Positions 1-51,831 of a stretch of 51,831 nucleotides of DNA are shown here, piece after piece. The notes under the pieces are model-generated. The model did not search any database and was not told where the DNA came from. It saw only the letters and a program-made list of their open reading frames with translations. The translations under genes and the position numbers were made by a program. Position 1 is the first letter of the stretch. Every line of letters starts with the position of its first letter. The stretch is taken from positions 1-51,831 of the forward strand of contig JAHJSA010000001.1 in assembly GCA_018830645.1 (NCBI GenBank), read 5' to 3'. The DNA comes from Actinomycetota bacterium (GTDB lineage: Bacteria; Actinomycetota; Thermoleophilia; RBG-16-64-13).

Positions 1-1284
1 CGCTAAGGGCCCGTCAGGAAACAAGAGAAAGGAGCAGAGCTCACTTCGTCGAAGAGAGGGGTATGGGCGGCGAAGAGGCAATCGGTGAGCGCTATCGGGC
101 ACTGGCGGGCGAGCTTGACGAGCGCCGTCGACGGTTGTGGGCGGCGGCGGAGGCACGCTCGTACGGGTGGGGCGGGATCGCGGCGGTGGCCCGGGCCTCG
201 GGGATCTCGGAGACGACGGTTCGTGCGGGGTTGCGCGAGCTTGCGGCAGGCGAGACGCTTGCGCCCGGACGGGTTCGCCGCCCGGGCGGTGGTCGCAAGC
301 GGCTCTGCGACAAGGATCCGACGCTCGTCGAGGATCTCGAGCGGCTGGTGGACGCCGACAGCCGGGGCGACCCCGAGCTGCCCTTGCGCTGGACGGCGAA
401 AAGCGTGCGCCGGCTGGCTCAGGCCCTCTGCGGTCTGGGCCATCAGATCAGCCACGAGACGGTGGCGGGGCTCTTGCGCAGCCTGGGCTACAGCCTGCAG
501 GGGAACCGCAAGACCAGGGAGGGCTCAGAGCATCCCGACCGGGACGCGCAGTTTCGTCACCTCAACGGGGTGGTCAAGCAGGCCCTTGACGCGGGCGAGC
601 CGGTGATCTCCGTCGACACGAAGAAGAAGGAGCTGGTCGGAGATTTCAAGGCTGTGGGCCGGGAACTGCGCCCCCAGGGCTCCCCGATCCCGGTGCGCGT
701 GCACGACTTCCGGGACCCCGACTTGGGCAGAGCGATCCCCTACGGCATCTACGACCTCGCCCAGGACGAGGGCTGGGTCTCGGTCGGCGTCGACAACGAC
801 ACCGCCCAGTTCTCGGTCGCCTCCATCCGCGGCTGGTGGGACACGCTCGGCCGTACGCGCTACCCCGACGCCACCACGCTTCAGATCACCGCCGACTGCG
901 GGGGGTCCAACGGCGACCGCACCCGCCTGTGGAAGACCGAGCTGCAGAAGCTGGCCGATGACACCGGCCTTACGGTGACCGTCTGCCACTTCCCGCCCGG
1001 GACCAGCAAGTGGAACAAGATCGAGCACCGTCTGTTCAGCTTCATCACGCAGAACTGGCGCGGCAGGCCTCCGGTCAGCCATGAGGTGATCATCAACCTG
1101 ATCGGAGCGACCACCACCCGCACCGGGTTGGAGGTCTACGCTCAGCTTGACAACCGCCATTACCCCAAGGGTCTGAAGGTCTCAGACGCCGAACTCGCGG
1201 CTGTCAACCTCATTGGCCACGAGTTCCACCCCGACTGGAACTACACCATTATTCCGCGCGTTAAAGAATGACGGGCCCTGAGCG
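1..1284 (+). mobile_element. ISAzo13-family insertion sequence, essentially complete
   Basis: The element is bounded by imperfect inverted repeats. The left end reads CGCTAAGGGCCCGTCA at 1-16, and the reverse complement of 1269-1284 reads CGCTCAGGGCCCGTCA, a 15 of 16 match. The single transposase gene fills the space between, and its TGA stop (1269-1271) lies inside the right repeat. The left repeat starts at base 1, so the true outer edge and any target-site duplication may lie outside the window. The left-end sequence matches the start of a second element at 51566 (about 17 of 22 positions), which supports the boundary. Confidence 0.85.
63..1271 (+). CDS. ISAzo13-family transposase (DDE, Rhodopirellula-type)
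   Basis: This 402-residue protein is the transposase of the surrounding insertion sequence and would cut and join DNA ends. The N-terminal ~150 residues look like a helix-turn-helix region (AVARASGISETTVRAGLREL). The remainder is the DDE domain typical of ISAzo13 transposases. Candidate catalytic acids are the Asp of SVDTKKKE near residue 182, the Asp of TADCGGSNG near residue 279 and the Glu of WNKIEHRLFSF near residue 321. Length and motifs are intact, so it may be active. The ATG start matches the start of the related copy at the right end of the window (AIGERYRALAGELDERRRRL shared). It lies immediately upstream of a decayed kinase gene, which it probably interrupted. Confidence 0.93.
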   Translation: MGGEEAIGERYRALAGELDERRRRLWAAAEARSYGWGGIAAVARASGISETTVRAGLRELAAGETLAPGRVRRPGGGRKRLCDKDPTLVEDLERLVDADSRGDPELPLRWTAKSVRRLAQALCGLGHQISHETVAGLLRSLGYSLQGNRKTREGSEHPDRDAQFRHLNGVVKQALDAGEPVISVDTKKKELVGDFKAVGRELRPQGSPIPVRVHDFRDPDLGRAIPYGIYDLAQDEGWVSVGVDNDTAQFSVASIRGWWDTLGRTRYPDATTLQITADCGGSNGDRTRLWKTELQKLADDTGLTVTVCHFPPGTSKWNKIEHRLFSFITQNWRGRPPVSHEVIINLIGATTTRTGLEVYAQLDNRHYPKGLKVSDAELAAVNLIGHEFHPDWNYTIIPRVKE

Positions 1285-1793
1285 GACGGTCGCCCTCACC
1301 CGGGGGCTCCTCGCCTTCTCCCTTCGTCAGCCCCTTGCGCCTTGCGGCTTTCATCTCGTCCGGCTGACCTCGGACACGGCCGGGCTGCTCAGACGTCTGA
1401 TCGCCGAGGATGTGGAATTCGGCTTCGTCCCGGATTCCTCAGGCGGTCCCATCGTAGCCGAGCAGGGCTACGCCGCACTGGCGGCGGCCACTCCCCAAGA
1501 AGCGCTCGCGCTCCTCTGCGGCGAGGAGGCGCCCCGGTCGACCTCCTGCTCACCGACGTTATCCTGCCCGGCATGAACGGCAGGGAGTTGGTCGGAGACT
1601 GGAGGCGAGGGATCTCGCGCCTCCGAAGACCATCTACGTGTCGGGCTACACCGAAGACGCCATTGTGTACAATGGGCGTCTGGATGCCAGGCTGGCCTTT
1701 CTGGAGAAGCCCCTTACCGGCGATGCGCTCGTGCGCAAAGTCTGGGAGGTGCTGGACGCGGAGCAGGAGGGACAGTGGGGCACGGCCTCATGA
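1285..1793 (+). pseudogene. Remnant of a hybrid sensor histidine kinase (dimerisation helix plus receiver)
   Basis: No intact gene is present, but two conserved stretches remain. The first encodes TRGLLAFSLRQPLAP and GLLRRLIAEDVEF, the segment that follows the phospho-His helix in PAS-type hybrid kinases. The second encodes a receiver domain in pieces: EQGYAALAAATPQEALALL in one frame, VDLLLTDVILPGMNGRELV in the next, then KTIYVSGYTEDAIV and FLEKPLTGDALVRKVWEVL in a third, ending at TGA 1791-1793. At least two frameshifts (near 1530-1540 and near 1600) are needed, and the whole ATPase domain is missing between the two parts. The 5' side is cut by the insertion sequence, so the rest of the gene may lie upstream of the window. 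Confidence 0.8.
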
Positions 1794-1965
1794 AACGGGT
1801 GCCAATGTCCCGTTCGAATTCAGGCCCTTCGTGCTCCGACCCCGCAAAACTCCTGGTGTCGAGCGGGAAGCGAGTTTGAACTTCGCCCGGCAGGGAACCT
1901 GTTCTTCCGACAGTAGGACGGAAGGAGCCGTTCTGGCCACTGGGGAGCACGGGGGGCTTCGAGCT

Positions 1966-4900
1966 ATGGTAGATCGCAGTTCGATGTCCGCACCATCGAA
2001 GTTCGTACCCATACGCACTGTTTTTGCCCTGCTGTACGCGGCAGTGATCCTGATTCTTCTCGCCTTCATCGCGAACGGCATGTGGTTCTCGCGCCAGGTC
2101 GACGGTGTGGGCCACGCCATCGATCTTGCCGGTTCGGAGCGGATGCGTTCCTTCCAGATCGCCTTCCTCATCAACCGCTCCCTTCTGGAGGATGCCCCCC
2201 AGCGGGAGGAGACCCTCGGCCACGTCAAGATGGAGGTGGACCGGTTCGAAGAGATCCTCGACGCCTTGAAGGACGGGAGCCCGAAGTACCATCTGGCCGA
2301 TGTGTCAGGCGAGAAGGTGGACACACAGCTGGCGGAGGTCATGGTCATCTGGAGTGAGGAATTCAAGCCGTTGCTGAACGGGCTCTACATCTCGTCGCCC
2401 GAGAACAGAAAGCAGCTGTTCGAAACGTACAACTCCCGGGTCCACGATTTCGTCGAGAAGGACGTCAACAGGACCGTCGTCCTGCTGACCGAGCAACTGG
2501 ACCACGCCGAGAGGGTCTTCGTCGGATTGCGCTACGTGTTGACTTCTCTCGGCATCATCGTAATCGGGCTGAATCTCTTCTACGTGCGGCGACGGATCCT
2601 GCGACCGATCGGCGTGCTGATGCGGGACACCGAGGAGATCGCCGGCGGCGATTATTCGGTCATAACTCAAGTCCACGCGGCGAACGAGCTTGGGCTCCTC
2701 GGTGAACGGTTCAACGCAATGACCGCCGCGATCGCCGATTCCTTCGGCGGTATGGAAGAAGCCGTTCTGGAACGGACAGGTGAGCTGGAGATGGTCAATC
2801 TGCGGCTGCAGTCGTTCCTCGACAGTGCGCTGGACGCCATCCTGACGATCAAAGCGGAAGATCGGAGCATCCTCGTCTTTAGCCGGGGCGCGGAGAAGAT
2901 GTTCGGCTACAGCGCTGAGGAAGTCCTCGGGAAGAACGTGAACACGCTCATGCCTGAGCCGTATTGCAGCAACCATGAGATGTATGTGGGCAACTACCTT
3001 TCGACGGGGATCAAGAAGGCGATCGGCACGATCAGGGTGGTCAGGGGACGCAAGAAAGACGGCACGGAGTTCGACATCGACCTCTCGGTCAGTGAGAGTG
3101 CCCTCGGCGGTTCTCGCGTGTTCAACGGGATCATTCGGGACATCACGGCTCGGGTGCAGGCGGAGCGGAAGATAGAGGAAAGGAACCGCGAGCTCGAGTT
3201 GCGGTCGCGCTACGACACGGCCTTCGGGAGGGTGATCGGGAACTTCACCTCGACGGTTGACCGGAAGCTCGCTCTGGGCAACACGCTGGTCATCCTGGCG
3301 GACACGCTGCCGTTCCCCTGCTCGGCCTTCTACGTCAACGACGAGTGGGCGGGGAAGCTGGTCTGCGAGGCCGCCTACGGGGTATCCGATTCGTTCCCTC
3401 GGGAGTTCGATCTGAGCGAGGGAGTCATCGGCCAGGCCCTCGCCAACCGCCGGGCCACGACCTTCGAGGAGAGCCACGAGTTCCCGCTTCTGATCGAGAC
3501 CGGCATCCTGACGGTGAAGCCGCGGGCAATCGTGGTCCAGCCGGTCCTGCATCAGGAGAGTGTCATGGGGGTCCTGGTGATCGCCTCGACGGCACCTCTG
3601 AGCGAGTACGACCGAGAGTTCATGGAGAAGCTGGCCGTCAACCTCGGCATCGCACTCCGGAGCCTACGGCAGCACGAGGACCTGCGGGAGCTCTCCGGGC
3701 AGATGAGGATGCGCGGAGATGAGATCGCGCGCAAGAACCGGGAACTCAAGGAGGCGAACCGCCTGAAATCGGAGTTCCTGGCGAATATGTCCCACGAGCT
3801 GAGGACGCCGCTGAACGCGATCATTGGGTTCTCCGAGGTGCTGAAGGACGGCGTCCTGGGAGAGCTGACGAAGGACCAGGAGGAGTACGCGGGTGACATC
3901 TTCACGAGCGGACAGCACCTGCTCTCGCTCATCAACGACATCCTAGACCTCTCGAAGATCGACGCCGGGAAGATGACGCTCGATCTGAACGAGGTGAGCA
4001 TCCCGGAGCTCCTCGAGAGGAGCCTCTCCGTGGTCAAGGAAAAGGCGATGACACGCAACATCAAGCTCGACCTCGACGTCGAGGAGCTGGTCGGCGAGGT
4101 GTTCGGAGACGCGCGCAAGTTGAAGCAGGTCGTCTACAATCTGTTGTCGAATGCTGTGAAATTCACGCCCGACGGCGGCGTGGTGCGCATCGTCGCCCGG
4201 CGGGTGCCGAACTCGGAGCCGAGGGGTGCGGGTGCGGACACGGCCGCCGACCTCTTGGAGATCTCTGTTGCCGACACCGGCATCGGGATGTCCGAGGAAG
4301 GCATGGGGAAGCTCTTCCAGCCCTTCGAGCAGCTCGACGGCTCGCTTTCCCGCAGGTACGAGGGTACGGGGCTCGGTCTCGCCATGGTGAAGCGGCTGGT
4401 TGAGCTCCAGGGGGGGACGGTGGCGGTCGAGAGCGAAGTCGGCGGGGGGGGCAGCACCTTCACGGTTCGGCTCCCGTACCGGGAAGGCCCGTCCGCCGCT
4501 GACGCGACACCACCGGTCCACCGGGTCGAGAGAGAACGGGCCGCCTCCCAGGTGAACCCCGCCGCCGTCGGTAGGCAGCCGTTGATCCTGATCGTAGAAG
4601 ACGACGAGCGGTCCGCCGAACTGATGCGGGTCCAGCTCGAAGCCGAGGGCCACCATACAACCCACGCGTTCTCGGCCGAAGAGGCGCTGGAGCTGGCCGA
4701 GTCGCTGCACCCCGACCTGATCATGCTCGACATCCTGCTGCCGGGGATGGGCGGCTGGACCTTCCTGGAAACCATGAAAGCGCGGCCCGATATCGCCGAC
4801 ACGCCGGTGGTCATCGTGTCCATTGTCGCCGACGAGCAGAAAGGCTTCGCGCTGGGGGCCTCCAGAGTTCTGCGGAAGCCGGTGCGCAATGAGGAGCTCC

Positions 4901-6156
4901 TGGCCGCCGTTCGTGACATCGGGCTCCAAGTCAACGTCGACGACGAGCTTACCCTCCTGGTCGTGGACGACGATCCCAAGGCCGTGGATTTTGTGTCGCG
5001 GAATCTTGCGCGCGAGGGTCACACGGTCCTGCGGGCCTACGGCGGCCAGGAGGGCATTGACACCGCCATCCGGGAGAAGCCCGATCTGATTGTGCTCGAT
5101 CTGATGATGCCGGATGTGACGGGGTTCGACGTCGTGAGCGTGCTCAAGTCGCGGCCGGACACGGCCGGGATCAAGATTATCGTTCTCTCGGCGAAACACG
5201 TCACCGAGGAGGAGCGCGGGCTGCTCAATGGCAGCGTACTGAGGATCGCCCAGAAGAGCGGCTTCAGCGCGGAGGATTTCGTGGTCGAAGCCAAGCGGGC
5301 GCTCGGGAGGGAGACGAAGGAACGGCCGCGGGCGGCCGCGCCGGGCGGAAGGCCGAGGCCGCAGGCACCGAGTGAGGGAGCCCCGCAACCGCCCCTGGTT
5401 CTGGTTGTCGGGGAAAACACCGACGATCGCGACCTGATCCGGCTCTACCTGCAAGGTGAGGGCCATCGCGTGCTCGAGGCGTCCAATGGGCGCGACGCAC
5501 TGGAGATGATGGCCGGGCAGAAACCCGACCTTGTTGCCGTCGACCTGATGATGACCGAGACGGACGGCTTCGCCTTTCTTGCAGAAAAGATCCGCACCCC
5601 CGAGTTCGCCACCATCCCTGTGATTGTGGTATCGGTCGACCCCGAGAGCTCCCAGCTGGGTGCTCTCGGGGTCGACGCCTACTTGAGCAAGCCCATTCGG
5701 AGGCATGACATGCTCAACCTGGTGACGAAGCTGATGAAGAAACCGGCGCGGGCAGGCAGGCCCGTGGTCCTCTTGGTGGACGACGACCCCAAGGCGATCA
5801 AGATCATCTCGTCGTACTTCGAGGACGAGACCTTCGAGGTGCTCAAGGAATACGGCGGCCGTGAAGGCCTGGAGACGGCCCGCGCCCGGAGGCCTGATTT
5901 CATCGTCCTGGACCTGATGATGCCGGAGATGAATGGCTTCCAGGTGCTCGACGAACTCAAGAAGAACGAGGCGACCTGGGAGATCCCGGTGGTGATCCTG
6001 ACGGCCAAGGTGCTCACCAACGAAGAGCGGGATAAGCTGATCTCTGAAGTTGGCGGCATCTTCGAGAAGGGACGCCTGGACAAGGATCTTTTTCTGGAAG
6101 TCGTGAATCGTCTGCTGGGTCCCGGGCGCCTCGCTGCAAGAGTGAGGCTGGGATGA
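1966..6156 (+). CDS. Membrane hybrid histidine kinase: NarX/PilJ-like sensor, HAMP, PAS, GAF, kinase core and four receivers
   Basis: This 1396-residue inner-membrane sensor kinase has TM1 at about 17-40, an extracytoplasmic helical domain opening with a NarX/PilJ-like P-box (AIDLAGSERMRSFQIA), TM2 at about 185-207, HAMP at about 208-260, PAS at about 282-395 and GAF at about 410-570. HisKA follows with phospho-His 610 in SHELRTPLNA, then an HATPase with NLLSNAVKF and GTGLGLAMV boxes. Four receivers follow with phospho-acceptors D922, D1045, D1193 and D1316. Receiver 3 begins VVGEN, so one of the usual acidic pair is lost. ATG 1966 was chosen because the open frame upstream belongs to the decayed kinase; GGGGGG at 1951 could serve as a weak ribosome site. 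Its stop overlaps the next gene as ATGA. The ligand is unknown; P-box similarity suggests an anion such as nitrate only by analogy. Confidence 0.88.
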   Translation: MVDRSSMSAPSKFVPIRTVFALLYAAVILILLAFIANGMWFSRQVDGVGHAIDLAGSERMRSFQIAFLINRSLLEDAPQREETLGHVKMEVDRFEEILDALKDGSPKYHLADVSGEKVDTQLAEVMVIWSEEFKPLLNGLYISSPENRKQLFETYNSRVHDFVEKDVNRTVVLLTEQLDHAERVFVGLRYVLTSLGIIVIGLNLFYVRRRILRPIGVLMRDTEEIAGGDYSVITQVHAANELGLLGERFNAMTAAIADSFGGMEEAVLERTGELEMVNLRLQSFLDSALDAILTIKAEDRSILVFSRGAEKMFGYSAEEVLGKNVNTLMPEPYCSNHEMYVGNYLSTGIKKAIGTIRVVRGRKKDGTEFDIDLSVSESALGGSRVFNGIIRDITARVQAERKIEERNRELELRSRYDTAFGRVIGNFTSTVDRKLALGNTLVILADTLPFPCSAFYVNDEWAGKLVCEAAYGVSDSFPREFDLSEGVIGQALANRRATTFEESHEFPLLIETGILTVKPRAIVVQPVLHQESVMGVLVIASTAPLSEYDREFMEKLAVNLGIALRSLRQHEDLRELSGQMRMRGDEIARKNRELKEANRLKSEFLANMSHELRTPLNAIIGFSEVLKDGVLGELTKDQEEYAGDIFTSGQHLLSLINDILDLSKIDAGKMTLDLNEVSIPELLERSLSVVKEKAMTRNIKLDLDVEELVGEVFGDARKLKQVVYNLLSNAVKFTPDGGVVRIVARRVPNSEPRGAGADTAADLLEISVADTGIGMSEEGMGKLFQPFEQLDGSLSRRYEGTGLGLAMVKRLVELQGGTVAVESEVGGGGSTFTVRLPYREGPSAADATPPVHRVERERAASQVNPAAVGRQPLILIVEDDERSAELMRVQLEAEGHHTTHAFSAEEALELAESLHPDLIMLDILLPGMGGWTFLETMKARPDIADTPVVIVSIVADEQKGFALGASRVLRKPVRNEELLAAVRDIGLQVNVDDELTLLVVDDDPKAVDFVSRNLAREGHTVLRAYGGQEGIDTAIREKPDLIVLDLMMPDVTGFDVVSVLKSRPDTAGIKIIVLSAKHVTEEERGLLNGSVLRIAQKSGFSAEDFVVEAKRALGRETKERPRAAAPGGRPRPQAPSEGAPQPPLVLVVGENTDDRDLIRLYLQGEGHRVLEASNGRDALEMMAGQKPDLVAVDLMMTETDGFAFLAEKIRTPEFATIPVIVVSVDPESSQLGALGVDAYLSKPIRRHDMLNLVTKLMKKPARAGRPVVLLVDDDPKAIKIISSYFEDETFEVLKEYGGREGLETARARRPDFIVLDLMMPEMNGFQVLDELKKNEATWEIPVVILTAKVLTNEERDKLISEVGGIFEKGRLDKDLFLEVVNRLLGPGRLAARVRLG

Positions 6157-6563
6157 AGATCGTGATCATCGAAGACAACCCGACCAACATGAAGCTGGCG
6201 GCCGACGTGCTGAAGCGGTCCGGCTACGAGGTGATCGAGGCCTTCGATGCCGACGCCGGCATCGCCCTGATCCGGCAGCACCTGCCGCCCCTTGTCCTCA
6301 TGGATATCCAGTTGCCGGGTATGGACGGCCTGACCGCCGCCCGGCTCCTGAAGGGAGACGAGAAGACGGCCCATATCAAGATCGTGGCTTTGACCGCCTT
6401 TGCCATGATAGGGGACCGGGAGCGGTTTCTCGAGGCCGGCTGCGACGGCTACGTATCCAAGCCGATCCGGTACAAAGAGCTGCTGGAAACGGTGAGATCG
6501 GCACTCGAGGGGCAGGCCCCCGTGAATGGAGCGCCTTCGCAGAGCGAATCGGAAGGATGGTAG
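6153..6563 (+). CDS. DivK-like single-domain response regulator
   Basis: This 136-residue protein is a stand-alone receiver with no output domain. It keeps the acidic pocket (VIIEDNPTN), the phospho-acceptor Asp in LVLMDIQLPGMDG, the switch Thr in IVALTAFAM and the Lys in GYVSKPIRY. The pattern closely follows DivK and other shuttle receivers that pass phosphate between kinases or act as allosteric partners. Its ATG overlaps the stop codon of the multi-receiver kinase (ATGA), so the two are translationally coupled and are probably made in proportion. A likely role is to accept phosphate from the upstream or downstream histidine kinase. Confidence 0.9.
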   Translation: MKIVIIEDNPTNMKLAADVLKRSGYEVIEAFDADAGIALIRQHLPPLVLMDIQLPGMDGLTAARLLKGDEKTAHIKIVALTAFAMIGDRERFLEAGCDGYVSKPIRYKELLETVRSALEGQAPVNGAPSQSESEGW

Positions 6564-6880
6564 AGAGCAAGGGGCGGGTGCTGGTGGTGGACGACCAGCC
6601 GGACATCCTCCTCCTGGACATCATGATGCCGGATCTGGACGGCTACGAGGTGACCGCCCGGCTCAAGGCCGATCCCGAACTGAAGATCATCCCGATCGTG
6701 CTGCTCACTGACCTCGAGGGCGTCGAAGACAAGGTGAAGGGTCTGAACGCCGGGGCCGATGATTTCCTCTCCAAGCCCGTGAATCAGCCGGAGCTTCTGG
6801 CGCGCATCCGATCGCTGTACGAGGCGAAGCAAGGGGGGCGGAACCGGGTGTGCGTAGCCGGCGCCGTCGCAACGGGATGA
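6557..6880 (+). CDS. Response regulator receiver with an internal deletion
   Basis: This 107-residue protein begins as a normal receiver (GRVLVVDDQPDI) and then jumps directly to LLLDIMMPDLDGYEV. It lacks the roughly 35-40 residues that normally form helix 1, strand 2 and helix 2. The phospho-acceptor Asp, the T of VLLTDLE and the K of FLSKPVN remain. GACATC occurs on both sides of the apparent joint (GACATCCTCCTCCTGGACATC at about 6602-6622), which suggests deletion between short repeats. Such a protein is unlikely to fold as a standard receiver, though the frame is kept and the start overlaps the previous gene. The final residues (GGRNRVCVAGAVATG) are unlike a receiver. It is either a degenerate gene or a specialised fragment. 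Confidence 0.75.
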   Translation: MVESKGRVLVVDDQPDILLLDIMMPDLDGYEVTARLKADPELKIIPIVLLTDLEGVEDKVKGLNAGADDFLSKPVNQPELLARIRSLYEAKQGGRNRVCVAGAVATG

Positions 6881-9800
6881 GCGCCGGCCGTGAACGCCGG
6901 ACTCGGCGGGTGCAGGCCCACGACACGGATGCGTCCCCTAGCGTGGACGCCGGGACGATCCGCGATCTTGCCGCAGTGTTGCAGTCCGTGGGCGCGGCAA
7001 CGGAAGATCTCGACATCAAGGTGATCCTCGAAAGAATTGTGGAGGGCGCGGTCGCGCTTGTCGGTTCGCGGTATGCCGCTTTGGGCGTCCTGGGCCACGG
7101 GGGCGAGTACGACTACTTTGTGCCCGTCGGTATCGAGGTGGCCACCTTCGCCCGGATGAGAGAACGGCACGGTCTTCCTCGAGGAGAGGGCCTCCTTGGG
7201 CATCTCTCGCGGGAGGGTAAGCCGCTCCGGGTGGACGAGATCACCCGACATCCAGCCTCGTGCGGCTTTCCGGAGGGGCACCCGGTCATGACGTCCTTGC
7301 TGGGCGTTCCCGTTCTGTTGCACGATGGGCCCATAGGCAGGCTCTTCTTCTCGGACAAGCTCGATGGGACCCCGTTCACCCAGGAGGATGAAGACCTTGC
7401 CGCCGCTTTCGCCACCATTGCAGCCCTGGGCATCAACAACGCGCGCCGTCTAAAGGGTATCCAGCAGAGAAATGCGGAACTCGAGGCCGTGAGCCGGGTC
7501 GCCGCGGCCACACGCCGGGCGGTCGGCTTGGAAGAAATGCTCCACCAGATCCTGCGGGCGACACTATCGCTCGACCTCTTGGGACTGGAGCACAAGGGGG
7601 CCTTCTTCCTCCGCGACACGGCGGGCGAGAGCCTGCGGCTGGCGGCCTCCCAGAACTTCTCTCCGGGGCAGAAAGAAACCTGCGCTCTGCTCCCGTACGG
7701 GGAATGCCTCTGCGGGATGTGTGCCGTGCAGGAGGAAATCCTCCTCTCTTCCGGCTACCTCGAGGACACTCGGCACACCACGCACTACGAAGGCGTAGAG
7801 GAGCATGGCCACATTGTGCTCCCGCTCAAGGTCCGGGAGCAACTCCTGGGAGTGCTCTGCCTCTACCTCGCGCCCGGCACAACGCTCTCGGACCGTCAGA
7901 TCGGTCTGTGCCGGACGGTTGCCGATATTGCCGCCGTCGCGATCCAGGAAGCGCTCAACCTCGAGAAGATCGAGACACTCGCTTCGTTCCCCGAGGCAGA
8001 CCCCCACCTCGTCCTGGAATGCAGTCCGGGCGGCGCCATTACCTATCTGAACTCCGCGGGCAGGCAGTTGTTGGCCGAAATGGGGCTGGCCGGGCAGACC
8101 TTCGTGCCGCCCGACATAGCCGGGATCGCGCTGGGGATGAAACGGTCAGGCGCGGAACTCTCGTATCTCGAGGTGGAGATCGAGGACCGGACGTTCGGCC
8201 AGTACCTCCATCTCGCGCCGGATCGGGACGCCGTACGAATCTACGCCGTCGACGTAACCGAACGAAAGAAGGCGGAAGCGGCGCTGCGTCGGCATCGTGC
8301 CCAGCTCCTGGCGCTGAACCAGGCATCGACCTTCCTCCTCGACGCGGGGGAGCCTGACGCGACGGAGGACATCTATCACAGGATCAGCAGGGCCGCCCAC
8401 TCCATTCTGGACGTCGCCATGGTCTGGGTCGGCATCGTCGAAGAGGGCAGATTCGAGGTGGAGCCGGTTGCCGTCACCGGCGTCGACGACGGCTATCTTG
8501 ACGGTCTGATCGTCCGCTTCGATGATTCCCCGGAAGGCATGGGGCCGACCGGCATGGCGCTGAAAACGAGACAACCGTGGGTTGCCGATGATATCGAGAA
8601 AGATCCCCGCTTCAACCCCTGGCGGGAGAAGGCGCTCCGTCGCGGGTTCCGGTCTTGTATAGCGGTTCCCCTCCTCTCCGGTGTAGGTGCGCCCGTCGGC
8701 ACCCTGAACCTCTACAGCAGGGAGCCGTATTTCTTCACGGAAGATCAGGTCATGATCGTCCGGGCCTTCGCCCACACGGCAGGCGCAGCAATCGAGAACG
8801 TCCGCCTGATGGCGGGACTGGAGAGGAAAGTGGAGGAGAGGACCCGGGAACTCGAGGATATGACCCTGAAGCTGGTCTCCACGAACCGCGAGCTCGAGAT
8901 GCGCCGGATGGAGGCGGAAGAAGCGCGGGTGATCGCGGAGTCGGCCGGCCGCGCGAAGAGCGAGTTCCTCGCGAACACGTCCCACGAACTGCGGACCCCG
9001 CTGAACGCGATCATCGGTTTCTCCGAGCTGATGTCGGCCGGGGCGGCCGGCGACCTGACCGCGGAGCAGAAGGACTACCTCAAGGACATCAACGACAGCG
9101 GTCGCCTTCTGCTCTCCCTCATCAACGACATTCTCGACCTCAGCAAGGTGGAGGCGGGGATGATGCAGTTGGAGTACACGGAGGTGGATCTGAGGGACCT
9201 CATCGAGTCCAGCCTCATCTTCTTCAGGGAGGAGATGATGAAGCACGACATGGAAATCGAAGTGGAAGTGGAAGAGGCGGTCGGCCTGATCCGGGCAGAT
9301 GACCGGCGTCTTAGGCAGGTCATCACGAATCTGCTGAGCAACGCGGTGAAATTCGCGCCGGCGGGGGGCCGAGTCTCCGTCCGCGCTCGGAGAGTCGAGC
9401 CGGAGGCCGGCGGTGGGTCCGCCGTAGTGGAGGTCGGCGTGGCCGACTCGGGCCCGGGGATCGCACCGCGCGATATCCCGCGCCTTTTCCAGCCCTTTCA
9501 ACAGCTCGACTCGCCGTACGGCAAGAAGAGTCAGGGGACCGGGCTGGGGCTGGCCCTCTGCAGGCGGATCGTCGAACACCACGGTGGCACCATCTGGGTG
9601 GAAAGCGGGGTCGGCGACGTAAACGTTTTCAAGTTTCGTATTCCCGTTGCCGAGACAATGGGGATGGAGGTCATGTTCCAATCGAGCAGTGACTCGTCGG
9701 CTATGCCCATGCGCAAGGAACAACTGCGGGTACACGTGAGGGGGCTTATCTCGTTGCACGTCCGAAAGGGAAAGCCTTTCGGCTTGTTGCGCGTGGAGTC

Positions 9801-10065
9801 GATCGGGGAAGACCCTTCAGCCGATCTGGAGAACCTGCTTGCATCGACGATTCGCGGTCACGACTTGTTCGCGCTGGGAGAGGTCGCGGGGGAGTACTAT
9901 CTGGTCTTTCTGGAGACGGATCGGAACGAACTGGCGGAGACGGGCGCGAGGATCCTGGCACTCCTCGAGGAGAATGGTCTCCCCTGCGCCGTTCGGACCG
10001 CGGTTTTCCCCGAAGATGGCAAGACTCCCGAGGGATTGCTGGCCGAACTGGACGATAGAACCTGA
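6877..10065 (+). CDS. Soluble multi-GAF sensor histidine kinase with GGDEF-like C-terminal tail
   Basis: This 1062-residue protein has no membrane segment. It has GAF domains at about 25-185 and 205-370, a PAS-like segment at about 370-470, a third GAF at about 485-650, a coiled coil, HisKA with phospho-His 703 (SHELRTPLNA) and an HATPase with NLLSNAVKF and GTGLGLALC boxes. The second GAF carries C269-x7-C277-x-C279-x2-C282, which could bind a metal or Fe-S cluster. After the kinase, about 110 residues resemble a GGDEF fold (GLLRVESI, ALGEVAGEYYLVF, TAVFPEDGKTPEGLL) without the GGDEF signature, so cyclase activity is not expected. ATG 6877 overlaps the previous stop (ATGA); GTG 6850 is an alternative. 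It probably works with the neighbouring receivers and HD-GYP protein. Confidence 0.88.
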   Translation: MSAGRERRTRRVQAHDTDASPSVDAGTIRDLAAVLQSVGAATEDLDIKVILERIVEGAVALVGSRYAALGVLGHGGEYDYFVPVGIEVATFARMRERHGLPRGEGLLGHLSREGKPLRVDEITRHPASCGFPEGHPVMTSLLGVPVLLHDGPIGRLFFSDKLDGTPFTQEDEDLAAAFATIAALGINNARRLKGIQQRNAELEAVSRVAAATRRAVGLEEMLHQILRATLSLDLLGLEHKGAFFLRDTAGESLRLAASQNFSPGQKETCALLPYGECLCGMCAVQEEILLSSGYLEDTRHTTHYEGVEEHGHIVLPLKVREQLLGVLCLYLAPGTTLSDRQIGLCRTVADIAAVAIQEALNLEKIETLASFPEADPHLVLECSPGGAITYLNSAGRQLLAEMGLAGQTFVPPDIAGIALGMKRSGAELSYLEVEIEDRTFGQYLHLAPDRDAVRIYAVDVTERKKAEAALRRHRAQLLALNQASTFLLDAGEPDATEDIYHRISRAAHSILDVAMVWVGIVEEGRFEVEPVAVTGVDDGYLDGLIVRFDDSPEGMGPTGMALKTRQPWVADDIEKDPRFNPWREKALRRGFRSCIAVPLLSGVGAPVGTLNLYSREPYFFTEDQVMIVRAFAHTAGAAIENVRLMAGLERKVEERTRELEDMTLKLVSTNRELEMRRMEAEEARVIAESAGRAKSEFLANTSHELRTPLNAIIGFSELMSAGAAGDLTAEQKDYLKDINDSGRLLLSLINDILDLSKVEAGMMQLEYTEVDLRDLIESSLIFFREEMMKHDMEIEVEVEEAVGLIRADDRRLRQVITNLLSNAVKFAPAGGRVSVRARRVEPEAGGGSAVVEVGVADSGPGIAPRDIPRLFQPFQQLDSPYGKKSQGTGLGLALCRRIVEHHGGTIWVESGVGDVNVFKFRIPVAETMGMEVMFQSSSDSSAMPMRKEQLRVHVRGLISLHVRKGKPFGLLRVESIGEDPSADLENLLASTIRGHDLFALGEVAGEYYLVFLETDRNELAETGARILALLEENGLPCAVRTAVFPEDGKTPEGLLAELDDRT

Positions 10066-10078
10066 GGAGGAGTGACCG

Positions 10079-11248
10079 TTGAGCTTGGAGCAGAGTTCTG
10101 GAGAAAGAGCGACAGTCCTCATCGTTGACGACGGGGAACTCAACAGGAAGCTCCTCGACCGCCTCTGCCTCAGCCTGGGATACGACACGCTCGTGGCTCA
10201 GAACGGTGCGGAGGCCGTAGAGCAGGCGAGACTCCGCCATCCCGACGTCATTCTCATGGATATCATGATGCCGGAGATGAACGGCTTCGATGCCACGGCG
10301 GCCCTCAAAGAAGATCCGCTCACCAGGCCCATCCCCGTCATCATGGTAACGGGACTTGACTCTCGCGCGGACATGCTGGAGGGGATTTCCAGAGGCGCCA
10401 GCGATTTTCTGACCAAACCATTCGATGCTGAGGAGCTGACCATGCGGCTCAAGAACAGCATCGAGATCAAGAAATACCATGATCTCATCAGGAGCTACTC
10501 CGATACGCTCGAGAGACAGGTCGCAGAGAGGACTCAGGAGCTGAGAAGTGCGTTCGCCGACCTGGAGGTCTCTCATCAGCAGATCCGATCCGGGTATGTC
10601 GAAACGATCTTCCGGCTGAGTCTGGCTGCTGAGTACAAGGACGATGAGACCGGGTCGCACATCAGGCGCGTGAGCTACTACACCAGCACGCTCGCCGAGC
10701 AGTTGGGGATGGACGAGGATTTCATGACCACAGTCTTCTTCGCGTCGGCGATGCACGACATCGGGAAGGTGGGGATTCCGGACAGAATCCTCTTGAAGGC
10801 CGGGGGGCTGTCCCCGGAGGAGTGGGTGGTCATGAAGACCCACGCCACGATAGGACACAAGATCCTCCAGGGGTCTGAGTCGCTCTACCTGATCATGGCC
10901 GAGGATATCGCTTTGTGTCACCATGAGCGCTGGGACGGGAGCGGCTACCCGCGAGGACTCAAAGCGGAGGAGATCCCGCCGCCGGCGAGGATCATGAACA
11001 TCGTCGACCAGTATGATGCGCTCCGGAGCGAGCGGCCGTACAAGCCTGCGCTGGACCACGAGGTCGTTGTCGACATCATCACCAAGGGTGACGGAAGGAC
11101 CATGCCCGAGCACTTCGACCCGGAGATTCTCGAGGCCTTCAAGCAGACTGCGGCCACCTTCCGGGAAATCTACGAGGCGCATGGCGATGACCGGCCATCC
11201 GCCCTCACCGGCTCGTCTCTTTGGAGTCCCGGGAGCATGGCGGGGTAG
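10079..11248 (+). CDS. Response regulator with HD-GYP phosphodiesterase output
   Basis: This 389-residue protein joins a receiver ([10 protein letters not shown], phospho-acceptor D61 in [13 protein letters not shown], Lys in FLTKPF) through a coiled coil to an HD-GYP domain. The HD pair is at about H226-D227 ([10 protein letters not shown]) and the second signature [18 protein letters not shown] is complete, so hydrolysis of cyclic di-GMP is expected. The architecture matches RpfG-type regulators. TTG 10079 is used because GAGGAGGAG lies 7-15 bases upstream and the frame opens directly into the receiver. It is the only output protein of the five-gene signalling cluster, so kinase input most likely ends in lowering or sensing cyclic di-GMP. 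The last ~20 residues are unlike the family. Confidence 0.92.
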
Positions 11249-11623
11249 CAAGGGTTGAGGCTGTTCCATAGAATCTGACGTCTGACAACGGGCGATGCGC
11301 GGCCTCTGCCGCATGACGGCCGCACGACCATGCAGGAATCGCAAAATGCCGGGCGGCTCATGAGGCGCCACGAGAGGCGAGGAGATGGAGACTTCTCGCC
11401 CTAAACCGGCAGGAAAGACTGTGCGCCACCGGCCAGGAGAGAGCACCACGAATCACAAGAAGAAAGCCGGCGGACCGACTCAAGCACCGTTGGGCTAACA
11501 CCCGTGGGGGTTCGACTCCCCTCTCCGGCCTCTTGGGCAGTCGCGTTACTCGGTTTTCGCCGCGCGTTCCGCGGGTACGTGATAGCCCTTGACATACCGA
11601 TTCGCGATCGGACGGGGGACACC
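11249..11623. other. Gene-free stretch between the signalling cluster and cytochrome gene
   Basis: About 375 bases hold no convincing coding region; the short open frames here are overlapping and have no family resemblance. The one recognisable element is the tRNA-Leu 3' fragment at 11479-11529. A segment at 11431-11440 (GGCCAGGAGA) can pair with the end of that fragment (CTCTCCGGCC), with one bulged A, but no D-arm lies between. I see no clear promoter for the cytochrome gene: TTGACA occurs at 11589-11594 without a matching -10 box. Confidence 0.6.
11479..11529 (+). other. 3' half of a tRNA-Leu, probable attachment-site remnant
   Basis: The segment reads as a tRNA from the anticodon loop to the acceptor stem: loop CTCAAGC (anticodon CAA), 3' anticodon strand ACCGT, a class-II variable arm TGGGCTAACACCC, a T-arm of GGGGG-TTCGACT-CCCCT and acceptor strand CTCCGGC. 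The 5' half (acceptor GCCGGAG, D-arm, anticodon 5' strand) is absent. Bases before the loop (ACCGA) do not pair with ACCGT. Tyrosine recombinases often integrate into tRNA genes with crossover at the anticodon loop, leaving such a 3' copy at the far end of the element. By orientation, the intact tRNA should lie upstream of the window. The base after the acceptor strand is C rather than the A expected for leucine tRNAs, so some drift is likely. Confidence 0.72.
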
Positions 11624-12010
11624 ATGAGGAATCGGATGGGGTACGCATTCGTGTGCGCGTCGCTGGTCGCCGGATCCGCTTTTCTTGCGGGATGCGGGGG
11701 CTCGGACACCGTCAGCACTCTGCCTCTCCCCACGACCATATCGACCGTCGCTCCCACCGATACCACTACCGGGGGAGACGGAGCCTCGGCCGGTGATGTG
11801 GTCTTCGCTTCGACATGCGCAGGCTGCCACGGCGTGGACGGCACCGGGGCTTCGGGGCCGGATCTGACCGTGCTCACCACGCTCACCAAAGACCGCGTCG
11901 TCGACCAGGTGACGAACGGCGGCTCTCGCATGCCCGAATACGGGAGCAAGCTCTCACCGGCCGAGATCGACGCGGTCGCCGAGTACGTGCTCGGCTCGAT
12001 CGTGCAGTAG
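11624..12010 (+). CDS. Lipoprotein c-type cytochrome, monoheme
   Basis: The 128-residue product starts with a lipoprotein signal peptide (MRNRMGYAFVCASLVAGSAF) ending in the lipobox LAGC, so it should be anchored outside the cytoplasmic membrane. A Thr/Ser-rich linker follows, then a class I cytochrome c domain with heme motif CAGCH and a likely Met ligand in RMPEYG. It should carry one covalent heme and shuttle electrons in a respiratory chain. The ATG at 11624 follows GGGGGAC at a suitable distance; the longer open frame back to 11504 would run through the tRNA fragment. It is the first gene beyond the apparent island end and stands alone. Its partner is not evident. Confidence 0.9.
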   Translation: MRNRMGYAFVCASLVAGSAFLAGCGGSDTVSTLPLPTTISTVAPTDTTTGGDGASAGDVVFASTCAGCHGVDGTGASGPDLTVLTTLTKDRVVDQVTNGGSRMPEYGSKLSPAEIDAVAEYVLGSIVQ

Positions 12011-12034
12011 GGTACGCTCGCGGCCGCTCGGCGA

Positions 12035-12059
12035 GGCCGGCGCTCGGGGGCGCTCGGCC
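12035..12059 (+). terminator. GC-rich stem-loop after the cytochrome gene
   Basis: GGCCGGCGC pairs with GCGCTCGGCC, leaving one bulge, 25 bases after the cytochrome stop codon. Only two T residues follow, so it may be a weak or Rho-assisted terminator rather than a classical one. Confidence 0.35.
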
Positions 12060-12151
12060 TTAGAGTGGGCGGTCTGGGACATCGTGTATCTGACGGGTCG
12101 AACGCCGAGGCTGTTCACATCCTCGTGCCGACCCTCCGATCGTGACCGGCT

Positions 12152-12180
12152 TGACCGGAGGGCCCCAGGCTTGCTATAGG
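12152..12180 (+). promoter_or_regulatory. Probable sigma-70-type promoter for the RCC1 surface protein
   Basis: TTGACC at 12152-12157 and CTATAG at 12175-12180 are spaced by 17 bases, and the -10 box is preceded by TTG. It lies about 90 bases upstream of the surface-protein start. The transcribed leader contains GGCCTTCCTCCCCTCGGGAGGCC, which can fold into a hairpin ahead of the AGGAG ribosome site. Confidence 0.55.
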
Positions 12181-12270
12181 TGTAGGGAGTCGCGCGCGGT
12201 TCACGGCGCTGCGCTTTCATGGGCCTTCCTCCCCTCGGGAGGCCGAGAGCCGACGAGAGGAGCCCTCGAG

Positions 12271-14361
12271 ATGCAGTCGCGCCTTCTGTGCCTCCTGACC
12301 CGAAGTGCCTCCAAGGCCGCGCTCTTGGCCGCCGTCTTGGTCGCCCTGATCGCTCTGCCCCAGCTCGTCGCGGGTACTCCCGCGCTCGCAGCCGAAGGCC
12401 CCACGTACCGAGCCATCACCGGCACCGACCGCTACGCGACCGCCATCATGGTCTCCAAGAAGGCCTATCCCCTGGGGGCCCCGGTGGTGTGCGTGGTGAA
12501 GGGCGACGACTTCCCCGACGCTCTGGCCGCCGCACCACTCGCTTTCGCGCAGGGGGGGCCGGTCATCCTGACCCCTTCCTCGGGTCTGACCGAGGCCGTG
12601 CGGATCGAGCTCGGCCGTCTCGGGGCGACTACCGTGTACTTCATCGGTCTACCGGAGCGCATCAAGAAGCAGGTGCAGGACGCGCTGCCCGGGGCCACGA
12701 TACGCCGGTTCGTGGGGACCGATCGCTACCACACGGCTACTCTTCTAGCCGGAGAACTCGAGACCGTCGTCGGGTCCTTAGACCACGTCGTGTTGGCGCC
12801 TGGAGACAAGTTCCCCGACGCTCTCTCCGTGGCGCCCTTGGCGGCAAGCAAGGGCTGGGCCATCCTGCTCACGCCGCAGAGTGGTCCGCTTCCCGAGGTG
12901 ACCGCCTCGATGATCCAATCGCTGGGAGCTACCAAGGCCCTCGTGGTGGGCACCTACGCAAGCCCGCCTGCGTCCGTGGGAGAATTCACGCGGAAGGTCG
13001 GGACGGATCGCTACCACACCAGCGCCCTCGTCGCCGAGTACGCGGGGAGCCAGGGCCTCTCCTTCGGCCATGTGGCCCTGGCGACCGGCGAGAACTACCC
13101 CGATGCTCTTGTCGTGGGCCCCTATCTGGCGCAGGACGGGGGGATCCTGCTCCTGACTCAGCCGGCCACGCTGCCGAACGCGATCGCGAAGACTCTCACC
13201 ACCCGCAAGGCCGACATCACGCGCATCGATCTTGTCGGGCTTCCCGCCGCTCTCGAGGGAGTGGTGCGCGGGCTGTTCGCCCCGGCCTCGCTCACCTGGA
13301 GTGCGATACAAGGTGGATCGCGGCACACGCTGGCCTTGCGGGGTGACGGTTCGATGTGGGCCTGGGGCAACAACGGCAGCGGCAGGCTCGGAGACGGCAC
13401 CACCACCTCTCGGAAGACGCCGAGGCGTATCGGCTTCGACACCGACTGGAAGGCGCTCGGAGCAGGCGAAGCCCACTCGCTCGCGATCAAGACCGACGGC
13501 TCGCTGTGGGCCTGGGGCAGCAACGGCAGCGGCCGGCTCGGAGACGGCACCACCACCACCCGGAAGACGCCGACCCGCATCGGTGCGGCCACCGATTGGG
13601 TCGCGGTCTCCGCCGGCAAGGAACACTCATTGGGGTTGAAGACCGACGGCTCGCTGTGGGCCTGGGGCGCCAACTGGTACGGGCAGTTCGGCAACGGGAG
13701 CGCCGCCGGGAGTCTGGTTCCAGTACGTGTGGGATCGCTCAACGACTGGGTACTCGTGGACGCCGGTGCCGAACGCTCGCTCGGGGTGAGGGCGGACGGC
13801 TCCCTGTGGGCCTGGGGGAGGAACTACATGGGCGTCCTTGGGGACGGCACCTCGTTCGACCAACTCCTTCCTTCTCGCGTCGGCTTCACGATCGGCTGGT
13901 CGGCGGCCGCAGCGGGCGCTCATCACACGCTGGGTCTGAGGAGCGACGGCTCCGTCTATGGCTGGGGCCTCAACTGGTACGGCGAGGTCGGCGACGGCAC
14001 CGGCGGAGCCGAATCTGAGCGACTCACGCCGGTGCGTGTGGGTTCCGCGACGAACTGGGTGATGGTCGCAGCCGGCAGCGGGCACTCCGTGGGTCTCAGG
14101 TCCGACGGCTCTATCTGGGGATGGGGCATCAACTGGTACGGGCAGTTGGGCAATGGGTCCAACGTCGACCGCTCCTCACCGGTCCAGATGGGAGCGGGCA
14201 AGGACTGGGTGGCGGTGAGCGCGGGCGAGTCGCACACGCTCGGCCTCAAGCGCGACGGCACCCTGTGGGCGTGGGGACGCAACTTCGAAGGCCAGCTCGG
14301 CGACGGCACGAACACCCACCGGTGGACGCCGGTGAAGATCGAGGCGTCGCCCACCGGCTAG
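12271..14361 (+). CDS. Secreted surface protein: three cell-wall-binding repeats plus seven RCC1 repeats
   Basis: This 696-residue protein has a signal peptide with a hydrophobic core (AALLAAVLVALIALPQLV) and a likely cut after ALA. Three CW_binding_2 repeats follow, each opening with a GTDRY motif (TGTDRYATA, VGTDRYHTA, VGTDRYHTS), a family that attaches proteins non-covalently to the cell wall. The C-terminal ~360 residues contain seven RCC1 repeats of about 50 residues, each with the pattern G-x-x-HSLGL-x-x-DGSLWAWG-x-N-x-x-G-x-LGDG. Seven is the full count for a closed seven-blade propeller. ATG 12271 follows GAGAGGAG and gives a clean signal peptide, so it is preferred over the upstream in-frame start at 12142. 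The likely role is surface binding or adhesion; the ligand is unknown. Confidence 0.92.
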   Translation: MQSRLLCLLTRSASKAALLAAVLVALIALPQLVAGTPALAAEGPTYRAITGTDRYATAIMVSKKAYPLGAPVVCVVKGDDFPDALAAAPLAFAQGGPVILTPSSGLTEAVRIELGRLGATTVYFIGLPERIKKQVQDALPGATIRRFVGTDRYHTATLLAGELETVVGSLDHVVLAPGDKFPDALSVAPLAASKGWAILLTPQSGPLPEVTASMIQSLGATKALVVGTYASPPASVGEFTRKVGTDRYHTSALVAEYAGSQGLSFGHVALATGENYPDALVVGPYLAQDGGILLLTQPATLPNAIAKTLTTRKADITRIDLVGLPAALEGVVRGLFAPASLTWSAIQGGSRHTLALRGDGSMWAWGNNGSGRLGDGTTTSRKTPRRIGFDTDWKALGAGEAHSLAIKTDGSLWAWGSNGSGRLGDGTTTTRKTPTRIGAATDWVAVSAGKEHSLGLKTDGSLWAWGANWYGQFGNGSAAGSLVPVRVGSLNDWVLVDAGAERSLGVRADGSLWAWGRNYMGVLGDGTSFDQLLPSRVGFTIGWSAAAAGAHHTLGLRSDGSVYGWGLNWYGEVGDGTGGAESERLTPVRVGSATNWVMVAAGSGHSVGLRSDGSIWGWGINWYGQLGNGSNVDRSSPVQMGAGKDWVAVSAGESHTLGLKRDGTLWAWGRNFEGQLGDGTNTHRWTPVKIEASPTG

Positions 14362-14475
14362 CTCATTTGTTGTCGCGCGAGCGACAGGTGAGCACGACAG
14401 GCCGCCGGGCGCGGGCGCACGCCGGGCACGAACGGGTGGCGAGACGCAAGTGGGCACATGGGGGTGATGTGACCG

Positions 14476-15348
14476 ATGGGTGAGTTCTCTGGGAAGACCG
14501 CGTTCATCTCAGGGGCCAGTCGTGGCATCGGCCTGGCCATCGCGGTGCGGTTGGCCACGGAGGGAGCCGCGGTCGCGTTCATCGCCAAGACAGCTGAACC
14601 CCACCCGGCCCTTCCCGGCACTGTGTATACGGCGGCCGCGGAGATCGAGGCCGCGGGAGGCCGGGCGCTGGCCATCGTGGGCGACATCCGGTCGGACGAG
14701 CAGGTGCAGACGGCCGTGGAACGGACCGTCTCCGAGTTCGGGGGCGTCGACATCGTGGTGAACAACGCCTCGGCCATCGATCTGTCACCCACGGAACACC
14801 TCCCCATGAAGCGCTACGACCTCATGCAAGACGTGAACACGCGCGGCACCTTCCTGGTGTCGAAGGCCTGCATCCCCCACCTGCGCGCAGCGCGGAAGGC
14901 GGGCAGGGACGCCCACATCCTCACGCTGAGCCCGCCCCTCGACCTGCGACCGCGCTGGTTCGGGGCGAACCTCGGCTATGCCATCGCGAAGTACGGCATG
15001 AGCATGTGCACGCTGGGGCTGGCCGCCGAACTGGCCGACGAGGGTATCGCCGCCAACAGCCTCTGGCCGCGCACCATCATTGCCACCGCCGCGGTGCAGA
15101 ACCTGCTCGGCGGCGACGAGGCCATGGCCCGCGCGCGCCGTCCCGAGATCCTCGCCGACGCCGCCTACGAGATCCTGCGCAGGCCGAGCACAGAGTGCAC
15201 GGGCAACTTCTTCATCGACGACGAGGTCTTGGCCGAGGCCGGCATCACCGACCTGTCCGCATACTCGTACGGGCACGAGAGCGGGCTTCAGGGCGACATA
15301 TTCTTGGGCGGCTGGCTGGGGGGAGGAGTAGTGTCTGTGCCAGGCTAG
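14476..15348 (+). CDS. Short-chain dehydrogenase/reductase, HSDL2-like
   Basis: This 290-residue cytosolic SDR has a Rossmann cofactor motif SGASRGIGLAIA near residue 13, the NNAS motif, a catalytic Ser in LTLSPPLDL and the YAIAK active-site Tyr/Lys pair. The P-x-W-F-G-x-N-L-G-Y-A-I-A-K-Y-G-M-S pattern and C-terminal D-D-E-V-L-A-E-A-G are typical of the HSDL2-like branch. Its substrate is unknown, possibly a lipid or acyl intermediate. The ATG follows GGGGTGAT. The gene ends in a 4-base overlap with the stop of the convergent DUF4230 gene. The extreme C-terminus (SGLQGDIFLGGWLGGGVVSV) is Gly-rich and probably flexible. Confidence 0.9.
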   Translation: MGEFSGKTAFISGASRGIGLAIAVRLATEGAAVAFIAKTAEPHPALPGTVYTAAAEIEAAGGRALAIVGDIRSDEQVQTAVERTVSEFGGVDIVVNNASAIDLSPTEHLPMKRYDLMQDVNTRGTFLVSKACIPHLRAARKAGRDAHILTLSPPLDLRPRWFGANLGYAIAKYGMSMCTLGLAAELADEGIAANSLWPRTIIATAAVQNLLGGDEAMARARRPEILADAAYEILRRPSTECTGNFFIDDEVLAEAGITDLSAYSYGHESGLQGDIFLGGWLGGGVVSVPG

Positions 15349-15977
15349 GGGCGGAACTCCACCGCCACTTCGAGGTCTACCTGCTCGAGCAGGCGAGCTG
15401 TGATCTGTTCCGTGACCGATCGGCGGGCTTCGTCGAGCAGGCCCTCCGCGGCGGCTCGATCTCTCGCGAGGGCGCCCATGGCGTTCACCGCCGTCTCGGT
15501 GTCCTCAGCTCCCAACCGGTTCCAGAGCCCATTGTCCCACTCCACGATCTCAATCTGTTCCTGCTCTACCGAGAGGAGTTCAGGGGCCGGGAACGTCACT
15601 ACCACCCGCCCCCCTGCCTTGTCTACCTCTACGTCCACACCCTTTCGCAGGTCGAACCCGGCCTTGACGGAGTAGGTGCCGCGGGCGCGAAGGCGTTTCG
15701 TGGAGAAGAGCCAGCGGTTCTCGTAGCCACGCTCCACGCTGAGGGTGCGGTGCACCACGGCGAGTTCGGCCACGTCGGTGGATTGCTCGAGGATGACCTC
15801 GTTCTCCACGCTGATGCGCGGGTCGAACTCGAAGGTCTGGCGGAACGCCTCCGAGATGCCGGCGGCCGTGCGGGCCGGCCACGTCTCGATGCGCCAGAAG
15901 ACGAAGGCCGCGAGGCCGGCCAGTACGAGCACGATGCCCACCAGCGCGAGGGGCCGGGCTTTGCGCTCCGATGTCAT
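15345..15977 (-). CDS. DUF4230 family membrane-anchored protein
   Basis: The product is about 210 residues. It has one N-terminal membrane segment (ALVGIVLVLAGLAAFVFWRI), then a soluble part with the DUF4230 features of an N-terminal helix region, a beta-rich centre (RGTYSVKAGFDL and GRVVVTFPAPELL) and a C-terminal helix (ITARLLEQVDLEV). The function of this family is not known. Start 15977 is preferred because TGGAGCGG lies just upstream; an in-frame ATG at 16022 would add 15 residues. Its stop overlaps the stop of the plus-strand dehydrogenase by four bases. It follows the GGDEF/HD-GYP gene on the same strand, separated by the tandem repeat. Confidence 0.82.
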   Translation of the reverse strand: MTSERKARPLALVGIVLVLAGLAAFVFWRIETWPARTAAGISEAFRQTFEFDPRISVENEVILEQSTDVAELAVVHRTLSVERGYENRWLFSTKRLRARGTYSVKAGFDLRKGVDVEVDKAGGRVVVTFPAPELLSVEQEQIEIVEWDNGLWNRLGAEDTETAVNAMGALARDRAAAEGLLDEARRSVTEQITARLLEQVDLEVAVEFRP

Positions 15978-16053
15978 CGTGTCCGCTCCAGGGTCGTGGG
16001 TGTCGCCCACGTAGTATGACATGTGGCCGGTAGACTCACCCCAGGTGTTGGTA

Positions 16054-16127
16054 GCGTCGCGGGGTCAGCGCGTCGCGGGGTCAGCGCGTCGCGGGGTCAG
16101 CGTCGCGGGGTCAGCGCCGCGGGTCTC
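16054..16127. repeat. Short tandem repeat, unit GCGTCGCGGGGTCA
   Basis: Four exact copies of the 14-base unit occur at 16054-16067, 16070-16083, 16086-16099 and 16100-16113. A degenerate fifth copy follows to 16127. Copies are separated by GC or by nothing, so the period is 16 or 14. The repeat lies between the start of the DUF4230 gene and the end of the HD-GYP gene. Confidence 0.85.
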
Positions 16128-16151
16128 GGGCCGACCAGCGGTCCAGGACAG

Positions 16152-17696
16152 TCAGGCGGAGCCATCGTTCGCGAGGACCCGCGCCGACGACCGGCCCGTG
16201 TACGGCTGCGCGCCCTCATCTTCGTCGAGAGAAGCAATGATCCGCCGCGCGGAGGGGTCGGTCTCTACCAGGCTGATGAAGGCCTTCACCACAGACGGAT
16301 CGAACTGGGTGCCTGCGTAGCGCTGGAGTTCAAGTACGGCTTCAGAGTGGCTCCGGCCCGAACGGTAGGGGCGGTCGGACCGTATTGCGTGGTAGGCGTC
16401 GGTGGCGGCAATGATACGTGCGCCCAGGGGTATGGCCTCGCCCTTGAGGCGCCCGGGGTAGCCACTGCCGTCGAAGCGCTCCTGGTGATGCAGTACGAGG
16501 GGCACGACTTCGCGGAGTTCGGGAGCCTGTTCGAGGATGGTCTTGCCGAGCGTGGGGTGGGCGTGGATGCTCGCCCAGTCTTCGGTCGAGAGTGCCGACT
16601 GCTTGCTGAGGACCGTGTCGGGCACGCCGATCTTTCCCACGTCGTGCAAGAGCGCACCCACCTGCACCCGCTCGACTTCCACTTCCGGCAACCCTACGCG
16701 ACGGGCCGTCGCCGCGGCCAGATCGGACACGAATCGCGAATGGCTATGGGTGTAGCGGTCGCGCACATCGACGGCGGCTGCAAGGCTCCGCACGACAGCG
16801 GCGCGGCTCGAGGCGGAAAGGTGGAACACATTGCCCATCTTGGCCGTGGGCTCCGGCAATCCTTGCACCAGTTGGATCTGGTTCCCTCCAAGCGACTTCG
16901 CGAACGCAACGGCGAGTTTCGCTTCGCTGACGAGTCGAGCCGGCGTGTCTCCATCGGTCGGATAGTAGGCCACGCCAACGGTCGCGGTCACCCGCGCCAT
17001 GCTGCCCTCCGGCGCCGAGAAGGTGACCGACGCCACCATCCGCCGCAGCCGCTCGGCGGCATCTATGCCGCCCTTGTGCAGGGTGTGGGGCAGGATGACG
17101 GCGAACTGGTCGCCACCGAAGCGGGCGCAGAGGTCGATGTCACGAACCGCCGAACTCAGGCGGCCCGCTACCTCTCGGAGCACGTGGTCACCGGTGCTGT
17201 GGCGGTGGCGGTTGTTGATGCCATGGAACTGGTCAAGATCGAGCAGGAGCAGCGCGAACGAGTCCCCGAAACGAAAGGCCCGGTCGCACTCGTGGCTGAG
17301 GCGATCTTGGAAAGTGCGGTGGCCGGCCACACGCGTGAGCGGATCGAGGCCGTCTTCCTCCGAATGACCCGCTCGGAACACCTGCGCCGTGCGTGTGTAG
17401 GTAGCGTAGGAGGCGAGTCCGGTCGCCACCCCGAGGGCGAGGATGGTCTCGTGGCTGAGCGACCAGGGGATGGAGGGAGCGATACGCTGCGCGAGAGTCA
17501 CACCGGAAGCGAGTATCAGGAGGAGCGCTGGGAACGCCGCGGCGCCGGCGGCCACGAGGGCACCCGGGCGGTGTCCGCTGCTTCCACGGAACAGTTCCCT
17601 AGCCGGGCTGCCCCGTCTATGGGCGACCCAGTCCCCGGCTATCGCCAAGCCGAAAGCGAGCAGGCCGATCTCGGCCGCAATCCCCATCCATCCCAC
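16152..17696 (-). CDS. Membrane GGDEF-like/HD-GYP cyclic di-GMP protein
   Basis: This 514-residue protein has hydrophobic N-terminal segments (IGLLAFGLAIAGDW; ALLLILASGVTLA; ILALGVATGLASY), then a GGDEF-type domain and a complete HD-GYP domain. The cyclase signature is GGDQF (about G194-F198) rather than GGDEF. The Glu to Gln change removes a metal ligand, so cyclase activity is doubtful. The phosphodiesterase half has the HD pair at about H351-D352 (HDVGKIGVPD) and HHQERFDGSGYPGRLKGE, so hydrolysis of cyclic di-GMP is expected, perhaps with the GGDEF half sensing GTP. The start is GTG with GAGGAGGG upstream; ATG 17687 is an alternative. It is the second HD-GYP gene within 6 kb, although outside the island. 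Confidence 0.9.
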   Translation of the reverse strand: MGWMGIAAEIGLLAFGLAIAGDWVAHRRGSPARELFRGSSGHRPGALVAAGAAAFPALLLILASGVTLAQRIAPSIPWSLSHETILALGVATGLASYATYTRTAQVFRAGHSEEDGLDPLTRVAGHRTFQDRLSHECDRAFRFGDSFALLLLDLDQFHGINNRHRHSTGDHVLREVAGRLSSAVRDIDLCARFGGDQFAVILPHTLHKGGIDAAERLRRMVASVTFSAPEGSMARVTATVGVAYYPTDGDTPARLVSEAKLAVAFAKSLGGNQIQLVQGLPEPTAKMGNVFHLSASSRAAVVRSLAAAVDVRDRYTHSHSRFVSDLAAATARRVGLPEVEVERVQVGALLHDVGKIGVPDTVLSKQSALSTEDWASIHAHPTLGKTILEQAPELREVVPLVLHHQERFDGSGYPGRLKGEAIPLGARIIAATDAYHAIRSDRPYRSGRSHSEAVLELQRYAGTQFDPSVVKAFISLVETDPSARRIIASLDEDEGAQPYTGRSSARVLANDGSA

Positions 17697-17823
17697 GTTG
17701 CGAGACCCTCCTCGCCGCCTGATTCTCCCGACAGCACAGTTCGACAGTACTCACGTGGGTTCCTGCCGCCGACGGGTGGGTTCTTGCGCGCGCCGACGAA
17801 TTCGCCTGATTCAGACGCCCGCT

Positions 17824-17842
17824 GTTGCACACCCGGTGCAAC
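17824..17842. promoter_or_regulatory. Perfect 7-bp inverted repeat, possible operator
   Basis: GTTGCAC and GTGCAAC are separated by five bases (ACCCG). The site lies about 130 bases upstream of the GTG start of the minus-strand GGDEF/HD-GYP gene, where a transcription factor dimer could bind. No regulator gene is adjacent. Confidence 0.4.
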
Positions 17843-17999
17843 TGAGGAGTTTTCCCTATGGCAGTCGGGAACAACAAGACGCATACTGCCAGCGCACACT
17901 GAGCGCCCAGCGGGCCCCGATCGACAGAGCGGGTGAACCGCATGTGAGTCGCCGGTGTTTAATCTAGGCACCTCCCGTGCAGGCCCTGGGACAGGGGCC

Positions 18000-18038
18000 A
18001 AACGGAAAGGCCGCCCTTCCCGGGCGGCCTTTCCGTTT
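18000..18038 (-). terminator. Strong bidirectional hairpin terminator after the ferredoxin gene
   Basis: The arms AAACGGAAAGGCCGCCC and GGGCGGCCTTTCCGTTT pair perfectly over 17 bases around a 5-base loop. It begins about 30 bases after the ferredoxin stop on the minus strand. A-rich and T-rich ends on both arms allow function in either direction. Confidence 0.85.
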
Positions 18039-18067
18039 GCTCACTCTTCGAACGATGTTCCTGGCGA

Positions 18068-18256
18068 TCAGTCCAGGGCGATGGCGCCTTCCGGGCACTC
18101 GTCCGCGGCTTCGTCGCAGCAACCGGCGTCGTCGCAGCCATTGGCGTCGAGGATGTGGCTGATTCCGTCATCACCGATTTCGAAGATATCGGGGCAGATA
18201 TCCTCGCAGATGCCGCATCCGGTGCAGAGATCGGCGTCGACTTTGGGGGTTGCCAT
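18068..18256 (-). CDS. Small ferredoxin, probably one [4Fe-4S] cluster
   Basis: This 62-residue acidic protein carries CTGCGICEDICP, the standard CxxCxxCxxxCP binding motif, and a later C-P (DECPEGAI). The second half has GCDDAGCC rather than a second CxxCxxC, so one [4Fe-4S] cluster is expected, with the two extra Cys possibly in a disulfide. It should act as a cytosolic low-potential electron carrier. GAGGAGG lies at a good distance before the ATG. On the minus strand, TATACT (plus-strand positions 18328-18333) could be the -10 box, about 70 bases upstream. The gene stands alone between a strong terminator and the divergent tilS, so its redox partner is not shown. Confidence 0.92.
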   Translation of the reverse strand: MATPKVDADLCTGCGICEDICPDIFEIGDDGISHILDANGCDDAGCCDEAADECPEGAIALD

Positions 18257-18498
18257 ACTCTATGTCCTCCTCGTGTGCGTGTGACCGGGCCGACTCCGTA
18301 GGCGGCTCGGCGTCTGTGCAAGGACGGAGTATAGCGCGGAGGTGGGGGGAGGCGCGAGACTTTTTTTTGACGCTTCCGGATGGGCGGTCCGAGCCTGCTG
18401 TTCGACGGTCCCCAGGATCCGCCGCGGAGACTGATCCGTGAATGGGGGCCACGACTCCTTCGGTGGACGTGGGGCACCCGCCTCGGTATCCTCCGGGT

Positions 18499-19977
18499 AT
18501 GGTTGCCGAAGCCTCCTCTCCGGACAAACACCAGCCATCGGCACCCCAGCGCCGCGCGGATCTGGCCGGCGTCGTGAGGGCGGTGTGTCGGAGCGAGCGC
18601 CTGTTCCCCCCTCGAGCCGCAGGCGTGGTGATGGTCTCTGGCGGGCAGGACTCCATCGCACTCCTCCACCTGCTCGCCACGGGGGCCCTCGGCGATGAGG
18701 GGCCCGCTTCGTTGACGGTGGTACACGTGAACCACCACCTGAGAGGCGACGAGAGCGACGCCGACGAGCGTCTCGTGGTTGAGCACTGCGCGGCGTTGGC
18801 GGTGGATCTGCGAGTGGTCCACGCTCCGGTGGACAAGGCTCGTGGCAACGTGCAGGCAGAGGCCCGCGAGCTGCGCCGGAGTGCTGCACTGAGCACAGCA
18901 GCCCTTGTGGGCGCGTCGACGATCGCCCTCGGGCACACCCTCGACGACCAGGTCGAGACCATGCTGTATCGCCTCGGGCGCTACGGCGGCCTCAGCTCGT
19001 TCGCCGCCATGAGACCCGTGGAGCCGCCGTGGGTGAGGCCGCTTCTCCGGGTCCGCCGTGCCGAGACTGCGCACTACTGCGAAGTCAACGGCCTGCGGTT
19101 CGCCCGGGATCGCGGCAACGACCACCCGGGCTACGCGCGCACCGGCCTCCGGGTGCAGGTGGTGCCTGCGTGGGAGGAAGCGCTGCCCGGCGCCGTGAAG
19201 GCGGCGGGGCGTGCGGCGGAGGTGGCGGCCGAGGCAAACGAGTTGATTGCGGAGGTGGTGGCCGCGGCGGCGGCGGATTCGGAGTTGCTCGGCGGTGAAG
19301 CGGCCCGGCCCGGAGCGCGGCGCGTCTTCTCGGTGTCGAGACTGAGGGGTCTGAGCTGCCCAGTGCGCCGCGCACTGCTGCGTAGTGTCCTTGAGTCGTC
19401 GCGCGGCCTGGGGGCCTCGCGCAGGGTGGTGAGCGCGGTGGAGGGTCTGCTCGAGGGTACTGAAGCCGCGGAGGTGCACGTTGGAGGGGGGTGGATCGCT
19501 CACGTGGAGGGCGGCAGGCTCTCGTTCCTGCAGGTCGAGCCGGGTGGAACCGCATCTACGAGGGTGGGCCCGATAGGATCCCGAGTCGATCGCTCCGATC
19601 GGCAGGTCGAGCTACCTTGCCCCGGCGAAGTCCTCTGGGGAGGGCTCGTCGTCAGGGCCGAGATCGATGCGCGCTTCGCGGCTCACGATCCTCGGGTCGA
19701 GGCGTACGTGAACGCCGGTGTGCTGAAGGGTCCGCTCTGGGTGCGCGGAGCGCGGCCCGGTGACGTGATTCGGCCGCTCGGCGCTCCGGGAAAGCGGCGC
19801 GTCCAGGACGTCCTTGTCGATGCGAAGGTCGCCGGTTCACTGCGGTCGGTGGTTCCTTTGGTGGGATGCGGCGACCGCGTCCTGTGGGTCGCGGGGTTCA
19901 TCGTCTCGGAGGAGGGTAGAATAGGTGCCGAGACCCGAGCCGTGGTGCGTCTTTCGGTTACCAAGGCTTCATCTTGA
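18499..19977 (+). CDS. tilS: tRNA(Ile)-lysidine synthase
   Basis: TilS uses ATP to attach lysine to C34 of the CAU-anticodon tRNA-Ile, so that it reads AUA. The N-type ATP pyrophosphatase P-loop is VSGGQDSIALL, followed by HVNHHLRGDESDADE and GHTLDDQVETMLYRL. The C-terminal ~200 residues contain the TilS substrate-binding domains (WVRGARPGDVIRPLG, GKRRVQDVLVDAKV). ATG 18499 is preferred since it leaves a short leader before the P-loop; an in-frame ATG at 18442 would add 19 residues, and neither has a strong ribosome site. It opens the tilS-hpt-ftsH arrangement seen in many Gram-positive genomes. The middle is Ala-rich. Confidence 0.92.
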   Translation: MVAEASSPDKHQPSAPQRRADLAGVVRAVCRSERLFPPRAAGVVMVSGGQDSIALLHLLATGALGDEGPASLTVVHVNHHLRGDESDADERLVVEHCAALAVDLRVVHAPVDKARGNVQAEARELRRSAALSTAALVGASTIALGHTLDDQVETMLYRLGRYGGLSSFAAMRPVEPPWVRPLLRVRRAETAHYCEVNGLRFARDRGNDHPGYARTGLRVQVVPAWEEALPGAVKAAGRAAEVAAEANELIAEVVAAAAADSELLGGEAARPGARRVFSVSRLRGLSCPVRRALLRSVLESSRGLGASRRVVSAVEGLLEGTEAAEVHVGGGWIAHVEGGRLSFLQVEPGGTASTRVGPIGSRVDRSDRQVELPCPGEVLWGGLVVRAEIDARFAAHDPRVEAYVNAGVLKGPLWVRGARPGDVIRPLGAPGKRRVQDVLVDAKVAGSLRSVVPLVGCGDRVLWVAGFIVSEEGRIGAETRAVVRLSVTKASS

Positions 19978-20050
19978 AACTGGCTTCAAGGCATGAGTCG
20001 CGTGACTCCGCGGAGGCCAGTGCAACGAGGCGGCAGACAGGAGGCCTGGT

Positions 20051-20620
20051 GTGGCGGGAGACGACGTGGAGAATGGCGTGAGCGGTCCCATCAAGGTGCT
20101 CATCGACGCCGAGACGCTGCAGGGGCGCATCGACGAGTTGGCGGCCCAGATCTCGGCTGACTACGCCGGCCGATGTCCCGTTCTCATATGCGTGCTGAAG
20201 GGTGCGGTCTTCTTCATGGCGGACATAGCGCGCAGACTCGACTTCGACATGGAGATGGACTTCATGGCGGTGTCCAGCTACGGGTCTTCGACCGACAGCT
20301 CGGGCGTGGTGCGCATCCTGAAGGACCTTGACATGAACATCGAGGGCCGTCATGTCTTGATCGTGGAAGACATCATCGACTCCGGCTTGACGCTCAAGTA
20401 TCTGACGAAGAACCTCAACTCTCGCAGGCCCGCCAGCCTGGAGATCGTGACGTTGCTCGACAAGCCCGGGCGCCGCAAGGCCGTCCTTCCCTGCCGCTAC
20501 GTGGGCTTCGAGGTGGGCAACGAGTTCGTGGTGGGCTACGGCCTCGATCACGCCGAGAAATACAGGAACCTCCCGTACATCGGGCTTGTGGATGGGCTTG
20601 CCGACGAGGAAGGACATTGA
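20051..20620 (+). CDS. hpt: Hypoxanthine phosphoribosyltransferase
   Basis: This 189-residue enzyme converts hypoxanthine (and usually guanine) plus PRPP to the nucleotide in purine salvage. The PRPP-binding motif VLIVEDIIDSG is intact, as are LKGAVFFMADIARRL near the N-terminus, the flexible-loop SYG motif (AVSSYGSST) and VGYGLDHAEKYRNLPYIG near the C-terminus. GTG 20051 follows AGGAGG at a suitable distance. Length is normal for the family. It lies between tilS and ftsH, a conserved trio in Firmicutes and Actinomycetota. Confidence 0.95.
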   Translation: MAGDDVENGVSGPIKVLIDAETLQGRIDELAAQISADYAGRCPVLICVLKGAVFFMADIARRLDFDMEMDFMAVSSYGSSTDSSGVVRILKDLDMNIEGRHVLIVEDIIDSGLTLKYLTKNLNSRRPASLEIVTLLDKPGRRKAVLPCRYVGFEVGNEFVVGYGLDHAEKYRNLPYIGLVDGLADEEGH

Positions 20621-20665
20621 GCGGGATCCAATGTGACCTCAGACTGCGTGCAAGAACCCCTATGG

Positions 20666-20671
20666 TAAGAT
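20666..20671 (+). promoter_or_regulatory. Possible extended -10 element before ftsH
   Basis: TATGGTAAGAT contains TGG immediately before TAAGAT, which fits an extended -10 box, about 25-35 bases from the ftsH start. No good -35 hexamer is visible 17 bases upstream. Confidence 0.3.
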
Positions 20672-20692
20672 TCTGGCCCCAGAACAACGAAG

Positions 20693-22945
20693 GTGGGAGT
20701 CCGCTTGGGTAGATTCTTCAAGAGTGCCGCGTTTCCCATTCTGATCGTCCTCCTCATTGCGTTCTTCGTGCAGAGCCTGTTCACCGGCTCTCAGCCGCAG
20801 AAGGCACTGACGTTCATGGAGTTCCAGAGGGCGGTTGAAGGGAAGCAGGTGTCCGACGCCGTCATCAAGACGCGCGACGGGCTGGTCGAGGGCACCCTCA
20901 AGAGCGGCCAGAAGTTCTCGATAGGTGTGCCGCCCGATTACGACATCGCCAAGTTCATGGTCGAGAACGAAGTCGACTTCAGCACCGACGTGCAGCGGCA
21001 GTCGATCTGGGTGTCGCTCCTCTCGACCTTCCTCCCCATACTGATCCTGGTCGCCTTCTTCCTGTTCTTCATGAACCAGATGCAGGGCGGCGGCAGCCGA
21101 GTGATGAGCTTCGGCAAGTCGAAGGCCAAGCGCATGAGTCTCGACGCGCCCAAGGTCACGTTCCGGGATGTCGCCGGCGTAGATGAGGCCGTCGAGGAGC
21201 TCCAGGAGATCAAGGAGTTCTTGGAGAACCCGAAGCGCTTCCAAGCGCTCGGCGCGCGCATCCCGAAAGGCGTGCTCCTCTTCGGCCCCCCGGGGACCGG
21301 TAAGACGTTGCTCGCCCGAGCCGTGGCGGGTGAGGCGGGCGTGCCGTTCTTCAGCATTTCGGGCTCCGATTTCGTCGAGATGTTCGTGGGTGTGGGCGCG
21401 AGTCGAGTGCGCGACCTGTTCGAGCAGGCCAAGCAGAATCAGCCGTGCATCATCTTCATGGACGAGATCGACGCCGTCGGTCGTCATCGAGGCGCCGGTC
21501 TCGGCGGCGGGCACGACGAGCGCGAGCAGACCCTCAACCAGCTCCTTGTGGAGATGGACGGCTTCGAGGCTAACGAGAGCATCATCCTGATCGCCGCCAC
21601 GAACCGACCCGACATCCTCGACCCCGCGCTGCTGCGTCCCGGCCGCTTCGATCGGCAGATCGTCGTCGATCGACCTGATCGTGAAGGTCGGAAGGCGATC
21701 CTCGACGTGCACACCAAAGGCAAGCCTTTGTCGCCCGCTATCGACCTCGAAGTGCTCGCGGCTTCTACCCCCGGCTTCACGGGGGCCGATCTGGCCAACC
21801 TGGTGAACGAAGCGGCCCTTCTGGCTGCCCGAGCCAACAAGAAGATCGTGGAGATGGACGAACTCGAGGAGGCCACCCTGCGGGTGATCGCCGGTCCCGA
21901 GAAGAAGTCGCGTCTGCTGAGTGAGGAGGAGCGTCTGATCACCGCGTACCATGAGACCGGCCACGCGCTCGTGGCCCACATCCTCCCCAACGCCGACCCT
22001 GTGCACAAGGTCTCCATCATCAGTCGGGGACAGGCCCTTGGCTATACGATCACGTTGCCCACCGAGGACAAGTTCATGGTCAAGCGCGGCGAGATCATGG
22101 ACAAACTGGCCCACATGCTGGGTGGACGGGTAGCCGAGGAGGTGCGCTTCGACGACATCACCACCGGCGCCTCGAACGACCTTCAGCGGGCCACCGAGAC
22201 GGCCCGCCGCATGATCACGCAGTACGGCATGAGCGAGAACCTCGGGCCTCTTACATTCGGGCACGATCCGGGGCAGCCGTTCGTAGGTCGCGACTACGGG
22301 GCCGGGCAGGAATACTCCGAGGAGACCGCCCGCCGCATCGACGAGGAGATCCGTCGCGTCATCGACGAGGCGTACAGCACCGCCATGAGGGTCCTCCGCG
22401 ACAACCGTGAGCTGCTCGACAAGGTGTCGGGGCTCCTAGTGGAGCGGGAGACCATCGATCGAGACGAGTTCGTGGCGCTGCTCGAAGGTGGTGATCCGGC
22501 CGAGGTGTTCAAGGTGCGCGACGAGAAGAACGCCAAGAAGCGGGCGGAAGCCGAGCGCCAGGCCGCCCAGCGCAAGGCGCGCGAGGAGGCCGAGGAGCAG
22601 AAGCGCAAGGCGCGCGAAGAAGCCGAAGCGGCTGAGAACGGTGACGACGAACTACCCGAGCCGGGCGTGGGCATAGCGCCTGCCTCCGCGCACGACGACC
22701 TTTCGGGACGCGAGGGCAGTTCCGGGCCGGACGATGGCTCCGGTCTCGAGGACCCCGAGCCACTCGCCGAGCCCGGCAATATCGACGGTGACGATGGGGA
22801 TGGAGCGGGAGCGACTCATGCCGACGCCGGTGTCGAGCTTGACACCGACTCCGACTCCGACTCCGACGGCGACTCCGACTCCGACGGCGATCGCACGGTG
22901 ACCGCGGACCGCGGCGTTGGCAAGGGAGGTGGAAACGCCGCGTGA
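20693..22945 (+). CDS. ftsH: ATP-dependent zinc metalloprotease FtsH
   Basis: FtsH is a membrane-bound AAA protease that degrades misfolded and regulatory membrane proteins as a hexamer. The 750-residue product has two membrane segments ([17 protein letters not shown] and [15 protein letters not shown]) around a small extracytoplasmic domain. Walker A GPPGTGKT is at about 198-205, Walker [13 protein letters not shown], the second region of homology [19 protein letters not shown], and the zinc motif HETGH at about 420-424. The C-terminus is unusual: after the protease domain about 140 residues form a charged coiled coil, then an acidic tail with repeated Asp-Ser and Asp-Gly pairs. GTG 20693 is used; TTG 20705 is equally possible, with GGTGGGAG before it. 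Its last bases overlap the GTG of folE. Confidence 0.95.
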
Positions 22946-23544
22946 GCGTGGAGGGCTCCCCCCCCGAGGGTCGCATGGATCTCGACAAGATCGAGCAGGG
23001 CATCCGATTGGTGCTCGAGGGGATCGGGGAAGACGCAGACCGCGAGGGCCTGCTCCGTACCCCGAACCGCGTGGCCGAGATGTACAAGGAGATCCTCGAC
23101 GGCACCCACGCGTGCCTCTCGGATCTCATCGATCCGATACCGTCCGATCAACACCAGGAACTGGTACTGATCAAAGACATCCCCTTCTACTCCATCTGCG
23201 AGCATCACCTCACCCCGTTCTTTGGATTCGCGCACGTGGCCTACATCCCGTCGCGCTGCGGTAAGATCGCCGGCCTCTCCAAGCTCGCGCGACTGGTGAA
23301 GGTAGCCGCCGCGCGCCTGCAGCTGCAGGAACGGCTCACCAGCAGCATCGCCGACACCCTCGTGGAGGCGCTCGATCCTGAAGGCGTCCTCGTCCTGGTC
23401 CAGGCCGAGCACCTCTGCATGTCGATGCGCGGCGTGCGCACCGCGGGCGCGCAGACCGTCACGTCGGCCGTGCGCGGCATATTCCGCACGAGCTCCGCCA
23501 CCAGGGCCGAGGTGCTGTCCCTGATCGAAGCTCCCAAGAAGTAG
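22942..23544 (+). CDS. folE: GTP cyclohydrolase I
   Basis: This 200-residue enzyme makes dihydroneopterin triphosphate from GTP, the first step of folate synthesis. Zinc ligands are in [12 protein letters not shown] and EHLCMSMRG, and [13 protein letters not shown] and [12 protein letters not shown] are typical of the family. GTG 22942 overlaps the ftsH stop (GTGA), so the genes are coupled. Five or so N-terminal residues before [11 protein letters not shown] are extra. It starts the fol cluster folE-folP-folB-folK. Confidence 0.95.
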
Positions 23545-23555
23545 GAGGTCTCGCG

Positions 23556-23585
23556 ATGATCGCCAGGGAAGAGGTCTCGCGATGA
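23556..23585 (+). CDS. Nine-codon coupled mini-ORF ahead of folP
   Basis: The 17-base sequence GAGGTCTCGCGATGATC occurs twice, at 23545-23561 and 23571-23587. The first copy supplies a ribosome site (GGAGG) and an ATG at 23556 that opens nine codons (MIAREEVSR). The TGA of this mini-ORF overlaps the folP ATG as ATGA. It could be a simple start-site duplication, or a translated leader that feeds ribosomes to folP. No codon bias towards a regulatory amino acid is seen. Confidence 0.4.
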   Translation: MIAREEVSR

Positions 23586-24796
23586 TCCCCAAGGCCGGTC
23601 TGGCCCAGGTCGTGGCTCTGCGTGACGTCGACGACGTGCGCGCCCTCCTCGATGAGATGCGGGTCTCGGCGGGCGGAACGAGCATCATGAAGCGCAAGGC
23701 GCTCTTCCGCGTGGTGCGGGTCAAGGGGCTCGACGTGCGCGCGGCCAACATCCTCAAGCAGGAGATGCTCTCGCGCGGCGGTGAGGTGGCCACCTCTCGC
23801 GAGGTCTACGAGATGGGCGCGACCGAGGCCGAGTGCCTGATCATGGGTACGCTCGCCCAATACGAAAGGCTTCTTCCGAAGCTCAGGACACAACCCTTCG
23901 GACTGAGGGACATCGCCGATTCGATCGCCGCGGTGCTCGCCCATCACGACGCCCACGCGCCGCTGTTCCATCCCGGGCTCGACCTGAGCCGGCGTCCTCG
24001 CATCATGGGCATCCTCAACGTCACGCCCGACTCCTTTTCCGACCCGGGCGACCACTTCGACACCGACGTCGCCATCGAGGCCGCGTGGCGCATGGTCGAC
24101 GAGGGCGCCGACATCATCGACGTGGGCGGGGAGTCCACGCGGCCCGGCTCCAGCCGGGTGCCCGCCGAGGTCGAGATGCAGCGGGTGTTGCCTGTGATCA
24201 AGGCTCTGAGCCGGGCCCTGCCTGCGCCGATCTCCGTCGACACGTGCCGGGCGGAAGTCGCGGCCGCGGCCCTGGAGGCCGGCGCCTTCATGGTGAACGA
24301 CGTCTCCGCGCTGCGGATGGACCCCGAGATGGTCGCGGTGGTGCGCGACGCAGGGTGTCCAGTGGTGCTCATGCACATGCTTGGGGAGCCGAAGACCATG
24401 CAGGAGGACCCTTGGTATAGCAACGTGGTCGAGGACGTGTACGCGTTCTTCGTCGAGCGTCTCACCCGGGCGGTGGATGACGGTGTGCCCGAGGAGAACC
24501 TGTTGATCGACCCCGGGATCGGCTTCGGCAAGACGCTGGCCCACAACCTGGCCCTGGTGCGCCACGTGGACAGCTTCCGCTCGCTCGGACGCCCCGTGGT
24601 GTTGGGGGCTTCGCGCAAGCGGTTCCTAGGGGATCTATTGGGGCTGCCCGAGGCGAAGGACAGGGTGAACGGCACGATCGCGACGAGCGTGATCGGCGCG
24701 ATGCATGACATCGACGTGCTGCGGGTGCACGATGTGCGTGAGAACGTGGAAGCCGTTCGGCTCACCCGGGCCGTCTTCCCCGCCCGCGAGAACTGA
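23582..24796 (+). CDS. folP: Dihydropteroate synthase with N-terminal extension
   Basis: The C-terminal ~265 residues are a standard dihydropteroate synthase, which condenses hydroxymethyl-dihydropterin diphosphate with p-aminobenzoate. MGILNVTPDSFSDPG starts near residue 139, with IDVGGESTRPGS, ISVDTCRAEVA, NDVSAL, IDPGIGFGKT and GASRKRFLGDL all present. The ~135-residue N-terminal extension (ALRDVDDVRALLDEM, KRKALFRVVRVKGLDVRAANILKQEML) is not part of the catalytic barrel; similar extensions occur in some Gram-positive homologues and their role is unknown. ATG 23582 has GAGGTCTC upstream and is coupled to a mini-ORF. Folate genes flank it on both sides. Confidence 0.93.
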   Translation: MIPKAGLAQVVALRDVDDVRALLDEMRVSAGGTSIMKRKALFRVVRVKGLDVRAANILKQEMLSRGGEVATSREVYEMGATEAECLIMGTLAQYERLLPKLRTQPFGLRDIADSIAAVLAHHDAHAPLFHPGLDLSRRPRIMGILNVTPDSFSDPGDHFDTDVAIEAAWRMVDEGADIIDVGGESTRPGSSRVPAEVEMQRVLPVIKALSRALPAPISVDTCRAEVAAAALEAGAFMVNDVSALRMDPEMVAVVRDAGCPVVLMHMLGEPKTMQEDPWYSNVVEDVYAFFVERLTRAVDDGVPEENLLIDPGIGFGKTLAHNLALVRHVDSFRSLGRPVVLGASRKRFLGDLLGLPEAKDRVNGTIATSVIGAMHDIDVLRVHDVRENVEAVRLTRAVFPAREN

Positions 24797-24827
24797 TCCT
24801 TTGCACCACGGTCGAGGAGGGAAGCCG

Positions 24828-25187
24828 GTGGACATCCATATCGACGGTCTCCAAACCTACGGCTACCACGGGGTGTTGCCCGAGGAAAAGACCCTGGGTC
24901 AGCAATTCGTCTTCGACCTCCGCCTCTCGATGGCCGACTGCGCCGGCGTCCGCACCGATGCCGTCGACGACACGATCGACTACACCGAGGTCATCGACGT
25001 GGTCACCGAAGTGGCCACCTGTGCCAGCTTCGATCTGCTCGAGAAGCTCGCCGGGTCGGTGGCGGATTCCATACTGGAACGCTTCCCCGTGGACAGCGTG
25101 TGGGTGCGCGTCACCAAGCCGCATCCGCCGATCCCATGCGCTGTGCGGGGTGTGGGAGTGTCACTGGAGGTCGGGAGGTCGCAGTGA
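24828..25187 (+). CDS. folB: Dihydroneopterin aldolase
   Basis: This 119-residue enzyme converts dihydroneopterin to hydroxymethyl-dihydropterin. MDIHIDGLQTYGYHGVLPEE is the family N-terminus, with the conserved Y-G-x-H-G-V, and the active-site Glu lies in the DTIDYTEVIDVV region with VTKPHPPIP near the C-terminus. GTG 24828 follows GAGGAGGG. Its TGA overlaps the GTG of folK, so translation is coupled. Confidence 0.95.
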   Translation: MDIHIDGLQTYGYHGVLPEEKTLGQQFVFDLRLSMADCAGVRTDAVDDTIDYTEVIDVVTEVATCASFDLLEKLAGSVADSILERFPVDSVWVRVTKPHPPIPCAVRGVGVSLEVGRSQ

Positions 25188-25723
25188 CGTCGGGGCCGGA
25201 GGTCGATGGCGCGCCCTCGCCCGCGTCCGCGACCGTCCGGGCTTTCCTGGGTCTGGGCTCGAACGTGGGCGACAGCCGCGCGCTTCTGGCGGCTGCGGTG
25301 GCCGATCTGGAGAGAATGGCCCGTGTGCGGGTGGTGGGGCTTTCGCGCCTGTATCGCACCGCGGCCGTGGGTCTCGAGGATCAGCCCGATTTCCTGAATC
25401 TCGTGGTGGAAGTGGCGACCTCGCTCGGCCCCTTCGAGCTACTCGACGAGGCGCAGCGACTAGAGCGCGAGGCGGGTCGGGAACGCACGGTTCGATGGGG
25501 CCCGCGCACGCTCGATGTGGACGTGCTCTGGTACGATGGCATCCTCATCGACGAGGAGCGCCTCCGGGTGCCGCACCCGCGCATGGAAGAGCGACGTTTC
25601 GTGCTGGAACCACTCGCGGAGCTCGCCCCGCACTTGGTGCTGCCCAGCGGCCGTTCGGTGCTCGAGGCGCTCGCCGATACGCTTGAGCAGGCGGTCGAGG
25701 TGCTCGACCCCCCGAAGGAGTGA
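25184..25723 (+). CDS. folK: Hydroxymethyl-dihydropterin pyrophosphokinase
   Basis: This 179-residue enzyme transfers pyrophosphate from ATP to hydroxymethyl-dihydropterin, giving the FolP substrate. The N-terminal GLGSNVGDSRALL, the RYRT-like LYRTAAVGLEDQPDFLNLV and the magnesium/ATP motif GPRTLDVDVLWYDG are intact, followed by RVPHPRMEERRFVLEPLAE. GTG 25184 overlaps the folB stop. The first ~18 residues before VRAFLGLGSN are extra. It completes the folate set. Confidence 0.95.
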   Translation: MTSGPEVDGAPSPASATVRAFLGLGSNVGDSRALLAAAVADLERMARVRVVGLSRLYRTAAVGLEDQPDFLNLVVEVATSLGPFELLDEAQRLEREAGRERTVRWGPRTLDVDVLWYDGILIDEERLRVPHPRMEERRFVLEPLAELAPHLVLPSGRSVLEALADTLEQAVEVLDPPKE

Positions 25724-25734
25724 GACGCGCTTTG

Positions 25735-26649
25735 ATGGATTACTCGGCCATGCAGGACGAACTGAGGGCCTTGGCGAGGGCGAAGGACGCCGTGGTGCTC
25801 GCGCACAACTACCAGAGGGCTGAGGTGCAGGACGCCGCCGACTTCGTGGGCGACTCCCTCGGCCTGTCGCGCCAGGCGGCGGCCTCCGAGGCGAGCGTGA
25901 TCCTCTTTTGCGGAGTCGACTTCATGGCCGAGACCGCTGCCATCCTCGCCCCCGAGAAGACGGTGATCTTCCCCGAGCCTCGAGCCCACTGCCCGATGGC
26001 GGCGATGGTCGACGCCGAGGGGTTGGCGGCACTCAAGGCCGAGCACCCAGGAGCTGTCGTGGTGAGCTACGTGAACACGTCGGCTGCGGTGAAAGCGCTC
26101 TCCGACGTCTGCTGTACGAGCGCGAACGCCGCTGAGGTGATCCTGGCGATGCCGGCCGATCGTCCCGTCATCTTCACCCCCGACTGCAACCTGGGTGCGT
26201 GGGTGTCGCAGAAGACCGGCCGCGAATTGATCCTCTGGCAGGGATACTGCCCTACGCACGACCTCATCCAGCCCGAGGACATCCTCGAGGCGCGCGACGC
26301 CCATCCCGAAGCCAAGGTGGTGGTGCACCCCGAGTGCCGTCCCGACGTGACGGTTCTTGCCGACGCGGTCGAGAGCACGTCGGGCATGATCCGCTTCTGC
26401 CGCGAGGACGACGCTCTGGAGTTCATCATCGGCACCGAGGAGGGCATGATCCACCGTCTGTCCACCGACGTGCCCTCCAAGCGCTTCCACCTGGTCAGCC
26501 AGGCCGTTGTATGCCCCACCATGAAGATGACCACCCTGCGCAAGGCCATCGAAGCGTTGCGCAACGGAGGCCCGGTCGTGTCTGTGCCCGAGGAGACGCG
26601 CGCGAAAGCGTTGGCCGCCGTACAGCGAATGGTAGAGATCGGCCGGTGA
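25735..26649 (+). CDS. nadA: Quinolinate synthase A
   Basis: NadA condenses iminoaspartate with dihydroxyacetone phosphate to quinolinate and carries an oxygen-sensitive [4Fe-4S] cluster. The ~304-residue product has VVLAHNYQRAEVQDAADFVGDS, the cluster Cys candidates in DVCCTSANA, HPECRPDV and VVCPTMKMTT, and PDCNLGAWV. The start is uncertain: ATG 25735 is given, while GTG 25720 (overlapping the folK stop) and TTG 25732 are in frame; GAAGGAG at 25714-25720 is somewhat far from the ATG. It is the first gene of nadA-nadB-nadC. Confidence 0.94.
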   Translation: MDYSAMQDELRALARAKDAVVLAHNYQRAEVQDAADFVGDSLGLSRQAAASEASVILFCGVDFMAETAAILAPEKTVIFPEPRAHCPMAAMVDAEGLAALKAEHPGAVVVSYVNTSAAVKALSDVCCTSANAAEVILAMPADRPVIFTPDCNLGAWVSQKTGRELILWQGYCPTHDLIQPEDILEARDAHPEAKVVVHPECRPDVTVLADAVESTSGMIRFCREDDALEFIIGTEEGMIHRLSTDVPSKRFHLVSQAVVCPTMKMTTLRKAIEALRNGGPVVSVPEETRAKALAAVQRMVEIGR

Positions 26650-26677
26650 GCGTGGCGGGCCGGCGGAGGAGGGCCCG

Positions 26678-28336
26678 GTGAGCGAGTCGTCGCGACGCCC
26701 GTACCTGATCGCCAGCGGCGGGGCCGAGGTCCGCTACCGCAGCCACGATGTCATCGTGGTGGGCAGCGGCATCGGCGGCCTAACGGCCGCCTTGGGCGCG
26801 GCCCGCAAGTGGGATGTGGCGCTGCTCACGAAGAGCTCACTCTCCGATACCACGACCTTCCTGGCCCAAGGTGGCATCGCGGCCGCCGTCGGCCCACTCG
26901 ATTCCCCCGACCTTCACCTCGCCGACACGCTGACGGCCGGGGCCGGGTTGAGCGAAGAGATACCGGTGCGCGTGCTGGTGGAGGAGGGGCCGGATCGCGT
27001 GCGCGAACTCGAGTTGCTCGGCACCAAGTTCGACCATCGTGACGGTCAGCTGATCCTGGCGTCCGAAGGGGCGCACTCGGTGCCGCGCGTGGTGAGAGCG
27101 GGGGGCGACGCAACGGGTTCGGTGGTGGCGGGCGCCCTCATGCAGGCCATGATCGCCGGCAGTTCCGTGGAGTTGCGTGAAGGTGAGTTCGTCGTCGATC
27201 TGCTCACCGACGGCGCCACCTGCATAGGTGCCTTGTCGCTCGATCGCGAGGGCGTCCTCACGCTGTACCACGCGCGGGCCGTCGTGATGGCCAGCGGCGG
27301 GGCAGGGCAGGTGTTCTCCCGCACCACGAACCCCGGCGTCGCCACGGGCGACGGCTACGCGATGGGCTACCGCGCCGGAGTGGTGCTTCGTGATATGGAG
27401 TTCGTGCAGTTCCACCCGACTGCGCTCCACGTTGACGAGAACCCCACCTTCCTTCTCACCGAAGCCCTGCGGGGCGAAGGGGCGTACCTCACCGACGCCA
27501 AGGGCGAGCGCTTCATGGTGGGCGTGCATCCGCGGGCCGAGCTTGCGCCGCGAGACGTGGTGGTGCGCAGGATGCGGGAGGTGATGATCCGCGACGGTGT
27601 TGACCACGTGTTCCTCGATGCGGGTCATCTCGACTGCGAGTTCCTGCGCGAACGCTTCCCCACGGTGTTCAACGGGCTGGGGTCACGAGGGCTCGACCTC
27701 TGTCATACCCCCGTTCCGGTGTCGCCCACCGCGCACTACTACATCGGGGGGCTGCTCACCGACGTGTGGGGGCGCACGTCGCTACCCATGCTGTATTCGT
27801 GTGGGGAGGCCTCCTGCACGGGCGTGCACGGCGCCAATCGGCTCGCGTCGAACTCGTTGCTCGAGGGCCTGGTGTTCGGCGACCGTATCGCCCGCGATCT
27901 CGACCGGTTGCTCGCGCAACCAAGTCGTCCCGTGCGGAAGTTCCGACTCGACCTGCCGGAAGACCACCGGGTGGGCAACACACCCTCCGTCGTGGCCGCG
28001 GCCCGTCGGACCGTGGGCGAGATCATGACGCGGTGCTGCGGCATCGTGCGCGACGCCTCCGGGCTCGACGAAGGGGCACGGCTCGTCGCCGAGTTGCGCG
28101 AGTCGTTGCGACCGCCCGGTCGCGACGTCGATGAGCTCGAGCTGTTCAACCTGCTCACCGTCGCGGCGCTCACTATCAGCGCGGCTTCTTCTCGCCTGGA
28201 GAGCAGGGGCGTCCACCTGCGTCTCGACTACCCTGAAGTGGATGACGTCCACTGGCGGCGCCACGTCACCGTGGAATACGATGAAGCGCGGGAGGCCGCG
28301 CACGTGCGGGTGCTTGGCCGGAAGGGAGAGCTGTGA
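26678..28336 (+). CDS. nadB: L-aspartate oxidase
   Basis: This 552-residue FAD enzyme oxidises L-aspartate to iminoaspartate, the partner substrate for NadA. The FAD motif is VIVVGSGIGGLTAALGAA, followed by TFLAQGGIAAAVG, VRAGGDATGS, QFHPTALHVDENPTFLLTEALRGEGA (family centre), and the C-terminal SCGEASCTGVHGANRLASNSLLEG. GTG 26678 is preceded by GGAGGAGGG. About 18 residues before RSHDVIVVGSG are extra. Its stop overlaps the nadC start. Confidence 0.95.
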   Translation: MSESSRRPYLIASGGAEVRYRSHDVIVVGSGIGGLTAALGAARKWDVALLTKSSLSDTTTFLAQGGIAAAVGPLDSPDLHLADTLTAGAGLSEEIPVRVLVEEGPDRVRELELLGTKFDHRDGQLILASEGAHSVPRVVRAGGDATGSVVAGALMQAMIAGSSVELREGEFVVDLLTDGATCIGALSLDREGVLTLYHARAVVMASGGAGQVFSRTTNPGVATGDGYAMGYRAGVVLRDMEFVQFHPTALHVDENPTFLLTEALRGEGAYLTDAKGERFMVGVHPRAELAPRDVVVRRMREVMIRDGVDHVFLDAGHLDCEFLRERFPTVFNGLGSRGLDLCHTPVPVSPTAHYYIGGLLTDVWGRTSLPMLYSCGEASCTGVHGANRLASNSLLEGLVFGDRIARDLDRLLAQPSRPVRKFRLDLPEDHRVGNTPSVVAAARRTVGEIMTRCCGIVRDASGLDEGARLVAELRESLRPPGRDVDELELFNLLTVAALTISAASSRLESRGVHLRLDYPEVDDVHWRRHVTVEYDEAREAAHVRVLGRKGEL

Positions 28337-29178
28337 GACTCGACGAGACCACCATGAGCCTCGTGCGCCTCGCCCTGGCCGAGGACCTCGCCGGGTTCGG
28401 CGATGTCACGTCGGCCCTCACCATCGACATTGCTTCGCGCTCTGCGGCGGCGATCGTGACGCGCGAGGAGGCTGTGGTCTCAGGGCTCGACCTCGCCGCA
28501 GCCGTCGTGACCGAGGTCGACGCGGAAATCGCCTTCGAACGCCTGGCCGACGACGGGCAGGGAGTGGGTTCGAACGTGGCCGTCGCGAGGCTGGTGGGGC
28601 CCTCGCGCAGCATCCTCTCGGCGGAGCGAACCATGCTGAACCTGTTCACAGGCCTCTGCGGCGTGGCCACCCAAGCTCGCCGTTTCGCTCGGGCCGTGGA
28701 GGGCACGGGCGTCACGGTAGTGGACACCCGGAAGACCACACCCGGGCTTCGCTTGTGGGAGAAGAAGGCGGTGCGTGATGGGGGATGCGGGAATCACCGC
28801 TTTGGCCTGTTCGATCTCGTCATGATCAAGGACAATCACGTCGCGGCCGGAGGCGGCGTGGCGGCCACGGTGACGCGTGCGCGTCGAGGGGCCCCGTTCC
28901 CCATGAAGGTCGAGGTGGAGGTGTCAAACGAGCAGGGGCTGCTCGAGGCGCTGGCCGCCGGTGCCGACATAGTCATGTTCGACAACGTGGGCACGGTCGA
29001 GCTGGCCCGTCTGGTCTCGGTGGCCCGCAGTCTACGGCCCGAGATCGTGCTCGAAGCGTCGGGCGGAGTGACCCTCGAATCGGTTCGGGCCATCGCCGAG
29101 TGTGGAGTGGACATCATCTCGACCAGTGCGCTCACGACGGGAGCGCTACCTGTAGACCTGGGTCTGGATTTCGAGTAG
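28333..29178 (+). CDS. nadC: Nicotinate-nucleotide pyrophosphorylase (carboxylating)
   Basis: This 281-residue phosphoribosyltransferase turns quinolinate and PRPP into nicotinate mononucleotide. Recognisable family features are LAEDLAGFGDVTSALT, ERTMLNLFTGLCGVAT, VVDTRKTTPGLRLWEKKAVRDGG, NHRFGLFDLVMIKDNH and EASGGVTLESVRAIAECGVD. GTG 28333 overlaps the nadB stop (GTGA). Together with nadA and nadB it gives a complete de novo route from aspartate to nicotinate mononucleotide. Confidence 0.95.
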   Translation: MRLDETTMSLVRLALAEDLAGFGDVTSALTIDIASRSAAAIVTREEAVVSGLDLAAAVVTEVDAEIAFERLADDGQGVGSNVAVARLVGPSRSILSAERTMLNLFTGLCGVATQARRFARAVEGTGVTVVDTRKTTPGLRLWEKKAVRDGGCGNHRFGLFDLVMIKDNHVAAGGGVAATVTRARRGAPFPMKVEVEVSNEQGLLEALAAGADIVMFDNVGTVELARLVSVARSLRPEIVLEASGGVTLESVRAIAECGVDIISTSALTTGALPVDLGLDFE

Positions 29179-29193
29179 GAGCAAGGAGGCGCC

Positions 29194-29958
29194 GTGCTTC
29201 TCGCAGTGGACATCGGCAACACCCAGACCGTGCTCGGTCTGTTCGAAGAGTCCGTGCTCACCGACCACTGGCGCGTATCGACTGAGGTGCAGCGTACGGC
29301 CGATGAACTGGGCGCCCTGCTCGACACACTACTCCGAGCCCGGGGATTCTCGCTCGACACGGTGAGCGCGGCGGCGCTCTCCTCCGTGGTGCCCATCCTG
29401 AACCGGGAGTATCTCGCGATGAGCGACCGGTATCTGGGAGTGGCGCCTCTCGTAGTCGGACCGGGGGTGAAGACGGGCATGCCCATCCTCACCGCGAACC
29501 CCCGCGAGGTGGGCGCGGACCTCATCGTGGACGCCGTCGCCGCCTACGAGGCCGTGGGGGGCGCCTGCGTGGTCGTGGACTTCGGTACGGCCACCACGTT
29601 CGGTGCTGTGTCGGCTCGGGGGGAGTATCTGGGCCACGCGATCGCTCCCGGCATCAACACTTCGCTCGAGGCCCTGGCCCAAGCCGCTGCCAAGCTGCCC
29701 CGAGTAGAGCTGGAGGACCCCGGCAGCGTGATAGGCAAGACCACCGTGCACAGCATGCAGGCAGGGGCGGTGTACGGGTTCGCGGGTCAGGTGGACGGCA
29801 TAGTCTCTCGCATGCGCCTGGAGCTCGGAGGCGAAGTGGTGTCCATAGCCACCGGGGGGCTCGCGCCGCTGATCTTCGAGCACTCCGCCACCCTCGATCG
29901 GTTGGACGAGCACCTCACCCTCCGCGGTCTGGAGATCATCCACCGCCGTAGTCGGTAG
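29194..29958 (+). CDS. coaX: Type III pantothenate kinase
   Basis: This 254-residue enzyme phosphorylates pantothenate in coenzyme A synthesis. MLLAVDIGNTQTVLGLF is the phosphate-binding N-terminus, GADLIVDAVAAYE the catalytic Asp region, VVDFGTATTFGAVSARGEYLGHAIAPG the central motif, and SIATGGLAPLI the adenosine region. GTG 29194 follows AAGGAGG. This type III enzyme does not resemble CoaA. It lies 15 bases after nadC and just before dusB, which matches the order in many Gram-positive genomes. Confidence 0.94.
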   Translation: MLLAVDIGNTQTVLGLFEESVLTDHWRVSTEVQRTADELGALLDTLLRARGFSLDTVSAAALSSVVPILNREYLAMSDRYLGVAPLVVGPGVKTGMPILTANPREVGADLIVDAVAAYEAVGGACVVVDFGTATTFGAVSARGEYLGHAIAPGINTSLEALAQAAAKLPRVELEDPGSVIGKTTVHSMQAGAVYGFAGQVDGIVSRMRLELGGEVVSIATGGLAPLIFEHSATLDRLDEHLTLRGLEIIHRRSR

Positions 29959-29964
29959 GCGCCC

Positions 29965-31023
29965 GTGGCGGCGTCGCGGCATCAGCCGGGCCGGCACGGC
30001 GGGGAACGATCAGACACCGCCCAGCCCGACGCGGACCGGTTCGCCGCCGAGGCCGCCGCCCAGGCACCCGCGGCCCAAGCCACTGCGATGACACATCCGT
30101 TCCTGATCGGAGACGTCGTCGTGCCGAACCGGGTGATCCTGGCTCCCATGGCCGGCATGACCAACAGCGCCTTCCGCCGGCGGGCCCGCGCGTACGGGGC
30201 GGGCCTTCTGGTCACCGAGATGGTGAGCGCCTACGGACTGATCTACGGGGATGCCCGAACCCGGCACTTCCTTGAGTTCTCCGAAGACGAGCGACCCCTC
30301 GCTCTCCAGCTGTTCGCCGACGACCCCGAGGTACTCGCTCGTGCGGTGCACATCGTGCTCGCCGGGCCGCGGGTTCCCGACATGATCGACATCAATATGG
30401 GGTGCCCTGTGCGCAAGGTGATGAAGACCGGCGCCGGGGCCGCCCTGCTGGCGGACCCGGCGCGAGCGGGGAGGGTGGCGGCCAAGATCAGGAGCGGGCT
30501 GACGCCCGGCCGGGAGGTCGCCGTGGAGGTGGCCAAGAGACTCGAGGAAGCAGGTGTGGCGGCGATCGGGGTCCATCCACGGGCCGCCTCGCAGCTCTAC
30601 CGGGGTCGCGCCGATCACGAAATCACGTCTCGCGTGGTGCAGGAGGTGGGCGTGCCCGTGCTCGCTTCCGGCGACGTGTTTGGCGCCGCAGCCGGTCAGC
30701 GTATCCTCGCCGAGACGGGCGCCGTGGCGGTGATGGTCGCGCGCGCGGCTCAGAGTGGCCCCTGGGTGGTCCGCGATATCCTCGACGGCGTCGATCGACC
30801 ACAGCCGCCGCTTGCCGAGATCGTGACCGAGCTCCGTGTACTCCTCGCCGCCGCGGCCTCCGATATGGGCCCCGCGCGCTCGGCGCGGTGGATCAGGAAG
30901 TCGCTCGGTTGGTATCTGAAGGGCGCGGGCCTTCACGCCGATGTGGTCGACGGTCTGCGGCGCCACGTCGACGCCGTCTCTCTCGACTCTGCCCTGGAGT
31001 CGCTCACCCTGTCAGGCTGTTGA
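29965..31023 (+). CDS. dusB: tRNA-dihydrouridine synthase
   Basis: Dus enzymes reduce uridines in the tRNA D-loop with FMN and NADPH. VVPNRVILAPMAGMTNSAFRR is the FMN-binding N-terminus, and INMGCPVRKVMKTGAG contains the catalytic Cys (about residue 147). GVHPRAASQLYRGRADHE and VPVLASGDVFGA are also family motifs. GTG 29965 leaves a ~41-residue Ala-rich leader; ATG 30088 would start at the barrel. Between ADPARAG and KIRSGL roughly a dozen residues usually present (an ISIPVTVK-type segment) are missing. The last three residues and TGA stop come from the left repeat of the MITE-like element that follows. Confidence 0.88.
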   Translation: MAASRHQPGRHGGERSDTAQPDADRFAAEAAAQAPAAQATAMTHPFLIGDVVVPNRVILAPMAGMTNSAFRRRARAYGAGLLVTEMVSAYGLIYGDARTRHFLEFSEDERPLALQLFADDPEVLARAVHIVLAGPRVPDMIDINMGCPVRKVMKTGAGAALLADPARAGRVAAKIRSGLTPGREVAVEVAKRLEEAGVAAIGVHPRAASQLYRGRADHEITSRVVQEVGVPVLASGDVFGAAAGQRILAETGAVAVMVARAAQSGPWVVRDILDGVDRPQPPLAEIVTELRVLLAAAASDMGPARSARWIRKSLGWYLKGAGLHADVVDGLRRHVDAVSLDSALESLTLSGC

Positions 31024-31173
31024 AGAACGAAACCTCGGCCGCGGGACCGCACTGGGCGGCGCCATGCGTCGTCCTCGGTCGCGCACGTAGCGCTGCTACG
31101 AGCGCTCCCTGCGTCCTTGCCTTGCGCGTACCCAGTGTACTCCCGCGGCGAAGCGTCATTCTTCAACAGCCTG
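31013..31173. mobile_element. MITE-like palindromic element, 161 bp
   Basis: The left end (CAGGCTGTTGAAGAACGAAA) and the reverse complement of the right end (CAGGCTGTTGAAGAATGACG) share a 15-base core, then further matches to CCGCGGGA, giving ~33-base inverted ends. Inside, CGTAGCGCTGCTACG at about 31085-31101 forms a second palindrome, and GCACTGGG pairs with CCCAGTGT, so the whole element can fold into one long hairpin. No coding region exists inside. It ends 24 bases before the greA promoter and its left end overlaps the dusB stop codon. Confidence 0.78.
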
Positions 31174-31196
31174 GTAGGTCCGTCAGCTTCCTCGAT

Positions 31197-31226
31197 TTGA
31201 CTTTCTGGCCTTGGTTCACCTATACT
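31197..31226 (+). promoter_or_regulatory. Strong sigma-70-type promoter for greA-lysS
   Basis: TTGACT at 31197-31202 and TATACT at 31221-31226 with an 18-base spacer, about 45 bases upstream of the greA start. Confidence 0.7.
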
Positions 31227-31279
31227 CCCGGCCTGAATTCGCCCGGGCATACGTGCTGGTGGGAGAGGAAGGTCCAAGA

Positions 31280-31759
31280 GTGCAGAACAAGGAAATCGTC
31301 CTGACCCAAGAAGGTCTGAAGAAGCTCCAGGAAGAGATCGAGCGTCTCTCCACGGCGGAGCGCGAAGCTGTCGCGGAGCGCATCCGCGAGGCGCGGGACT
31401 TCGGTGATATCTCGGAGAACTCCGAGTACGATGCCGCCAAGAACGACCAGGCCATGCTGGAGCATCGCATCGGTCAGCTCGAGGAGAAGCTCCGGCGGGC
31501 CCGCGTGATCAAAGAGTCGGAGATCTCGCGCGACAAGGTCTCGGTGGGAGTGACGGTGACGTTGAGAGACCTCGACTACGAAGAGGACTTCACGTACCAG
31601 CTCGTGGGCTCCGCGGAAGCCGACCCCTCGAATCACAAGCTCTCGAACGAGTCTCCCGTGGGTCAGGCGATCCTCGGCAAGGCGGTGGGCGACACGGTGA
31701 CCGTACCGGCGCCGATCGGATCGGTGCGTTATGAGGTCCTCAGTATCGAGGTCGTGTGA
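31280..31759 (+). CDS. greA: Transcription elongation factor GreA
   Basis: This 159-residue protein enters the RNA polymerase secondary channel and stimulates cleavage of backtracked RNA. The N-terminal coiled coil carries the acidic tip DFGDISENSEYDAAKNDQA, and the C-terminal FKBP-like domain has SPVGQAILGKAVGDTVTV. GTG 31280 is chosen because AGGAAGG lies 8 bases upstream and gives the normal family length; an upstream TTG at 31211 would cut into the promoter. It is transcribed from the promoter at 31197-31226, with lysS following directly. Confidence 0.94.
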   Translation: MQNKEIVLTQEGLKKLQEEIERLSTAEREAVAERIREARDFGDISENSEYDAAKNDQAMLEHRIGQLEEKLRRARVIKESEISRDKVSVGVTVTLRDLDYEEDFTYQLVGSAEADPSNHKLSNESPVGQAILGKAVGDTVTVPAPIGSVRYEVLSIEVV

Positions 31760-33343
31760 GTGAGTCCCGCCGGCGCCCCCACTGAACCTCCGGCGGGAGA
31801 GAGTGCCGGCAGCGGCGGTGAGGCGCCCGCGCCGGGCGATGTTGACGCGTCTGAGTCGGGTCACCGCCTCTCGGAGCTGGAACGCGAACGCCACGCAAAG
31901 GCCGATCGTCTGGCCGCAGGTGGCGTCGAGCTCTTCGCCCGTCGCTTCGAGCCGCGCACGACAGCGGCCGAAGTGCTGGAGGCGCACGACGGCCTAGAGG
32001 CGGGCGAGTCCGCCAAGGAGGCCTTCTACCGTGTGGCCGGCCGGGTGGTCGCCCGCCGGGAGCACGGCAAGGCCGCGTTCCTCACGGTGCGCGACGGATG
32101 GGACGATCTGCAGGTGTACGCCAACGTCAACACCATCGGGCGCGAGTCCTTCGACTCGTTCACAGGGCTCGACCTGGGCGATGTCGTCGGTGTCGAAGGG
32201 CATCCCTTCCGCACCAAGCGAGGCGAGCTCTCGCTGTTCGTGTCCTCATGGATACTGCTCACGAAGTCGTTCCGCTCTCCTCCCGAGAAGTGGCACGGGT
32301 TGCAGGACAGGGAGACCCGGTACCGCCAGCGCTACGCCGACCTGATCGCGAACCCTGAAGTGGGTCGTCAGCTGACCATGCGCAGCGAACTCGTGAGCGC
32401 CATGAGGCGGTTCCTCAGTGAACGGGGCTTCCTGGAGGTCGAGACGCCCATTCTCCAACCCCTCCCGGGGGGCGCCCTCGCCCGCCCTTTCTCGACGCAT
32501 CACAACGCCCTCGACGTGCAGCTCTATCTGCGGATCGCTCCCGAGCTCTACCTGAAGCGTCTTCTCGTAGGGGGCTTCCCGCGGGTCTTCGAGATCGGGA
32601 AGAACTTCCGCAACGAGGGGATCTCGCCTATCCACAACCCTGAGTTCACCATGATGGAGCTCTATTGGGCCTACGTGGACTACCGGGAGATCATGGAGCT
32701 GGTGGAGGAGATGGTGCCGGCGATCGCCCTCGAGGTGCTCGGCACGACGAGCATCAGGGTGGAAGGGCGAGAGATCGAGCTGTCTGGCCCTTGGCCCCGG
32801 CGCACGGTCGATAGTCTGGTGCAGGGGGCGCTCGGTCTCACCATGGCAGAGATGCGAGCAGATGTAGCTGGAGCCCGCACACTTCTGCGGGCGAAGGGGG
32901 TCGATGTCGAAGGTCGCGACACGTTCTCCTCCCTCGTCGACAAGACACTGAAGCACCTGGTGTGGCCGCATGTGGTCGAGCCGATGTTCGCGGTAGATCA
33001 CCCTGTGGAGCTCAGCCCTCTGGCCAAAGTCCACCCGCAGGATCCCACGCTGGTGGAGCGTTTCCAGCCGATCATCGGTGGTCGCGAGGTGGGCAACGCC
33101 TTCTCTGAGCTGAACGATCCCCGGGATCAGCGTCGCCGGTTCGAGGATCAGGCGGCGAGCAAGGCTGCGGGTGATGAGGAGGCCATGGTGCTCGACGAGG
33201 ACTTCCTCCGGGCCCTCGAGTACGGTATGCCGCCGGCCGGCGGCCTGGGCATCGGGGTCGATAGACTGGCCATGCTGCTGCTGGGAGTCGACTCGATCCG
33301 AGACGTCATCCTCTTCCCTCAGCTTCGTCCGGAGGAGTTCTAG
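31760..33343 (+). CDS. lysS: Lysyl-tRNA synthetase, class II
   Basis: This 527-residue enzyme charges tRNA-Lys. An OB-fold anticodon domain (AGRVVARREHGKAAFLTVRDG, LGDVVGVEG) precedes the class II core: motif 1 around FLEVETPILQP, motif 2 FEIGKNFRNEGISPIHNPEFTMMELY and motif 3 GLGIGVDRLAMLLLG. The first ~35 residues are Gly/Ala/Pro-rich and not part of the fold. GTG 31760 follows the greA stop with no gap. Confidence 0.95.
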   Translation: MSPAGAPTEPPAGESAGSGGEAPAPGDVDASESGHRLSELERERHAKADRLAAGGVELFARRFEPRTTAAEVLEAHDGLEAGESAKEAFYRVAGRVVARREHGKAAFLTVRDGWDDLQVYANVNTIGRESFDSFTGLDLGDVVGVEGHPFRTKRGELSLFVSSWILLTKSFRSPPEKWHGLQDRETRYRQRYADLIANPEVGRQLTMRSELVSAMRRFLSERGFLEVETPILQPLPGGALARPFSTHHNALDVQLYLRIAPELYLKRLLVGGFPRVFEIGKNFRNEGISPIHNPEFTMMELYWAYVDYREIMELVEEMVPAIALEVLGTTSIRVEGREIELSGPWPRRTVDSLVQGALGLTMAEMRADVAGARTLLRAKGVDVEGRDTFSSLVDKTLKHLVWPHVVEPMFAVDHPVELSPLAKVHPQDPTLVERFQPIIGGREVGNAFSELNDPRDQRRRFEDQAASKAAGDEEAMVLDEDFLRALEYGMPPAGGLGIGVDRLAMLLLGVDSIRDVILFPQLRPEEF

Positions 33344-33500
33344 CCGGCCCGGCATCGGAGCTGCGAAACCCTGCTCGCCTGGAGCGGTCAGCACGGTCTC
33401 GGTGTGCTACAATGAACGAAGTTACGAACTCCTGTGTACTGCTCCAATGATAGTCTTGAGCAGGCATTTCGTGGTTAGATATCCGCTCGTGCGATGAATC

Positions 33501-33520
33501 CAGCCCGCCACGGCGGGCTG
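33501..33520 (+). promoter_or_regulatory. Perfect hairpin just before mcsA
   Basis: CAGCCCGC and GCGGGCTG flank a 4-base loop (CACG). There is no T-run, so it looks like an mRNA leader hairpin or operator rather than a terminator. The 200 bases between lysS and mcsA also hold TACAAT at 33408-33413, but without a good -35 box. I see no CIRCE element and no paired CtsR heptads. Confidence 0.4.
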
Positions 33521-33545
33521 TGTGGTAAGAGAGGAGGCGGGCCAC

Positions 33546-34127
33546 GTGTTCAGCGATGGTTCCGACTGGAAGGCCGCTCCCGGCGGTGCGCGCACCTGCG
33601 ACGCGTGCGGTGCCGAGCCGGCCACCGTTCACGTGCTGCGCTTCGACGGCGAAGGCATGAACCATTCCCACCTCTGCCAGGAGTGCGCCGAAGGCGAAGC
33701 GGGCCAGGTGGAAGGCGCCGCCCTGGTGGTGGCCATGCCTGCGCCCGCGGCTGCGGGGGTCGTGCAGGGGCTTATTGTCGGCCGCTCCGTTGACGAGAAC
33801 GGCGAGCTGTTCTCCCCCTTCTGCGTCGTGTGCGGCACGACCTTGAACGATTTCCGCGAGAGCGGCCTCTTCGGATGCGCCGCGTGTCACGAGCTGTTTC
33901 GCGGTCACATGGGCGAGGTGGAGGAATCGTCGGTCGAAGGCGTCGAGTATCAGGGGAAGATCCCTTTGCGGCTCCCGGGCGACAAGACCGAGCACAGAGA
34001 GGTGGTTCGGCTGCAGCGTATGCTGCGCGAGCTGATCGACTCCGAACGCTTCGAGGAGGCCGCCGGCGTGCGTGACCGCCTCACCCATATCGAGGCCGAC
34101 TTCTCGAAGCGCAGGGTCGATGGATAG
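33546..34127 (+). CDS. mcsA: McsA-like zinc-finger/UVR-motif protein
   Basis: This 193-residue protein has four CxxC zinc-binding pairs (TCDACG, HLCQEC, PFCVVC, FGCAAC) and a C-terminal UVR helical pair (VRLQRMLRELIDSERFEEAA). In Bacillus, McsA activates the arginine kinase McsB and links it to ClpC. GTG 33546 has GAGGAG nine bases upstream; an in-frame GTG at 33522 is less likely. Its end overlaps the mcsB-like start, and clpC follows, so the order mcsA-mcsB-clpC is kept. No ctsR gene precedes it. Confidence 0.88.
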   Translation: MFSDGSDWKAAPGGARTCDACGAEPATVHVLRFDGEGMNHSHLCQECAEGEAGQVEGAALVVAMPAPAAAGVVQGLIVGRSVDENGELFSPFCVVCGTTLNDFRESGLFGCAACHELFRGHMGEVEESSVEGVEYQGKIPLRLPGDKTEHREVVRLQRMLRELIDSERFEEAAGVRDRLTHIEADFSKRRVDG

Positions 34128-35139
34128 CGCGCTGATACTCGCCTCAGGACTCACCGTCTCTCGGAACGAGTTCGCGGCCCCCTTCCCCCACGTGGCCGAC
34201 GAAGCCTCATTGCGTTCCGTCGCCGAGCGTGTCGAGAGTGTGCTGCGCAGGTGCGGCGACGCGGGTGAGTGGGAGGTGCAGCATCTTGAGGCGCTCCCCC
34301 CGGTCCAACGCAACTATCTGCTGGAACGCGGGCTGATGACACCGTCGTTTGCCGCCAATACAGGCTCGTGGCGGCTCTACGGGCTGTTCCAGGGCGGCCG
34401 TGCCGCGGTGGAGGTCAACGGGGGCGACCACCTCAGGCTCCTCACCTCGGGCCCGGGCGAGGTTCTGTCCGACCTGTGGGCTACCATCGACAGTGTGGAC
34501 GACCAGTTGGAGACCGAGATCCCCTACGCGTTCGATGAGCGCTGGGGCTATCTCACGGCCCACCTCGACGATTCCGGAACCGGTCTGAGGGCCTACGCCA
34601 CGATACACGTGCCGGGGCTCATGATCACCGGGCGCCTGGGAGGCATCGCTCTGGGCCTCGTCCGCCAAGGGCTCGGCCTGGCTCCGTTGTGGAACGGTGC
34701 GGGCGGGGTCTTCCAGGTTTTCAACAAGCGGGCTCAGGGTACATCCGAGAGGCGCATCACCGAGGCGGTGGCAGCTGCGTCGGCCGACATAGTCGATCAG
34801 GAACGCACAGTCCGCAAGAGGCTCTTCAGGGAGAATCCAGTGAGTGTGCGCGATCACATCGGTAGGGCGCTCGGTACGGCCCAGCAGGCCTGGTCGGTCT
34901 CCAACGCCGAGGGTCTCACCCTCGTCTCATCCATCCAAGTCGGCGTTGTCATGGGTCTCATCGAGGATTCCGGGTTTGGGGCCGAAGATACTCTTCGCAT
35001 GATGAGGCGCATCCAGCCGGCCCATCTGGTCATCGATGAAGTAGGGCCGGGTTTCGCGGGTCTGGAAGACCCGCAGGTTGACGAAGTCCGGGCCCGCACC
35101 CTACGCCGTCTGCTCGCGGGAGCGCGCGCCGAGCTATAG
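34120..35139 (+). CDS. McsB-like protein with degenerate catalytic site (putative pseudo-kinase)
   Basis: This 339-residue protein aligns along its length with McsB: FAAPFPHVAD, QRNYLLERGLMTPSFAA, VDDQLETEIPYAFDERWGYLT, GTGLRAYATIHVPGL, and IQPAHLV near the C-terminus. Active-site positions differ, however. The SSRIRLARN nucleotide motif reads ASGLTVSRN. The NEEDH motif reads NGGDH (residues 100-104, Glu lost). The active-site Cys of LTACPTN is His148 (LTAHLDD). The YGEGSE loop is WNGAGG (191-196, second substrate Glu lost), and NQ-TLG is NKRAQG. The C-terminal phosphoarginine pocket RD is DE. Arginine kinase activity is therefore not expected. It overlaps mcsA by 8 bases and ends 10 bases before clpC, so a structural or adaptor role with ClpC is plausible. 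Confidence 0.82.
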   Translation: MDSALILASGLTVSRNEFAAPFPHVADEASLRSVAERVESVLRRCGDAGEWEVQHLEALPPVQRNYLLERGLMTPSFAANTGSWRLYGLFQGGRAAVEVNGGDHLRLLTSGPGEVLSDLWATIDSVDDQLETEIPYAFDERWGYLTAHLDDSGTGLRAYATIHVPGLMITGRLGGIALGLVRQGLGLAPLWNGAGGVFQVFNKRAQGTSERRITEAVAAASADIVDQERTVRKRLFRENPVSVRDHIGRALGTAQQAWSVSNAEGLTLVSSIQVGVVMGLIEDSGFGAEDTLRMMRRIQPAHLVIDEVGPGFAGLEDPQVDEVRARTLRRLLAGARAEL

Positions 35140-35149
35140 AGAGGTAGCC

Positions 35150-37624
35150 ATGTTCGAACGATTCACGGAGCGTGCACGACAGGTGGTGGTCCTCGCCCAA
35201 GAGGAGGCCCGCGATCTGAAGCACAGCTACATCGGGACCGAGCACCTTCTACTCGGCCTGCTGCGTGAGGGCGACGGCGTCGCCGCACGGGTGCTCACCA
35301 CACTCGACGTGTCTCTTGAGGACGTGCGTAGCGAGATCATGCGCATCGTCGGCGAAGGTGAGCATGAGTCCCAGGGCCAGATTCCGTTCACGCCGCGCGC
35401 CAAGAAGGTGCTGGAGTTGGCCCTTCGGGAAGCCCTTTCCCTCGGCCACAACTACATTGGTACCGAGCATGTGCTCCTCGGGCTCGTGCGCGAGAGCGAA
35501 GGGGTGGCGGCCCGTATTCTGAACGACGTGGATGCCGACGCCGATCGTATCCGACAGGAAGTCATGCGTATCCTGTCGGGGCCGAGTCGCCGATCGCAGA
35601 AGTCGGGGGCGCCGGTAGGTCAGGCCAAGAAGGCTTCCAAGGTGCTCGACCAATTCGGTCGTAACCTCACGAAGTTCGCCGAGGAAGACAAGCTCGATCC
35701 CGTCATCGGTCGCGAGATGGAGATCGAACGGGTCATGCAGATCCTCTCGCGGCGCACCAAGAACAACCCCGTGCTCATCGGAGAGCCCGGTGTGGGTAAG
35801 ACCGCCGTGGTCGAAGGGCTGGCCCGCCGCATCGCGGCCAACGAAGTTCCAGAGTTGCTCAAAGACAAGCAGATCTACACTCTCGACTTGGGCGCCCTCG
35901 TAGCCGGCTCCAAGTACCGCGGTGAGTTCGAAGAGCGTCTCAAGAAGGTGATGAAGGAGATCACCGAACGGGGCGACATCATCCTCTTCATCGATGAGAT
36001 CCATAACCTGGTCGGCGCGGGCGCCGCGGAAGGAGCCATCGACGCAGCCTCCATCCTGAAGCCTGCGCTCGCCCGCGGCGAGCTCCAGACCATCGGTGCC
36101 ACCACGATCGACGAGTACCGCAAGTACCTGGCCCGCGACGCGGCGCTGGAGCGGCGCTTCCAACAGATCACGGTGAAGGAGCCTTCGGTCGAAGAGACCC
36201 AGGAGATCCTCGCGGGTCTCCGCGACCGCTACGAGGCCCATCACCGCATCAGTATCACCGACGAAGCCTTGGAAGCCGCCGCCTACCTGGCCGATCGCTA
36301 TATCAGCGACCGGTTCCTGCCCGACAAGGCTATCGACCTCATGGATGAGGCCGCCGCGCGGAAGCGTATCAAGTCCATGACGGCTCCCCCGGACTACAAG
36401 GAGCTCGAGGACAAGGTCCAGACCGTCCGCAAGGAGAAGGAAGCGGCGATCGAGGGGCAGGAGTTTGAGAAGGCCGCCAACCTGCGCGACCGTGAGCGCC
36501 GTCTCATCAACGAGAAGAAGGAGCTCGAAGAGCGGTGGAAGAACTCCGACGAGGGCTCCCGCGCTTCTATCGGTGAGGAAGAGATAGCCGAGGTCGTGGC
36601 CATGTGGACCGGCATCCCGGTGGTGAAACTCACCGAGGCCGAGACGCAGAAGCTCCTGCGCATGGAAGAGGAGCTCCACAGGCGTGTGGTCGGCCAGGAT
36701 GAGGCTCTCACCGCTGTGTCGAAGGCCATCCGGAGGTCGCGTGCCGGTCTCAAAGACCCACGGCGCCCGGCTGGGTCTTTCATCTTCCTGGGCCCCTCGG
36801 GGGTCGGCAAGACCGAGCTGGCCCGCACCCTGGCCGAGTTCCTGTTCGGCGACGAGGACTCTCTCATCCAGGTGGACATGTCGGAGTACATGGAGAAACA
36901 CTCCGTGAGTCGGCTCGTGGGTTCGCCTCCTGGCTACGTCGGCTACGACGAGGGTGGGCAGCTCACGGAATCCGTGCGGCGCAGGCCCTACAGCGTGGTC
37001 TTGCTCGACGAGATCGAGAAGGCCCACCCCGATGTGTTCAACATCCTTCTCCAGATCCTCGAGGATGGACGCCTTACGGACGCGCAGGGGCGCACGGTCG
37101 ACTTCCGCAACACTATCGTGATCATGACGTCGAACATCGGGGCCGGCATCATCTCGAAGGGCCAGACTCTCGGCTTCGGCGAGCGAACGGATGACGGTGG
37201 TCTCGAGCACGGCGAGATGAAGACCCGGGTCATGGGCGAACTCAAGAAGGTCTTCCGCCCCGAGTTCCTGAACCGTATCGACGAGGTCATCGTGTTCCAC
37301 AAGCTCACCAAAGACCAGGTCTACGACATTATCGACCTGCTCCTGGCGAGACTGCGCGTGCAGCTCGGTGATCGCGGTATCAACCTGGAACTCACCAACG
37401 AAGCCAAGGAGCGCCTGCTCGATGCTGGGTACGACCCGGGCATGGGCGCGCGTCCGCTGCGTCGCGCGATCCAGCGCATGGTGGAAGATGTCTTGGCTGA
37501 AGAGGTGCTCGCGGGGAGACTGCCGCCTGGTTCGACGGTGGTCATGGCTCGCGACGGAGATGAGTTGGTGGTGGCCGAGGTGCTGTCAGTATCTGCCGAG
37601 GTCTTGGTGGGCGAGGAATCGTAG
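35150..37624 (+). CDS. clpC: ATP-dependent Clp protease ATPase subunit ClpC
   Basis: This 824-residue Hsp100 unfoldase delivers substrates to ClpP. It begins [20 protein letters not shown] with the double N-domain, then ATPase 1 (Walker A GEPGVGKT near residue 211), the UVR-containing middle region ([18 protein letters not shown]) expected of ClpC rather than ClpB, and ATPase 2 (Walker A GPSGVGKT near 547, sensor 2 [11 protein letters not shown]). GAGGTAGCC lies before ATG 35150. It follows mcsA and the McsB-like gene. Confidence 0.96.
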
Positions 37625-37638
37625 CGGAACGGAGTCGA

Positions 37639-39009
37639 TTGGCGCGAAGTCGCAGTATCTTCGTCTGCAATAGCTGCGGCTATCAGAGCTCGCGCTGGCT
37701 GGGCCGTTGCCCCGACTGCGACGAGTGGAACACGCTCCAGGAGGAGTTGGCTGCGGTGCGGGTGCTTCCTGGGGGTGGCCGCACAACCGCGGCCGCTCCG
37801 GTGCCGGTGAGGCTTTCTTCGGTCAGCGCCCACGCCGAGGAACGGGTGAGTTCAGGCCTGAGCGAGTTCGATCTCGTGCTCGGAGGCGGCTTGGTGCAGG
37901 GCTCTGTCGTGCTTGTTGGAGGTGAGCCGGGCATCGGGAAGAGCACCTTGCTCTTGCAGGCTCTGCTGGATCTGGAGGCCCGCGGGGTCTCGACACTGTT
38001 GGTGTCGGGCGAGGAGTCGCCTGCCCAGGTGAAGATGCGTGCGCGCCGGCTCGACGGTCCGGTGGATGATCTGCGCCTGATCGGCGAGACGCGGAGCGCC
38101 CCGGTCCTGGCGTGTCTCGAGGAGCACGCGCCGGCCGTGTGTGTCGTCGACAGCATCCAGACGCTGTGGTCCGAGGAGATCTCTTCGGCGCCCGGGTCGG
38201 TATCGCAGATCCGAGACGTTACAGGACAGCTGCTTCGGGTGGCGAAAGGGAATGGGATCACCATGCTGCTGGTGGGGCACGTGACCAAGGCCGGCGATCT
38301 GGCCGGGCCCCGTGTTCTCGAGCACATGGTCGACGCCGTCTTGTCGTTCGAGGGAGATCGCACCCGTCCGTACAGGATACTTCGGGCGGTGAAGAACCGC
38401 TTCGGTTCGACGAACGAGGTGGGTGTGTTCCAGATGACGGGCCGGGGGCTCGTGGGTGTGCCCGATCCGTCGGCTCTGTTCCTGGAAGACGGCCCGGCGA
38501 GTCCCGGGGCGGCGATACTGGCGGCGGTCGAAGGCTCGCGGTGCCTCCTGGCCGAAGTGCAGGCGCTGGTGGTGCCGAGTGCGCTCGCGATGCCCCGTCG
38601 AGTCACCCGGGGCGTCGACGGCAACCGGTTGGCGATGGTGACGGCGGTGCTCACGAGGCGGGCCGGCATGCGTCTGGGAGAGTGCGACATCTTCGTGAAC
38701 GTGGGCGGGGGGCTGTCGGTGGAAGACCCGGCAGCCGACCTGCCCTTGGCCCTTGCCGTCGCCTCGGCTCTGCACGACAGGCCGCTACCGGGTGTGGCGG
38801 CTTTCGGGGAACTCAGTCTCACCGGGCGGGTACGGTACGTGGCTCACGGCGAGGTACGGGTGCAGGAGTTGGCCAGACACGGCATCGAGCGGGTTCTCGC
38901 CCCCCGCCGGAATGTGGACGAGCTTCGTGAGCGGGGCGCGGTGCCTCCGGGTGTGACGTTGCAGGCGGTCGAGGATATCCAGGACGTAGTGAGAGGTGTC
39001 ATTGCCTAA
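37639..39009 (+). CDS. radA: DNA repair protein RadA
   Basis: RadA promotes strand exchange and branch migration in recombination. The 456-residue product has the N-terminal zinc finger FVCNSCGYQSSRWLGRCPDC, Walker A GGEPGIGKSTLLLQA, the RadA signature KNRFGSTNEVGVFQM, and a C-terminal Lon-like domain (DIFVNVGGGLSVEDPAADLPLALA). The start is TTG 37639 with ACGGAG just upstream. The disA start lies inside its end (14-base overlap). Confidence 0.95.
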   Translation: MARSRSIFVCNSCGYQSSRWLGRCPDCDEWNTLQEELAAVRVLPGGGRTTAAAPVPVRLSSVSAHAEERVSSGLSEFDLVLGGGLVQGSVVLVGGEPGIGKSTLLLQALLDLEARGVSTLLVSGEESPAQVKMRARRLDGPVDDLRLIGETRSAPVLACLEEHAPAVCVVDSIQTLWSEEISSAPGSVSQIRDVTGQLLRVAKGNGITMLLVGHVTKAGDLAGPRVLEHMVDAVLSFEGDRTRPYRILRAVKNRFGSTNEVGVFQMTGRGLVGVPDPSALFLEDGPASPGAAILAAVEGSRCLLAEVQALVVPSALAMPRRVTRGVDGNRLAMVTAVLTRRAGMRLGECDIFVNVGGGLSVEDPAADLPLALAVASALHDRPLPGVAAFGELSLTGRVRYVAHGEVRVQELARHGIERVLAPRRNVDELRERGAVPPGVTLQAVEDIQDVVRGVIA

Positions 39010-40084
39010 GAAGCAGATTCCCCCTAGTGATCGACTCCTCGAGGCCCTTCGGCTGGTCGCACCTGGCACGGTGATCCGCGAAGCTCTCGACAATATCGTG
39101 CGCGCCCGAACCGGCGCCCTCCTCGTGTTCGCCGACAAGGACCAGGTGGACCCGTTGGTGACCGGCGGCATCCCGATCGGCGCCGAACTCACTCCCATGG
39201 TGGTATACGAGTTGGCGAAGATGGACGGGGGGATACTGTTCACGCGTGACGGCAGCCGTATCACTCACGCCAACGTCCACCTCATGCCCGATCCGAGCAT
39301 CCCGTCGATGGAGACCGGCACGAGACATCGCACTGCCGAGCGGGTGGCCAAGCAGATCGACGCTCTCGTGCTGTCGATCTCGGCAGCCCGAGACGTCGTG
39401 TCTCTGTATATCGATGGCACCCGCTACGTGCTCGAAGAGATACGGGTGATCTTGACCAAGGCCAACCAAGCCCTTCAGACGCTCGAGAAGTACAAGTCGC
39501 GGCTCACCCAGGTATCCACTTCCCTGAGTGCTCTCGAGTTCGAGGACGCGGTCACGCTCTACGACGTGTTGAGCGTGCTCCAGCGGTCGGAGATGGTGTT
39601 GCGCGTGGCCCGGGAGATCGAGCGCTACATCGTGGAGCTGGGCGGCGAGGGCAGGCTCATCCGCATGCAGTTGGAAGAGCTGATGGTCGACGTGCGGGAG
39701 GACCAGAGGTCGGTACTGCTCGACTACCTACCCGATTTTGCCGATCTGAGCGCCGACGAGGTGGCTGTGGGTCTGAGTCGACTCGACTCCGACGCCATAG
39801 TGTCCCTGCCCCGCATCGGCGAACTGCTCGGGTACGCCGGCGATGTCGATCCCATCGAACTGCACGTCTCGGCGAGGGGCCACCGCATGCTGCGCAAGAT
39901 CCCGCGCCTCCCGAAGGGCGTCATCGTGAACCTGGTCGGGGGGTTCTCGAGTCTCGAAGACATCATCAACGCCACCACCGATGAGCTGGTTGCCGTGGAC
40001 GGAGTCAGCCCCGCGCGTGCTCACGACATCAAAGAAGGGTTCCTACGTCTGAGGGAGCTCAACCTGTTAGAGAGGTACGGATGA
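38996..40084 (+). CDS. disA: Diadenylate cyclase DisA, DNA-integrity scanning protein
   Basis: DisA is an octameric enzyme that makes cyclic di-AMP and scans DNA for branches. The 362-residue protein has the cyclase domain with ELAKMDGGILF, where the usual DGA motif reads DGG, and an intact RHR motif (ETGTRHRTAERVA). A helical spine follows, then a C-terminal helix-hairpin-helix DNA-binding domain (LVAVDGVSPARAHDIKEGF). The DGA to DGG change is small and may be tolerated. GTG 38996 is coupled to radA. Cyclic di-AMP signalling thus lies in the same stretch as two cyclic di-GMP proteins. Confidence 0.94.
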   Translation: MSLPKKQIPPSDRLLEALRLVAPGTVIREALDNIVRARTGALLVFADKDQVDPLVTGGIPIGAELTPMVVYELAKMDGGILFTRDGSRITHANVHLMPDPSIPSMETGTRHRTAERVAKQIDALVLSISAARDVVSLYIDGTRYVLEEIRVILTKANQALQTLEKYKSRLTQVSTSLSALEFEDAVTLYDVLSVLQRSEMVLRVAREIERYIVELGGEGRLIRMQLEELMVDVREDQRSVLLDYLPDFADLSADEVAVGLSRLDSDAIVSLPRIGELLGYAGDVDPIELHVSARGHRMLRKIPRLPKGVIVNLVGGFSSLEDIINATTDELVAVDGVSPARAHDIKEGFLRLRELNLLERYG

Positions 40085-40608
40085 TGGGTGAAGAAGTGGC
40101 TGTCACGTTCAAGGTGGGTGACAAGGTCGTCTACCCGCACCACGGAGCCGGCAGGGTGCTGGAGGTCTCCGACCGCGACGTGTGCGGCGACACCAAGGAG
40201 TACATGACCATCCGCATCCTCCACAACGACATGACCGTGATGGTGCCGGTGGAGAACGCGGAACGTGCCGGCATCCGCTCGGTGATCGACGAGGTGCTGG
40301 TGCACGAAGTCATGGGCGTGATCCGCAACGATCCCACCACCATGCCTATGAACTGGAACCGCCGCCTCAAACACAACCGTGACAAGATCAAGTCGGGGGA
40401 TATCTTCGAGGTGGCCGACGTTGTGCGCAACCTCGCCCTTCGCGACGCCGAGAAGGGGCTCTCCACGGGCGAGAAGCAGATGTTCGGTCGCGTGAAGAAG
40501 ATCCTGGCGTCGGAGCTGATGTACGCCATGCGGGTCACCGAGGACGAATCGCTTGCGAGGTTGGAGGAGCTGCTCACAGAGATCTGCGACCGCACGAGCT
40601 GCGAGTAG
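40081..40608 (+). CDS. carD: CarD family transcriptional regulator
   Basis: This 175-residue CarD/CdnL-like protein has an N-terminal Tudor-like RNA polymerase interaction domain ([20 protein letters not shown]) and a C-terminal helical DNA-binding domain ([32 protein letters not shown]). CarD stabilises the open complex at rRNA and other promoters. ATG 40081 overlaps the disA stop. It joins radA and disA in an order common to Actinomycetota and Firmicutes. Confidence 0.93.
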
Positions 40609-40637
40609 TCGGTCAGATAGGAGGGAAAGGAGGGGAG

Positions 40638-41690
40638 GTGCGAGCGATAGTCTTGTTGACCCGCGTGATCCTCACCATCGTGGGAGGGGTCGCGGGCTAC
40701 GAAGCGGCGAACCTGGGCTTGTCTTATGCGTCCTTATCTAATCGTTATTCGCTTCTGTTGTTGGGCCTGGGTATCGTCGTCGGAGCCGCCGTCGGTCTTG
40801 TTCTCGGGGGAGTAGTCGCCCGCCAGGTTTTTCGCTTGGGCGCGTGGCTCGAGCGCGTCACCGCCAGAGTGAGCGCGGCTGCGCTGCTGGTCACGAGCCT
40901 TGGGCTCGTCCTCGGGCTTGGGGTTGCCGCGCTCGCCAGCTTGGCGGTCAGAGATCTTCCGGTAGTGGGTGTGTTCCTCCTTCCGCTGATCTTCGCGGCC
41001 GGTGGGTACCTGTTCGCGTTCCTCGCGTACACGCGGCACGTAGACATCGGCCGTGTGCTCGGTTTCAAGAACATAGGTGCCGACCGTTCCGGCGGCGACC
41101 ATCCTCCGAAGATACTCGACACCTCGGTGATCATCGACGCCCGCATCGGCGACATCGTGCCCACGCACTTCCTGGAGGGTGACCTGGTCATCCCGGCCTT
41201 CGTACTCGAGGAGCTGCAGTCGATCGCAGACGCCACCGATTCGCAACGCCGCGCGCGCGGCCGGCGCGGACTCGAGTGCGTCCAACACCTCCAGGACACG
41301 TACGATCGCGTGGTCATCGTCGATCGCGATTTCCCGGGCATCGTCGAGGTGGACGCCAAGCTGCTGAAACTGGCGAAGGAGATGGGCGGCGGCATCCTCA
41401 CGACGGACTACAACCTGAACAAGGTCGCCCAGATCCAGGGCGTGACGGTGCTGAACGTGAACGAGCTGGCCAACGCGCTGAAACCGGTGCTCTTGCCGGG
41501 CGAGAGTCTCGCCGTGCGGGTGATCCGCGAGGGCAAGGAGGAGGATCAAGGCGTCGCCTATCTGGACGACGGCACCATGGTCGTGGTGGAAGGTGGCCGT
41601 AGCAAGGTGGGCCAGGAGATCCACGTGCAGGTTACCTCGGTGCTCCAGAACCCTTCGGGGAAGATGGTCTTCACCAAACTGGCCTCGTGA
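40638..41690 (+). CDS. Membrane PIN-TRAM domain protein, YacL-like
   Basis: This 350-residue protein has four predicted membrane segments in the first ~140 residues (including [57 protein letters not shown] and [19 protein letters not shown]). A PIN nuclease-like domain follows ([46 protein letters not shown] with acidic residues) and then a TRAM domain at the C-terminus. It matches the YacL family, whose exact substrate is unknown. The GTG start has GGAGGGG upstream. ispD follows 8 bases after its stop. Confidence 0.9.
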
Positions 41691-41697
41691 TCAGCGC

Positions 41698-42450
41698 ATG
41701 AGCCCCCGCCGCGACGCCTCCAACGACGCCTCCGCGCCCGAGCCGGGCCGCCTCGCGATCATCGTGGCCGCCGGCGGCCACGGCGTCCGCCTGAAGGGCA
41801 ACCAGCCAAAGCAGTACGTGGACCTTCTCGGGGTGCCGATGGTGCAGCGCACCATCGCAGCCCTCGATTCCTGCAAGGCGGTCGATCGGATCGTGGTCGT
41901 GGTCAACGCGGAAGACGTGGACTACTGTCACGGGGAGATCGTGGCCGAGCGGTTCTCCAAGGTGGTGGCTGTGGTCGGAGGGGGGGAGGAGCGGGCCTTC
42001 TCCGTGAGGAACGGCTTCAACGCTCTGCGCCGGATCGGGGCTACCGAGTTCGTTGGAGTGCACGACGGGGCTCGGCCCCTCGTGCGTTGCGAGGAGATCA
42101 CCCGCGCTCGAGCCAGACTGGCCGCCGCGGCAACGCTGGCCGGCGTCGTTCTGGCCGTGCCCAGCGTGGACACCCTGAAGCGCGTGGACGCCAAGGGCCT
42201 CGTGGTCGAGACGCCGGAGCGGGGACGCTTCTGGCGGGCTCAGACCCCCCAGATATTCCGGTGGGAGCGCTTCGCGGTCGCCTACGACCAACCCGACAGT
42301 GTCCTGGCCGCCGTCACTGATGACTCCTCCCTGGTGGAGGCCACCGGGGGGCGCGTGGTCGTGGTGGAGGGCTCACCCGACAACTTAAAGATCACGGACC
42401 CCGGCGACGTGCGCGCGGCCGAGCAGATCCTGGCGGCGCGCAGGCGATGA
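41698..42450 (+). CDS. ispD: 2-C-methyl-D-erythritol 4-phosphate cytidylyltransferase
   Basis: This 250-residue enzyme attaches CMP to methylerythritol phosphate in the non-mevalonate isoprenoid pathway. IIVAAGGHGVRLKGNQPKQY is the CTP-binding motif, with GGGEERAFSVRNG and VHDGARPLV later, and a TPQIF motif. ATG 41698 opens a ~18-residue leader before LAIIVAAG; the ribosome site is weak. Its stop overlaps the ispF start. Confidence 0.94.
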   Translation: MSPRRDASNDASAPEPGRLAIIVAAGGHGVRLKGNQPKQYVDLLGVPMVQRTIAALDSCKAVDRIVVVVNAEDVDYCHGEIVAERFSKVVAVVGGGEERAFSVRNGFNALRRIGATEFVGVHDGARPLVRCEEITRARARLAAAATLAGVVLAVPSVDTLKRVDAKGLVVETPERGRFWRAQTPQIFRWERFAVAYDQPDSVLAAVTDDSSLVEATGGRVVVVEGSPDNLKITDPGDVRAAEQILAARRR

Positions 42451-43028
42451 ACGGCGATCCGGAGCTCGGGAAGAGCACCGGCCTACCCGGGGACGCCGGT
42501 CCATCTGCGGCGAAGGTCGAGCCGCCGAAGGTCGAGCCGCCGGACACAGGCCCCCGCTACCGTACGGGCCTCGGCATCGACGCCCACCGCTTCGCGCATG
42601 ACCGCCCTCTCGTGCTTGGGGGAGTGCGTTTGCGGGATGCAGACGGCCTCGCCGGTCACAGCGACGCCGACGTTCTCGTCCACGCCCTGATGGACGCTCT
42701 TCTCGGCGCGGCGGGTCTAGAGGATATCGGCCACTACTTCCCAGATTCCGATCCGGCGTACGCCGGAGCCGACAGCGTGGAACTCCTGCGTGAGGTGGTG
42801 CGCCTCCTTCACGAACGCGGCTGGCGCGTGGGGAACGCGGACGTGGTCGTCGTGTGCGAAGAACCGCGCATCGCGCCACACCGACCCTCCATGAAGCGTG
42901 TTCTCGCGCCGGTGCTCGCCATCCCCGAGGAGCGGCTCGGTATCCGTGGTACCACGACGGAAGGCATGGGCTTCCCCGGTCGGGGCGAGGGCATCCTGGC
43001 TCAGGCAGTGGCGCTGATCGAGCGGTGA
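42447..43028 (+). CDS. ispF: 2-C-methyl-D-erythritol 2,4-cyclodiphosphate synthase
   Basis: This 193-residue protein carries the IspF fold: GLGIDAHRF (metal Asp and His), LGGVRLRDADGLAGHSDADVLVHA, DIGHYFPDSDP and TTTEGMGFPGRGEGI. The ~38-residue N-terminal extension contains a Lys-Val-Glu-Pro-Pro repeat (KVEPPKVEPP) and is not in the usual enzyme. ATG 42447 overlaps the ispD stop (ATGA), so the two steps of the pathway are coupled. Confidence 0.94.
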   Translation: MNGDPELGKSTGLPGDAGPSAAKVEPPKVEPPDTGPRYRTGLGIDAHRFAHDRPLVLGGVRLRDADGLAGHSDADVLVHALMDALLGAAGLEDIGHYFPDSDPAYAGADSVELLREVVRLLHERGWRVGNADVVVVCEEPRIAPHRPSMKRVLAPVLAIPEERLGIRGTTTEGMGFPGRGEGILAQAVALIER

Positions 43029-43062
43029 GCCCGCGTGCCCACATTGCGTCGGGACCGATGCG

Positions 43063-44004
43063 ATGACTCACATGCGAACCGACAACGTGGTGGAGGCCAA
43101 GCGTCGCGAGGCGCTCGTGCGCAAGCGCGAGACCTCTTCCCGCTTCACGCTCGTCAACCTCGTGGCTAACGCCGCGCTCATGGTGGCCAAGGGCGTGGTG
43201 GCTCTGCTCACCGGGAGCCTCTCCGTGATGGCCGATGCGGTGAATTCGTTGGCCGATACTGTCTACTCGATCGTTCTCGTGGTGGGCATGCGCTTCTCCC
43301 TTCGGCCGGCCGACCGCGGTCACCCGCAGGGTCATCGCGCCGTCGAGCCGCTGATCAGCTTGGTGATCGGGGTGACGATCGCATTGGTGGCGTACCAATT
43401 GGTGGTGCGCGGCATCCGTGGCATCACGGACCCACCGGAACTGGTGGCCACGCCGTGGACCGTCGTGGTCTTGCTGCTCGCGATGGCGGTGAAGGCGGGC
43501 CTCTCCCTGCAGGCGCGGCGCACCGCATCTGCCATACACTCGCCGGCGCTGAAGGCGGTGGGCAACGACGCCGCGGCCGACGTCCTTGCTTCCTTCGCAG
43601 CCCTCGTGGGATACGGCGGCAGCATCCTCGGAGCGCCTCTGGCCGACCCCGTCTGCAGCCTGGTCGTCGCCGCCTTCGTAGCGCGCACCGCCTTTGAAGT
43701 GCTGTGGGAGAACGTGGGGTTCATCGTGGGTCGGTCGGCGCCGCCGGAGGTGGAGCGGCGCGTCATGGAGATCGCCTGCGCGCCCGACATGGTGTGCGCG
43801 GTGCACGATCTGAAGGCGTATTTCCGTGGTCCGGAACTCCACGTGAGCTTTCACCTGGAGATCGACCGGAACGAGTCACTCCAGGCGGTGCACGATCTGG
43901 AGCAGCGGGTGCGTCTGGCTCTGCTCGATATCCCCGAAGTCGACGACGTCGCCGTGCACCTCGATCCGGTCGACTTGACGGTCACCCCGAGCGAGGTGGT
44001 GTAG
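43063..44004 (+). CDS. Cation diffusion facilitator family transporter
   Basis: This 313-residue membrane protein follows the CDF layout of six membrane segments and a cytosolic C-terminal domain. TGSLSVMADAVNSLADTVYS and VGNDAAADVLASF contain the metal-binding acidic positions of TM2 and TM5, and HPQGHRAVEPLISL is the HPxGH-type motif. CDF transporters exchange Zn, Fe, Mn or Co for protons. TM2 has Asn where many CDFs have His (ADAVNSLAD), so the metal cannot be predicted. ATG 43063 has no strong ribosome site. Confidence 0.9.
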   Translation: MTHMRTDNVVEAKRREALVRKRETSSRFTLVNLVANAALMVAKGVVALLTGSLSVMADAVNSLADTVYSIVLVVGMRFSLRPADRGHPQGHRAVEPLISLVIGVTIALVAYQLVVRGIRGITDPPELVATPWTVVVLLLAMAVKAGLSLQARRTASAIHSPALKAVGNDAAADVLASFAALVGYGGSILGAPLADPVCSLVVAAFVARTAFEVLWENVGFIVGRSAPPEVERRVMEIACAPDMVCAVHDLKAYFRGPELHVSFHLEIDRNESLQAVHDLEQRVRLALLDIPEVDDVAVHLDPVDLTVTPSEVV

Positions 44005-44061
44005 CATAGTCGCGACCACCGCATACCTGGTTTGCCGACACGTACCCGCTTTGGGAGACGC

Positions 44062-45527
44062 ATGACTGACGTTCGAGTGAGATTCGCCCCGAGCCCGACG
44101 GGCACGCTCCACATCGGGAGTGCCCGCACGGCGCTCTACAACCACCTGTTCGCGCGTCATCACGGCGGCACGCTTGTCCTGCGGGTCGAAGACACCGACC
44201 TCAAGCGCTCGCGGCGCGAGTACGAACTGAGCATCGTGCGCGACCTCCACTGGCTTGGTCTGCAGGCGGACGAGGGCCCCGATGTGGGCGGCCCGTATGG
44301 CCCATACCGGCAGAGCGAACGGGCTCCTCTGTACCAGGCGGGAGTAGAGAAGCTCCTCGAGTCCGGGCACGCCTACCATTGCTTCTGCACGCAGGAAAGG
44401 CTCGATGGGTTGAAGGCCCAGCAGCTTGCCGCGGGCCTCATGCCTACGTACGATCGCCTGTGCCGCGAACTGACAGCCGAAGCCGCGAAGGAGCGAATCG
44501 CCTCCGGGGAAGAGGCGACGGTGAGGTTCTTCGTCCCACAGGGAGACGTCACGTTCGACGACCTCATTCACGGGCCTATCACCTTCTCGTCCGATGTCAT
44601 CGGGGATTTCATCATCCATCGCACCGATGGAGGCTTCGCCTACAACTACGCGGTGGTCATCGACGATGCGGGTATGCACGTGACCCACGTGGTGCGCGGC
44701 GAGGATCACATCAGCAACACGGCCCGGCAGTTGATGCTGTATGAGGCTCTGGGCGAGGAAGCGCCACACTACGCGCACCATTCGCTCATCCACGGAGCCG
44801 ATGGCGGCAAGCTCTCGAAGCGTCACGGGGCCACCTCTATCGGTGAGTTCCGCGACATGGGCTACCTGCCCTCCGCGGTGGTGAACTACCTGGCCCTCCT
44901 CTCGTGGAGCCCCGGCGACGACCGTGAGAAGCTCACCCTGGAGGAGTTGGTCTCGGAGTTCGACATGGCGAGGGTTAGCAAGAGCGCCGCGATCTTCGAC
45001 CTCGACAAGTTGAACTGGCTGAACGGCCTCTACATCCGGGAGTTGGCGGCGGAGGAGCTCTCGGAGTACATCCGCCCCTATCTGCATGAGGCCGGGCTCG
45101 AGTTCGACGAAGGCCAGCGGGAGATCGTCTCCGCCGCCATCCAGCCGAAACTGGTGACGTTCGGGGACGCCCCCATCCATGCACAGGTCTTTGCCGATGA
45201 GCCGATCCTGACCGCCTCCAGCCATCTCGAGGCGCTCGATGAGCCGGGCGCGGATATCGCGTTCGCCCTCCTGGCCGAGGCACTCGAAGCGCGAGATTCG
45301 GAATACTTCGCGCTCGAACAGGCGCGCATGATCCTGGCGCAGGTGGGTGACGGGTGCAGGGAACGAGGCATCAAGGGGAAGGCGATCTTCAAGCCGCTTC
45401 GTGTGGCCCTCACCGGTTGCGACCACGGGCCCGAACTCTTCTACCTGATCGCCGGATTGGGCCGGAGCCGCCTCTTGGCGCGCCTGCACACCGCACTCGG
45501 CTATCTCGCACAGCTGGGAGGCCGGTC

Positions 45528-45531
<4 letters not shown>
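44062..45531 (+). CDS. gltX: Glutamyl-tRNA synthetase
   Basis: This 489-residue class I synthetase has the HIGH motif region APSPTGTLHIGSARTALYNHL, LRVEDTDLKRSRREYE, the KMSKS-type loop KLSKRHGATSIGEF and a C-terminal helical anticodon domain. ATG 44062 begins right at VRVRFAPSPTG as in the family. Whether it charges only tRNA-Glu or also tRNA-Gln is not shown by the sequence. Its stop overlaps the cysS GTG. Confidence 0.95.
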
Positions 45532-47033
<1,502 letters not shown>

Positions 47034-47041
47034 GAGAGGTC

Positions 47042-48091
47042 GTGGCCGATCGTGACAATAGGACCGGACGAGGCGGGGGTCGCCGCCGGGAGGCGGGGCA
47101 TTCGCAAGCCCCTGTCCGTGGAACGGCGTCCGGCAGAGGCGGGGCACCGGGCCGTGGGCCGGCACCCGGCCCGGCGCCGACATCCAGCCCCATGAGCGCG
47201 GCCGGCCGCACGCCGAAAGGGGCGGCCGAGTCTCCAGTGGGCCACGGTCACGACGTGGTCTATGGCCGCAACCCCCTGCGCGAAGCCCTTCGGGGGCGCC
47301 GCCGGGTGCACCGGGTGTGGGTGCAGACCGGGAAGGCCGGCACCGACCTCACGGCTGAAGTGCACGGCTGGGCGACCGAAGCCGGGGTGTCCGCGCCGTC
47401 GCTGGAGGTTCGCAGCCTCGAAGAGCTGGGGGTCCTGGCCGCCAGCTCCGACCACCAGGGTGTCGTCGCCGAAGTGGATGCCTTCCCCTACACTCCGGAA
47501 GGCGAGGTGCTCGAGCGTTTCGATCTCGTCCTGGTGCTCGACCGCATCCAAGATCCGCACAACCTCGGGGCCATAGTCCGCACCGCAGAGGTGGCGGGCG
47601 CAGCGGTGGTGATCCCGCGGCACCGCACCGCCGTGGTCACGGCGGCGGTGGTGAAGGCGTCGGCCGGAGCCACTGAGCACGCCGCGGTAGCGCAGGTGCG
47701 CAACCTCACCGACTTCCTCTCCGACGCGAAGGCCGCCGGCTTCTGGGTGTACGGCGCCGACGCGTCGGCGACCACCTCGCACTACGACCACGACTATCAG
47801 GGCAAGACCGTCTTCGTGCTGGGCTCCGAGGGGGAGGGACTCGGTCGGCGTGTGAACCAGGCCTGCGATGTCGTGGTGCGGATACCCCAGGCCGGCCGCG
47901 TGGGTTCTTTGAACGTGAGCGTGTCGGCCGGTGTGCTGCTCTTCGAGGCTCACCGGCAGCGCGCGGGGAAGGCGACTGCCTCCAGCGACGACCAGGCCGG
48001 CGGCGACTCCGGCGCCCGCGGTGCCGGTGCTTCCGGCGACGAGGTCCCTGGTGGCGGCGTCTCCGGCACCCTCGGAGGTGACGCCCGATGA
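47042..48091 (+). CDS. rlmB: 23S rRNA (guanosine-2'-O)-methyltransferase RlmB-type (SpoU/TrmH)
   Basis: This 349-residue protein has a long disordered Gly/Arg/Pro-rich leader (~75 residues), then the substrate-binding domain (VYGRNPLREALRGRRRVHRVWV) and the SPOUT methyltransferase with motifs LDRIQDPHNLGAIVRTAEV, VFVLGSEGEGLGRRV and IPQAGRVGSLNVSVSAGVLL that form the AdoMet knot. The target may be G2251 of 23S rRNA by family analogy. The Gly/Ser-rich tail is not conserved. GTG 47042 has GGAGAGG upstream. Confidence 0.92.
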   Translation: MADRDNRTGRGGGRRREAGHSQAPVRGTASGRGGAPGRGPAPGPAPTSSPMSAAGRTPKGAAESPVGHGHDVVYGRNPLREALRGRRRVHRVWVQTGKAGTDLTAEVHGWATEAGVSAPSLEVRSLEELGVLAASSDHQGVVAEVDAFPYTPEGEVLERFDLVLVLDRIQDPHNLGAIVRTAEVAGAAVVIPRHRTAVVTAAVVKASAGATEHAAVAQVRNLTDFLSDAKAAGFWVYGADASATTSHYDHDYQGKTVFVLGSEGEGLGRRVNQACDVVVRIPQAGRVGSLNVSVSAGVLLFEAHRQRAGKATASSDDQAGGDSGARGAGASGDEVPGGGVSGTLGGDAR

Positions 48092-48633
48092 CGGTCTACC
48101 TCATCGATGGTTACAACCTCATGCATGAGCTGCGCCGCGCCGGAGGTCGCGCGATGGCGAGCGACCTCGGCCCGGGCGAATTGGAGGACGAACGTCGGCA
48201 TCTAGTCGATCGCATCGCGAGCTTCATGGGGGGCAGCTCGGACCGAGCCATCATCGCCTTCGACAGCAGCAACGCCGCGTTGCAACAAGGGCAGAGTGCA
48301 ACGGCGAATGTGGAGGTGTTCTTCGGCTCTCTGGAGCGTTCTGCCGACGCCATCATCGAACGCACCACGTACCGCCTAAATGCAGCGGAAAACGTGGTTG
48401 TAGTCACCTCCGACTACGGGCTGCAGAAGACCACCTTCCTACCCAATGTGACCCGTCGTTCCAGTCGCCAATTCGCCTCTGATCTGCAAGAACACACAAG
48501 AGAGGTTGCAATTAGCGAGAAATGCACTAGAATGGTGCATCGTGTGGAGGATCGAATCCCTCGCGAAGGACTTGAGGGGTTGAAGGAGCTCCGCCGGCGC
48601 CTCGAAAGGGAGCCGGAAGGGGAGGGGAGCTGA
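48088..48633 (+). CDS. NYN domain ribonuclease, YacP/Rae1-like
   Basis: This 181-residue protein has the NYN fold with YLIDGYNLMH near the start, IAFDSS, ADAIIERTTY and VVTSDYGLQKT, all carrying likely metal Asp residues. In Bacillus the homologue Rae1 cuts mRNA in the ribosomal A site; that role is inferred. ATG 48088 overlaps the rlmB stop (ATGA). The gltX-cysS-rlmB-yacP-sigH order supports the family call. Confidence 0.9.
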   Translation: MTVYLIDGYNLMHELRRAGGRAMASDLGPGELEDERRHLVDRIASFMGGSSDRAIIAFDSSNAALQQGQSATANVEVFFGSLERSADAIIERTTYRLNAAENVVVVTSDYGLQKTTFLPNVTRRSSRQFASDLQEHTREVAISEKCTRMVHRVEDRIPREGLEGLKELRRRLEREPEGEGS

Positions 48634-48699
48634 ACCCGGTGTAGGCGTGGTGCCGGGCGGAGACCCGGTCGACCGCGGCTTGGCGGAGGGAGGCGAGGC

Positions 48700-49356
48700 A
48701 TGGAGAGCACCGCTCGTATGGGCTATCCGCTCATCGACTGGAACGACGACGAGCAGCTGGTCCGGCTCGCCAAGGCGGGCAACGGCGATGCCACGAAGCA
48801 TCTCCTGAAGAAGTACCACTACTTCGTACGCATGAAGTCATACTCGTACTTCATCGCCGGCGGTGATGGCGACGACCTCATCCAAGAGGGTTACATCGGC
48901 CTCTTCAAGGCGATCCGGGACTACCGCGAGGAGAAAGCCCGCTCCTTCCGGAGCTTCGCCGAACTGTGCGTGACTCGGCAGATCATCACTGCCATCAAGA
49001 CAGCGTCACGCCAGAAGCACGCTCCCTTGAACACCTACCTCAGTTTCAGCCACAGCCCGGCCGGCACCAGCGGATCCGACGATCGCACCTTGGCCGATCT
49101 CATCCCGTCTGGACGCACGAGCGACCCGGTGATGCAGGTGATCAGCACCGAGGAGTTGGCCAGTCTCATGGACTGCCTCCAGCGGCTGCTCAGCCCGCTT
49201 GAGTCGCAGGTGCTGCGCTTCTATCTTGAGGGCCACTCGTACGAGGTGATCGCGGAGTACATCGAGCACGACACCAAGACGGTGGACAACGCTCTGCAGC
49301 GCATCAAGCGCAAGGTCACTCTGCACCTGGACAGCCGCAAGGTCAACGGGGAGTAG
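48700..49356 (+). CDS. sigH: RNA polymerase sigma factor, SigH type
   Basis: This 218-residue sigma-70-related protein has region 2 (DDLIQEGYIGLFKAIRDYREEKARSF, FAELCVTRQIITAIK) and region 4 (LSPLESQVLRFYLEGHSYEVIAEY) and matches the SigH/Spo0H family. In Bacillus it directs early sporulation and competence; here there is no evidence for sporulation, and similar factors occur in non-spore-formers. GGAGGGAGGCGAGG precedes the ATG. It ends the rlmB-yacP-sigH cluster; the usual following rpmG-secE-nusG genes are absent. Confidence 0.92.
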   Translation: MESTARMGYPLIDWNDDEQLVRLAKAGNGDATKHLLKKYHYFVRMKSYSYFIAGGDGDDLIQEGYIGLFKAIRDYREEKARSFRSFAELCVTRQIITAIKTASRQKHAPLNTYLSFSHSPAGTSGSDDRTLADLIPSGRTSDPVMQVISTEELASLMDCLQRLLSPLESQVLRFYLEGHSYEVIAEYIEHDTKTVDNALQRIKRKVTLHLDSRKVNGE

Positions 49357-49818
49357 CCCCGAGGCGGGCGCCCTCGGGACCGCCCGCGAACCGCCGGCGT
49401 ACCTCTTCGCCCATCCCTCTTCGCCCCGCCGCCTCCTCCGATGACTCTTGTGGCGGTTGGCACAAGTAGATCCTGGGTACGTAGAGGACCATGGTGACCG
49501 CGACGCCATCGTCAAGACCACCCGGCTTGGGGCCGGGAACCGGGGGCGGCGGCGCCAGGCGCGAGCCGGGAGCAACATCAGCTGTTGGAAGATATACGAT
49601 TGAGGAGCCTGTCATGAGCCACCCATCGAGCATGATGATGGTCATGCGGGACCGTCAGGCCGACATGCTGCGTGAAGCGTCCCGGGCCGCATGGCTCTCG
49701 GTGCCGTTTCGCTGCGTATACTCCGAAGTGCCGGCGCTGCGAGGCGCGGCGCCGAGCGGTCTTCGACCGGAACTTCCGGCAGGCGAAGAACTGGGGAACC
49801 AAGAACGGGAGCGACTGG
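49357..49818 (+). other. Gap between sigH and ettA, with a doubtful small ORF
   Basis: About 460 bases. A stem-loop lies at 49358-49378 (CCCGAGG and CCTCGGG arms) just after the sigH stop, without a T-run. At 49615 an ATG follows GAGGAG at a good distance and opens MSHPSSMMMVMRDRQADML. This looks like the start of a small protein, but the frame has no early stop and continues to 50375 inside ettA, so the rest is not believable. TATACT at 49717-49722 could be the -10 box for ettA, without a matching -35. Confidence 0.4.
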
Positions 49819-51495
<1,677 letters not shown>

Positions 51496-51565
51496 TGCAC
51501 GGGCTGGGCCGGGACACTTCGTCGTGGGAGCGGTGCTCAGTTGATGGATCGTGGTAGAGGTGGCG

Positions 51566-51831
51566 TTAGGAACCGTCAAGAAAAAAGTAGGATATAGGCT
51601 GGGGGTGGCGAAGTAGTGTCCCATGATCGACGAACAGGCCATAGGAGAGCGTTACCGGGCGCTGGCGGGAGAGCTCGATGAGAGGCGTCGGCGCCTCTGG
51701 GCGGCGGCGGAGGCGCGGGTGTGCGGGCGTGGCGGGATCGCCGCCGGGGCGCGGGCCACGGGGATCTCGGTGGGCACCATCACGCGCGGCCTCGCCGACC
51801 TCGACTCTCCCGTGCGCTTCTCCTGCGACCG
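51566..51831 (+). mobile_element. Left end of a second ISAzo13-family element, cut by the window
   Basis: The sequence TTAGGAACCGTCAAGAAAAAAG at 51566-51587 matches the left end of the first element (about 17 of 22 bases). The transposase start lies 57 bases in. The right end is beyond the window. It has the same orientation as the element at the left end. Confidence 0.75.
51623..51831 (+). CDS. ISAzo13-family transposase, N-terminal part
   Basis: The partial 69-residue product begins MIDEQAIGERYRALAGEL and shares the stretch GERYRALAGELDERRRRLWA with the transposase at 63-1271. Later residues differ more (ARVCGRGGIAAGARATGISVGTI), so the two copies are related but separate elements rather than a recent duplication. 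The DDE domain lies outside the window. Confidence 0.85.
   Translation, partial: MIDEQAIGERYRALAGELDERRRRLWAAAEARVCGRGGIAAGARATGISVGTITRGLADLDSPVRFSCD

Follow-up and report, generated by a model that had tools for sequence, protein, structure and literature searches.

The half tRNA gene at positions 11479 to 11535 of the window (the whole stretch of DNA analysed, which is one entire contig, C59, of 51,831 bases in a draft genome of 112 contigs and 3.87 Mb) is almost certainly an attR scar, left where a mobile element entered a tRNA-Leu(UAA) gene by means of a tyrosine integrase and later decayed, stranding an island with a two-component/HD-GYP cluster. An earlier note on this DNA had recognized here the attachment-site pattern of tyrosine recombinases and the end of an integrated island. 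Our analysis supports this reading through an intact tRNA gene, an integrase remnant, a direct repeat, an unoccupied site in a relative (G001) and a related element in another genome (G010).

The scar is the following feature:

11479..11535, + strand: attR, the displaced 3' part of tRNA-Leu(UAA), running from the anticodon loop to the discriminator plus TCTTG; its 57 bases are 95% identical to the intact gene on contig C105 of this genome (G000), and 53/55 bases match the gene of G001

The match to the intact tRNA-Leu gene has an E-value of 6e-19 with the complete 3.87-Mb genome searched, and thus it is not due to chance. The first base of the fragment is also the first of the anticodon loop (CTCAAGC, 11479-11485), its tRNA part stops at 11529/11530, and identity to the intact copy continues to 11535 (TCTTG), five bases past the discriminator. 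It is a 3' end piece of the gene, not an internal one, and the 5' half is missing. A tRNA-Leu 3' half devoid of its 5' half had already been reported at 11479-11529, and the match to the intact gene confirms it, the coordinates being good to within a few bases. ARAGORN called no tRNA in the window, as expected for half a gene, and Rfam gave no match there at the gathering cut-off.

The intact counterpart was found on another contig:

G000:C105:1915-2001, - strand: intact tRNA-Leu(UAA), called by ARAGORN and matching the fragment

This gene faces the near end of its contig at a distance below 2 kb. When reverse-complemented, C105:1-141 is exactly C59:1-141, and this 141-bp end overlap is unique, with a 100% match in no other contig of the genome. 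De Bruijn assemblers leave exact end overlaps of this kind where an edge is broken. Judging from these end sequences C105 and C59 very probably abut in the genome, the join being computed from contig ends with no single contig spanning the junction; the unoccupied site in G001 provides independent support for it. The contig break falls inside an ISAZ013-family insertion sequence, and the same genome holds many other partial copies of this type. The right end of the window (51628-51805) likewise breaks in an ISAZ013-type transposase, and many contigs of this genome terminate in such copies.

Given the overlap, the intact gene and its cognate fragment share one replicon, where they form direct repeats in the same orientation, the fragment lying downstream at a distance of 13.3 kb. 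The earlier note had proposed looking for an integrase beside an intact tRNA-Leu that shares the 3' half; both were found on the abutting contig, the integrase being represented by a C-terminal remnant only. That an island lies to the left of the fragment also holds, but the 11.5 kb within the window are only part of its full length.

After the join, the order is intact tRNA, integrase remnant, a piece of an IS21 istB gene, an ISAZ013-type insertion sequence, a five-gene two-component/HD-GYP block, the tRNA fragment and then core genes. The annotated features of the island are:

C105:1560-1832, reading towards the tRNA: integrase C-terminus, last 90 residues (PF00589, Phage_integrase, E 8e-8; PHROG 1, E 7.5e-16)

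1..1291, + strand: ISAZ013-family insertion sequence inside the island, with the transposase at 63-1271 (Pfam DDE_Tnp_ISAZ013, E 8e-140) and the contig break within it

1342..6156, + strand: cargo, hybrid histidine kinase of ~1600 aa (Pfam: PilJ, HAMP, PAS, GAF, HisKA, HATPase and four receiver domains)

6153..6563, + strand: cargo, stand-alone response regulator (Pfam Response_reg)

6557..6880, + strand: cargo, second receiver-domain ORF (Pfam Response_reg, profile match from position 40)

6850..10065, + strand: cargo, GAF histidine kinase of 1071 aa (Pfam)

10079..11248, + strand: cargo, response regulator with HD-GYP domain (Pfam Response_reg and HD_5)

A complete integrase is absent from the island: the ORF beside the tRNA is the 90-residue remnant, and istB sequence, itself only part of a gene, lies upstream of it on C105. 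Since most of the integrase is lost, self-excision of the island is unlikely. Elsewhere in the genome, close to a different tRNA, a second integrase-like sequence (L012, G000:C108:26156-29228) is 40% identical to the remnant. The terminal inverted repeat of the ISAZ013 element is imperfect (16/20, near positions -6..13 and 1272-1291). Because its profile match begins at position 40, the second receiver-domain ORF may be N-terminally incomplete or may start upstream.

As for the cargo, the N-terminal part of the ~1600-aa kinase, used as query against 17 relatives, gave weak and partial matches only. No orthologue of the 1071-aa kinase was found among 30 relatives, the best matches (~42%) covering the kinase core only, and full-length relatives of the HD-GYP regulator elsewhere are only ~40% identical, a usual level for domains this common. 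Among named genomes the scan found no useful relative, the one match being a weak one to a Streptomyces kinase. The G+C content of the island is 63.5%, vs. 66.4% in the right flank and 67.8% in the left.

The comparison set contains one further genome of the genus, G001, and in it the site is unoccupied: ppx, tRNA-Leu(UAA) and a cytochrome c gene are consecutive. Its left side is collinear with C105 and its right side with the window from position 11549 onward (75-89% nucleotide identity). The first core gene to the right of the island is:

11624..12010, + strand: small c-type cytochrome lipoprotein, 81% identical in G001, where it is the gene that follows tRNA-Leu(UAA)

Within the island, blastn returned no nucleotide match to G001, and the big island kinases have no orthologue there. 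The tblastx matches of the island to 8 kb of G001 were discarded as homology, as they were scattered pieces, 15-86 residues long, whose E-values had been summed, where blastn gave none. The distance from the tRNA to the conserved flank is ~130 bases in G001 vs. 15 after the fragment in the window, indicating that the intergenic spacer changed in one lineage and that the unoccupied site is not base-exact. A relative free of the left-side genes, which had been suggested as a test, is therefore at hand in G001, having the site without the island and without those kinases. The earlier note had likewise placed accessory genes with an insertion sequence on the left and core genes on the right. To the right of the cytochrome gene, internal repeats at 12142-14361 give several off-diagonal matches of 65-77% to the G001 copy.

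The relatives G010, G015 and G006 also contain tRNA-Leu(UAA) fragments, which begin at the same anticodon-loop base as in the window. In G010 a perfect 50/50-base repeat 9 kb downstream encloses a complete 9-kb element (C5:55727-64869), whose 442-aa integrase is 70% identical to the remnant over the shared part, and which also encodes a DUF3987 helicase/primase and a terminase small subunit. The seven ORFs scanned at this locus (L095, G010:C5:55500-66500) included no capsid gene, and no signalling gene was recognized in the element. The arm next to the crossover could be compared as well:

11437..11478, + strand: presumed attP arm beside the crossover, with CACGA-type repeats (CACCACGAATCACAAGAAGAAAGCCGGCGGACC), 28/42 bases in register with the same-side G010 arm

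This attR-side agreement is ungapped and was reached by none of 20,000 random 42-mers of the window; the same comparison with G015 gave nothing above chance. In G008 and G014 integrase sequence adjoins tRNA-Leu(UAA) too. The motif GATTTGCAGG or TTTGCAGG stands just 3' of the gene at loci L041, L043, L045, L049, L051 and L052, whether or not an integrase is visible, and may represent a conserved arm site of the integrase or a trace left by former islands. Taken as a whole, the evidence suggests that tRNA-Leu(UAA) has been used repeatedly for integration, as a hotspot, in this little-studied bacterial family.

An appreciable, if minority, possibility is a two-step history, in which an integrase element made the scar and the two-component block entered later through IS-mediated or homologous recombination, never having been borne by the element. 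It would agree with the gene content of the complete G010 element, a replication and packaging set with no recognized signalling gene, and with the IS21 and ISAZ013 pieces that lie between the integrase remnant and the signalling block. Genes of the two-component type are widespread, and the kinases may have joined the island only after the first integration. However, the attP-like arm comes immediately after the HD-GYP gene, which places the block within the two ends of the element.

The sequence of the anticodon loop bears on two further readings. Two loop bases differ between the fragment (TCAAG) and the parent gene (TTAAA), and these differences may be later mutations or attP sequence. They would also be in line with a decayed tRNA duplicate unrelated to integration, but such a pseudogene is highly improbable, as an integrase remnant adjoins the intact gene, the break position is identical in three other genomes, and both the unoccupied G001 site and the shared element arm contradict it. 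The loop reads CTCAAGC, from which anticodon CAA had earlier been assigned; the parent is tRNA-Leu(UAA) according to the ARAGORN call of the C105 gene. We give hardly any credence to an origin from tRNA-Leu(CAA): the remainder of the fragment aligns with the UAA gene and not with the true CAA gene of this genome on C11, which matches the parent gene poorly (54.5 bits vs. 192 for the self-match). Equally hard to credit is an anticodon swap brought about by the incoming element, which was rejected since all family relatives with a complete gene at the ppx-linked site, including the genus relative, carry UAA.

We favor integration into tRNA-Leu(UAA) followed by decay. A tyrosine integrase would have joined attP to attB by a crossover in the anticodon loop, and attP would have brought its own copy of the tRNA 3' half, so that a working gene was rebuilt at attL and the original 3' half was displaced downstream to become the fragment of the window. 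The fragment and the G001 tRNA-Leu(UAA) do not differ between anticodon stem and discriminator, while the rebuilt C105 gene has an extra C in the variable arm; this pattern would be expected if the chromosome's own 3' half became the fragment and the element supplied the 3' half of the rebuilt gene. The integrase and neighboring genes would later have been destroyed, apparently by the insertion sequences (IS21, ISAZ013), with the stranded signalling island as the outcome. In this scheme, we infer the exact crossover base, the order of the IS insertions and the arrival of the signalling genes with the element.

The analysis fixes the ends of the island and links two contigs of the draft genome; general ideas on how such islands work are unchanged by it. 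It is conceivable, but rather unlikely, that a family of satellite-like elements specific for the anticodon loop of tRNA-Leu(UAA) occurs repeatedly in this bacterial family and that large sensor-kinase clusters accumulate in its abandoned shells, which would act as landing places.

Among known systems, the Islander collection lists 2083 islands with anticodon-centred sites, the anticodon loop being one standard class of break position (PMC4383910). The present island resembles Islander tDNA islands of the anticodon-centred attP type (A) in its intact tRNA, the displaced same-orientation 3' fragment downstream, the integrase sequence between the repeats, the anticodon-loop crossover and a length within 2-200 kb (here 13.3 kb). 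It differs from them in having an integrase reduced to 90 residues and an interior broken by insertion sequences. To the 9-kb satellite-like element of G010 it is similar in target gene, break position, integrase (70%) and alignable attachment-site arm. That element, however, keeps its integrase together with replication and packaging genes and shows no signalling cluster; in the window's island only the ends of that type are seen. From the set typical of phage satellites (PICI-like: integrase, primase and packaging gene, no capsid), only the integrase remnant was seen in it. The window's island belongs to a known kind and has an ordinary, well-understood arrangement: a tDNA genomic island, now decayed, whose crossover lies in the anticodon loop at a hotspot of the family.

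Follow-up and report, generated by a model that had tools for sequence, protein, structure and literature searches.

A McsB orthologue lacking most catalytic residues of protein arginine kinase, kept between mcsA and clpC in a family of Actinomycetota

Described McsB kinases and the present locus

In bacteria, damaged proteins are marked with phosphoarginine, and so for destruction, by the enzyme McsB; ClpC is an unfoldase. The closest described systems are those of Bacillus subtilis, Geobacillus stearothermophilus and Staphylococcus aureus. In B. subtilis, McsB binds to ClpC, is inhibited by it and is coupled to it in translation; stimulation of ClpC by McsB was reported to require the kinase activity, which makes the kinase and adaptor roles of McsB hard to separate in this species (PMC5506225). 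Replacement of R29, R31, R34, R125, R176, R207 or R337 of B. subtilis McsB by Lys abolishes the kinase signal. The R272K and R341K variants lose stimulation by McsA, with weak autophosphorylation persisting, and R96 and R169 of McsA are required for this stimulation (PMC7235348).

The window analysed here, a stretch of 51,831 nucleotides, contains a gene for a McsB-like protein with the following surroundings.

31760..33343, + strand: lysS, the upstream neighbour in a conserved gene order (ORF and translation, assigned by reading the sequence)
33522..34127, + strand: mcsA, the partner gene (UVR domain PF02151; two zinc fingers, eight Cys kept; score below the cut-off of the NCBIfam McsA model)
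34120..35139, + strand: gene for the McsB-like putative pseudo-kinase, 339 amino acids (PF00217, E 1.8e-28)
35150..37624, + strand: clpC, both N-domain GTEH motifs retained
37639..40084, + strand: radA and disA, lying downstream just as they do near clpC in Bacillus (ORFs 37639-39009 and 38996-40084, assigned by reading the sequence)

The gene order in the window is lysS-mcsA-mcsB-clpC-radA-disA. The mcsB ORF comprises 340 codons including the stop and runs from ATG to TAG with its frame undamaged. It shares 8 bases with the 3' end of mcsA, stop included, and the clpC start lies 10 bases past the mcsB stop. The mcsA-mcsB-clpC order and the intact frame that had been claimed in a preliminary description were thus found as described.

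The encoded protein shares with the McsB kinases of the three species above a full-length two-domain fold, the mcsA/clpC gene order, and the residues corresponding to R272 and R341. Unlike them, it has no R29, R31 or R207, no lid loop, no active-site Cys and neither of the two substrate glutamates; given the ATG start at 34120, it also lacks the N-terminal arm of approximately 18 residues, and ctsR is missing from its operon and genome. The catalytic fold of PF00217 is common to the phosphagen kinases (arginine kinase, creatine kinase), but the phosphagen N-domain is absent here and the catalytic residues are lost. In bacterial Ser/Thr pseudokinases (PMC12599244), the fold is likewise kept, residues for catalysis are lost and the state is conserved in a clade; they differ in having an unrelated fold and no tie to a Clp unfoldase.

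In the genome from which the window comes (99.84% complete), a profile search found no other PF00217 gene, i.e., no second ATP:guanido kinase. Neither ctsR nor a low-molecular-weight phosphatase of the YwlE kind (LMWPc) was found in this genome. The B. subtilis control genome was positive for LMWPc and negative for PF00217 and CtsR, though the species has mcsB and ctsR, so that the controls are uninformative on sensitivity for the latter two families. CtsR was not found in any of the 296 genomes sampled from the phylum, including those with intact McsB. Its absence is therefore uninformative, and was rejected as evidence for loss of the pathway.

Fold and catalytic residues

The protein contains a PF00217 domain scoring 99.8 bits, against a gathering cut-off of 22.4. 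The best score to the NCBIfam protein arginine kinase equivalogs was 190 bits (cut-off 385), and that to the McsB model was 144 (cut-off 500). Searches of the PDB by sequence and by fold, Foldseek included, both ranked McsB chains first. An AlphaFold2 model built from 20 sequences had a mean pLDDT of 88.2 and a pTM of 0.85. Superposition of this model on Geobacillus McsB (6fh3_A) gave a Z score of 37.7 and an rmsd of 2.5 for 328 aligned residues, covering both domains, whereas comparison with arginine kinase gave a Z score of about 22 across 227 residues. In the predicted structure, the McsB fold is retained, including the dimerisation domain. This agrees with the earlier view of a McsB-like protein keeping the fold-level motifs. 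The PF00217 match, the full-length fold with its C-terminal dimerisation domain, the gene order and the placement within McsB in trees mean that the protein is a full-length McsB orthologue by descent, fold and position.

The active site was compared by alignment with the McsB sequences of B. subtilis and G. stearothermophilus, which were checked against the PDB chains. Roles of the residues were drawn from PMC7235348 and from general knowledge of phosphagen kinases. The following replacements were observed; "family" refers to the 18 copies described in the next section.

34147..34155, + strand: G10-x-T12 in place of the nucleotide-binding R29/R31 (SSRIRLARN motif); R at neither site in 18/18 family copies
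34420..34425, + strand: G101-G102 in place of E120-E121 (substrate glutamate, NEEDHxR); E120 is G in 18/18, and the E121 position has nine different residues in the family
34561..34563, + strand: H148 in place of the active-site C167; R, H, Y, S, L or D in the family, never C
34681..34698, + strand: A188-P-L-W-N-G, where R207 is lost and the lid loop with the substrate glutamate E212 is four residues shorter (18/18)

None of the six catalytic residues R29, R31, E121, C167, R207 and E212 is present. On the other hand, the active-site arginines R34, R125 and R176 are retained as R15, R106 and R157, and D122 and H123 are also retained. The RD pair of the phosphoarginine pocket reads V320-D321, which means that R337 is lost and D338 is kept. 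The preliminary description had stated that the nucleotide arginines, both substrate glutamates, the active-site Cys and the pocket RD were all changed. For the glutamates (E120 to G101, E121 to G102, and E212 deleted with the loop) and the Cys, the alignment bears this out. For the nucleotide arginines it holds for R29, R31 and R207 but not for R34, R125 and R176, and for the pocket it holds for the Arg but not for the Asp.

As for the pocket, R337 is R in just four of 20 intact homologues compared. Since this Arg is missing from the majority of intact homologues as well, its loss has no diagnostic value; the argument from the phosphoarginine pocket is weak, and the loss of R337 was rejected as evidence.

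Judged from its residues, the protein is a McsB orthologue that fails the defining test of a protein arginine kinase, and it very probably does not phosphorylate arginine. Some residual nucleotide binding may occur via R34, R125 and R176. Automated annotation from the domain only would label such eroded proteins arginine kinases.

Conservation in the family and erosion in other lineages

The gene was found, in 18 copies, in 17 of the 18 genomes of the Actinomycetota family to which the window belongs; the genome without it is 78% complete. The named records of the family, RBG_16_64_13 among them, are metagenome-assembled genomes and carry the labels Thermoleophilia, Gaiellales, Actinomycetes or Actinomycetota. 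When the 18 copies were aligned with the B. subtilis and G. stearothermophilus proteins, the changes were seen to be shared by the whole clade: R29, R31, E120, C167, R207 and E212 are lost in every copy and E121 in 15 (E in three). The question of a clade-wide change, raised in the preliminary description, is thereby answered in the affirmative. A full or nearly full catalytic set is kept by 20 homologues elsewhere. Forty-five positions reach 95% conservation or more among 20 intact homologues, and nine of these (R29, R31, N170, S178, R207, G208, E212, N219 and L297) are kept in at most 10% of family copies. All nine except L297 are in or beside active-site motifs. In these alignments, the family-wide residue pattern is far beyond chance.

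Around the old pocket, H24, E98, G101, P189, W191 and G196 are newly invariant in the family (H at 43, E at 117, G at 120, P at 208, W at 210 and G at 219 in B. subtilis numbering). R34, D122, H123 and Y163 are kept, R125 and R176 are mostly kept, and the R337 position is occupied by I, V or F. Residues of the regulatory/dimerisation domain are retained as follows.

34864..35091, + strand: R249, G252, E264, S270, G275, D321 and R324 (R272, G275, E287, S293, G298, D338 and R341 in B. subtilis), present in 18/18 in the family and in nearly all other eroded homologues

In the C-terminal domain, D268, R272, G275, E287, S293, G298, R341 and A342 are kept in 18/18 copies, and the regulatory-domain positions are invariant across 11 genera. 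This domain is better conserved in the family than in the intact set (mean entropy 1.10 and 1.86 bits, respectively), the family being also less diverse.

The dN/dS values of mcsB were 0.09-0.11 (G000/G001) and 0.06-0.08 (G010/G014), similar to or below those of mcsA, these being the two pairs of relatives whose synonymous sites are not saturated. None of the 18 copies is broken. A pseudogene or sequencing damage is ruled out by the 18 open copies and by dN/dS well under 1. The mcsA-mcsB-clpC order is conserved throughout the family. Thus, the fold is kept, the catalytic residues are lost clade-wide and the coding sequence is under purifying selection, as expected of a pseudo-kinase. Together with the conserved operon and the lack of a second kinase in the genome, this strongly supports a conserved McsB in which the known arginine kinase mechanism cannot operate.

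It should be mentioned that one genome (G007, with 7% contamination) has two mcsA-mcsB-clpC copies, L007 and L018, on different contigs. The second copy resembles another genus and may be a binning error.

In the class as a whole, 17 of 41 genomes have both mcsA and mcsB and none has one without the other; both PF00217 and mcsA are absent from 23/23 genomes of the other families. Among the 296 genomes of the phylum sampled, 41 have PF00217. Several families keep the full catalytic set, and others are eroded, differing in degree and pattern; nearly all eroded homologues have an upstream McsA bearing four CxxC motifs and ClpC downstream. In the eroded copies of other Actinomycetota (L031-L048, L076-L082), R29S/R31Y/E121D/R207S was observed in some genera and R207N/E212G in others, and same-family neighbours of these copies keep the full catalytic set.

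A similar situation was found in the Verrucomicrobiales. In the order of one such locus, the gene is present in 74 of 76 genomes and most copies score intact; the best twelve by score were read, and all have the full catalytic set. Ten low-scoring copies, located between mcsA and clpC, show erosion that differs in extent. At eight of these ten loci, ClpC has GAEH in place of the first N-domain GTEH motif; L099, the mildest case, keeps GTEH, and L103 is unreadable there. Intact Verrucomicrobiales relatives have GTEH, and the actinomycetes retain both GTEH motifs. The glutamate of this motif, by count on the B. subtilis sequence, presumably matches a phosphoarginine-binding glutamate reportedly described by Trentini in 2016. 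The eroded Verrucomicrobiales clade (L099-L107, L085) has small genomes of 2.2-2.7 Mb.

In trees from which the catalytic columns were masked out, the family of the window forms a single clade (100/100) on a long stem branch, sister to a mostly intact clade of the same phylum (91/89 and 95/83). The intact or eroded state changes at least six times on the tree, including the Verrucomicrobiales clade and other actinomycete families, although long branches, and cut-offs set arbitrarily at 7 or 6 of 8 residues, leave the exact number uncertain, and the count of catalytic residues is not a measure of activity. As read from these sequences, graded erosion of the active site with retention of the operon arose independently elsewhere. 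The eroded homologues of the Verrucomicrobiales and other Actinomycetota have the same operon order as the window's family, and most keep the dimerisation domain, with the active site variably lost. They differ in that their losses are independent and follow other residue patterns, and in the GAEH motif in most ClpC proteins of the Verrucomicrobiales clade.

A possible role with McsA and ClpC

Since the protein has been retained alongside McsA and ClpC and selection preserves its regulatory domain, a phosphorylation-independent role on ClpC, exerted jointly with McsA, is proposed. The protein would be a pseudo-kinase orthologue of McsB, keeping the fold and the dimerisation/regulatory domain and lacking ATP-dependent arginine phosphorylation by the known mechanism. 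It would be a partner of McsA and ClpC that does no catalysis, and its synthesis would keep pace with that of ClpC through the overlapping or adjoining genes. McsA, with its zinc fingers intact (all eight cysteines kept in 18/18 family copies), would bind the pseudo-kinase and set its state, and the complex might act on ClpC either as an adaptor bringing clients or as a brake released under stress. Gene order and the co-occurrence of mcsA point to binding of McsA and ClpC and to one of these two roles, and we regard such an adaptor or brake as reasonably probable. An adaptor of ClpC had been suggested in the preliminary description. The disabled kinase in that suggestion is strongly supported and the adaptor role is plausible from its context, but the argument from the phosphoarginine pocket fails.

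The main argument against this role is the reported kinase dependence of ClpC stimulation in B. subtilis (PMC5506225). The remaining R34, R125 and R176 also count against it, as does the loss in the family of the stimulatory R96 and R169 of McsA, though these vary elsewhere. In B. subtilis, the half-life of MgsR was 12.3 min with the kinase-dead C167S variant and 17.7 min in the deletion strain; the authors read this result as a kinase-independent adaptor function, which is partial only (PMC7235348).

The residues around the old pocket might also mean that the active site was rebuilt for another ligand or reaction, such as nucleotide or small-molecule binding or another transfer, with H24, E98, P189, W191 and G196 as new conserved residues. 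The location of these invariants and the retention of R34, D122, H123, Y163 and, mostly, R125 and R176 seem to fit such a site. However, the new invariants are mostly G, P or W and equally fit for packing a closed pocket, the C167 and E121 positions vary freely, and three phosphate-binding arginines are gone; a rebuilt site is considered rather unlikely. If E98, a family-specific invariant acid near the lost glutamates, worked with the remaining R34, R125, R176, D122 and H123, arginine could still be phosphorylated by a non-canonical set of residues. This seems most improbable, as R29, R31 and R207 are each required in B. subtilis (PMC7235348), neither substrate carboxylate remains, the lid loop is lost, and the YwlE-kind phosphatase is missing from the genome.

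The absence of both genes from the other families of the class, the long stem branch and the coupled translation of McsB and ClpC in B. subtilis (PMC5506225) might suggest a passenger heading for loss, kept mainly through mcsB-clpC translational coupling. The low dN/dS (about 0.06-0.11), the lack of broken copies and the invariant regulatory-domain positions make this distinctly unlikely; a coupling role alone would not conserve the protein sequence. The protein might instead read phosphoarginine made by some other kinase and pass the proteins so marked to ClpC. The dimerisation domain, D338 and R341 are kept, ClpC retains both GTEH motifs, and phosphoarginine was reported in Mycolicibacterium smegmatis, which is without known McsB (PMC9604228). 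Nevertheless, the pocket position R337 holds I, V or F and 15 of 18 family genomes are without the low-molecular-weight phosphatase, so that a reader is very unlikely. LMWPc was counted by hand in 3/18 family genomes and 14/16 genomes with intact McsB; its scarcity in the family is suggestive, but the comparison is confounded by kinship and the Pfam family takes in more than YwlE.

Among these explanations, the adaptor or brake on ClpC is preferred, and McsB probably has a second job independent of its kinase activity. More tentatively, with slightly less than even confidence, this job might be an ancestral function with McsA and ClpC that needs no phosphoarginine: the kinase would have been dropped repeatedly in unrelated bacteria while the operon was kept, and in the present family the old active site would now serve as a conserved surface or ligand pocket, newly formed and without a kinase function. 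Naturally eroded McsB, found beside mcsA and clpC in several lineages and under selection, offers a clean route to the function of McsB without phosphoarginine. It is also a warning that the presence of mcsA-mcsB-clpC alone does not imply a phosphoarginine system. No earlier report of a McsB pseudo-kinase was found in the literature searched, which is weak evidence of novelty since most subscription journals lie outside it.

Changes were also observed in McsA. R96 and R169 are mostly or wholly replaced in the family, and R96 also varies beside intact McsB. At the position of B. subtilis K93, the McsA proteins of the family, in which R169 is absent, have a family-specific glutamate.
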